IMG/VR virus record: IMGVR_UViG_3300009132_000021
Span: 1-29,693 of that record
Source of the DNA: a virus
Direction: 5' to 3' (one strand)
DNA length: 29,693 nt
The notes under the pieces are model-generated. The model searched no databases. It was not told the DNA's origin and saw only the letters and a program-made list of their open reading frames with translations. Of this stretch, positions 1 through 29,693 are shown piece by piece. The translations under genes were made by a program, and so were the position numbers. How positions within the stretch are numbered: the first letter of the stretch is position 1; each line of letters starts with the position of its first letter.

Positions 1-106
1 ACTTCTTATGGGCAAGAGCGTGTTCCTCTGGCGTAAGTTCTACGATATTAGATGGATCGTCAGAACCCCCAGCGTGTCTTGGTATTATGTGGTGTTTATG
101 TTTCAT
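1..106 (-). CDS. HNH endonuclease, N-terminal fragment (runs off the left edge)
   Basis: Translation from the ATG at 106 gives 35 residues before the window ends. They begin MKHKHHIIPRHAGGSDD and continue into SNIVELTPEEHALAHKK. The His-His, GG-x-DD-xx-N and late His pattern is the core of a known phage HNH nuclease group (HHIIPRH...DDPSNLVxLTxxEH). Such enzymes are usually free-standing homing endonucleases that nick or cut DNA near their own locus. The HNH core sits at the very N-terminus, so any DNA-binding domain would lie outside the window. The gene lies downstream of gp23, beyond a strong terminator, with its own late-promoter box only 5 bases before the ATG. No ribosome binding site is visible, so the mRNA may be leaderless or the start may differ. 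The family call is firm; homing activity is inferred. Confidence 0.75.
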   Translation of the reverse strand, partial: MKHKHHIIPRHAGGSDDPSNIVELTPEEHALAHKK

Positions 107-111
107 ATAGC

Positions 112-119
112 TATTTATA
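112..119 (-). promoter_or_regulatory. T4-type late promoter box upstream of the HNH gene
   Basis: The minus strand reads TATAAATA, the exact consensus of T4 late promoters (recognised by gp55-type sigma with gp33/gp45). It is preceded by AGTCT, as is the box upstream of gp19. The box lies 5 bases upstream of the HNH ATG, so transcription would begin at or near the start codon. Confidence 0.5.
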
Positions 120-138
120 AGACTTTTGATCTCTGGCC

Positions 139-171
139 AAAAAAAAGGGCAGGGAACTAAGTTCCCCACCC
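139..171 (-). terminator. Rho-independent terminator after gp23
   Basis: On the minus strand an 11-bp stem (171-161 with 157-147, including two G-T wobbles) closes a 3-base loop and is followed directly by eight T (146-139). It lies 36 bases past the gp23 stop and would end the long late transcript of the head/tail operon. Confidence 0.9.
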
Positions 172-206
172 ATTTTAAAACCTAACTGAAAAGTTAGAAA
201 CAAACC

Positions 207-1445
207 TTAGATAAGGTTGCTCACTTTCACTTTCCTGTAGTATTGGTTTTCGTTTGCTGTCATGGTTTCGCTACCATCGCCTACGAAAGGATTCTTAATC
301 ATTCCGTAACGTGTTTTGAAGCCAATCTTCGGTTGAAACGTATTTTCCCCCATAGCTCTGACCATCTGTAGAGGAACGTAAGGACAATAGAATAAACCAG
401 CATCATAAGGACTTGAACCCTTATAACCAACTACATAGAACTGACCAGCATTACTTGTGTAGTAAGGATCAACGTAAACTTTCATTCCGTTCATCATACC
501 AGCATAAGTTGACATGGTATCGTCTACATTCAGAGCATGACCAGACTCGAGCATACCGCCCATTGACATAGCAGAAGCAACGTCAGCAGAACAGATCAGG
601 AAGTTTCCTTTTCCTCGGCGTGTCTCATGTCCAACTTCATTTCGATCACGTTCAATTTGATACATCAAACCTTTAAATTTTTCAACTGACCAACGACCAC
701 TAGAGTCAACGTCCAAGTTGAAAGTATAAGGTGTAGATGCGGTTGTAGCACCACGTTTAGCAGTTACATAAATTGTGCGGATAACTTCACGGTTAATCTC
801 TTGCAAGATTTCCGTAGAAAGAATACCAGCCAATTCTGTTTCAGCGTCAAGACCATGAATTGCTTTCAAGTCTTGTGCTAACTCAGTAGAGTATTCTGCT
901 TTAAGAGCACGTGATTTAGCAGTTACGGAAGTTTTGTCGATAGTGAAAGCCATCTCTGCGAAAACTCCACCAGCGCCAAGGTCTTCAGCGTCTGCGGTAG
1001 CCATACCAGTACCGTATGTCCATGTGCCACCAAAAGGATTATTGGTGTCGTCAGTAGTAACGTGCGTACCTGTACCAGAATGATCGGTATCAGCTTCGTC
1101 TGCACCTGTACCAGCAGCACCAAATGCTTCTGCACCACCCTGAGTTCCGTATTTTGCTTTCATAGCAAAAATCAGACCTGTCGGGCCAGTCATAGGTTGC
1201 ACACCACAAACATCATAAGCAATCATCTGAGGCATAGAACGCCTTACCAGACTGATTAAAATTGGATCCCAGTTATCTACGTTACCACCAGTTGAATTTG
1301 TAGGAGCAGCTTCTTTAAGAAACTTCTCTTGATTTTCCAACAAGCGCAACGTAACATCTCTGCGATACGAATCTTTAATCTCAGGAAGGTCTTTGTGTTC
1401 CATAACACCTTGCCACTTCTCTGTGATTTGTTCGGATAAATACAT
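207..1445 (-). CDS. gp23: Major capsid protein gp23
   Basis: This is the T4-type major capsid protein (HK97 fold), which forms the hexamers of the head shell. The N-terminal third carries the family signature, including WDPILISLVRRSMPQMIAYD around residues 59-78, then CGVQPMTGPTGLIFAMK, and a C-terminal region with NPFVGDGSE. The protein has 412 residues against 521 in T4, so some surface or insertion regions are probably reduced. The T4 prohead protease cuts after (L/I)xE, and a matching LKE at residues 43-45 just before AAPTNS is a plausible maturation site. The ATG has AAGGAG 8 bases upstream. The gene follows gp22 and ends at a strong terminator. No exact late-promoter box is seen in the 71-base gap before it. 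Confidence 0.97.
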   Translation of the reverse strand: MYLSEQITEKWQGVMEHKDLPEIKDSYRRDVTLRLLENQEKFLKEAAPTNSTGGNVDNWDPILISLVRRSMPQMIAYDVCGVQPMTGPTGLIFAMKAKYGTQGGAEAFGAAGTGADEADTDHSGTGTHVTTDDTNNPFGGTWTYGTGMATADAEDLGAGGVFAEMAFTIDKTSVTAKSRALKAEYSTELAQDLKAIHGLDAETELAGILSTEILQEINREVIRTIYVTAKRGATTASTPYTFNLDVDSSGRWSVEKFKGLMYQIERDRNEVGHETRRGKGNFLICSADVASAMSMGGMLESGHALNVDDTMSTYAGMMNGMKVYVDPYYTSNAGQFYVVGYKGSSPYDAGLFYCPYVPLQMVRAMGENTFQPKIGFKTRYGMIKNPFVGDGSETMTANENQYYRKVKVSNLI

Positions 1446-1516
1446 AATTGTACTCCTTGTTAATATTTTTTGTTAATTAATAAAAGTTAAAAGTCAATCA
1501 ATCCATAAAAACGAGT

Positions 1517-2791
1517 TTACTGTTTTTTAGATAGACTTGCGATTGCACTCATAACACTATCCATTTTACCATCACTTGATCCATCAACAACGGGGTTGTT
1601 AGTGCCAGCAGTCGCTTTACTATCAACAGTTGTTTTTGCTTTATCAGACTTGAAATAGCTATTCTTGATGACGTTCAATTTCTCCGCATACTGTTCATCA
1701 GTATCATAAGAGACATCTTCTGTCAACTCTTTAAACTTTTCAACGTCTGTGTCAACCATACCTTCAGATACGGTCTTAAAAACAGAAGCAGCTTTATATG
1801 TATTTAATTCTTTCACCGTTTCCATGTGCTTCTCTGTTTGTTCGTCTAATTTTGTTTCAAGTTCTGCAACTTCAACAACTAGACTTTCAAATACATCTTC
1901 TTTTTCTTCGGGAACGTCAATATAATGTTCCTCGAACAATTTTTTCAAACCAGTAATGAATGATTCAGTTACTTCGTTACGAACACCAGACTCAACAGCG
2001 AGTTTGTTCTCCGTCATCCACTCTTGAACTGCATAATTGAGATACTGGTCAACATTAGCATTCATTTCTACTTGCAAGGTTTCGATACGTTCATCCTGTT
2101 CCTTCTTAGACTCTGTACGGATTTGTTTACGAACTTTTGCAATTTTAGATTTAACAGCGGCTTCGAAGATTGTAGCAGCTTTTGTTTTGAATTCTTCGGA
2201 AAGTTCTTCACCGTCAATCAATGCAGCTACATCTTCATCTACATTAATGTCGATTTCTTCTTTCTTAGATTTCTTGGACTCCATTTCTTCTTCGTCCTCA
2301 TCTTCTTCATCTTCATCTTCCTCTGTTACTTCTTCTTCGTCCTCATCTTCTTCATCATTTTCTTTTCGAGATTTCTTAGACTCTTTACGAGTTTTCTTTT
2401 TGGATTCCATTTCTTCTTCATCTTCTTCTTCATCATCCTCTACGTCATCCATGTCCATCTCTTTTTTGGTTTTTCTTTTAGATTCCTTTTTGGATTTTTT
2501 ATTTTCTTCCCAATCTTCTTCATCTTCTTCTTCATCATCCATCTCTTTACGAGTTTTCTTTTTGGATTCTGCTTTAGCAGATGCATGAGAACTAGAAGTT
2601 TTAGGATCAGCACCTTTTTTCAATCCTGCTGTTTCATCTTCCTCATCCTCATCCCGACCTTTAAGGGGATCAATATCTATTGCACCATCGGGGCCGTCTT
2701 TTTTCTCTAGGCGTGCGATTCGTCTTTCTATTTCAGCATCACGTTTTTCCATAATTTCTTCATCGCTTTGTCCATGTTGTTTTTTTGCCAT
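1517..2791 (-). CDS. gp22: Prohead core scaffolding protein gp22
   Basis: This should be the major internal scaffold of the prohead, degraded by the gp21 protease before DNA filling. The call rests on its position between gp21 and gp23 and on a helical, highly charged composition. The C-terminal half (about residues 180-424) is the recognisable scaffold part, with long Glu/Lys-rich helices. Residues 75-179 are low-complexity, alternating acidic blocks (DEEEDEEDWEE type) and basic blocks (ESKKKTRKE type). At 424 residues it is much longer than T4 gp22 (269), and the charged repeats account for much of the excess. A clear AAGGAG precedes the ATG. Overlapping open frames on the opposite strand are artefacts of the biased codons. 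Confidence 0.9.
   Translation of the reverse strand: MAKKQHGQSDEEIMEKRDAEIERRIARLEKKDGPDGAIDIDPLKGRDEDEEDETAGLKKGADPKTSSSHASAKAESKKKTRKEMDDEEEDEEDWEENKKSKKESKRKTKKEMDMDDVEDDEEEDEEEMESKKKTRKESKKSRKENDEEDEDEEEVTEEDEDEEDEDEEEMESKKSKKEEIDINVDEDVAALIDGEELSEEFKTKAATIFEAAVKSKIAKVRKQIRTESKKEQDERIETLQVEMNANVDQYLNYAVQEWMTENKLAVESGVRNEVTESFITGLKKLFEEHYIDVPEEKEDVFESLVVEVAELETKLDEQTEKHMETVKELNTYKAASVFKTVSEGMVDTDVEKFKELTEDVSYDTDEQYAEKLNVIKNSYFKSDKAKTTVDSKATAGTNNPVVDGSSDGKMDSVMSAIASLSKKQ
2255..2569 (-). repeat. Low-complexity charged repeats within gp22
   Basis: GAA/GAT/AAA/AAG-rich imperfect repeats encode at least three alternations of a basic ESKKKTRKE-like unit and a run of Asp/Glu (residues 75-179 of gp22). 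Such tracts can change length by slippage. Confidence 0.8.
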
Positions 2792-2814
2792 TGTTCAAAC
2801 TCCTTTAAATTAAC

Positions 2815-3438
2815 TTATAAGTTTTTAATAAATTTAGAAAATAATTCAATTTTCTTTTGATCTAGTCTTTTGGATAATGTACTTTTGATCTCTTTACGAA
2901 TATCGTACTCAATTTCGCCCGTTAAACTAAATTCCCTACCTTCCATAATACCATTAACAAATGCATCAGGAGCACTTGGATCAGAAACAATATCAACAGT
3001 TGAAAGAACAAAGTCATCTTGAACTTCATTCACACCCGCTTTATTTGTTTTAACCGAACCTAGACCTCTAGACGAAACACCCAAGCGAACGCCCGATTCG
3101 AGAAGATTTTTAACAATCTTTCCATTAGGCGTATCAATTACTTTTGCTTTACCTACAAAGTTTTTTCCATCTTCGTATAATTCTGTTATCAAATGAGAAA
3201 CCCTGTCGAGATTAACAGTCGGGCCTGCAGGATGTCCTAACTCTCCTAATGCACGATCTTTCTTTACAAAATTCTCATTGAACTTGCGTACTTGTTTTTT
3301 AAGAACCGCATAAGGATAAACTCTACCATTCTGATTTTTAATATCAGATTGAAGAAAAACACCTTTAATATATTGTTGTTTATTTTTACCTTCAACAATA
3401 TATTCAACTTCGGTAGTATGTTCTGTTATTAACTTCAT
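2815..3438 (-). CDS. gp21: Prohead core protease gp21
   Basis: This is a serine protease (T4 gp21, MEROPS S77-like, herpes-protease-related fold) that matures the prohead by cleaving the scaffold and gp23. Catalytic-type residues are visible: His69 in GELGHP and the Ser pair 122-123 in LGVSSRGLG. An N-terminal FLQSDIKNQNGRVYP motif typical of the family is at 28-42. The 207 residues match T4 gp21 (212). Its ATG overlaps the stop of the upstream basic gene (ATGA, 4 bases), with a GGGGGA Shine-Dalgarno inside that gene, so translation is probably coupled. It sits directly before gp22, its main substrate. Confidence 0.95.
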   Translation of the reverse strand: MKLITEHTTEVEYIVEGKNKQQYIKGVFLQSDIKNQNGRVYPYAVLKKQVRKFNENFVKKDRALGELGHPAGPTVNLDRVSHLITELYEDGKNFVGKAKVIDTPNGKIVKNLLESGVRLGVSSRGLGSVKTNKAGVNEVQDDFVLSTVDIVSDPSAPDAFVNGIMEGREFSLTGEIEYDIRKEIKSTLSKRLDQKKIELFSKFIKNL

Positions 3439-3773
3439 TCTTTCCCCCTCATTTGTTTAAGTCTTTCGTTCTCTGCCTTTTTAACAGCAGGGTACAACTT
3501 CTTTGCAATCTTTTTAATAACCCCTTTTTTCTTAGCAAGTGCTTTTTCTATTTTTTCTCTTTGTCCAAAACCAACATCCTTAAACTCTTTACCAGCAGTT
3601 AATTTTTTTTGTAATATACCACGTGCTTTTTTCATAGCACGTTTCATTAATTTTTCAGGACTCGCTCTTTTTTTCATTGCTATAGCTTTTTTCTTTTGGA
3701 TAAGTTTAGACTTCATCTTCATTATCCTAGAACGCTTTAGACGTTGAGCGACTGTAAGAGCTTCTCGCAACAT
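3435..3773 (-). CDS. Highly basic prohead-core-type protein (gp68 position)
   Basis: This is a 112-residue protein with about 40 Lys/Arg and about 10 acidic residues by my count, predicted mainly helical with no membrane segment. It lies between the gp67-like gene and gp21, where T4 encodes gp68, a minor prohead core protein. I see no convincing residue-level match to T4 gp68, so the assignment is by position and composition. A core or DNA/scaffold-binding role would fit, since the partner gp22 carries long acidic tracts. Its ATG directly abuts the stop of the gp67-like gene (TAAATG), and its end overlaps gp21 by 4 bases, so all three are probably translated together. Confidence 0.6.
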   Translation of the reverse strand: MLREALTVAQRLKRSRIMKMKSKLIQKKKAIAMKKRASPEKLMKRAMKKARGILQKKLTAGKEFKDVGFGQREKIEKALAKKKGVIKKIAKKLYPAVKKAENERLKQMRGKE

Positions 3774-4079
3774 TTATTTTTCCTTTTTCTTTTTCTTCTT
3801 GTTGAGAGATTGTTGTTTACGAATTTTAGCTTTTACTTTTTCTTGATCTAATTTATTACTAAGGTCTGTCATGGCAGCACTATGCTTAGCACCTACATCT
3901 CCCTCATCCATTGTTGTATCTTCCTTTTTAACTTCAGCTGCTTTAGTTGTTACATATTTAAAATTATTTTTGAAATCTGTAATAGCATCAAATGCTTTAT
4001 TCTTAAGCATATCATGTAACACAACATTGGCTTTTGTAAACTTTTTATCCAATAAGTCTTTAATCATTTTAACACTCAT
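3774..4079 (-). CDS. gp67: gp67-like prohead core protein
   Basis: This is a 101-residue protein between gp20 and gp21. The N-terminal segment (residues 6-40: KDLLDKKFTKANVVLHDMLK, then KAFDAITDFKNNF) resembles the helical start of gp67-family core proteins, which share an LxxxDxxxAxxxFxxxMxxK-like pattern. In T4, gp67 helps initiate and shape the prohead core and is cleaved by gp21. The C-terminus here is poly-Lys rather than the acidic tail of T4 gp67, a notable difference. AAAGGA precedes the ATG. The start overlaps the preceding small gene by 11 bases. Role inferred from position and weak similarity. Confidence 0.6.
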   Translation of the reverse strand: MSVKMIKDLLDKKFTKANVVLHDMLKNKAFDAITDFKNNFKYVTTKAAEVKKEDTTMDEGDVGAKHSAAMTDLSNKLDQEKVKAKIRKQQSLNKKKKKKEK

Positions 4080-4302
4080 TTTTTTTCCTTTCTGTTAGTA
4101 CGAAAGAGTCATCATTAATTTTCTCTCTAAGTTCGTCCTCATTAATATTAAATTTAATAGATGCTTCTGCAATCGCTTTATTAATTCTAACAATACCATA
4201 CTGGTCTGTTAGATCAAACGCATAATAGACTGCCTCTGCAAGTTTATCATCATTCTTGTCGGAAACTTTGTTTTTATAGTTATCTAAAAAACTAGAAGTC
4301 AT
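4069..4302 (-). CDS. Small conserved-position hypothetical protein between gp20 and gp67
   Basis: A 77-residue protein begins MTSSFLDNYKNKVSDKNDDK and ends ERKKNEC. I do not recognise it. It is mixed-charge and probably helical, with no membrane segment. The frame is open further upstream inside gp20, but the sensible starts are the ATGs at 4302, 4311 or 4317, near the gp20 stop. I use 4302 because it gives the shortest overlap (11 bases), but GGAG is better spaced for 4317. Overlaps at both ends (gp20 upstream, gp67-like downstream) support a real, translationally coupled gene. A role in prohead assembly is guessed from its place only. Confidence 0.6.
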   Translation of the reverse strand: MTSSFLDNYKNKVSDKNDDKLAEAVYYAFDLTDQYGIVRINKAIAEASIKFNINEDELREKINDDSFVLTERKKNEC

Positions 4303-5818
4303 CGCCACCATCCCCATTATCATCTCCGCCAGGAAATTCCTCATCATCCTCTTTTTCACGATCAATTTGTTTGTTGATCTCTCGAATATCTGCATCCGTT
4401 TGTCGGAGGATGTTTTTACGAACCCATTCATTAGAAACATACTTACCAATGTATTCTTCCATTGATTGCATGATTTCAAATCTCTCTCTATAGATTTCAT
4501 TTTCCTTCAATTCAACATAATGTGAATCTCTAGTCCAAACATAATCTATACCATCTTTTATTTCTTCCCAATCTTCCTCTTTACAAATTCCTTTAAGAAT
4601 TAATTGTACTCTAAGTAATTCTGTAAATAAAACTGCAAAACGACCTCTTAATCTCTGAATAAATTTTGCAAACTTTATTTCATCTCTATTAATCTCTGAT
4701 GTTCTTCCAAGATTAAATGCGGTTTGTTCCGTTCCCTCTATTCTAGAAATTGGAACATTCAATGATTGATATAGTTTCTTTCTAAAATATTCTATATCTT
4801 CAATCTCACCAAGATTCTGTCCACTAGGTAAGGTATTAATCTCTGTACCTCTACCACCTTCCCTTCGTGGCAACCAAAAATCTTCCAACATTGACATTTG
4901 TTTTTTCTGATCTTCTACTTCACCAGTAGTTTGATTGTATACAACTTTCTGTTTATACTTATCCATTACAGAACGCAAATATTGTTCTGCTTTTAACTTG
5001 GGTAAGTTACCAACATCTATATAAAAAATTCTTCGTTCTGGTGCCCTTGCTAATCTATATATAACAAGAGAATCCTCAATCATCCTTAGTTGGTTATAAG
5101 GTTTGATTGATTTATAAAGTTGACCTATTACAACTTGTTTTTCTGAATCAATAGTTCCTGAGTGAACATAAGATATACAATCAGGTGTTACCCTAACTTC
5201 CTGTCCTTGATTCCAACCAGGCATCATCTGACCACTTACATTATCAGGTGTGTAAATAAAATATTCTTCTATTTCCTTTACAAATTCAATTCCTGTTTCA
5301 ATATCTTTTTCTTTTCTTATCTCACGAACCTTTTTGATGTCAAGTGCATCAATAGGAATTAACTGTTGAATGCCTTCCTGTGGTTTCTCTGTATCAACAA
5401 TAATATGATGATAAAGTTTACCATCAACATACCATTTCTTAAAAAGATCACTACCAATTTGATTAAAATCTAAAAGTTTTAGTATGCGTGTATATTCATC
5501 CTGTATTTTAGATTTAATACTTTCTGGTTGATCTAATAAGTCCAGAGAAAGATTTACAGAATTCTTTCCGTATTCATGTAAAACAGCTTCATTAATTACA
5601 TCTGTTATTGCAAGATCGACTTCTTGAGTCATTGACATTTCACGATACTTTTTGATTAAAAGATTCTCATCCTTTGCATCAATATCAGTATTAAAATATG
5701 TTCCTACAAATCCACCACCTTCAACATAAGTTAACGCACCATCATCATTATCGGGTGTTACAAATGTATTTTGTTGCTGTTTTTTTGATACTGTAAATCC
5801 AAATAAATCGAAAGCCAT
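4292..5818 (-). CDS. gp20: Portal vertex protein gp20
   Basis: This is the T4-type portal protein. It forms the dodecameric ring at the head vertex through which DNA enters and leaves, and it initiates prohead assembly. The 508 residues are close to T4 gp20 (524). Family segments include YREMSMTQEVDLAITDVINE near residues 59-78, RRIFYIDVGNLPK (about 262-274), a DFWLPRREGGRGTEI block and SRIEGTEQTAFNLGR. The C-terminus is acidic (DDNGDGGDDF). The ATG has AAAGGA upstream. The gene follows gp19 after a 57-base gap with a strong hairpin, and it overlaps the next small gene. Confidence 0.97.
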   Translation of the reverse strand: MAFDLFGFTVSKKQQQNTFVTPDNDDGALTYVEGGGFVGTYFNTDIDAKDENLLIKKYREMSMTQEVDLAITDVINEAVLHEYGKNSVNLSLDLLDQPESIKSKIQDEYTRILKLLDFNQIGSDLFKKWYVDGKLYHHIIVDTEKPQEGIQQLIPIDALDIKKVREIRKEKDIETGIEFVKEIEEYFIYTPDNVSGQMMPGWNQGQEVRVTPDCISYVHSGTIDSEKQVVIGQLYKSIKPYNQLRMIEDSLVIYRLARAPERRIFYIDVGNLPKLKAEQYLRSVMDKYKQKVVYNQTTGEVEDQKKQMSMLEDFWLPRREGGRGTEINTLPSGQNLGEIEDIEYFRKKLYQSLNVPISRIEGTEQTAFNLGRTSEINRDEIKFAKFIQRLRGRFAVLFTELLRVQLILKGICKEEDWEEIKDGIDYVWTRDSHYVELKENEIYRERFEIMQSMEEYIGKYVSNEWVRKNILRQTDADIREINKQIDREKEDDEEFPGGDDNGDGGDDF

Positions 5819-5846
5819 ATTTTTATCCTTTATGCATTATTAAGAG

Positions 5847-5868
5847 ATGGGGGAGCGAACTCCCCCAT
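5847..5868 (-). other. Stable RNA hairpin with UUCG loop between gp19 and gp20
   Basis: A perfect 9-bp GC-rich stem (5868-5860 with 5855-5847) closes a TTCG loop in the minus-strand transcript. It sits just after the gp19 stop and has no T-run behind it. It may be a 3'-end stabiliser or processing site, or a weak terminator, adjusting tube protein (gp19) versus portal (gp20) mRNA. Confidence 0.7.
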
Positions 5869-5875
5869 GTCAAGA

Positions 5876-6472
5876 TTAGATAGCACCTCTGATGTTAATA
5901 CCACCAAGATTAATTTGTCCAGATAATGCAATATCAATTCCTGTACCAGTAGCACCACCATCAACTCCGTTACCATCAATGATGTAATTGTTTATTGCGA
6001 ATGTTACCTGAAATTCCTCTACGGTGTCGTTGTTACCCATACCTAATTCGATAGCGGCACATTCTGTCGGGAACATATCTTGAATACGATACGTTCTCAA
6101 AGTTTTACCATCTCGACTTAGTTGAGAAACAGCTGCGTTACCATAAACATCAGCGTTAGTGATAGAACTTAAATTTTGTGAATGTTCAGTAATAGCATTC
6201 ATCCATTGTTCTATCTTAGTGCGATTGACCCAATCTGGATCATTCAAAATTGTTATCGTCCAATCAGCAAAAATCCTGTCGCCAGGTACTGCTAATTTTC
6301 TACCACGATAATCAACTTCAAATTTATTGACAGTAGATGAAGGAATCTGAGTAGCCTTACCCAAGAATTGTAAATCCATCTGGCCAAAGATTGGAGCATT
6401 AATTATAACTTGAAAGAGATTAGGTCTTACCCCACCTCTAAAATTATTCTTAAAATCCGAAATTGTTGCCAT
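5876..6472 (-). CDS. gp19: Tail tube protein gp19
   Basis: This is the T4-type tail tube protein, which stacks as hexameric rings inside the sheath and forms the DNA channel. Its 198 residues exceed T4 gp19 (163). The N-terminal FKNNFRGGVRPNLFQVIINA, the PSSTVNKFEVDYRGRKLAVPGDR block around 43-65 and the WTITILNDPDW segment are characteristic. The extra length lies at the C-terminus (GNGVDGGATGTGIDIALSG). AAGGAG precedes the ATG, and an exact late-promoter box lies 26 bases upstream, so this gene and gp20-gp23 can be transcribed independently of gp18. Confidence 0.95.
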   Translation of the reverse strand: MATISDFKNNFRGGVRPNLFQVIINAPIFGQMDLQFLGKATQIPSSTVNKFEVDYRGRKLAVPGDRIFADWTITILNDPDWVNRTKIEQWMNAITEHSQNLSSITNADVYGNAAVSQLSRDGKTLRTYRIQDMFPTECAAIELGMGNNDTVEEFQVTFAINNYIIDGNGVDGGATGTGIDIALSGQINLGGINIRGAI

Positions 6473-6497
6473 TGTTTATTACTCCTTTGTTTTAGTA

Positions 6498-6505
6498 TAT
6501 TTATA
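6498..6505 (-). promoter_or_regulatory. T4-type late promoter box upstream of gp19
   Basis: An exact TATAAATA on the minus strand lies in the short gap between the gp18 stop and the gp19 ATG, 26 bases before the start codon. It is preceded by AGTCT, as at 112-119. Confidence 0.7.
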
Positions 6506-6509
6506 AGAC

Positions 6510-8279
6510 TTAACCACCGATTTCTGAAAAAGCTACATCTGAACGAGCGGCAATAAAGTTCAACTGGATAAAGTTGATTGATCGTGTCGGTTTGATGAAT
6601 ATATCTCCAACAAACTGATTGGCGTCAACTATTTGGCCAGGATTATTTGAACTATCACAAACTACTTTAAAGTCTGTAACACCCCTTCGCCCCTGTACTT
6701 CTCTCAAGAATGGAGCAATTAAATTAACAAACTGAGAACGTGTAAACTCATCATTGAATTCAAATAACATTGACTTAGCAACGATTGAGATTGCCTTCTC
6801 AAGAATAATAAACAATCTTCGTACATTAATTCGATCAAATGCACTCGGAACTGTTTGCATAGTTTTATCACCAAAGAGAACTACACCACTACCTCTTTGA
6901 GTAATAATCGGATTAACTGAAATCTGATAGAGAACATCTCGGTCTGCCTTTGTCGGCTCCCAAGAAAGTTTAATGATATTCTTAATCGTTCCTCTAGTCA
7001 GACCAGCAGGACTCCACCATGTATCATGCGTGAAATCTGTTCTTGCACATAAACCACCAATATCACCGTTCATTGGAATATAACGGAAAACATCATTATA
7101 CTGATCGTACTGATACTTATATGCACTATCCATGATAGCATAACTTGAAGAACCCAAAAATGTATTATCAGTTGTCAAAGCAGCAACTTGACCAGTTCCA
7201 GCATTAACAACAGATGACAAGTTTGGAGAAACACAAGCAACACAATCTTTTCTTGCATCTGCAATATTGTCTATAATGTATTTACCAACTGTAGTATTAC
7301 CTTCACCAGACATGACGATATTGAAATCGACAACTTGTGGTTCACGATACAATGCATAAGCAGCATTCAGTTCAGCATCAGTCAGTCTATCTGTCTGAGC
7401 ACTTGTCGTTCCACCAGCAAGTCTACCACCTGGCATTGTTTCAATTAATGTTGCACTATCGAATGATTTAAAAGAACTTGTTTTGTCAGAACCAGCATCT
7501 GCACCAGCTGCAACTGAATTATTTGTTAGTTCTGTTACATCACCCATCCAAACATATTCTGATTCTCTATTCAAAACTTCGTAAACGTAGTTTGAAGAAC
7601 CATCAATACGTTTAGCGTCAGACGCCTTACTTACGAAAGCGTGTCGTTCAAGAACTTCGCCCGCAACACCTGACATAGCACCACCAGCATCTATAACTAC
7701 AACGTGCATTTCGTCATTACTACCACCAGCGGTATTCGCACTAGTAGATGTACCTGGCGCACGATCAAAGTTATTGATGAAATATGCTTCTTCCGTAGTT
7801 CTATTACTAGCATCTTTTGCCGCAGCAACTCCCCAACCATGTGAGTCGATTGCATGGACTTTTAAACTGTTACCCAAAATACTTGGATATTTTGCAACAA
7901 ACAACTGATCTGTAAAAGAACTTTGTACAACATCATAGCTGTGTGTTGTTCCTTCTGAATTGTCTACTCTGATAGGTGTACCAGCATCATTGTCTCCAAC
8001 AACAGCGTTACGTGCTGTTGATAAAACATTTCTTACAACAATCAAGTTGTTAGAATATGCAAGATAATTAGCAGCACTAAAAAAGGATCGTGCTGTATCA
8101 TCATTCGGTTCACCAAAAACTCTTACTAAATCTTCTTCTCTTGTTATTCCTGTTCTTTCCATTACTGGGCCCCATTGAAAGGCACCAGCGATTGCACCAA
8201 TACTGGTTGCAACATTGGGAACAACGGTAGTTAAATCAGTTTCCGTGATATTAACCCCTGGCGATACTTGAAATGGCAT
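6510..8279 (-). CDS. gp18: Contractile tail sheath protein gp18
   Basis: This is a T4-type tail sheath subunit, a helical contractile cover of the tail. The start MPFQVSPGVNITETDLTTVV is the classical sheath N-terminus. The C-terminal region shows the conserved block DVLYQISVNPI...GSGVVLFGDKTMQ, followed by INVRRLFIILEKAI and SRSINFIQLNFIAARSDVAF-like sequence at the end. Its 589 residues are slightly shorter than T4 gp18 (659), and the variable middle domains (about 170-300) are probably the reduced part. AAGGAG precedes the ATG. The gap to gp17 holds TATAAAAA at 8314-8307, one base off the late consensus, 28 bases upstream. Confidence 0.96.
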   Translation of the reverse strand: MPFQVSPGVNITETDLTTVVPNVATSIGAIAGAFQWGPVMERTGITREEDLVRVFGEPNDDTARSFFSAANYLAYSNNLIVVRNVLSTARNAVVGDNDAGTPIRVDNSEGTTHSYDVVQSSFTDQLFVAKYPSILGNSLKVHAIDSHGWGVAAAKDASNRTTEEAYFINNFDRAPGTSTSANTAGGSNDEMHVVVIDAGGAMSGVAGEVLERHAFVSKASDAKRIDGSSNYVYEVLNRESEYVWMGDVTELTNNSVAAGADAGSDKTSSFKSFDSATLIETMPGGRLAGGTTSAQTDRLTDAELNAAYALYREPQVVDFNIVMSGEGNTTVGKYIIDNIADARKDCVACVSPNLSSVVNAGTGQVAALTTDNTFLGSSSYAIMDSAYKYQYDQYNDVFRYIPMNGDIGGLCARTDFTHDTWWSPAGLTRGTIKNIIKLSWEPTKADRDVLYQISVNPIITQRGSGVVLFGDKTMQTVPSAFDRINVRRLFIILEKAISIVAKSMLFEFNDEFTRSQFVNLIAPFLREVQGRRGVTDFKVVCDSSNNPGQIVDANQFVGDIFIKPTRSINFIQLNFIAARSDVAFSEIGG

Positions 8280-8354
8280 TTGATTCTCCTTTACAATTAA
8301 TTACATTTTTTATATTAATATATCGTCAACAAAAATAAATAATATAATTTTTTC

Positions 8355-9974
8355 CTAAGAAACTGTTTCCCATACTGTCCCATCCGAATCCACTTCAAAT
8401 CTATCCTGATTTATACCATTATTAATAATTCCAAAAGGCGTTGTCATATCTTCCAACTGGTTTAGTTGGTTTTTATATAAATTATCTCTAATATTTTGAT
8501 TACTCAAATCTTTAAAGTATTGTTGATCTACTAACCACGCAAATAAAACTAACGTAATTACCAAATCATCATTTGTTCCATCTTCGCCCGAATAGGTTTC
8601 ACCGACAGAAATAAATGTTGTTAGTTCTGATATAATATCGTAGTCGTTGAATAAAAGTTTATTTTCTTCTATAAGTGATTTTAAATTTGAACAACCTATT
8701 TTCTTCATAGATTTGGTTGTTCTTACACCGAAACAAGAATCCTTTTTAGCGCCGCTAGATACTTGCTGTCCGTGTCTCCCATACCATGAAGTTGAATACA
8801 AATGTTCATATTCGAGATCATGGTGAAGCACGTCAGCAACTTGTGAACCAATGTCGTTAATTTCTACCAAAATATACGCATAATTATATCTCTTTCCTAC
8901 TGTATTTATAATATTGGGAAAGTGTAGGGGTGCTACCATGTTATCACGATATTTTGCGACTATTTTGTACGGAATTTCGGTAATATCGAACACCGAAAAG
9001 GCAGAATAGTCGTTTCCTTGCCCCCTTGCCACGTCAACTGTGATATTATATGTATGATCCTCTTTCGGTTCTTCAAAAACATCCAGACCTTCTCTTGAGA
9101 AAATTGGGTCATTGAAAGACATTTCCTGTAATCTTTCAGTTGAGATCAGCGTATTTGTAGAACCTAAGAACTCCGCTTCGTACTCTTGCCTAAAAGAATC
9201 CGCACCGATTGTCGATACAGTTCTCTTATACCATTCATCATCACGGCCAGGAACATTTGACCAATGAACTTTGAATGGGAAAAATGTATTATTTCCAGAT
9301 TCAGCATCATTCCAAAACTTGTAAAACAAGTTAAATCCATTTGGAGTCGATACTATAATAACCTTTGTATCTTTACCAGATGAAATTGTCGGATAAACAG
9401 AACGAATAAATTCGTTTGCAATATGTCTTTGAACATGGGCAAACTCATCAAGTAAGATACAGGAAAAAGAAAATCCACGAATAGCACTTGATGATGTGGA
9501 AGAAGCAATAACTTTACTTCCATTCTCAAGTTCTAATGAACCCTTATTCCATTCTCGTAAACCTTGTTGTAAAAACTTGGGAAGATGTTGGTAGGATGTT
9601 TGAAGTCTACTTAATAATTCTCTTGCAGTAATTGCTTTATTCGCAAGAATACCTACAATCTTTTCTTGATTAAAAAGAATGTAATGTAACAACCAACCAA
9701 TAGTAGTTGTTGACTTACCTACCTGTCTCCCTGATTTTACAATAACATTTCTATTTTCAGTTATCGTTTCAACTAATTCTCTTTGAAATTTATACATCTT
9801 AAAAGGTATTAAACCTTTATCAACATGAACAACCTGTACATAGTTTTCCAAAAAGTAAACAACATCATCTTTACATTTGATGTATTCCGCTACTTCTTTT
9901 TTAGTAAACTTATGCGGTACGTTCAAACCTTTTAAAAGGTTATTACCTAAATAAGAATTATCGTCTTTTGGCAT
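8355..9974 (-). CDS. gp17: Terminase large subunit gp17
   Basis: This is the DNA-packaging motor and headful nuclease. The N-terminal ATPase shows Walker A SGRQVGKST (81-89), Walker B CILLDEFA (172-179, catalytic Glu177) and a coupling motif VIIVSTPNG (205-213). The C-terminal RNase-H-like nuclease shows Asp314 in ITVDVARG, Glu371 in LVEIND and Asp469/470 in TNDDLVITLVLFAW, matching the Asp-Glu-Asp triad of T4 gp17. Its 539 residues are shorter than T4's 610. The ATG starts one base after the gp16 stop, with only a weak AAGAAG upstream, suggesting coupled translation. Confidence 0.97.
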   Translation of the reverse strand: MPKDDNSYLGNNLLKGLNVPHKFTKKEVAEYIKCKDDVVYFLENYVQVVHVDKGLIPFKMYKFQRELVETITENRNVIVKSGRQVGKSTTTIGWLLHYILFNQEKIVGILANKAITARELLSRLQTSYQHLPKFLQQGLREWNKGSLELENGSKVIASSTSSSAIRGFSFSCILLDEFAHVQRHIANEFIRSVYPTISSGKDTKVIIVSTPNGFNLFYKFWNDAESGNNTFFPFKVHWSNVPGRDDEWYKRTVSTIGADSFRQEYEAEFLGSTNTLISTERLQEMSFNDPIFSREGLDVFEEPKEDHTYNITVDVARGQGNDYSAFSVFDITEIPYKIVAKYRDNMVAPLHFPNIINTVGKRYNYAYILVEINDIGSQVADVLHHDLEYEHLYSTSWYGRHGQQVSSGAKKDSCFGVRTTKSMKKIGCSNLKSLIEENKLLFNDYDIISELTTFISVGETYSGEDGTNDDLVITLVLFAWLVDQQYFKDLSNQNIRDNLYKNQLNQLEDMTTPFGIINNGINQDRFEVDSDGTVWETVS

Positions 9975-9975
9975 A

Positions 9976-10392
9976 CTATTTCTTCTTTTGTTCTAACAAC
10001 TCTTGCAGTTCCTTTGTACTTCCAATGAAAAGATTGTTTTCTGTTTTAGTACCAGACTTATCCTTCTTTTCAATCTCTCCTTTTGTTTTTTGCAACTGCA
10101 AAAGTTCTTTAGTTGTCGCTGTTAATGAATTTATTAATTGAGTCGCAACTTCAAATGCTCTTGGTTGTTCGCCCTCTTTTGCAATCGTTAAGAGTTCTTC
10201 AAGGGCGTCATTACCTTTTTCAATTAATGTTTGATATTGATCTCTTGAAAATTGATAATCACTTGTTAAGTCTGTAGTGTTTACATCTACAGTTGGTGAT
10301 TTCTTTACAATTTCTTTAGGTTCTTCAACATCAATAATATCATCAGCAATATCTAAAACATTATTTAATTTTTGTAAATTTTCTTTCTTCAC
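9976..10392 (-). CDS. gp16: Terminase small subunit gp16
   Basis: This is the T4-type small terminase, which recognises DNA and stimulates the gp17 ATPase. The 138 residues (T4: 164) show an acidic N-terminus followed by a long helical centre (about 50-110, DQYQTLIEKGNDALEELLTI then EVATQLINSLTATTKELLQL) expected to form the oligomeric coiled core, and a Lys-rich tail. The start codon is GTG, since 10390-10392 reads CAC on the plus strand. It overlaps the gp15 stop by one base (TAGTG), and only a weak GGA lies about 10 bases upstream, so translation probably depends on gp15. Confidence 0.88.
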   Translation of the reverse strand: MKKENLQKLNNVLDIADDIIDVEEPKEIVKKSPTVDVNTTDLTSDYQFSRDQYQTLIEKGNDALEELLTIAKEGEQPRAFEVATQLINSLTATTKELLQLQKTKGEIEKKDKSGTKTENNLFIGSTKELQELLEQKKK

Positions 10393-11156
10393 TAAGTTAT
10401 ATCCGTTACAGTAGTAGTAAATCCAAAATCATCATCAGGGTTAGCATCAATCGGATTCGGTTTCACATCAACATTAAGATCAAATTTTATTGGGTCTGGT
10501 ATTTGCATCCCAAGATTAACATCAACTTCCCTGATTAAACCAGTAGTTGTTGATGGCCCATAAACATAACCCATTACAGTAAAATTTAAAGTATGTATTA
10601 ATGCCCGTCTAGTAATCATATCACCTTCGTATGTATCACTAGTAGTTATAGAGGTCATAACAATAGGTATATCTCTTTTAATACCTAGTGCTTGTGATTC
10701 ATTCATGGTAACATGAAATTCAGGACTAAAGTAGGGCATTATTTGTTCTAGTATCTGAGCTCCATCATCACTATTCTTAACCATTATATTTAATTCAACT
10801 TCAAAATTATAAGGTACTGGTGTATATCCTGTTGTTACTTTTGAATTATCACTTGGTAATGCTTCTTTATATCTTTTTGTTTTTTGAAATTTCCTAATAG
10901 CATCATATGTCATCGCTGTAATTTCAAAAGACATTCTCGGTAATGTCATAGCAATACTATAATCAACATCTGCAATATTTCTTTCGTCTAGTCTTGCTAA
11001 ATACTTTTCTTTCGGCCCATATGCAATAGGAACTTTAAACTTTTGATCTAATGTTCCATCAGTCTTAGTTCTGTGTACAGAAATATCGTTAAATACTGTT
11101 CCAAACAATATAACAATATTTCTAATGTTTTTATTATAGAAATATGTTCCAAACAT
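10392..11156 (-). CDS. gp15: Tail completion/sheath stabiliser protein gp15
   Basis: This is the T4-type tail terminator, a hexamer that caps the finished tail and docks it to the neck. The start is taken as the ATG at 11156 (MFGTYFYNKNIRN), giving 254 residues (T4: 272). It has GGAG 7 bases upstream and overlaps the gp14 stop by one base (TAATG); a longer reading frame inside gp14 lacks such a site. Recognisable family segments are the N-terminal YFYNKNIRNIVILFGTVFN, a VPIAYGPKEKYLAR block and ALPRMSFEI-like sequence (LPRMSFEITAM). Confidence 0.93.
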   Translation of the reverse strand: MFGTYFYNKNIRNIVILFGTVFNDISVHRTKTDGTLDQKFKVPIAYGPKEKYLARLDERNIADVDYSIAMTLPRMSFEITAMTYDAIRKFQKTKRYKEALPSDNSKVTTGYTPVPYNFEVELNIMVKNSDDGAQILEQIMPYFSPEFHVTMNESQALGIKRDIPIVMTSITTSDTYEGDMITRRALIHTLNFTVMGYVYGPSTTTGLIREVDVNLGMQIPDPIKFDLNVDVKPNPIDANPDDDFGFTTTVTDIT

Positions 11157-12025
11157 TATAAGTCTCCTTCGCTCCAAGGATCAAGTTCACTAAAATCTAA
11201 AATGTTATCACCTTCGGTTTCAAAAGTTTTATTATCCGCATGAGGAATATTTAAACTTTCCTGATCGTCTGCGCTTGCAAGTTGTCTTGTTGTTCCACTT
11301 GTATCACCTATGACATCTCCATCAGCAGGTTTGAATGTTCCTATTTCGTTATATACAGAAAGTCTATTTGTAAAACTATTCCAAGACTGAACAAAAGCTT
11401 TTGCTGTTGCATTTTCAAAATCAGCACCCTGATAAACATTTTCTCCAAGAGTATAATTACCAGCACCAGCAGAAAGATTAAGAGTTATGGTTTGTACAAA
11501 CTCTCTTTCAATCGCATCAAACAATGCACCATCTTGACCAGCAGGAATTTCAAATTTCTCATTACTGTAAACGAATTTCTCACAAGTTAATTCGTAAACA
11601 TAATTTTTACCTAATGTGTAAAAAGGTCTTTCATGTTCGACAAACTTGATTTCAAATAAACCTTTATTCAAACGTAAATATATAAGATCACCTTCTCTTG
11701 GAATATCTATTCCAGATACTTCTTTTTTAAATCTTTCTTTATTGACTGTAAGTATTACTTCGTCTTGAACATCCAAACCAAATTTAGTTAACTGATCTCC
11801 AGCACCACCAAACGCATCTACTGAATTAAGATACATTTCTACCTCATGGGCCATAGTAAACTTTGAAAGAGCATCCTCTCCCATTACATTATCTCTTTTT
11901 ACAGTCGTGCGAGGAAGATACAATACATTTGTACCACTCATTTGTATAACTTCTTTGGTTAAAGAGTCAACTAAATTTTGTTGTGGTACAGATTCATATT
12001 TTTTAAAATATTGGTTCGTTGCCAT
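11156..12025 (-). CDS. gp14: Neck protein gp14
   Basis: This is a T4-type head-completion/neck protein that joins the portal to the tail with gp13. It has 289 residues (T4: 256). Family features include the MATNQYFKKYESVPQQNLVD start and a TKFGLDVQDEV segment followed by a REGDLIYLRLNKGLFEIKFV block near 130-155. The segment around 185-255 (SAGAGNYTLGENVYQGADFE through GDVIGDTSGTTRQL) resembles the GExVxG beta modules of marine-phage structural proteins and looks like an inserted domain. It lies between gp13 (3-base gap) and gp15 (1-base overlap). Confidence 0.93.
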   Translation of the reverse strand: MATNQYFKKYESVPQQNLVDSLTKEVIQMSGTNVLYLPRTTVKRDNVMGEDALSKFTMAHEVEMYLNSVDAFGGAGDQLTKFGLDVQDEVILTVNKERFKKEVSGIDIPREGDLIYLRLNKGLFEIKFVEHERPFYTLGKNYVYELTCEKFVYSNEKFEIPAGQDGALFDAIEREFVQTITLNLSAGAGNYTLGENVYQGADFENATAKAFVQSWNSFTNRLSVYNEIGTFKPADGDVIGDTSGTTRQLASADDQESLNIPHADNKTFETEGDNILDFSELDPWSEGDL

Positions 12026-12028
12026 ATC

Positions 12029-12775
12029 TTAACCCATATATCCGTCAGCGGGAAGTTCGTATTTAAGACTTACTTGTTCTTCTATCGCTCTTATTTCTTC
12101 TACCGCTTCATCATAAATCGTTTTTCCATCAAGGGTAACTCCGCCTGGAAGCTGAACTCCTGTAAACTTTTTCAGGTTCTCTCCCCATTGTCTTTTAATT
12201 AATGCGGTAGCATATTGTTTTAAAAACATATCATTATATACTTGTGTCCATGTATTAGGATTAAGTATTTTATATGCTTCTATAATTAGTATATCTCCAA
12301 CAGTAAATTTTTCTGCCCAATCCGCTTCTAAATAAACTCTATCTTGTTTTCTATTAAAAAACATTGTCGGTGTAATATTAAATAACTGATGAATCTCTGC
12401 AAAATTCCTTAGACTCATACTCCATTGAATTAAGGATGAACCACTAAAGTTATTTAAATCATTTAACCGCATTTGATATTCTTCATTGAAGAAACCACCA
12501 GAAAAAGAATCGAAAGCAGGAATAGGTAATACCCTAACCACACTAATAATAGAATTATCAGTATTGATGTATTCGTTGTCAATATCAGTTTGAGTAATTG
12601 CGTGTTTAGTAAAAACTTTCTCTACACCGTCAAAATGATATTCTTGGAAAAACTCCAACGCATCATCAATTCTTTCTTCTAATTGATCGTCATCAATGTT
12701 TATTTCAATTACAGGTTGTCCTAACCTTCGTAAACAATAATCTATTAAACTCTGCCTTGAATTAACTGTGGCCAT
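12029..12775 (-). CDS. gp13: Neck protein gp13
   Basis: This is a T4-type head-completion protein at the neck. It has 248 residues (T4: 309). The N-terminus (NSRQSLIDYCLRRLGQPVIE, then a DDALEFFQEYHFDGVEK segment) and the middle YLEADWAEKFTVGDILIIEA block are typical of gp13 in marine T4-like phages. AAGGA lies 9-10 bases before the ATG. It heads the conserved 13-to-23 block and follows two small genes that share its transcript. Confidence 0.93.
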   Translation of the reverse strand: MATVNSRQSLIDYCLRRLGQPVIEINIDDDQLEERIDDALEFFQEYHFDGVEKVFTKHAITQTDIDNEYINTDNSIISVVRVLPIPAFDSFSGGFFNEEYQMRLNDLNNFSGSSLIQWSMSLRNFAEIHQLFNITPTMFFNRKQDRVYLEADWAEKFTVGDILIIEAYKILNPNTWTQVYNDMFLKQYATALIKRQWGENLKKFTGVQLPGGVTLDGKTIYDEAVEEIRAIEEQVSLKYELPADGYMG

Positions 12776-12787
12776 AGTATTATATCC

Positions 12788-13030
12788 TTACTTTTTTTCA
12801 GATTTAATTCCCATATCTTTTAACTGGGCTTCAATTCCTGCTCTATCTTCTAATGCAAGTTGTAATTTTGCTTCTAATTGTACAACTATACCATTAAATT
12901 CATTTACCTTTGTTTGTAAATTCCTAATAATTGTTTGTGCATATCTAACTTGACCTTGTAGTTCAATAACCTTTTCAGGGTCAGTCATATCTTCAAACTT
13001 TTTCTGTGGTACTGCTGCTGTTTCATTCAT
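12788..13030 (-). CDS. Small coiled-coil protein upstream of gp13
   Basis: An 80-residue protein whose central part (about 18-70) is a regular heptad-like helix (VIELQGQVRYAQTIIRNLQT and onward through EAKLQLALEDRAGIEAQLKD). It is probably an oligomeric coiled coil. I do not know its function. A good AAGGAG lies 9 bases upstream of the ATG. It is co-transcribed with the holin-like gene and gp13 from the late promoter at 13370-13377, so it is likely made late; a virion or lysis-accessory role is possible but unsupported. Confidence 0.8.
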   Translation of the reverse strand: MNETAAVPQKKFEDMTDPEKVIELQGQVRYAQTIIRNLQTKVNEFNGIVVQLEAKLQLALEDRAGIEAQLKDMGIKSEKK

Positions 13031-13057
13031 TTCACATTACTCCTTAATATAAAATTA

Positions 13058-13351
13058 TTATTTAGTTCTTTTGTTTTTTCTTCTAACTTCATCTGCTCTT
13101 GAGATTCTTTCTTCGTCTGCATCCAAACCATAGCGAGTTCTTATCATAGTATCTAATTTTAAAATGTCTGTTTGCAATACACGAATTCTATCTATAAGTT
13201 GTATAAGTATATCCGTTTGATAACTTATTTTTCCTGTCATAGATTCTTGTAACCACTTAACAACTTTCCAGAAACCCCACCCTACCAATAATAAACCAAC
13301 AATCGGCATACCTAACTTTTCAATTAGGTCTGCGGTTTGGTCGAATTCCAT
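13058..13351 (-). CDS. Single-span membrane protein, holin-like (BhlA/UviB-type architecture)
   Basis: A 97-residue protein with one strong membrane segment near residues 13-34 (around LGMPIVGLLLVGWGFWKVVK). A helical amphipathic region (about 42-70, ILIQLIDRIRVLQTDILKLD) follows, and the tail is very basic (VRRKNKRTK). A short N-terminus, one membrane span and a coiled-coil, charged tail is the arrangement of BhlA/UviB-type holin-like proteins, but I cannot show homology. It is the first gene behind an exact late promoter, which suits late lysis timing. A tail or membrane-anchored assembly role is an alternative. No endolysin gene is visible in the window. Confidence 0.7.
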   Translation of the reverse strand: MEFDQTADLIEKLGMPIVGLLLVGWGFWKVVKWLQESMTGKISYQTDILIQLIDRIRVLQTDILKLDTMIRTRYGLDADEERISRADEVRRKNKRTK

Positions 13352-13369
13352 TCTTCACCTACCTAGTTA

Positions 13370-13377
13370 TATTTATA
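13370..13377 (-). promoter_or_regulatory. T4-type late promoter heading the head/tail operon
   Basis: An exact TATAAATA on the minus strand, 18 bases upstream of the ATG at 13351 and directly after a strong terminator. It is placed to start a transcript covering the holin-like gene, the coiled-coil gene and gp13 onward. Confidence 0.75.
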
Positions 13378-13381
13378 CTGG

Positions 13382-13419
13382 AAAAAAAAAGGGGATAAGG
13401 AATAACCCTTATCCCCTTT
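13382..13419 (-). terminator. Rho-independent terminator after the fibre region
   Basis: In the minus-strand transcript a perfect 13-bp stem (13419-13407 with 13400-13388) closes a 6-base loop and runs into a T-tract (13390-13382). It follows the last fibre gene (stop at 13458) and precedes the late promoter at 13370, so it insulates the fibre region from the head/tail operon. Confidence 0.92.
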
Positions 13420-13457
13420 CAGTCAAACTCTAATACTCCGTTAGATTAAAACTAATC

Positions 13458-14684
13458 TTACCAAGTACCACCATCTAAGCTATTAGACCATACAGGACTT
13501 CCAGATACGATACGCATCATTTGTCCTTCAGAGCCAGGAGATAGAACTGTCATGTTACCAGCGCCGGCACCCAAGAGGATTCCGTCTGTAGCAACAGTTG
13601 AAAGTCCAGTACCACCAACTCCAACGTCAAGATTACTTTCGTATGACCATGTTCCACCAGTTACAACTGCAACACCAGTAGCAGATGAAGAATCTCCACC
13701 TGTACCACCGTATAGAGGAGCAACTGCTGTACCGTTCCAAACACCAGTTCCGATTGTACCAACACCAGTAATGTTCGGTTGTGAAGCGGTTGTTAACGTA
13801 CCAGCGATGTTACCGAAAGCAACATTACCAGCAGAACCACTAAATACTTCAGCATTATTTGTCGCATCAGCGATAAATGTAAATGCATCAGCACTATTAT
13901 CCCAACCAAAATAACCTGTCTTGGCAGAACCATCATAGTAATTGAATTCAATACCACGATCTTTTCCGTCATCAGAACCACCCGCTTCACCCATTACAAA
14001 AATAGGATCAGCAACGCTTACCGTTGTGGAATCAACTGTAGTTGTAGCACCGTTAACAACCAAGTTACCAGCGATTGTTACGTTTGAACTCAATGCAATC
14101 GTTGTAGCAGCAGACTCACCACCACTACCTGTAACGTCTATGTTATCACCACCAGTAATGGTAGCAACATACGCACCAGTTGTCTGAGAACCAAGAGCAA
14201 CAGCGTTAGCAGCAACATCACTAACAACCGTAGCACCATCTGCACCAATAGATACATGACCAGACATTGCTTTGTTTTCCCAGTTATTACCAGTAGCGGA
14301 ATTGAAAAGCAACATATCTCCATCAGCAGCACCAGAAATAGAAACATCTCCAATGTCATTCAGGAAGTCAATCTGTGCATTAGCAACTGCTAAATCAACA
14401 TATGCAGTTGTAGCAAGTTTCGTAGAGTTATCAGACTGACTCTGCGTTGTAGCAGTAGGACTACCAGTAAGAGCAGAATTGTCCAACAATTCTAATCCCC
14501 AACCTGGGCCACCGATTTTTCGGTTAACTGCTGTACCTGTGGTGAGATCACCAATGTACAAGAAACCAGCTGAACCACCATTACCAGCAACTGCATTGTT
14601 ATCCGACCATGCAAGTTCACCAGCAAGTAATCCAGTTGGTGCGGAGGTATCACCTTTTCTTTTGATTTGTATATTATTAGCCAT
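13458..14684 (-). CDS. Repeat-rich tail fibre/structural protein
   Basis: A 408-residue protein with a fibre-type N-terminus (NIQIKRKGDTSAPTGLLAGE, then LAWSDNNA and GFLYIGD, about 3-48). It then has a TTAYVDLAVANAQ linker, a LNDIGDVSISGAADGDMLLF segment, a VDSTTVSVADPIFVMGEAG motif, and a late GVGTIGTGVWNGTAVAPLYGG block. These are widespread in marine-phage fibres and suggest a beta-structured, probably trimeric shaft. It ends in DGGTW, shared with the 88-residue protein upstream. The exact receptor is unknown. AAGGAA precedes the ATG. The 130-base gap before it is very AT-rich and shows no exact late-promoter box. Confidence 0.85.
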   Translation of the reverse strand: MANNIQIKRKGDTSAPTGLLAGELAWSDNNAVAGNGGSAGFLYIGDLTTGTAVNRKIGGPGWGLELLDNSALTGSPTATTQSQSDNSTKLATTAYVDLAVANAQIDFLNDIGDVSISGAADGDMLLFNSATGNNWENKAMSGHVSIGADGATVVSDVAANAVALGSQTTGAYVATITGGDNIDVTGSGGESAATTIALSSNVTIAGNLVVNGATTTVDSTTVSVADPIFVMGEAGGSDDGKDRGIEFNYYDGSAKTGYFGWDNSADAFTFIADATNNAEVFSGSAGNVAFGNIAGTLTTASQPNITGVGTIGTGVWNGTAVAPLYGGTGGDSSSATGVAVVTGGTWSYESNLDVGVGGTGLSTVATDGILLGAGAGNMTVLSPGSEGQMMRIVSGSPVWSNSLDGGTW

Positions 14685-14814
14685 TTTTTATTCCTTAAAA
14701 AAATGTTAATGATTTCAATTAATTCATTGTCAACATAATATTCTTATATAATGTAATTCATATCTTTAATATGTTCATTGATTTTTTAACTATCAAACAA
14801 AGTTTTAATTTCTT

Positions 14815-15081
14815 TTACCATGTACCACCATCATTATTGTTAATTACTTCAGCGTCTACTGGTTTAAATTTACCAGTAAGTTGATCGTAAACCAGAACAT
14901 CATTATCATTTAAACCTGTAGCATCAACATCACCTAATTGTGTCATCCACTCTTGAGGATCAACAGTCATTTGTACTGCCGTAGTAGTCGCAGGCGGAAT
15001 TGCTGGTACTTGTAGTCCACCTTGAGTTGGACTTGAAAAAACTACAGGGTTTGTTGACGTATTTGACATTACTTTAATCAT
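14815..15081 (-). CDS. Small fibre-associated structural protein ending DGGTW
   Basis: An 88-residue protein. The middle reads LGDVDATGLNDNDVLVYDQL followed by TGKFKP, a module seen repeatedly in marine-phage fibres and matching the LNDIGDVSISGAADGDMLLF segment of the downstream 408-residue protein. The last five residues DGGTW are also shared. The ATG overlaps the previous stop (ATGA, 15078-15081), with GAGGT upstream inside that gene. It is likely a short virion or adaptor protein; no enzymatic motif is seen. Confidence 0.75.
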   Translation of the reverse strand: MIKVMSNTSTNPVVFSSPTQGGLQVPAIPPATTTAVQMTVDPQEWMTQLGDVDATGLNDNDVLVYDQLTGKFKPVDAEVINNNDGGTW

Positions 15082-15623
15082 CTTGTTACCTCTGGTCGCA
15101 TTTCTATTGTACCTTCTATAATTCTTTCTTTCCTTCCTAAAAGATTTGCACTAGAAATAGTAGCAGTATATGCATTTCCACTATCACCAGTTATTACTTC
15201 GTCTAGATGAAATGTTCCAAGTGATCTAGCATAAGTTACTACACCGTTTTCATGTTTAAGTACCGTACCAGTTGCTCCAGATGTTCCACCTGTAATTATT
15301 TCATCAACTACAAATATACCTGATTGATTCGTAACCGTTAATGTAGGTGCATTAAACATTTCTATATCATAAATATATCTTCCGTCTTTTAAAGAAGTAG
15401 TTTGAGCTTCTGTTAATTTTACTTGCATACTTCCCGCTACAGCATCTAGAATAGTAACATCAATCGTTGTCTTTGCTTCAGCAGATTTATAATGTCTCCT
15501 AATTTGTGATTCAAACCCACAACCTCTCAAACTACGTGCTACTCCATTAGCATCAGCAAGTACAAGTGATGCTATCCATTCTTCACCAGCGTTTAAATTT
15601 TGATTCCATATTGTTGATGCCAT
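15078..15623 (-). CDS. Structural protein with BppU-like N-terminal domain
   Basis: A 181-residue protein. Residues 5-90 (NLNAGEEWIASLVLADANGV, FESQIRRHYKS, then SLKDGRYIYDIEM) have the pattern of the Ig-like N-terminal domain found in baseplate and fibre proteins of the BppU type. The second half holds two copies of a FxxxExITGxxSGATGTV-like module (about 103-125 and 137-160), also seen in marine-phage structural proteins. A connector or fibre-base role is likely. It has AGGATAA before the ATG, 6 bases after the previous stop, and overlaps the next gene by 4 bases. Confidence 0.75.
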   Translation of the reverse strand: MASTIWNQNLNAGEEWIASLVLADANGVARSLRGCGFESQIRRHYKSAEAKTTIDVTILDAVAGSMQVKLTEAQTTSLKDGRYIYDIEMFNAPTLTVTNQSGIFVVDEIITGGTSGATGTVLKHENGVVTYARSLGTFHLDEVITGDSGNAYTATISSANLLGRKERIIEGTIEMRPEVTR

Positions 15624-15629
15624 AATTGT

Positions 15630-16313
15630 TTATCCTAATGCTATTGACATTACTACTGCATGAGAAGTTGTTAGTTGTTGACCCGCTGTAGATGTTTCAC
15701 TAACTGTTCCATCTATACTGAGTAAAGTATGTGAATGACCCTCAGTTTCGGATGTTTGTACAACTGTTCCATCAACCGCAAGTGCAGTATGTGTGTGTTC
15801 ACCACTACTACCTAAACCTTCTGTAGTAAGCATTGAAGTACCATCAGCAAAAAATACTCCTTTACCAGTTGAAAGATGTATACCATCAGATTTAATTGTA
15901 GCTACATTTTCAACAGTACCAGAATTTATAACGTGAATTTCTAACTCACCTACTTCAGTCGTATTCGTTGCATCATTTATTTTACTAACAAGTTTTGCAA
16001 ATACTTTTTTATCACTATTATCGTTCTCACCAGAGAAATCAATTTTGCCCAATTCATCCGAAGCGAATGGAGAAAAAGAATTTCTAAATAAATCTAAACC
16101 AGGCCCGGCAGAGGAACCAGCATCCGTAGATGTTAGTTCTAACTCTGCCTGTCCTGTCGTTTTATCTGAAACTGTTACAATATTTCCACTTGCATTTTTA
16201 GTATAGAAGATTCCATCAGCAATATTAATACAAATCTCACCAACCTCTAAATCACCAGAGGCGGGTACAGACCCTGCTGTTTCACTTCTTTTCAGTTTTA
16301 TTATATTCGCCAT
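15630..16313 (-). CDS. Tail fibre protein with two HxH-bearing repeats near the tip
   Basis: A 227-residue protein. The N-terminus (NIIKLKRSETAGSVPASGDL, then EVGEICINIADGIFYTKNASG) is a common marine-phage fibre start. Residues 171-210 are two tandem 20-residue units, GEHTHTALAVDGTVVQTSET and EGHSHTLLSIDGTVSETSTA, each carrying an HxH motif (173-175, 193-195). In T4 gp37, HxH motifs from three chains bind iron in the fibre needle, so a metal-stabilised trimeric tip is plausible. The C-terminus VMSIALG resembles that of the 589-residue fibre upstream (PMAIALG). No clear ribosome binding site is visible. Confidence 0.8.
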   Translation of the reverse strand: MANIIKLKRSETAGSVPASGDLEVGEICINIADGIFYTKNASGNIVTVSDKTTGQAELELTSTDAGSSAGPGLDLFRNSFSPFASDELGKIDFSGENDNSDKKVFAKLVSKINDATNTTEVGELEIHVINSGTVENVATIKSDGIHLSTGKGVFFADGTSMLTTEGLGSSGEHTHTALAVDGTVVQTSETEGHSHTLLSIDGTVSETSTAGQQLTTSHAVVMSIALG

Positions 16314-16374
16314 AATATGTCAATAAAATATTAGTTACTAAAATCAACTATATATTATACAGTTCCTTTTTTTG

Positions 16375-16737
16375 TTAAGCCCATTTAGGCATATGTGTTC
16401 TCGCATAATGTTTTTCATCCGTTACGTTATATTCTTTCATAAACCATTCTTTTGATTTATAAAATTCCTCACTACATCTCATGGCAATAAAGAAACCATG
16501 ATAATATTTATTATGCGTTAAAATCTGCCCAGTATTTAAAATACGAGCAGGAGTACGAACTAACTTACCAAATGGATTTATATTATAATCAGGAGTTGCT
16601 AATTGCCATATCATCTCTCCTGTATCAATATGTGCCATTGTTAAAAAAGGCATACCTTCCATCATAGCTTTTTCACCTTGCGTACTCATAAGTAAAACAT
16701 CTTTCATTTTGTACACATCTTTATAATAGTCTTTCAT
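16375..16737 (-). CDS. Hypothetical protein inside the fibre region
   Basis: A 120-residue soluble protein I do not recognise. It is not repeat-like and lacks fibre motifs. It contains many aromatic and Met residues, including MPFLTMAHIDTGEMIWQLAT and YHGFFIAMRCSEEFYKSKEW, and ends MPKWA. It has no membrane segment or signal peptide. A strong AAAGGAG precedes the ATG, and it lies between two fibre genes in the same direction. A fibre chaperone or assembly factor is possible by location, as in T4 gp38/gp57A, but nothing in the sequence shows it. Confidence 0.7.
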   Translation of the reverse strand: MKDYYKDVYKMKDVLLMSTQGEKAMMEGMPFLTMAHIDTGEMIWQLATPDYNINPFGKLVRTPARILNTGQILTHNKYYHGFFIAMRCSEEFYKSKEWFMKEYNVTDEKHYARTHMPKWA

Positions 16738-16758
16738 TGTATTCTCCTTTAGGTGAAA

Positions 16759-18528
16759 TTAACCAAGAGCGATTGCCATTGGGATTGCCTTAGATGTTGC
16801 AGTTGGATCAGCTTCCGCACTTACAAACGTAGCCCATTGTCCATCACCACGCAAGTAAGTTGTCGCATCAGCAGTTCCACCAGCACTAATCTTAGGAATA
16901 CTAACTGCACCATCTTGAATTTCAGATACCGTAACTGCATTAGCAGCAATATCTTCAGCAAGAATAATGTCAACTCCCAAATGAGCAGATGTAATTTGGT
17001 TATCAGCAATATGAGCAGCAAGAATTGAATCGTCAGCATAATGTTCTGATCCAATACTATCGTCAGCAATCTTAGTTCCATCAACAGCGTCAGCACCAAT
17101 TTTATTAATTGTTACCGCACCATTAATGATCTTAGATTCGAGAACTGAATCCGCCATAAGTTTATCTGCACCAATAGTATTATCTGCAACCGTTCCCAAT
17201 TCAGAAAGTTGAAGTGTAGACATATCTGTATTAACTTCAACAGATAAATTCTGCAAATCATTATTGGAAATACGTTGAGAATAAATACGGAAACCTTTGA
17301 TCCATCCACTACCAGAAGTAGCATAACCTGTACCATGAAAGAATTTAATACTATAATTAGAAGCATTAGATTTCAAAGGTACATCAACGGATGTATCAGG
17401 TAAGTTAGCAGAAAGAACACCATTGTTTGCATAATGGAGATCGTTAGTTTTCATAGCAACAATACTTCGATATTGTGTTCCAGCAACTGTTGCGAAACCA
17501 GTATCAAAAGGATTAGTTGCCATTTGACTTACACTATTTGTTAAAACTTTCATCTTACCATCATTCAGTATAGTTACATAGTTAGCATTAGTATCATCAG
17601 CATAATGGATAACAGGTGTCTGTGTTCCATCTGCTTTTCTAACTACATAATCCACATACAAAGAAAGTCCAGAGTTCCAGTTCCACTTCGCATCTGTGTC
17701 TGTAACAGAAGCAGAATCAGCAGCTCTGTTTGCAGAAGCAGTAGTAGTTGGAATATAGGAAGTCATCATTTCTGTATTTTCTACTTGTGCTCCCCACAAA
17801 TACATTTTGTCATTCAATGTATGAGCAGTTTCTGTATTTACTGCGTTATCATTACGAGCACCAAAATAGATTTGACCTTCACTTGTAGAACCTGTGAATG
17901 TTACTGCACACCTATACCATCCACCAGAATATTCTTGGATTTCAGTAGAATCAACTGTACCCTCTGAATTTCCTACTGTACCATTGGTAAGATTAAATGC
18001 CTGTGCGAAAGTAAAACCACCACCCATCATAGAATTATCTTGATCCTCATTAGAGATTTCTAGATAATCATAACCTTGAGAAGCGGGTTTCTTTGCCCAA
18101 ACAGATACAGTATATTTTTGACCATCTGTAAAAGTCATACCAGTTTGTCGAGTTGCAACTATACCACTAGCAGTAGAACCAGCATACAATGTATCAGATG
18201 TAAACGTGCCTGCTGGATCCATCCAATCTGTTTGATTAGCACTAACCGCACCAATGTTAGTTTTTGATCCTGCTGTTTGTGCCCAAGTTGTTGAGAAATC
18301 AGCAGATTGCAAACACATATTTGTTGAAGCTTGTTCAATCAAATATCCTTTGTGAACACCAATCATTGTGGGTTCAGGATAATGATCGAAACGAATTGTT
18401 CCAGCAGCGACGCTTTCAATATGACCAATATTATTAACTCTAGTGGCCGTGCTGTTCCGAGTGAAAGTCATAGAGTTGGCTTTATGCTCGGAAGAATTTA
18501 TTGATAATGAAGCATTTAATTGAGCCAT
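16759..18528 (-). CDS. Large tail fibre/adhesin with carbohydrate-binding-like domains
   Basis: A 589-residue protein. The N-terminal part (about 18-75, SMTFTRNSTATRVNNIGHIE to GYLIEQASTNMC) and the following jelly-roll-like region (to about 265, with YTVSVWAKKPA, GGWYRCAVTFTG and YLWGAQVE) resemble CBM4/9-type domains of phage adhesins. A LamG-like region (about 285-420) follows. Residues 440-550 are short repeats (IGADAVDGTKIADDSI, then SEHYADDSILAAHIADNQI) typical of a trimeric beta shaft. The end has TTYLRGDGQWATF and PMAIALG. It probably binds surface glycans of the host; this is inferred from fold-type patterns. AGGGG precedes the ATG. Confidence 0.85.
   Translation of the reverse strand: MAQLNASLSINSSEHKANSMTFTRNSTATRVNNIGHIESVAAGTIRFDHYPEPTMIGVHKGYLIEQASTNMCLQSADFSTTWAQTAGSKTNIGAVSANQTDWMDPAGTFTSDTLYAGSTASGIVATRQTGMTFTDGQKYTVSVWAKKPASQGYDYLEISNEDQDNSMMGGGFTFAQAFNLTNGTVGNSEGTVDSTEIQEYSGGWYRCAVTFTGSTSEGQIYFGARNDNAVNTETAHTLNDKMYLWGAQVENTEMMTSYIPTTTASANRAADSASVTDTDAKWNWNSGLSLYVDYVVRKADGTQTPVIHYADDTNANYVTILNDGKMKVLTNSVSQMATNPFDTGFATVAGTQYRSIVAMKTNDLHYANNGVLSANLPDTSVDVPLKSNASNYSIKFFHGTGYATSGSGWIKGFRIYSQRISNNDLQNLSVEVNTDMSTLQLSELGTVADNTIGADKLMADSVLESKIINGAVTINKIGADAVDGTKIADDSIGSEHYADDSILAAHIADNQITSAHLGVDIILAEDIAANAVTVSEIQDGAVSIPKISAGGTADATTYLRGDGQWATFVSAEADPTATSKAIPMAIALG
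16840..16862. repeat. 23-bp exact direct repeat, copy 1 (encodes TYLRGDG)
   Basis: Identical over 23 bases to 23771-23793 in the Cys-tailed fibre gene. Both copies encode the TYLRGDG motif in the same frame with the same codons. Confidence 0.9.
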
Positions 18529-18573
18529 TTGTTTACCCCTAAGTTAAAATTATTTTTAAATTATGTTAAATGT

Positions 18574-18831
18574 TTATACGTCTGCTTCGCCTAAATCGAA
18601 ACATAAGAATTCAATTCTGTCAGCAGTATCTGCGCCAGAAGCGAGAACAACTGTTGTTCCGTTAGTTGCCGTATAATCTGTACCACTAATCAATTTAACA
18701 CCATTTAGAAAAACCATAAGACGATCAGGGATATATACTACATTCCAAGTGGTTTGTCCAGCAGTAGGTGTTTCAACACCAGACCTAACTGTAAAGGGAT
18801 GATTCCCTATAAATTCGTGATGTGATGACAT
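18574..18831 (-). CDS. Small fibre-tip-type protein (stand-alone knob domain)
   Basis: An 85-residue protein. Residues 28-82 (VYIPDRLMVFLNGVKLISGT, then DYTATNGTTVVLASGADTAD and RIEFLCFDL) match the C-terminal domain of the two paralogous fibres at 19269-20153 and 25069-25944. A form also occurs inside the 554-residue fibre. It is therefore a stand-alone version of a shared beta domain, possibly an interchangeable fibre tip. AAAGGA precedes the ATG, and a TATAAACA box (one base off the late consensus) lies about 24 bases upstream at 18862-18855. Confidence 0.78.
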   Translation of the reverse strand: MSSHHEFIGNHPFTVRSGVETPTAGQTTWNVVYIPDRLMVFLNGVKLISGTDYTATNGTTVVLASGADTADRIEFLCFDLGEADV

Positions 18832-18886
18832 ATTATTTATCCTTTATTAAAAGTTGTTTATAAGTGAGTTAAAAGATTATTATATA

Positions 18887-19213
18887 TTAATTAACATCTT
18901 CTAAAACTGAACAAACAACGTCTACCGCTACATCACTTGTTACTGAAATATAATCATCACCATCTAAAACTATTTTCTGTCCTGAAACTACTTTCATAGC
19001 AGAACCTGTCAAAACATTTGCGCCCTTCGTAAGATAACAATTTGTACCAGCAGAATTATCATAAACTCTTACATCAACTGCGGCAGTAGAAGCACCAACA
19101 TTAGCTACGTCAACTTCAAGAAGAATAGATGCTTTCCCTGTAGGTGAAGTATAAATTGTAGTTTGACCAGTAATACCAGCTGATTGAGCATTTTTAAAAG
19201 TATTTGTTGCCAT
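18887..19213 (-). CDS. Small beta-rich structural protein
   Basis: A 108-residue protein beginning MATNTFKNAQSAGITGQTTI, with a predicted beta-sandwich pattern (ASILLEVDVANVGASTAAVD, VRVYDNSAGTNCYL, SGQKIVLDGDDYISVTSD). Similar short proteins are common next to fibre genes in marine phages and are thought to be virion components; I know no defined role. It follows the fibre paralogue at 19269-20153 and precedes the small knob-domain gene, all with Shine-Dalgarno sequences (AAGGA here). Confidence 0.75.
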   Translation of the reverse strand: MATNTFKNAQSAGITGQTTIYTSPTGKASILLEVDVANVGASTAAVDVRVYDNSAGTNCYLTKGANVLTGSAMKVVSGQKIVLDGDDYISVTSDVAVDVVCSVLEDVN

Positions 19214-19268
19214 TTGTTTTTTTCCTTATCTTAATAAGTTATTAAGTAAATATAATCCTTCTCAGTTA

Positions 19269-20153
19269 TTAGATACCATGTAATTGAAAATCAATAGTTG
19301 TGTTCGCTGTCGAAACAGCATTGGTTAAACTTACACTTGTTCCATTATTAGCTGTAAAATCTTGTCCATTAATTAATTTAATACCATTCATATATACAAA
19401 AATATTATCAACAATATAATTAATATTAAATGTCTGTTCTCCTACATTCGGAGTAATAGAACTTAAAGTAACTGATGGTTTAAAGGATAATGTTCCAGCA
19501 CCATCAGTTGTCATAATATGATTCTGTGTACCATCAACAATATCAAGTTCGGGAATACCAATTTTATTAGATTCTATTTCTAATGATTCACAAGGCCCTG
19601 ATAAATCTTGTCCACCAGCAATATTTATAAAAATTAAATTTCCAGCACCATCTGTGCCTGGAAATTGTTGTATACCATTTGTATACTGAGTTGTCTTATC
19701 TAATTCAGGTGTGCCTATAGTATTAGGATCAATGTCTGCATTATCAATCGTACCTGAAAGATCACTGCCCCAGTTTGCAGAAATCATTGCTGTTGATATT
19801 TTTAAATCAGTAAATTCTGTTGTAGCAATTTTAGTTGAACTATCACCTTGACCAGTAGTTACACCAGTTACACTTGTGGTTAATGCTACATCCATATAAC
19901 CATTAATATTAATATTACCTACACCCATAATATCATGGTTGTTTACATCTAAGTCATCACCAAGTTGTGGCGACTTGTCATCATGGATTGTACTAAGGAA
20001 TCCGTCAAAATCTGCTTTCTTCTCATTAATAGATTCAACCAAAGAAGATTTAATCGTAGTGTTTAAATTATCTAATTCCCCATGATCTATGGGTATTAGA
20101 TTAGTCTTTTCAATCCAAAGTTTTAAATTATCTTTTTTAGTTACTGTTATCAT
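19269..20153 (-). CDS. Tail fibre protein, coupled to the radical SAM gene
   Basis: A 294-residue fibre. The N-terminal module (about 1-60) ends with TIKSSLVESINEKK, and SPQLGDDLDVNNHDIMGVGN follows at about 61-80. The middle has STKIATTEF and two copies of a repeat ending TDGAGxLxF (about 168-173 and 217-222). The C-terminal domain (about 245-294, IFVYMNGIKLINGQDFTANN onward) is the shared knob. It is a paralogue of the fibre at 25069-25944. The ATG lies 17 bases inside the end of the radical SAM gene, with GAGGA upstream, so it is translationally coupled to that enzyme. It has a single Cys (in GPCESLE). Confidence 0.85.
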   Translation of the reverse strand: MITVTKKDNLKLWIEKTNLIPIDHGELDNLNTTIKSSLVESINEKKADFDGFLSTIHDDKSPQLGDDLDVNNHDIMGVGNININGYMDVALTTSVTGVTTGQGDSSTKIATTEFTDLKISTAMISANWGSDLSGTIDNADIDPNTIGTPELDKTTQYTNGIQQFPGTDGAGNLIFINIAGGQDLSGPCESLEIESNKIGIPELDIVDGTQNHIMTTDGAGTLSFKPSVTLSSITPNVGEQTFNINYIVDNIFVYMNGIKLINGQDFTANNGTSVSLTNAVSTANTTIDFQLHGI

Positions 20154-21534
20154 GTACCGCTTCCTCTATACCAAATATATTTATTCTATCTTCTGGTGTT
20201 TCCGTTTCACCTTCAATTCTATAAAGAAGTTTGGCATCTCCCATATGTGCTGTTATTTGATATAGAGCAGCAGTCAACCAAACAACATTATCACTAAAAG
20301 CATTATTACAAGATATATCCCATAACTCTGAATCGGGTTCAAGAAACAAACATGATCCTTGACAAAGTTGCAATACTGGACAATTAGAACAATCTTTTCT
20401 ATCAGACCAATGTGTTCCAGCATTAATTTTAAGTTTATCTAAACCTTCATCACCATTATCAAGACTACCAATGTTATGACTTATCCCCGCTGTATTAGAT
20501 GATGATGCTGTAACATTTTGACAAGTTGTAATAGTTCCGTTTAAATCAACTGAAAGGGTATCAGGACTATCCATACCACATTTTTGATTTAATGCTTCAG
20601 CGGGTCTTTGTGATTGCAAAGTTTGAATGAAGTTTTCTGTTTTCTGTGAAAGTATATTAAACCTAGATACTTTCTGATTGGTAATTTCATAAATTGATTT
20701 TTTTCTATATTCAATATGTTCTTCGGGTGTACTCCAAGAATTATTTTTTCCACCTTCATCATATGCATCAACAGTACCACCCTCACCTATCGGAAGAATA
20801 CCAACTTTATTTTCAAACCATTTTGCAATATCACCACGACTCTCATTATATTTGTGAACCATACTATTAAAAGATATATGACCTAGAGGTGCTAATTTGT
20901 TTTTCAATTTTTGAATCATCTTAGCTTTTTCAGGATCATCAAATGGGTCTGGCCCTCTAGTTGGTTGTCCTGGCCCATCATGCGAAATAGATATACGAAC
21001 ATCATGTTTCTCAATAAAATCAATTATCTCATCTGTAAACAACGATCCATTTGTTATAATACTATAAGTAGATTTTGGATATTTCTCATGTAGTTGTTCG
21101 ACTAAAGGTTTTAGAGTTTTCCAATAAAGGAAAGGTTCTCCACCCCATAATTCAAAATGTGGTTCGTCTTGAATTGATATGTTGTCAAACTTCTTAACAT
21201 ATGCTTCTACTTCATCATCTCCAATATGATACATATCGGATGTGTCCAAATGATCGTCTTTATTTCTTGGTACAAATCGTTGTGAACAATAATCACAAGA
21301 ATAATTACACTTTAAACCTAAACTTATTTTTATCTTTTTTAAATTTCTTTTACCAGCAGACATTCCCCAACTATCTTGTTTACTCCAATCCATAAAATTA
21401 GTTTGTGGTATAACAATATCACCATTGGATTGACGTAGTTCAGAAGTCATATTATCATAAGTCATATAAAATTCATCATTATTATTTTCATCAGCGTTTC
21501 TTACACTTGACATATAAAATTTAAATTTAGCCAT
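20137..21534 (-). CDS. Radical SAM/SPASM-domain peptide- or protein-modifying enzyme
   Basis: A 465-residue enzyme. The radical SAM core has CNYSCDYC at 76-83 (C76, C80, C83 for the 4Fe-4S cluster), ELWGGEP at 128-134 (SAM-binding GGEP), SIITNGSLF at 158-166 and ISISHDGP at 181-188. The C-terminal SPASM domain is complete: C319, C338 (in NGTITTC), C382-x2-C385-x5-C391-x3-C395, and C409, predicted to hold auxiliary 4Fe-4S clusters. Such enzymes modify peptides or proteins (sactisynthases, anaerobic sulfatase maturases, PqqE-like). The start is the ATG at 21534, with GAGG upstream. Its neighbours are a 2OG-oxygenase-like gene (its TGA at 21537-21539 nearly touches this start) and a fibre gene overlapping its end. 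The substrate is unknown; fibre proteins are the best guess. Confidence 0.92.
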   Translation of the reverse strand: MAKFKFYMSSVRNADENNNDEFYMTYDNMTSELRQSNGDIVIPQTNFMDWSKQDSWGMSAGKRNLKKIKISLGLKCNYSCDYCSQRFVPRNKDDHLDTSDMYHIGDDEVEAYVKKFDNISIQDEPHFELWGGEPFLYWKTLKPLVEQLHEKYPKSTYSIITNGSLFTDEIIDFIEKHDVRISISHDGPGQPTRGPDPFDDPEKAKMIQKLKNKLAPLGHISFNSMVHKYNESRGDIAKWFENKVGILPIGEGGTVDAYDEGGKNNSWSTPEEHIEYRKKSIYEITNQKVSRFNILSQKTENFIQTLQSQRPAEALNQKCGMDSPDTLSVDLNGTITTCQNVTASSSNTAGISHNIGSLDNGDEGLDKLKINAGTHWSDRKDCSNCPVLQLCQGSCLFLEPDSELWDISCNNAFSDNVVWLTAALYQITAHMGDAKLLYRIEGETETPEDRINIFGIEEAVHDNSN

Positions 21535-21536
21535 TA

Positions 21537-22388
21537 TCAACCTCGGAATGTTTTTAGAAGTTCGTTATACCCATGTGATATAATTCTAAAGTTAGTTACA
21601 ATACAAACTCTTGTTCCTTTACCCAGCCAAGGATTAGTTTCATGCCATAAATAGTTTGGATGAATTATTGTTAATCCAACTCTAGGTGTAATAGCGTAAA
21701 CCTTTTCCCAATAAGGATAAGAAATTGCTGGTCTTGGGTCTTGAAACAAAACCTGATGTGTTCCATTTCTAGGTGATTGTTCCTGACCAACTAAAACCTG
21801 ATCTTCTAATGCAACATTCTCATCACCCATCGCTAAATAGGTAACTACAACTCCATTAATGTCTTGATGATAATGTGGATAGGTTCGTGCTCCACCCAAC
21901 TCACTATCTCTTTGTACATTACCAAAACATCTCCCCTCAATAATCATATCATCTGCTTGTCTTATTCCCCATCCATAACGAATGTAATAACGAATTTGTT
22001 GACAAACAATCTGTTCATATGCTAATATAGATTCTTTTTCATTTGGAAATTCATCCATATCTTTATCATCAAAAAGATTATAATGCGTAGTAGCATAAAA
22101 TCCTTTTGATTTAGCCATATCATGGAAATCAGGTTCTTTAGTTTTAATATCTTCCATTGATAATTCTTTTGCAGTTAAGACTTTACACAAGTCTTTATTG
22201 ATTTTATCAGGAAGTGTCGAATCCATTTCCATAAATGGTGTAGTCCACTTATGATCTATGTTTGCGTGTTTATGAAAGGGATGATCGGTTTTATCTTCGG
22301 CTTCAGGTTCTAAATCTTTCCAATACTGTATGTGTTCTGGTGTTTGTTCATTATACGCTTCATACTCATTCGTTTTGAAGATTCCCAT
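21537..22388 (-). CDS. 2OG-Fe(II) oxygenase-like protein, copy 1
   Basis: A 283-residue protein from the ATG at 22388, chosen because AAGGA lies just upstream; the longer frame to 22451 begins with TTG and contains a terminator hairpin. Motifs are HYNLFDD (102-108), PHYHQDINGVVVTYL (171-185, candidate iron ligands H172/H174/D176), FQDPRPAISYPY (215-226), HPNYLWHETN (243-252, distal His) and GTRVCIVTNFRI (258-269, candidate 2OG-binding Arg260). The layout matches 2OG-FeII_Oxy_5/TIGR02466-type proteins, which are frequent in marine phages. It is paralogous to 24178-25059. It is followed almost without gap by the radical SAM gene, suggesting a joint role. Activity and substrate are not shown. 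Confidence 0.72.
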   Translation of the reverse strand: MGIFKTNEYEAYNEQTPEHIQYWKDLEPEAEDKTDHPFHKHANIDHKWTTPFMEMDSTLPDKINKDLCKVLTAKELSMEDIKTKEPDFHDMAKSKGFYATTHYNLFDDKDMDEFPNEKESILAYEQIVCQQIRYYIRYGWGIRQADDMIIEGRCFGNVQRDSELGGARTYPHYHQDINGVVVTYLAMGDENVALEDQVLVGQEQSPRNGTHQVLFQDPRPAISYPYWEKVYAITPRVGLTIIHPNYLWHETNPWLGKGTRVCIVTNFRIISHGYNELLKTFRG

Positions 22389-22412
22389 TTTAATCCTTCC
22401 ATCATATTTGTT

Positions 22413-22445
22413 AAAAATATTATGGGGGGCATAATTACCCCCCAT
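22413..22445 (-). terminator. Probable terminator between the 339-residue gene and the oxygenase/radical SAM pair
   Basis: An 8-bp stem rich in G-C pairs (22445-22438 with 22429-22422) has an 8-base loop and is followed within a few bases by five T (22417-22413). It sits in the 68-base gap between the stop at 22457 and the ATG at 22388. The T-run is short, so termination may be partial. Confidence 0.6.
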
Positions 22446-22456
22446 CTTCAAATATT

Positions 22457-23476
22457 TTATGCTACAGTATAATCAACATCAGCAAGACCAGAATAATTCC
22501 TAAATCCAATCTTTACTTTAAATGTATCACCAGCAGACATTCCCAAAGCACCGACTTTAAATGAACCAGTACCGTCTGTTATACTAACACGTTGTTTTGG
22601 TAGATAACCGCCTGTATGTTCAAGATAAACATCAGTTGCATGGTTAATCGTAGAACCATCACTATCAACCATTTTAAAGTCAACTGTTTCGTATGCATCA
22701 GCATCAATACCACCACCACCATTTGTTACTACAAATGTAGGTAATGCTTCTGTCATATGTCCAACATAATCATAACCAGTTCCACTTTCCCAACCACTTG
22801 TGGTATTTGTACTAAAACCATAAGCCTTGTTATATTTAATAGTATATGAAGCATCCATAAAAGAAGTATCAGTAAATGGTCGATAACAAAGTAAAGCACA
22901 CGGAGCTCCAGAATGTCTGGATTCTCTCAATGGATGTGATTTAGTGTTATAGGTTTTACCGATAGAATTAAAAGCGGGTTGTGTATAATGCCATCCACCT
23001 ACTTTGGCACCCATTCTGACTGGCCAAACTGAAGGTACTGTAGCAAAACCAACACCAACAGTCCAAACAGCAGCATCAGAATTTTCTGCACCCATAGAAG
23101 GATCAGTAGGATCAATCCACGAATAAGAAGCACATCTGAAATATTTACCAGCCATTTTAGCGGTATAAGTACCCTTAATATTATCAGGCATATGAACAAG
23201 AAGTTCCTCACCAGTTATTTTAGCACCATAAAGTCTTGAGGTTGGAAGTTTTGTGTGAAAAATTCCTGAATTATTACCAGGCCAGTCCATATGGTCTACG
23301 CTGGAATCTCCAACCAAACTTCTTTCAGGAGTTCTACCAATATCAGCTTCCATACTATCGCTCTCATACATTTCTTCGTCTATTTCCATCCAGTTTTTCA
23401 AACATATAAAATCATCATTGACTAACAATTCCAGATGCGTCGGCATGGAAAGACTGTCATAAGATCGTCTAAACAT
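22457..23476 (-). CDS. Putative virion/adhesin protein of unknown family
   Basis: A 339-residue protein I cannot assign. The N-terminal 70 residues are acidic (LVNDDFICLKNWMEIDEEMY onward). The centre (about 70-225) is rich in Trp, Tyr and Gly. The last 95 residues, after a VVTNGGGGIDADAYETVDF linker, look like a beta-sandwich/Ig-like domain (VYLEHTGGYLPKQRVSITDG, then DTFKVKIGFRNYSG). Location between the Cys-tailed fibre and the oxygenase/radical SAM pair suggests a virion adhesin or a partner of fibre modification. AGGAG lies 10 bases before the ATG. It is the last gene before a probable terminator. Confidence 0.7.
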   Translation of the reverse strand: MFRRSYDSLSMPTHLELLVNDDFICLKNWMEIDEEMYESDSMEADIGRTPERSLVGDSSVDHMDWPGNNSGIFHTKLPTSRLYGAKITGEELLVHMPDNIKGTYTAKMAGKYFRCASYSWIDPTDPSMGAENSDAAVWTVGVGFATVPSVWPVRMGAKVGGWHYTQPAFNSIGKTYNTKSHPLRESRHSGAPCALLCYRPFTDTSFMDASYTIKYNKAYGFSTNTTSGWESGTGYDYVGHMTEALPTFVVTNGGGGIDADAYETVDFKMVDSDGSTINHATDVYLEHTGGYLPKQRVSITDGTGSFKVGALGMSAGDTFKVKIGFRNYSGLADVDYTVA

Positions 23477-23524
23477 TTTGCATATTCTCCTATTTAATTA
23501 TTTTTGATAAAGTTATATGTAAGA

Positions 23525-24109
23525 TTAACAATTACAAGCACAGGCACAGTCGCAGGCACAAGCACAAGCAGTCTGACAATTATATTCTCCTAGAAGAACA
23601 TTTGCACCTGACGTTGTATTTTGCAACCCAATTCGGCCCCCACAAGCAGTACCACCAAAGCCTGGATTTGTCGGGCCCCAAATACTAACCTGACCAGTAC
23701 CACCAGTAATCGTTCCTGTTCCACCAGCAGTAGCACAGTTAGCATGGTTTGTACAGTTTGTTACCCATGTTCCATCACCACGCAAGTAAGTTGAACTGTT
23801 TTGAGTTCCAGAACCCAAACGTGCTCGGTTGATAGTTCCCGAACTAATGTTAGCAGCATTTGTAGTATCTGTCGTAGCACTAGCTGCTAACCCACTAACT
23901 TGACCGGCAGGCAAATTAGATATACGAGCATTCGGCAACGTACCCGAACTAATATTATCAGCATTCGTAGTGTCTGTCGTAGCAGAAGCAACTAGAGAAG
24001 GTTTATTTAGAATCGTATTCCAATCACTTGCTGGAACATTATCCAAAGCACCAGATACAACATCTCCACCTGAATCTATAAGATCAGCGATTTGTCTTGC
24101 TATAGTCAT
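23525..24109 (-). CDS. Tail fibre protein with alternating-cysteine C-terminus
   Basis: A 194-residue protein. Residues 41-57 and 76-92 are two copies of ASATTDTTNAxNISSGT, then comes STYLRGDGTW (106-115), both common in marine-phage fibres. A Gly/Cys part follows (Cys119, 125, 156; CTNHANC, GGTACGG). The final 17 residues, CQTACACACDCACACNC, put cysteines at 178, 182, 184, 186, 188, 190, 192 and the very last residue 194. I know no fibre family with such an ending. It could bind metal, crosslink a trimer, or be the substrate of the radical SAM/SPASM enzyme encoded about 2 kb downstream. AAGGA precedes the ATG. Neighbours are an oxygenase-like gene upstream and the 339-residue gene downstream. 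Confidence 0.88.
   Translation of the reverse strand: MTIARQIADLIDSGGDVVSGALDNVPASDWNTILNKPSLVASATTDTTNADNISSGTLPNARISNLPAGQVSGLAASATTDTTNAANISSGTINRARLGSGTQNSSTYLRGDGTWVTNCTNHANCATAGGTGTITGGTGQVSIWGPTNPGFGGTACGGRIGLQNTTSGANVLLGEYNCQTACACACDCACACNC
23528..23578 (-). repeat. Hexanucleotide (Ala/Asp-Cys) coding repeat
   Basis: The last 17 codons of the Cys-tailed fibre contain six consecutive 6-base units of the type GCY-TGY or GAC-TGY, with two of them identical. This is a short tandem array that could gain or lose Cys pairs in frame. Confidence 0.75.
23771..23793. repeat. 23-bp exact direct repeat, copy 2 (encodes TYLRGDG)
   Basis: Identical to 16840-16862 in the 589-residue fibre gene, about 6.9 kb away, in the same orientation and reading frame. 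Confidence 0.9.
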
Positions 24110-24177
24110 TTGTTTATTCCTTTTTAAAAATTAATTGATAATGTTAATATAGATATGATGTAAATATAGTTGTTGAT

Positions 24178-25059
24178 TTATGTTTTAATCAATGGTTTAA
24201 CCAATCCATTATTATTGTATGTATTGACACGATAATTAATCACCACCGCTGCTCTTATACCTCTACCACTAAAAGTGTTAGATTCGTGCCATACATAAGC
24301 AGGATGAAATAAAGTCGTTCCAATCTTAGGAACATAATCTTTTGCCTTACTATTATACGGATAATTAATAGCAGGTCTAGGGTCTAACAGTAATAACGCA
24401 CCCTCTGTTTCATTAGGCATATCTTCCTTCTTTAAATCAAAATCAGCATAATTTGCAACCGTTCCCTTTCGTCCTTCACTATCATCATCAGATTTAAGTT
24501 CACAAATTGTCGAGCCAGGAGCTACAAGTTGTAAATCATCATCCCCATCAACGTCAGTAGTTAAAGCAAACTCACCACCAAGCGTTAAGTATGTAATCAT
24601 AACACCATCAAAAGCGTGATGGTAGTGTGGAAAGGTTCTGCGGCCAGTAGTTTGCATATTACCAAACCCCCGACACTCAATGTCTAACTGATCAGCATTT
24701 TTTACATTGTAAGCGTTTGCGACATAGTATCGTATTAATTCACTCGATATTTCTTCATAACCTTTTATGGCAGGATTGTTGTCTCTGTCATCAAAAAGAT
24801 TATAATGATTTCTTTCAAACTCTATTGTCATGGTTCTCTTATGAGTACCCATTGTCGTACAATAACCTTTAGAAGCAATATACTCTATTAAACCAACTCT
24901 CATATCTTCAGGTAAATTTAATTCTATTCTTCCTATAGGCGTAACCCACTCAGGAGTTATTTGTAGATTACCGTCTAAAGGATGACCACCAAGATACTTA
25001 TCTTGTCTTTCTAGTTCTTCTTGGGATAACCTATAACCAGTTTCCGTTTTAGTTTCCAT
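24178..25059 (-). CDS. 2OG-Fe(II) oxygenase-like protein, copy 2
   Basis: A 293-residue paralogue of 21537-22388. It shares NHYNLFDDRD (84-93), the YEEISSELIRYYVANAY helix, IECRGFGNMQ, PHYHHAFDGVMITYL (144-158), LLLDPRPAINYPY (223-235), HPAYVWHESN (252-261) and RGIRAAVVINYRV (266-278). Candidate iron ligands are the PHYH histidines and the distal His in WHES; Arg269 is the candidate 2OG contact. An acidic insertion (about 165-215) is specific to this copy. The Asp of the HxD motif in copy 1 is replaced here (HHA), though an Asp follows at 151, so the ligand set needs testing. Its ATG is 9 bases after the stop of the fibre at 25069, with AAGGT upstream. Confidence 0.7.
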   Translation of the reverse strand: METKTETGYRLSQEELERQDKYLGGHPLDGNLQITPEWVTPIGRIELNLPEDMRVGLIEYIASKGYCTTMGTHKRTMTIEFERNHYNLFDDRDNNPAIKGYEEISSELIRYYVANAYNVKNADQLDIECRGFGNMQTTGRRTFPHYHHAFDGVMITYLTLGGEFALTTDVDGDDDLQLVAPGSTICELKSDDDSEGRKGTVANYADFDLKKEDMPNETEGALLLLDPRPAINYPYNSKAKDYVPKIGTTLFHPAYVWHESNTFSGRGIRAAVVINYRVNTYNNNGLVKPLIKT

Positions 25060-25068
25060 ACACCTACC

Positions 25069-25944
25069 TTAGCAATAAACGTGAAATTCTACCCTATCTG
25101 ACGTATCAAGCGCCTGACCACCAATCAATGTTACACTTGTTCCATTGTCAGCAGTAAAGTCTGAATCTTTGACTAGTTTAACACCATTTAAAAATACAAC
25201 AATTCTTCCAACATTGTATGTAATTGTAAATTCAGTTTGACTTGCTGTTGGCGTAACTGTTGTTTCTGTAACTACTGGTTGAAAACTAACAGTACCAGCA
25301 CCATCCGTAACTAGGGCATTACCCATTGAACCTTCTGATGCGTTTAATTCATTAACACCAACTGTATTTGCATTAATTTGAGCATTACTTAATGTTCCAC
25401 TTACATCACCCGACAGAGTTAAATCAACATCAATAAAACTTAAATTTCCAGCACCATCCGTAGAAAGTATTTGTCCATTCGTTCCATCTGCAACATTTAA
25501 TTCAGTAATACCAACCACATTTGCAATAATCTGAGCATTTCCGATTGAACCTGAAATATCACCACCAACAGGAGCCATTTGTATTTCATTTTGAACGTAT
25601 GCAGTAGTTGCTATTTTAGTTGAATTATCACCAGTTGAATGTGTTACGCCAACCGTATCTGCATGAAGTGTACCTGTATAACTCCCTGATATATTAATAT
25701 TACCAGTACCAGTAATATTTGCATTGAATATATCTAAGTCGCCACCCAACTGAGGTGTCAAATCTTCAACAACATTTTCTAATTTACCAGTTATATAAGT
25801 AGATAATTCATTTATAGCAGACACCAAATCGACTTGACTTGAAGTTGTCAACGCTGTTAGATCACCACTATTTGTGGAAATCGTATTGGTCTTGATTCTC
25901 CACTCATCAAAGGTGTCTATTAAGTTTACAGTTACTAATGCCAT
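25069..25944 (-). CDS. Tail fibre protein, first gene after a late promoter
   Basis: A 291-residue paralogue of the fibre at 19269-20153. It has an N-terminal module ending SQVDLVSAINELSTYI, then TPQLGGDLDIFNANITGTGN, STKIATTAYVQNE, two GDxSGxxxNAQI units, and two TDGAGxxSF repeats (about 167 and 217). The C-terminal knob domain (IVVFLNGVKLVKDSDFTADN onward) ends in EFHVYC. AAAGGA precedes the ATG, and an exact late promoter lies 18 bases upstream of it. The terminal Cys is unusual among the fibres with this knob. The receptor is unknown. Confidence 0.85.
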   Translation of the reverse strand: MALVTVNLIDTFDEWRIKTNTISTNSGDLTALTTSSQVDLVSAINELSTYITGKLENVVEDLTPQLGGDLDIFNANITGTGNINISGSYTGTLHADTVGVTHSTGDNSTKIATTAYVQNEIQMAPVGGDISGSIGNAQIIANVVGITELNVADGTNGQILSTDGAGNLSFIDVDLTLSGDVSGTLSNAQINANTVGVNELNASEGSMGNALVTDGAGTVSFQPVVTETTVTPTASQTEFTITYNVGRIVVFLNGVKLVKDSDFTADNGTSVTLIGGQALDTSDRVEFHVYC

Positions 25945-25962
25945 TGTTACCTGTCCTTTAAA

Positions 25963-25970
25963 TATTTATA
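25963..25970 (-). promoter_or_regulatory. T4-type late promoter upstream of the fibre at 25069-25944
   Basis: An exact TATAAATA on the minus strand, 18 bases upstream of the ATG at 25944, inside a 65-base gap. It could drive the fibre, oxygenase-like copy 2, the Cys-tailed fibre and the 339-residue gene, up to the terminator at 22413-22445. Confidence 0.7.
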
Positions 25971-26009
25971 ATTTTCATTACTTATGTTTTAGTTAAAACG
26001 GATTTAATT

Positions 26010-26624
26010 TTAATTTATTTTTGGTTGATGCGTATAAAAGTGCGTAATACACCATCTACCATAACCCTTACCAACATTCTCCTGATCCATACTTACCATA
26101 TCTACCTCATGTAGATAATAACTTGGGAAGATAACCATTCTGTTGTGTTTACATTCAACTATACTATCTGATTGAGGAAACTTTAAATCCCCACCAGTAA
26201 ACCTCTTTGGTTCTCTGTAAAACCATATCAAACAAGTATGCATGAAAGTATCAAAATGAGTTTTATATTCATCTTGATTTTCATAATAACTAACTATTGA
26301 CTGATCTATGTTACACGATAACCATGTTCTCCATGAAGGAGTCGTTTTTTGATATTGTTCTACAACAGGTAATGAACAAACTCTCCCATGATGTCTTAAT
26401 ATACTTGACTTATCTCTTTGACCCCTATAAAAATAATCTAATGCAAGTCTACTTAGTATTGCTGGATTTTCTTCACTAGAACCAATAGGGATTTTATCCT
26501 TAACACAATACCTTTCAAGATAGTCTAATTCTTTCAAGATTTCTTCTTCTTGATTCCTATCATAAAAATCATCTACCATCAAGTAAGGGTAAATATTATA
26601 TTCATTATATATTTTAAATTTCAT
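26010..26624 (-). CDS. Prolyl-4-hydroxylase-type 2OG-Fe(II) oxygenase
   Basis: A 204-residue enzyme with a complete cofactor set: HFD at 123-125 (H123, D125), GGDLKFP at 144-150, distal His172 in SYYLHEV and Arg190 in GRWCITHFY. This is the P4Hc/2OG-FeII_Oxy pattern, in which 2-oxoglutarate, O2 and Fe(II) hydroxylate a protein residue, often proline, or another substrate. It starts directly at the stop of the 554-residue fibre gene (TAAATG), with AGGATAA as ribosome site, so the two are made together. Such oxygenases are frequent near fibre genes in marine T4-like phages. Proline hydroxylation of a fibre is possible, but the substrate cannot be read from the sequence. Confidence 0.88.
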   Translation of the reverse strand: MKFKIYNEYNIYPYLMVDDFYDRNQEEEILKELDYLERYCVKDKIPIGSSEENPAILSRLALDYFYRGQRDKSSILRHHGRVCSLPVVEQYQKTTPSWRTWLSCNIDQSIVSYYENQDEYKTHFDTFMHTCLIWFYREPKRFTGGDLKFPQSDSIVECKHNRMVIFPSYYLHEVDMVSMDQENVGKGYGRWCITHFYTHQPKIN

Positions 26625-28289
26625 TTATCCTAAAAATATCCCATACGCTTGTACCACAACACCTGTAGCATTTTGAGCAACATTAAATACACAACCATCA
26701 CTAGTAAAATTTGTAAATGAATAATCAGTAAATTTATTAGTACCAAGCGTTGGTGTATCACCAATACTTAAAATCTTGCCAGCATTTGCTTCATTACTCA
26801 TAGCGCCGGTATATCCTTGAATTTTTGGAAATCCACCTGTACCAATTCCTACATTATCATTAAATGCAGTTGCGATTGCACATTGAGTAGTTCCATCTGT
26901 AAAACCTACTGACCATCTCATTTCTCCACCAGTACCTATCACTATAAGTGCTTTCGGTTCAAACGCAATACCAGTAATAGTTCTAGGGCCTGCATTACTA
27001 GGGTCTATTCCCATATCACCGTCTACATGAACTTGTAACGCACCACCACTTGTCCATGCTGGTACGCCTCCTACTACCGATAGTATTTGTCCAAGAGTAC
27101 CAATAGGTAATCTTTCAAAGTCTGTACCATTATAGCGTAACAAATCACCAAGAGCATCAGAACCCATAGCGATATGTGTTCCGTTTACAGAATTCGTAGC
27201 GATGTCTTGTGCAACAATAACACCGTTCCCGATCATAGCAGATGTAATAGTATTATTCGGAATTGTAATATTAGAAACCGTACCCGACAAATCACCACCA
27301 ACAGCAGTTCCACCAACATCCGTAGAATCATTTGAGAATGATAATACACCAGCACCGTTTGTTGTAAGTACCTGTCCTGCTGTACCATCCGCTACTGCAA
27401 GTTTCTCTATGGTAACTGAATTATTAGCTAATTTAATAGTTGTTACACTATCATCAGCAACTGTACTTGCGATTCCTAAGTGTAATACTTTTATTGCAGA
27501 ACCATTTGGGGGAGCGGGAGTGAAAGTAATACTAGTTGTTGTTGGTAAAGTATATGAACTGGTTGGTTGAGAAACACCATCAACAAAAGCCATGAGACTT
27601 TCTTCGGAAGGTGCAGCTGTACTTAAAGTGAATGTATCAGTTGTACCATCACCAGAAAAAGTATCTTCAATAAAATTAGAACTACCAGAACCACCAACAC
27701 CACTTTGAGTTACGAATGATAAGTTACCCATACCGTCTGTGGATAAGACTTGACCATTTGAACCATCAGAAACATTTATTTCTGTTATACCAACTGAATT
27801 GGGCCCAAGTTGATTTACATCTTGAAAACTAATAGTACCAGCACCATCCGTAGTTATTACTTGACCAGTTGTACCATCACTTAATTCTAATTCATCAATA
27901 CCGATACTTGGTAAGGCAAAGGATATGTTACCTGATCCATCAGTTTGTAAATGTGATCCTGCTGGGCCATCCGAGGTTTGGAGTTGAAGTACACCAACTG
28001 AATTAGGCGACATCCCACCAGCTGCAACGAAACTTATTTGACCAGCGCCATCTGTTTGTAATACCCAACCAGCGTTACCATCTATTGTTGCGAGTTCTGC
28101 AACATTAATTCTATTCGCAAGATTAATATTAGATGCATCTGCCTTTCCTAATGGATAACCGCCAAGGGTTACTCCATCATGGACGACTACCGTATTCGCT
28201 GTGGTATCAACAGTTATTTCTCCAACGGCACCTGTAAAGGCGTCGTGTTCAACAGTTGTACCCCTTCGTCTTTTTACTTGTTTAGCCAT
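26625..28289 (-). CDS. Large tail fibre protein with five TDGAGxLSF repeats
   Basis: A 554-residue fibre. The N-terminus KRRRGTTVEHDAFTGAVGEI, then VVVHDG (about 6-39), is a widespread marine-phage fibre attachment module. Five repeats of the form IxELxxxDGxxGQVLxTDGAGxLSF lie near 64-87, 100-124, 131-155, 168-192 and 294-318. Between the fourth and fifth is a knob-like domain (SLMAFVDGVSQPTSSYTL, about 231-272). The C-terminal region (from about 415, FEPKALIVIGTGGEMRWSVG to VVVQAYGIFLG) is a distinct globular domain that may bind the receptor. GGTGG precedes the ATG. It is followed without gap by the hydroxylase gene. Confidence 0.87.
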   Translation of the reverse strand: MAKQVKRRRGTTVEHDAFTGAVGEITVDTTANTVVVHDGVTLGGYPLGKADASNINLANRINVAELATIDGNAGWVLQTDGAGQISFVAAGGMSPNSVGVLQLQTSDGPAGSHLQTDGSGNISFALPSIGIDELELSDGTTGQVITTDGAGTISFQDVNQLGPNSVGITEINVSDGSNGQVLSTDGMGNLSFVTQSGVGGSGSSNFIEDTFSGDGTTDTFTLSTAAPSEESLMAFVDGVSQPTSSYTLPTTTSITFTPAPPNGSAIKVLHLGIASTVADDSVTTIKLANNSVTIEKLAVADGTAGQVLTTNGAGVLSFSNDSTDVGGTAVGGDLSGTVSNITIPNNTITSAMIGNGVIVAQDIATNSVNGTHIAMGSDALGDLLRYNGTDFERLPIGTLGQILSVVGGVPAWTSGGALQVHVDGDMGIDPSNAGPRTITGIAFEPKALIVIGTGGEMRWSVGFTDGTTQCAIATAFNDNVGIGTGGFPKIQGYTGAMSNEANAGKILSIGDTPTLGTNKFTDYSFTNFTSDGCVFNVAQNATGVVVQAYGIFLG

Positions 28290-28304
28290 AAGATTTCCAC
28301 CTTT

Positions 28305-28595
28305 TTATTTGTTCCAATAACCTTTAGGACATTTTGATTTGTTAAACAATGTTTTCGCAGGCATAAAGCAAGCACATACATTACATTGTCTTGTCAGTTT
28401 TCTAAATTCAGAACAATCTTCACATACTGCATATCGTTCCGCTTGTATATCTTTTTCTATAAAACCACTAGTTACCGCTGTTGTGATGTCTCTTAATCTA
28501 CTAATACTGTCATCACGAATTTCCTGCCATGTCATACTCTTTTCTTTTTCTGCTTGAGTACGTTGTGCTTGTCTTGCTTCAGTTCCAGTTCTCAT
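28305..28595 (-). CDS. Small Cys-rich zinc-ribbon-like protein (DUF6171-like)
   Basis: A 96-residue protein with a helical N-terminal half and a C-terminal metal-binding-like motif: C58-x2-C61, C71-x2-C74, C76 and C89, with the ending KCPKGYWNK. The order CxxC, CNVCxCFMPAK, CPKGxW matches a small Cys-rich family of phages and bacteria that I recall as DUF6171. Its function is not known; zinc binding is likely. The ATG lies 3 bases after the previous stop, with GGAG upstream. It sits between the 167-residue accessory protein and the big fibre gene. Confidence 0.78.
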   Translation of the reverse strand: MRTGTEARQAQRTQAEKEKSMTWQEIRDDSISRLRDITTAVTSGFIEKDIQAERYAVCEDCSEFRKLTRQCNVCACFMPAKTLFNKSKCPKGYWNK

Positions 28596-28598
28596 AAA

Positions 28599-29102
28599 TT
28601 ACCATCTCCATCCCACATCATTAAAAGGATATTCTTCATCTTCATACTTCGGTAAATCTTCCAGATAATATTTTGAATCTGGATTGTATTGCGAATGAGA
28701 ATCAGAAGTGTCCCAGCGATCAAACCACTCACCATGCTCTTGATAGTGATCTTCATCCCAAACAAATCTATTAGGCCCACCGTCTAATCCCTCTGGATAA
28801 GGGATAGGGGGTTCATACCTCATAGTTGTTTCGTTTAATACAAAACTTGGAAATGGTTTCGGAGGTATAAACGCATCCTTTACTGAATCATAAGTAAAAT
28901 TTATCCCAGCATAATTATATCTTATTGCTGGTTTATCATCTTCCAAACTAGTATTAGGATCGTAATGTTTTCCACCATATGTATTGTAAGAGGTTTTAAT
29001 CCACTCACCACCCAAACCATCATCATAGTTATCTATGAAATCTTTTGTAGCGGCAATAACATTAACAACCTTACCATCAATTACTTTTGCATAACTTCCC
29101 AT
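28599..29102 (-). CDS. Marine-phage accessory structural protein
   Basis: A 167-residue protein from the ATG at 29102 (MGSYAKVIDGKVVNVIAATK), chosen because AAGGAA lies upstream; the longer frame would start with TTG in the upstream gene. The pattern YAKVxxGxVxxVIxA...W(I/V)xTSYNT...YAGIxFTYDxxxDAFIPPKPFPS...PPIPYP recurs as a short protein near fibre genes of T4-like marine phages. Its role is not established; a fibre-assembly or virion component is usually assumed. Proline-rich stretches (80-86 and 98-103) make it a possible substrate for the nearby hydroxylase, a speculation only. Confidence 0.82.
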   Translation of the reverse strand: MGSYAKVIDGKVVNVIAATKDFIDNYDDGLGGEWIKTSYNTYGGKHYDPNTSLEDDKPAIRYNYAGINFTYDSVKDAFIPPKPFPSFVLNETTMRYEPPIPYPEGLDGGPNRFVWDEDHYQEHGEWFDRWDTSDSHSQYNPDSKYYLEDLPKYEDEEYPFNDVGWRW

Positions 29103-29112
29103 TTCAATTTCC

Positions 29113-29693
29113 TTATGGTATTGGGAAAGGTGCTCTAATAACAACTATACCCCTTCCACCTGTGCCTGGATTTGAACCACTACCTTGCCCATGTCCACCA
29201 CCACCTTGATTTTCACCACCGTCAGCAGCTCCTGGCGATGAGCCTGGATTTCCCCCGCCACCGTTACCGCCTGGAGCTTCACCAGCATTACCAGATGTGT
29301 TACCGCCTCCGCCTCCGCCGCCTCCAGCGTAGAATTGTCCTGCTCCTGTACGATATGCGTTTTGTAATCCAACACCACCAGCACCAGAACCGCCACCGTT
29401 ACATCCACCACAGCCTGGACATCCACCAAAACCTGGCGCTCCATTACCAGCGGCTCCTGCACCGCCTCCGCCACCGCCACCAGTTACAGCTCCGCAGTTT
29501 GTTCCACCACCACCTTGATTTCCTTGACCAGCTGTTCCAGCACCGCCACCCTGACCATTTACACCGCCACCGCCACCAGAACCTCCAGCTATATTCTGTC
29601 CAAGTCCACCACCAACAGCAGTTGGTACACCAGAAATTCCTGTGGTAGTATCAAAACCAGATGAAGTTTGTGTTCCACCATTTCCAACTACAA
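29113..29693 (-). CDS. Glycine-rich fibre protein, C-terminal fragment (runs off the right edge)
   Basis: An open frame with no start in the window gives the last 192 residues of a protein dominated by Gly runs (GGSGGGGGVNGQGG and similar) with Asn, Ala, Pro and Ser. It ends GGRGIVVIRAPFPIP. The polyglycine body and a GGxGIVxIR ending are hallmarks of glycine-rich phage fibre and adhesin proteins, in which Gly runs pack as polyglycine-II helices (known for S16-type gp38 adhesins). A Cys cluster GCPGCGGCNG (codons at 29401-29421) lies mid-fragment, and an AYRTGAGQFYAGG segment interrupts the Gly runs. The gene is followed 10 bases later by the 167-residue protein. Confidence 0.88.
   Translation of the reverse strand, partial: VVGNGGTQTSSGFDTTTGISGVPTAVGGGLGQNIAGGSGGGGGVNGQGGGAGTAGQGNQGGGGTNCGAVTGGGGGGGAGAAGNGAPGFGGCPGCGGCNGGGSGAGGVGLQNAYRTGAGQFYAGGGGGGGGNTSGNAGEAPGGNGGGGNPGSSPGAADGGENQGGGGHGQGSGSNPGTGGRGIVVIRAPFPIP

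Follow-up and report, generated by a model that had tools for sequence, protein, structure and literature searches.

Why would a phage place a radical SAM enzyme and several oxygenase-like proteins among the genes for its tail fibres? The question is raised by IMG/VR record IMGVR_UViG_3300009132_000021, a T4-like marine myovirus with capsid, portal, sheath, tube, and terminase genes, of which we analysed a stretch of 29,693 nucleotides (the window). An eight-gene block in its host-recognition and tail-fibre region had been proposed to form a fibre-maturation system with four redox enzymes, in the order oxygenase, fibre, oxygenase-like protein, Cys-tailed fibre, unknown adhesin-like protein, oxygenase-like paralogue, radical SAM/SPASM enzyme, and fibre. 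All eight genes are present in that order on the minus strand (Table 1). The upper end of the proposed block (20137–26624) holds, while the last fibre gene extends its lower limit to 19269, and two junctions abut or overlap, with the P4H-type gene abutting an upstream fibre gene (26624/26625) and the radical SAM gene running into the last fibre gene. Only 2 nt separate the OxyB stop from the radical SAM ATG. The order OxyA, Cys-tailed fibre, unknown protein, OxyB, radical SAM is kept in contigs L004, L006, and L008, and that of fibB in L001, L005, L006, and L008; because gene order persists in contigs whose radical SAM enzyme is only ~69% identical, the block is not a chance arrangement.

Table 1. 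Features of the fibre and redox-enzyme block, in window coordinates.
Feature	Position	Strand	Remarks
fibB, tail fibre-like	19269..20153	minus	phrog_18345 tail fiber; overlaps radical SAM gene by 17 nt
Radical SAM/SPASM enzyme, probable CxC maturase	20137..21534	minus	465 aa from ATG; PF04055, TIGR04085, phrog_1802
OxyB, PF13759-type 2OG-Fe(II) enzyme	21537..22388	minus	283 aa; motif HYHQD...H...R
Conserved partner, C-terminal Ig-like domain	22457..23476	minus	339 aa; family recurs at radical SAM and CxC loci
Cys-tailed short fibre, probable substrate	23525..24109	minus	194 aa; ends ...CQTACACACDCACACNC and stop
CxC tail segment	23525..23575	minus	Cys alternates with Ala, Asp, or Asn as far as the stop
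Possible T4-late-type promoter element	24161..24168	minus	TATATTTA; ahead of Cys-tailed fibre; weak, consensus match only
OxyA, OxyB paralogue	24178..25059	minus	293 aa; motif HYHHA...H...R (no HxD)
fibA, tail fibre-like neighbour	25069..25944	minus	paralogue of 19269–20153
P4H-type 2OG oxygenase, accessory	26010..26624	minus	PF13640 36.1 bits, cut-off 27; HFD (HxD) present

The radical SAM enzyme scores above the cut-offs for both the radical SAM superfamily (PF04055, 9e-11, 42.7 bits against 29.5) and the SPASM domain (TIGR04085, 34.4 bits against 27), and it matches phrog_1802 at 2.6e-62. Ten cysteines are invariant among 31 relatives, three in the CX3CX2C motif (CNYSCxYC) and seven in the SPASM region (including CX2CX5CX3C), the latter presumably leaving, by comparison with anSME, a three-Cys auxiliary cluster I. 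The predicted structure (pLDDT 85) is most similar to the thioether former CteA (Z 21), with ChlB, anSME, and TigE as further neighbours and EpeE lower (Z 12). The CteA alignment starts at residue 1. The N-terminus of the model has three strands and no helices before residue 50, and no helical RRE leader-binding domain was seen there. The nearest NCBIfam models are PapB (ranthipeptide) and CcpM (Cys-rich peptide), but the enzyme falls far below every equivalog cut-off shown (PapB 70.3/340, CcpM 70.1/500, SCIFF maturase 38.3/425 bits), and its reaction is therefore not readable by homology.

What it might act on is suggested by the Cys-tailed fibre. A C-terminal CNC directly before the stop is common to 19 of 19 homologues in this fibre cluster, most with further NC repeats, and the codons of the tail are mixed (TGT/TGC, GCT/GCC), so we rejected the idea that the tail is a product of chance or a nucleotide repeat. 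A tblastn search of GenBank phages with the Cys-tailed fibre or OxyB gave no match.

To follow the enzyme and the cysteine run across phages, we compared 58 representatives from 80 of 279 radical SAM loci, all counts being those of samples. Among the matches listed, a strict (C-x)3C protein is encoded on the enzyme's strand in 38 of the 46 loci that extend 5 kb or more upstream, while several of the remainder carry a looser Cys-rich protein; L040 and L041/L044 had no Cys-rich partner in the stretch examined. In the reverse direction, and blind to the enzyme, IMG/VR was scanned for CNCNCNC or for CACACNC followed by a stop, again yielding samples. This search returned at least 81 in-frame ORFs, and among the matches listed 58 of 81 had a radical SAM gene in the fetched stretch, on the strand of the CxC ORF in all 58, compared with 0 of 66 out-of-frame or short pattern matches serving as controls (Fisher p 2e-22). 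A whole-record search found the enzyme for 7 of the 14 plausible CxC ORFs that had none nearby, and for most of the remaining 7 the record ends just downstream of the CxC gene. When CxC records with no radical SAM gene in the stretch were searched with PF13759, 3 of 20 matched.

The N-terminal scaffolds of the CxC proteins fall into 21 clusters, ~15 of them plausible and unrelated, and of 46 CxC proteins, 27 have the run at the C-terminus (18 exactly), 13 directly before Hint, a self-processing domain, 5 before an SKIIC domain, and 1 internally. The radical SAM family and the CxC segment thus predict each other on unrelated scaffolds, and what the enzyme pairs with is, on the sequence evidence, the cysteine run itself. 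A Cys-rich core adjoining a co-directional modifying enzyme, as looked for in RiPP-type systems, is what these loci contain. For the spacers, which the scan patterns bias towards Asn and Ala, we used only loci found through the enzyme; the 193 spacers there include 97 Asn, 62 Ala, and 16 Asp, with Gly at 0 against 16 expected (p 1e-7) and E, K, P, I, and L likewise absent.

These data give the fibre-maturation idea of the original prediction firmer support than gene layout did, and they narrow the target: the likely substrate is the CxC tip of one protein, the Cys-tailed fibre, instead of fibres in general. The proposed grouping of four redox enzymes stands only in part. PF13759-type enzymes recur with the radical SAM enzyme, the family being present in 34 of 58 radical SAM loci by clustering and absent from 24 (22 by profile; some such loci are incomplete), and in 32 of 58 CxC-found loci against 0 of 66 controls, all among the matches listed. 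The P4H-type gene, by contrast, is absent in L006 and L008, displaced in L004, and found in just 3 of 58 radical SAM loci among the matches listed, and we have removed it from the conserved set. It alone fails to travel with the set. Enzymes occurring independently of any fibre gene, the observation named beforehand as counting against the idea, are not what the radical SAM family shows. The "unknown adhesin-like" protein, on the other hand, belongs to the set: among the matches listed, its family occurs in 27 of 58 radical SAM loci by clustering and in 46 of 58 CxC-found loci against 0 of 66 controls. Its predicted structure (pLDDT 89) gave Ig-like partial matches and none of full length in a Foldseek search of the PDB, and its full-length matches in BFVD are uncharacterised phage proteins only. 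Since the oxygenases are missing from 24 of 58 loci, and the partner from the Achromobacter/Burkholderia group, neither seems indispensable.

OxyA and OxyB are clear paralogues (31% identity, E 7e-45). OxyB passes the PF13759 gathering cut-off (31.4 bits against 27), whereas OxyA reaches only 16.6 bits, with a phrog_81 match at 5.5e-6. As in the PF13759/phrog_81 phage 2OG-Fe(II) oxygenases, the HxH, distal His, and Arg are kept, with H144, H146, and H257 invariant and R268 nearly so, but unlike in those enzymes the facial-triad carboxylate is not conserved: the HxD place holds D in OxyB and A, G, or S in OxyA. Hydroxylation by this pair, as first envisaged, is thus not to be assumed, and we have dropped the view of them as plain hydroxylases.

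Our preferred reading, to which we assign a probability of roughly 60%, is a RiPP-like maturation cassette whose precursor would be a tail-fibre tip, with the radical SAM enzyme thioether-linking the CxC run, the oxygenases tailoring it, and the partner presenting it. The "precursor peptide" would be the C-terminal tip of a virion fibre, made of alternating Cys-x (x = Ala, Asp, or Asn). The radical SAM/SPASM enzyme would bind this run as its probable substrate, perhaps with a substrate Cys filling an open site on its auxiliary iron–sulphur cluster, and would abstract hydrogen from spacer residues, most likely to form thioethers between Cys-S and C-beta (or C-alpha), which could stiffen an otherwise floppy tip into a ladder that resists reduction. 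Tip residues would then be oxidised by at least one PF13759-type non-haem iron enzyme, the Ig-like partner may hold or present the tip, and in Hint-type fibres the domain would cut itself off and leave the run as the C-terminus of the mature protein. The modified product would probably sit at the receptor-contacting end of the fibre. We consider it an even call whether this extends to a widespread class of virion maturation, in which a radical SAM/SPASM "tip maturase" cross-links the Cys-x ladder of receptor-binding fibres in tailed phages of several kinds and in prophages, often with non-haem iron enzymes (OxyA, with a putatively open HxA/G-type iron site, might even add halide) and the partner, to give covalently stapled, chemically modified adhesin tips.

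The same enzyme could instead perform other radical chemistry on the CxC run: formylglycine formation as in anSME, C–C cyclophanes, cyclopropylglycine as in TigE, or epimerisation to alternating D residues as in EpeE. All three namesakes are structural neighbours of the model, and an alternate-residue pattern would be natural for epimerisation, yet by structure and by profile alike the top matches form thioethers on Cys-rich peptides, EpeE lies at Z 12 versus 21, and anSME requires CxPxR-like motifs; we judge this alternative unlikely, if worth keeping in mind. In favour of the thioether reading, PapB joins Cys to Asp C-beta across 0–6 residues (PMC9413430); against it, the spacers are mostly Asn and Ala, where PapB uses Asp or Glu.

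A metal or Fe–S site at the trimeric fibre tip, for which the radical SAM enzyme makes some other change that the site needs, would also account for a cysteine run at this position near non-haem iron enzymes. Alternating cysteines would face one side of a beta-strand and meet in threefold symmetry, much as T4 gp37 binds iron through pairs of His. A simple site of this kind needs no dedicated SPASM enzyme, however, and run and enzyme almost never part; nor does metal binding demand that Gly be excluded from spacers rich in Asn and Ala, and we think this explanation quite improbable. Least credible of all is that the radical SAM enzyme and oxygenases are auxiliary metabolic genes riding in a hypervariable host-recognition island with no functional link to the fibres. 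Such islands do collect cargo, the P4H-type enzyme behaves in this way here, and radical SAM cassettes have been noted in them (PMC7029224), but cargo would not track a seven-residue codon pattern over ~15 types of scaffold without ever changing strand relative to it, and the 58 of 81 against 0 of 66 in the reverse search among the matches listed speaks against it.

If radical SAM enzymes do finish these fibre tips, the way phages bind receptors in many environments hinges on post-translational chemistry invisible in sequence alone, such a fibre expressed alone would be without its mature tip, and a new set of portable enzymes for modifying peptides, whose CxC substrate is easy to recognise, is open to study. 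SPASM-type ribosomal peptide maturases are known for small peptides, cofactors, and sulfatases. Our literature search, which covered mainly open-access papers, found nothing on radical SAM enzymes with phage fibres or Cys runs, no description of radical SAM finishing of a fibre tip in viruses, and no SPASM enzyme finishing a viral structural protein.

Among known systems, the maturation of CteA/SCIFF and PapB-type ranthipeptides and sactipeptides is similar in that a SPASM enzyme lies beside a gene with a Cys-rich C-terminal segment, and this group, with CcpM, also supplies the best fold and profile matches given above. PapB accepts varied Cys-acceptor spacing (PMC9413430), whereas the phage system has strict Cys-x alternation, a probable substrate that is a virion fibre protein of ~130–500 aa instead of a small peptide, no clear leader/RRE, exporter, or protease, and an enzyme far under the equivalog cut-offs. 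anSME is similar in that it modifies a Cys within a protein of full size and shares the CX2CX5CX3C SPASM layout, but the phage locus has no sulfatase or CxPxR motif, its enzyme has one SPASM Cys fewer, and its probable target is a run of 4–7 or more Cys. Radical SAM genes also lie among tail fibres in the host-recognition cluster of pelagimyophages, again marine T4-like phages, which the accessible part of the report treats only as variable cassettes, proposing no link to a Cys-run fibre (PMC7029224). In Achromobacter phages JWF and 2-1, a Hint domain comes after the run, a different small partner is present, and no PF13759-like enzymes were found; the enzyme carries the annotation "radical SAM" or "anaerobic sulfatase-maturating enzyme", separately from the fibre and with the pairing not noted. 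Even so, it is a phrog_1802 enzyme of ~40% identity, and it adjoins a tail fibre carrying CNCDCNCNCSC.

The window carries T4-like myovirus structural genes (major head, scaffold, protease, portal, tube, sheath, terminase and neck). Genes for tail fibres and host recognition come after them, and the minus strand encodes them all. All eight genes of the fibre and redox-enzyme block described in the original prediction are present there at defined positions. The oxygenase-like proteins OxyA and OxyB share 31% identity and are paralogues, and the Cys-tailed fibre ends in CQTACACACDCACACNC, encoded by mixed synonymous codons. An Mtd_N (major tropism determinant N-terminal) domain is found in the tail protein directly upstream of the P4H-type gene (26625-28289). 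TATAWWTA elements lie ahead of 25944, 24109 and 19213, positions that hint at a single late transcript for the Cys-tailed fibre, its conserved partner, OxyB, the radical SAM/SPASM enzyme (rSAM) and the last fibre.

Genes of the fibre and enzyme block, and OxyA orthologues with a substituted iron-ligand position
Feature	Position	Strand
P4H-type oxygenase	26010-26624	minus
Fibre	25069-25944	minus
OxyA	24178-25059	minus
Cys-tailed fibre	23525-24109	minus
Conserved partner protein	22457-23476	minus
OxyB	21537-22388	minus
Radical SAM/SPASM enzyme	20137-21534	minus
Fibre	19269-20153	minus
OxyA orthologues with Ala/Gly/Ser at the Fe-ligand position	window 24178-25059; L004, L006, L008, L029, L036	

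Gene content and order are conserved: contigs whose rSAM is about 69% identical keep the order OxyA, Cys-tailed fibre, partner, OxyB, rSAM, with the flanking fibres also present wherever sequence reaches, while the P4H-type gene is absent from L006 and L008 and lies elsewhere in L004. One otherwise near-identical contig has its rSAM gene broken into two ORFs (L003 7590-8993), either an assembly error or a broken copy. IMG/VR holds 279 rSAM relatives, 80 of which were kept for comparison, and the family also occurs at 11 loci in bacterial genomes (among them Burkholderia, Limnohabitans, Thalassobius and Magnetospirillum) and in two Achromobacter phage isolates, JWF and 2-1. Clustering of neighbouring genes over 58 non-redundant rSAM loci placed PF13759-like oxygenases near 34, the partner family near 27 and a P4H-type enzyme near only 3, so, of the four enzymes proposed to accompany the fibres, the P4H-type one does not belong to the conserved set. 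At 10 loci of Achromobacter/Burkholderia-type phages, a different 240-aa family without a Pfam match (L016 8225-8947) sits between the Cys-run Hint fibre and rSAM, and may replace the window's partner protein.

A same-strand protein with alternating cysteines, (C-x)3C, was found in 57 of 97 rSAM loci, the rest being mostly cut off, and a strict run in 38 of 46 representative loci having at least 5 kb upstream. The Achromobacter fibre adjoining rSAM contains CNCDCNCNCSC. Most of the few long-flank loci without a strict run have looser Cys-rich tails (CSACACNC in L008, NCNCNCTSNCNCS in L065, NC repeats with a final CACNC in L037); no Cys-rich partner was found in the available stretch of L040 or L041/L044.

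In the reverse direction, we scanned IMG/VR for DNA encoding CNCNCNC and CACACNC-stop, ignoring the enzyme. Matches lying in frame within an ORF of 60 aa or longer were compared with all others, which served as the internal control. Among the matches listed, the rSAM profile hit 58 of 81 in-frame loci and none of 66 controls (p 2e-22), always on the strand of the Cys-run ORF; the oxygenase family (32/58) and the partner protein (46/58) likewise gave 0/66 in controls. Fourteen plausible in-frame proteins lacked a nearby rSAM; whole-record search located one for 7, and most of the other records end just downstream of the Cys-run gene. Most of the negatives left over are spurious ORFs or have the run at the N-terminus (L117, L141, L167, L185, L208). 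Because kinship among loci could inflate these counts, we note that the enzymes of the loci found through the Cys run form 44 clusters at 90% identity and 30 at 70%, and that the scaffolds form 21 clusters by the sequence before the run, or about 15 once spurious ORFs are removed. Enzyme and Cys run predict each other on unrelated scaffolds. In L112, L118, L127, L186 and L196, a diverged rSAM gene, or two of them, lies close to small proteins (67-220 aa) with C-terminal CNCNCNC; these may be a branch nearer ordinary RiPPs or another virion protein.

Among 46 distinct Cys-run proteins near rSAM, the run is C-terminal in 27 (exactly so in 18), followed by a Hint self-processing domain in 13 (Pfam recognises it in L016 and, weakly, in L009) or by a SKIIC domain in 5, and internal in one 2084-aa protein. 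The run's final Cys often doubles as residue 1 of the Hint domain, so self-processing there would yield a mature protein that ends in the run. Spacers in loci found through the enzyme are Asn (97), Ala (62), Asp (16), Thr (8), Gln (4), Ser, Val and Arg (2 each), with no Gly, Glu, Lys, Pro, Ile or Leu; the absence of Gly amid abundant Asn and Ala would suit either a reaction needing a beta-carbon or a beta-strand tip. Cys-tailed fibre genes also occur in tandem, as three copies in L030 (4612-5973) and four in L035 (1704-3881), the latter with long regular NC repeats (TNGNGxxNC). A conserved SKIIC(T/A/S)KL... domain follows the run in L011, L012, L014, L080 and L087; L012 has two desaturase-like genes between the Cys-run gene and rSAM (PF00487 in the one examined). 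A RimK-like ATP-grasp gene (PF08443; L009 2820-3755) overlaps a Cys-run Hint gene, a candidate further type of peptide-tailoring enzyme.

The CX3CX2C cysteines, a GGEP motif and seven SPASM cysteines are invariant across the rSAM relatives compared; the absent eighth SPASM Cys, by comparison with anSME, is presumably a ligand of auxiliary cluster I. In CteA, a substrate Cys occupies an open site on that cluster, and CteA is the closest fold to our AlphaFold model (pLDDT 85; Z 21 over 340 residues), ahead of ChlB, anSME and TigE, with the epimerase EpeE at Z 12. PapB and CcpM are the closest NCBIfam models but their equivalog cut-offs are missed by far; by analogy, the enzyme probably works like both yet belongs to neither family. 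PapB couples Cys to the Asp beta-carbon across 0-6 intervening residues (PMC9413430), a tolerance that makes dense Cys-x runs feasible substrates. We consider the Cys run to be the rSAM substrate with a probability of roughly 0.8, and thioether chemistry, overall, as about an even bet or slightly better.

The oxygenases would further tailor the run. OxyA/B-type proteins retain an HxH motif and a distal His that is followed, 11 residues on, by an Arg, fitting 2OG-Fe(II) enzymes, while the usual HxD/E carboxylate position is Asp in OxyB (HYHQD) and Ala, Gly or Ser in OxyA orthologues (HYHHA/G/S). Hydroxylation, as originally proposed, is therefore not to be assumed. Carboxylate loss is a hallmark of Fe/2OG halogenases such as SyrB2, whose open site the OxyA orthologues resemble; alternatively, the iron site may use three His. 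The partner protein gives a confident model (pLDDT 89) with an Ig-like C-terminal domain; no solved structure was found to match its full length, and its nearest BFVD structures are uncharacterised phage proteins.

The modified run would act at the receptor-contacting tip. We place this system with the RiPP-like SPASM enzyme-substrate pairs: the enzyme class is known, but a virion fibre tip as its substrate is, to our knowledge, new.

Follow-up and report, generated by a model that had tools for sequence, protein, structure and literature searches.

What becomes of a phage tail fibre that ends in a run of alternating cysteines? The protein that raises this question has 194 amino acids and is encoded on the minus strand at positions 23525–24109 of the window, the whole 29,693-nucleotide stretch of DNA analysed here (IMG/VR record IMGVR_UViG_3300009132_000021). 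The record has a T4-like architecture, with a terminase that shares 56% identity with its counterparts in Synechococcus T4-like phages. From its N-terminus, the protein consists of fibre-type repeats (DTTNADNISSGTLPNARIS...), a distal domain with Asn-Cys dyads, and the C-terminal alternating-Cys tail. Searches of Pfam, PHROGs and PADLOC returned no match to it, and its classification as a phage tail fibre comes from its fibre-type body and its place in a tail-fibre cluster: the N-terminal repeats, common to fibre proteins, are also found in tail-collar and other fibre proteins (L026, L028, L030), and its neighbours match Mtd_N and fibre profiles. The C-terminal end reads ...GEYNCQTACACACDCACACNC, followed by a TAA stop. 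The tail itself, CQTACACACDCACACNC plus the stop (23525–23578, minus strand), has seven alternating cysteines plus one, and its CACNC ending is kept in relatives.

A first-pass annotation of the window had counted eight cysteines in the last 17 residues, with every second residue a Cys. The count holds, while strict alternation applies to the last seven alone (CACACDCACACNC), the first of the eight standing four residues before them. The three further cysteines it had noted in the last 80 residues are C119, C125 and C156, and two of these belong to Asn-Cys dyads of the distal domain, Asn118-Cys119 (23753–23758, minus strand) and Asn124-Cys125 (23735–23740, minus strand), recognised from the sequence and from the Asn-Cys enrichment described below. 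The fibre backbone is therefore not wholly “ordinary”, as it had been called, because its distal half bears the Asn-Cys signature. The tail pattern occurs once in the window and in none of 100 shuffles, and the cysteine content of the other window proteins is 0.64%. Mixed tail codons (TGT/TGC, GCT/GCC) rule out a DNA microsatellite or repeat artefact, and an assembly error or frameshift at the tail end is ruled out by 100% identical copies of the protein in contigs of three further metagenome assemblies (L003–L005). Elsewhere in the window, positions 28305–28595 encode a 96-residue protein with a zinc-ribbon-like CxxC/CxCxC end, whose position is conserved in L003–L006 and L018.

The possible maturase gene predicted about 2 kb downstream of the fibre is present at 20137–21540 (minus strand). 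Its 467-residue product, the proposed maturase, is identified as a radical SAM/SPASM enzyme by Pfam, PHROG, NCBIfam and a structural model, scoring 42.7 bits against PF04055 (cut-off 29.5) and 34.4 bits against TIGR04085 (cut-off 27), and it belongs to PHROG 1802 (E = 2.6e-62, residues 31–418 of 467). The enzyme carries CX3CX2C at C78/C82/C85 and a seven-Cys SPASM domain with the motif CX9-15GX4C...CX2CX5CX3C...C, and all ten cysteines are invariant in 27 of 27 sequences. A defence-type viperin was considered and rejected, as the PADLOC match to pVip reflects core-domain similarity only (56 bits). Directly downstream of the fibre lies the gene for a 339-residue protein with an Ig-like C-terminal domain (22457–23476, minus strand), and an accessory 2OG-Fe(II) oxygenase (PF13759; 21537–22451, minus strand) is encoded between this Ig-like partner and the radical SAM gene. 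A second 2OG-Fe(II) oxygenase-like protein, also accessory, is encoded upstream of the fibre (24178–25059, minus strand). In L005, a contig otherwise nearly identical, the radical SAM gene (7566–8993) is split by a stop into two open frames.

The association between tail and enzyme was examined in both directions. Going from tail to enzyme, we scanned 2.9 million viral contigs for the DNA pattern CxCACNC-stop and compared ORFs of at least 100 amino acids with shorter frames. Among the matches listed, 35 of 46 such ORFs are accompanied by a radical SAM enzyme on the same strand, 1.2–4.3 kb downstream of the tail, compared with 4 of 77 shorter frames (p = 1e-16); all four are genuine short tails, so that none of the 73 chance matches listed has an enzyme. 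For 10 of the 11 enzyme-less ORFs among these matches the downstream sequence is too short, and in the apparent exception, L144, a whole-record search found the enzyme elsewhere in the record. By comparison, the enzyme is found in none of 28 whole records with chance matches to the tail pattern. A complete scan with a second pattern, CNCNCNC-stop, gave the enzyme on the same strand for 52 of 62 ORFs of at least 70 amino acids and for 0 of 21 shorter frames (Fisher p = 2e-12), and the ten ORFs lacking it all have less than 1.5 kb of downstream sequence. Chance pattern matches can be rejected as the cause, since short-frame matches have no enzyme unless they are genuine short tails.

Going from enzyme to tail, an alignment of the enzyme was used as the query and retrieved 80 viral and 79 genome loci. 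Cys tails lie on the same strand in 64 of the viral and 52 of the genome loci (opposite strand: 2 and 1), and in 2 of 58 control fibre loci. Where a viral locus offers enough sequence, the tail is found in 44 of 46 cases, or 45 of 46 counting L283, whose contig starts within a Cys tail (RTYLYNYNCNCNCACTCK-stop). Homologues that keep the enzyme and lack the tail, which the first-pass annotation had held to speak against its reading, thus amount to one of 46 informative viral loci; L288 is a viral locus of this kind. Among the genome loci, a tail accompanies 28 of 29 closer enzyme relatives versus 14 of 29 more distant ones. Bacterial records with both enzyme and tail come from Limnohabitans, Burkholderia paludis, Polynucleobacter, Thalassovita, Magnetospirillum and Rhodospirillaceae, and are presumably prophages. 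On one bacterial contig (L307, 6735–7778, prophage), a tailless fibre with Asn-Cys dyads sits next to an intact radical SAM gene and is possibly decayed or frameshifted. Enzyme relatives also occur in Bacteriovorax-type and a few other genomes (L355–L362), the Bacteriovorax ones with no Cys tail nearby.

Of 151 non-redundant tails, 146 are encoded upstream of the enzyme and 102 end exactly on Cys. Their bodies fall into 14 single-linkage similarity clusters, some of the smallest of which may be noise, and include collagen, CBM5/12, shufflon-type and fibre-repeat domains. The survey of homologues for Cys-X endings that had been suggested thus finds the same ending on unrelated fibre bodies, with the enzyme downstream almost always. 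Plain synteny of the marine T4-like fibre cluster was rejected as a full explanation, since prophages and unrelated bodies show the link as well.

The tails also share a composition. Between tail cysteines, the intervening residues are Asn (63%), Ala (19%) and Asp (10%), together about 91%, and Gly and Ser together account for 3 of 576. The preference for Asn extends beyond the tail: in the 150 residues before it, Asn precedes 396 of 515 cysteines (77%). None of the 89 cysteines in the proximal regions of these fibres follows Asn, and the share is 2.6% for other ORFs of the same loci, 4.4% for control loci and 3.8% for the remaining window proteins. Such an enrichment points to an event specific to the Asn-Cys sequence rather than to a passive cluster of thiols, and the near-absence of Gly and Ser would be expected if a side-chain carbon were needed.

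The first-pass suggestion of enzymatic maturation by the nearby radical SAM protein is strongly supported by this two-way co-occurrence across unrelated fibres and phages. From the linkage and the Asn-Cys signature, we consider it very probable that the co-encoded radical SAM/SPASM enzyme acts on the Cys tail and the dyads, though adjacency could also reflect a joint role of enzyme and fibre that involves no modification. The explanation we favour as a whole is that the enzyme modifies the tail and dyads, likely by thioether formation, to give a stabilised tip; judged from sequence and fold comparison, we put its probability at roughly 0.55.

Thioether formation in particular stands at about even odds, and is the best guess because the substrate is Cys-rich, the enzyme has a CteB-like fold and its site is predicted to be open. 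The enzyme model (pLDDT 88) has its best fold matches in CteB, anSME, TigE and ChlB, of which the top match, the thioether-forming maturase CteB, is moderate (TM about 0.53). Auxiliary cluster I of CteB has an open site for the substrate thiolate. In the phage enzyme the equivalent of anSME Cys261 is missing, and three protein cysteines alone are predicted for auxiliary cluster I, which should therefore keep an open site; as in CteB and the thioether maturases, the segment that in anSME completes this cluster lacks a fourth protein Cys. With CteB, SCIFF, PapB and CcpM, the phage system shares the radical SAM and SPASM architecture and an adjoining gene for a Cys-rich substrate. It differs from them in its putative substrate, a phage tail fibre bearing (N/A/D)-Cys repeats at its C-terminus where theirs is a small peptide with a leader; no leader, exporter or protease/peptidase gene was recognised beside the fibre. 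The enzyme reaches the cut-off of none of the NCBIfam maturases listed, among them the thioether maturase equivalogs PapB (70.3 of 340 bits), CcpM (70.1 of 500) and SCIFF (38.3 of 425), PapB and CcpM ranking first. With scores so far under the maturase cut-offs and a moderate TM, the chemistry cannot be read off from these matches, and we know of no precedent for a thioether between directly adjacent residues.

Other radical SAM systems resemble this one in part. HxsB/HxsC and CefB (His-Xaa-Ser and Cys-every-fifth substrates) likewise have a radical SAM maturase dedicated to a periodic tail, but the period and residues differ and the scores, 51 of 370 bits and 41 of 600, fall far short of the cut-offs. 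QhpD and anSME, to which the enzyme has weak sequence similarity (TIGR03906, TIGR03942), modify a larger protein outside RiPP logic. Their targets are enzymes, whereas the candidate target here is presumably part of the virion; the fibre has no CxAxR motif, and the score against anSME is 61 of the 349 required. In anSMEcpe, Asp277, next after Cys276, is catalytic and acts as a general base. The corresponding position after the second SPASM Cys is an invariant Gln (Q341, 27 of 27 sequences), which disfavours formylglycine chemistry.

Formylglycine is one of several non-thioether products that the same substrate might carry, the others being epimerisation before Cys (giving alternating D/L residues), desaturation, or a carbon-nitrogen or carbon-carbon link. 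A product of this class is rather unlikely in our estimate, but it accords with the sub-threshold scores against every thioether-maturase model and with the range of fold and sequence matches, which takes in anSME, TigE, ChlB and the epimerase EpeE/YydG. The alternation of Asn, Ala and Asp with another residue also recalls proteusin epimerase substrates. Against epimerisation, such enzymes need no Cys beside the modified site, whereas Cys is the invariant residue here, and Gly, which is favoured in D-like conformations, is absent.

It is improbable that the tail passively binds metal or an iron-sulfur cluster at the axis of the trimer, with the enzyme acting on something else or helping in metal loading. 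CxC is a metal-binding motif, and in a beta-strand the alternating residues would all face the axis, making the tail a sulfur version of T4 gp37, in which HxH iron sites occupy the distal part of the trimeric fibre; HxH iron-site fibres have also been proposed for marine phages (PMC11705849). With its alternating side chains in a distal trimeric fibre, gp37 is the nearest structural analogy. In the window fibre, unlike gp37, the alternating residues are Cys rather than His, stand at the extreme C-terminus and are linked with an enzyme, and no HxH motif, single or repeated, occurs in its 194 residues. The spacers typical of metallothioneins (Gly, Ser, Lys, Thr) are almost absent, and those found instead (Asn, Ala and Asp, 91%) are poor strand formers. 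A metal site would also leave the near-perfect linkage to one enzyme family unexplained, and isolated cysteines obey the Asn-Cys rule too. The plain metal loading listed in the first-pass annotation has therefore lost ground, the spacers being nearly only Asn, Ala and Asp and Asn also preceding non-tail Cys.

Disulfide locking of the tip between chains after lysis, also listed there, would form spontaneously outside the cell and would make the radical SAM gene a mere neighbour, as radical SAM cassettes have been noted as variable parts of the pelagimyophage host-recognition cluster, with cysteine unmentioned (PMC7029224); it is very improbable, as it does not require the Asn-Cys rule and leaves the enzyme's presence, and a two-way linkage across unrelated phages, fibres and prophages, unexplained. 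Equally remote is the idea that the Cys-tailed proteins are RiPP-like phage precursors rather than virion parts, for example directed against competitors: some are 76–99 residues long and arranged in tandem, as multi-precursor arrays are (L273, L341), but most bodies are of fibre or binding type (collagen, CBM, shufflon/gp36-like, fibre repeats), the ones examined are encoded within clusters of tail-fibre genes, and neither leader nor exporter was recognised.

In the favoured reading, enzyme-made thioethers in the tail and dyads, the enzyme would bond the sulfur of each Cys to a carbon atom in a neighbouring residue, the kind of bond known from sactipeptides and ranthipeptides, and the bonds could lie within a single chain or bridge the three chains of the trimer. 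This would make the tip, which is probably where the fibre meets the host, compact and resistant to reduction. That the modification serves to give a stapled, stabilised tip in host contact is proposed only tentatively. The Ig-like protein would probably be a partner or chaperone of this tip. Its model (pLDDT 81) places the Ig-like domain at the C-terminus; a fold search found Ig-like domains only and no full-length match, and Pfam, PHROGs and PADLOC gave no match. A profile of the partner matches in 164 of 252 enzyme loci, often over the Ig-like domain alone, and the gene usually lies between the tail gene and the enzyme gene; the 13 loci with the partner profile and no enzyme are pieces of Cys-tail records.

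A further component is seen in the Achromobacter phages JWF and 2-1, whose enzymes belong to the same PHROG 1802 (about 40% identity) and likewise have a Cys tail two genes upstream. Unlike the window fibre, theirs has a Hint-type domain (CFPAGTMVLMADG...) directly after the tail, as in several bacterial records, and no Ig-like partner was detected in JWF. Residues 308–344 of the JWF fibre, the product of gene PJWF_00028, match PF05203 with 47.5 bits (cut-off 32.1). Such a domain may cut itself off, leaving the tail at the C-terminus. In these two cultured phages, the fibre with the Hint autoprocessing domain (L200, 6787–8238; L201, 6796–8238) precedes the radical SAM gene by two genes; the JWF tail is NCNCDCNCNCSC, and the JWF radical SAM gene is annotated as a sulfatase maturase. 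In L209 (392–1294, minus strand), the tail YNCNCNCNCS is followed by a different C-terminal domain of about 170 residues (KIICTKLFSLGMMKQ...) that has no Pfam match. Somewhat short of even odds, we propose a widespread phage system in which a dedicated enzyme family recognises Asn-Cys (or Ala-Cys, Asp-Cys) dyads in both the distal domain and the C-terminal tail of unrelated fibres and links each Cys to a neighbouring residue or chain, so that the trimer tip would be covalently knitted, with an Ig-like partner taking part and a Hint domain releasing the finished end in certain lineages.

The bacterial host of a phage is determined at the tips of its tail fibres, and our results suggest that many unrelated phages chemically rebuild their host-binding tips, apparently by an undescribed modification. 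Radical SAM/SPASM enzymes are known to mature Cys-rich substrates; as far as we can tell, none has been described as acting on a phage tail fibre under an Asn-Cys rule. The link was undescribed in the papers we found on radical SAM enzymes with tail fibres, RiPPs or prophages and on Hint domains with tail fibres, which is weak evidence given that few subscription journals were covered. If true for many marine and other phages and prophages, virions would carry covalent chemistry that receptor-binding models built on sequence or of the AlphaFold type leave out, such fibres could come out wrong when produced in a laboratory strain lacking the maturase, and a new radical SAM family with a short Asn-Cys recognition rule would be usable for peptide stapling. 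Because two cultured phages carry the system, the question is testable now.

The cassette varies among relatives of the window fibre. Homologues L006–L023 keep the N-terminal part and vary in the middle, and all have the CACNC ending. In almost all contigs of sufficient length, one to four tandem Cys-tailed copies are followed by a relative of the 339-residue protein, between one and five 2OG-Fe(II) oxygenases, and the radical SAM gene. Around the cassette, the marine relatives examined have one to five oxygenase genes, which might hydroxylate Asn or Asp of the fibres; the fibre cluster of the window has three (21537–22451, 24178–25059 and 26010–26624). Radical SAM and 2OG-Fe(II) oxygenase genes also lie close together in the jumbo phages FLC6 and RSF1 (PMC8066314). 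Arrays of two to four tandem Cys-tailed paralogues with differing middles, some just 76–99 residues long, occur in L010, L112/L155, L273–L275 and L341, and could provide hetero-trimeric tips or exchangeable adhesins.
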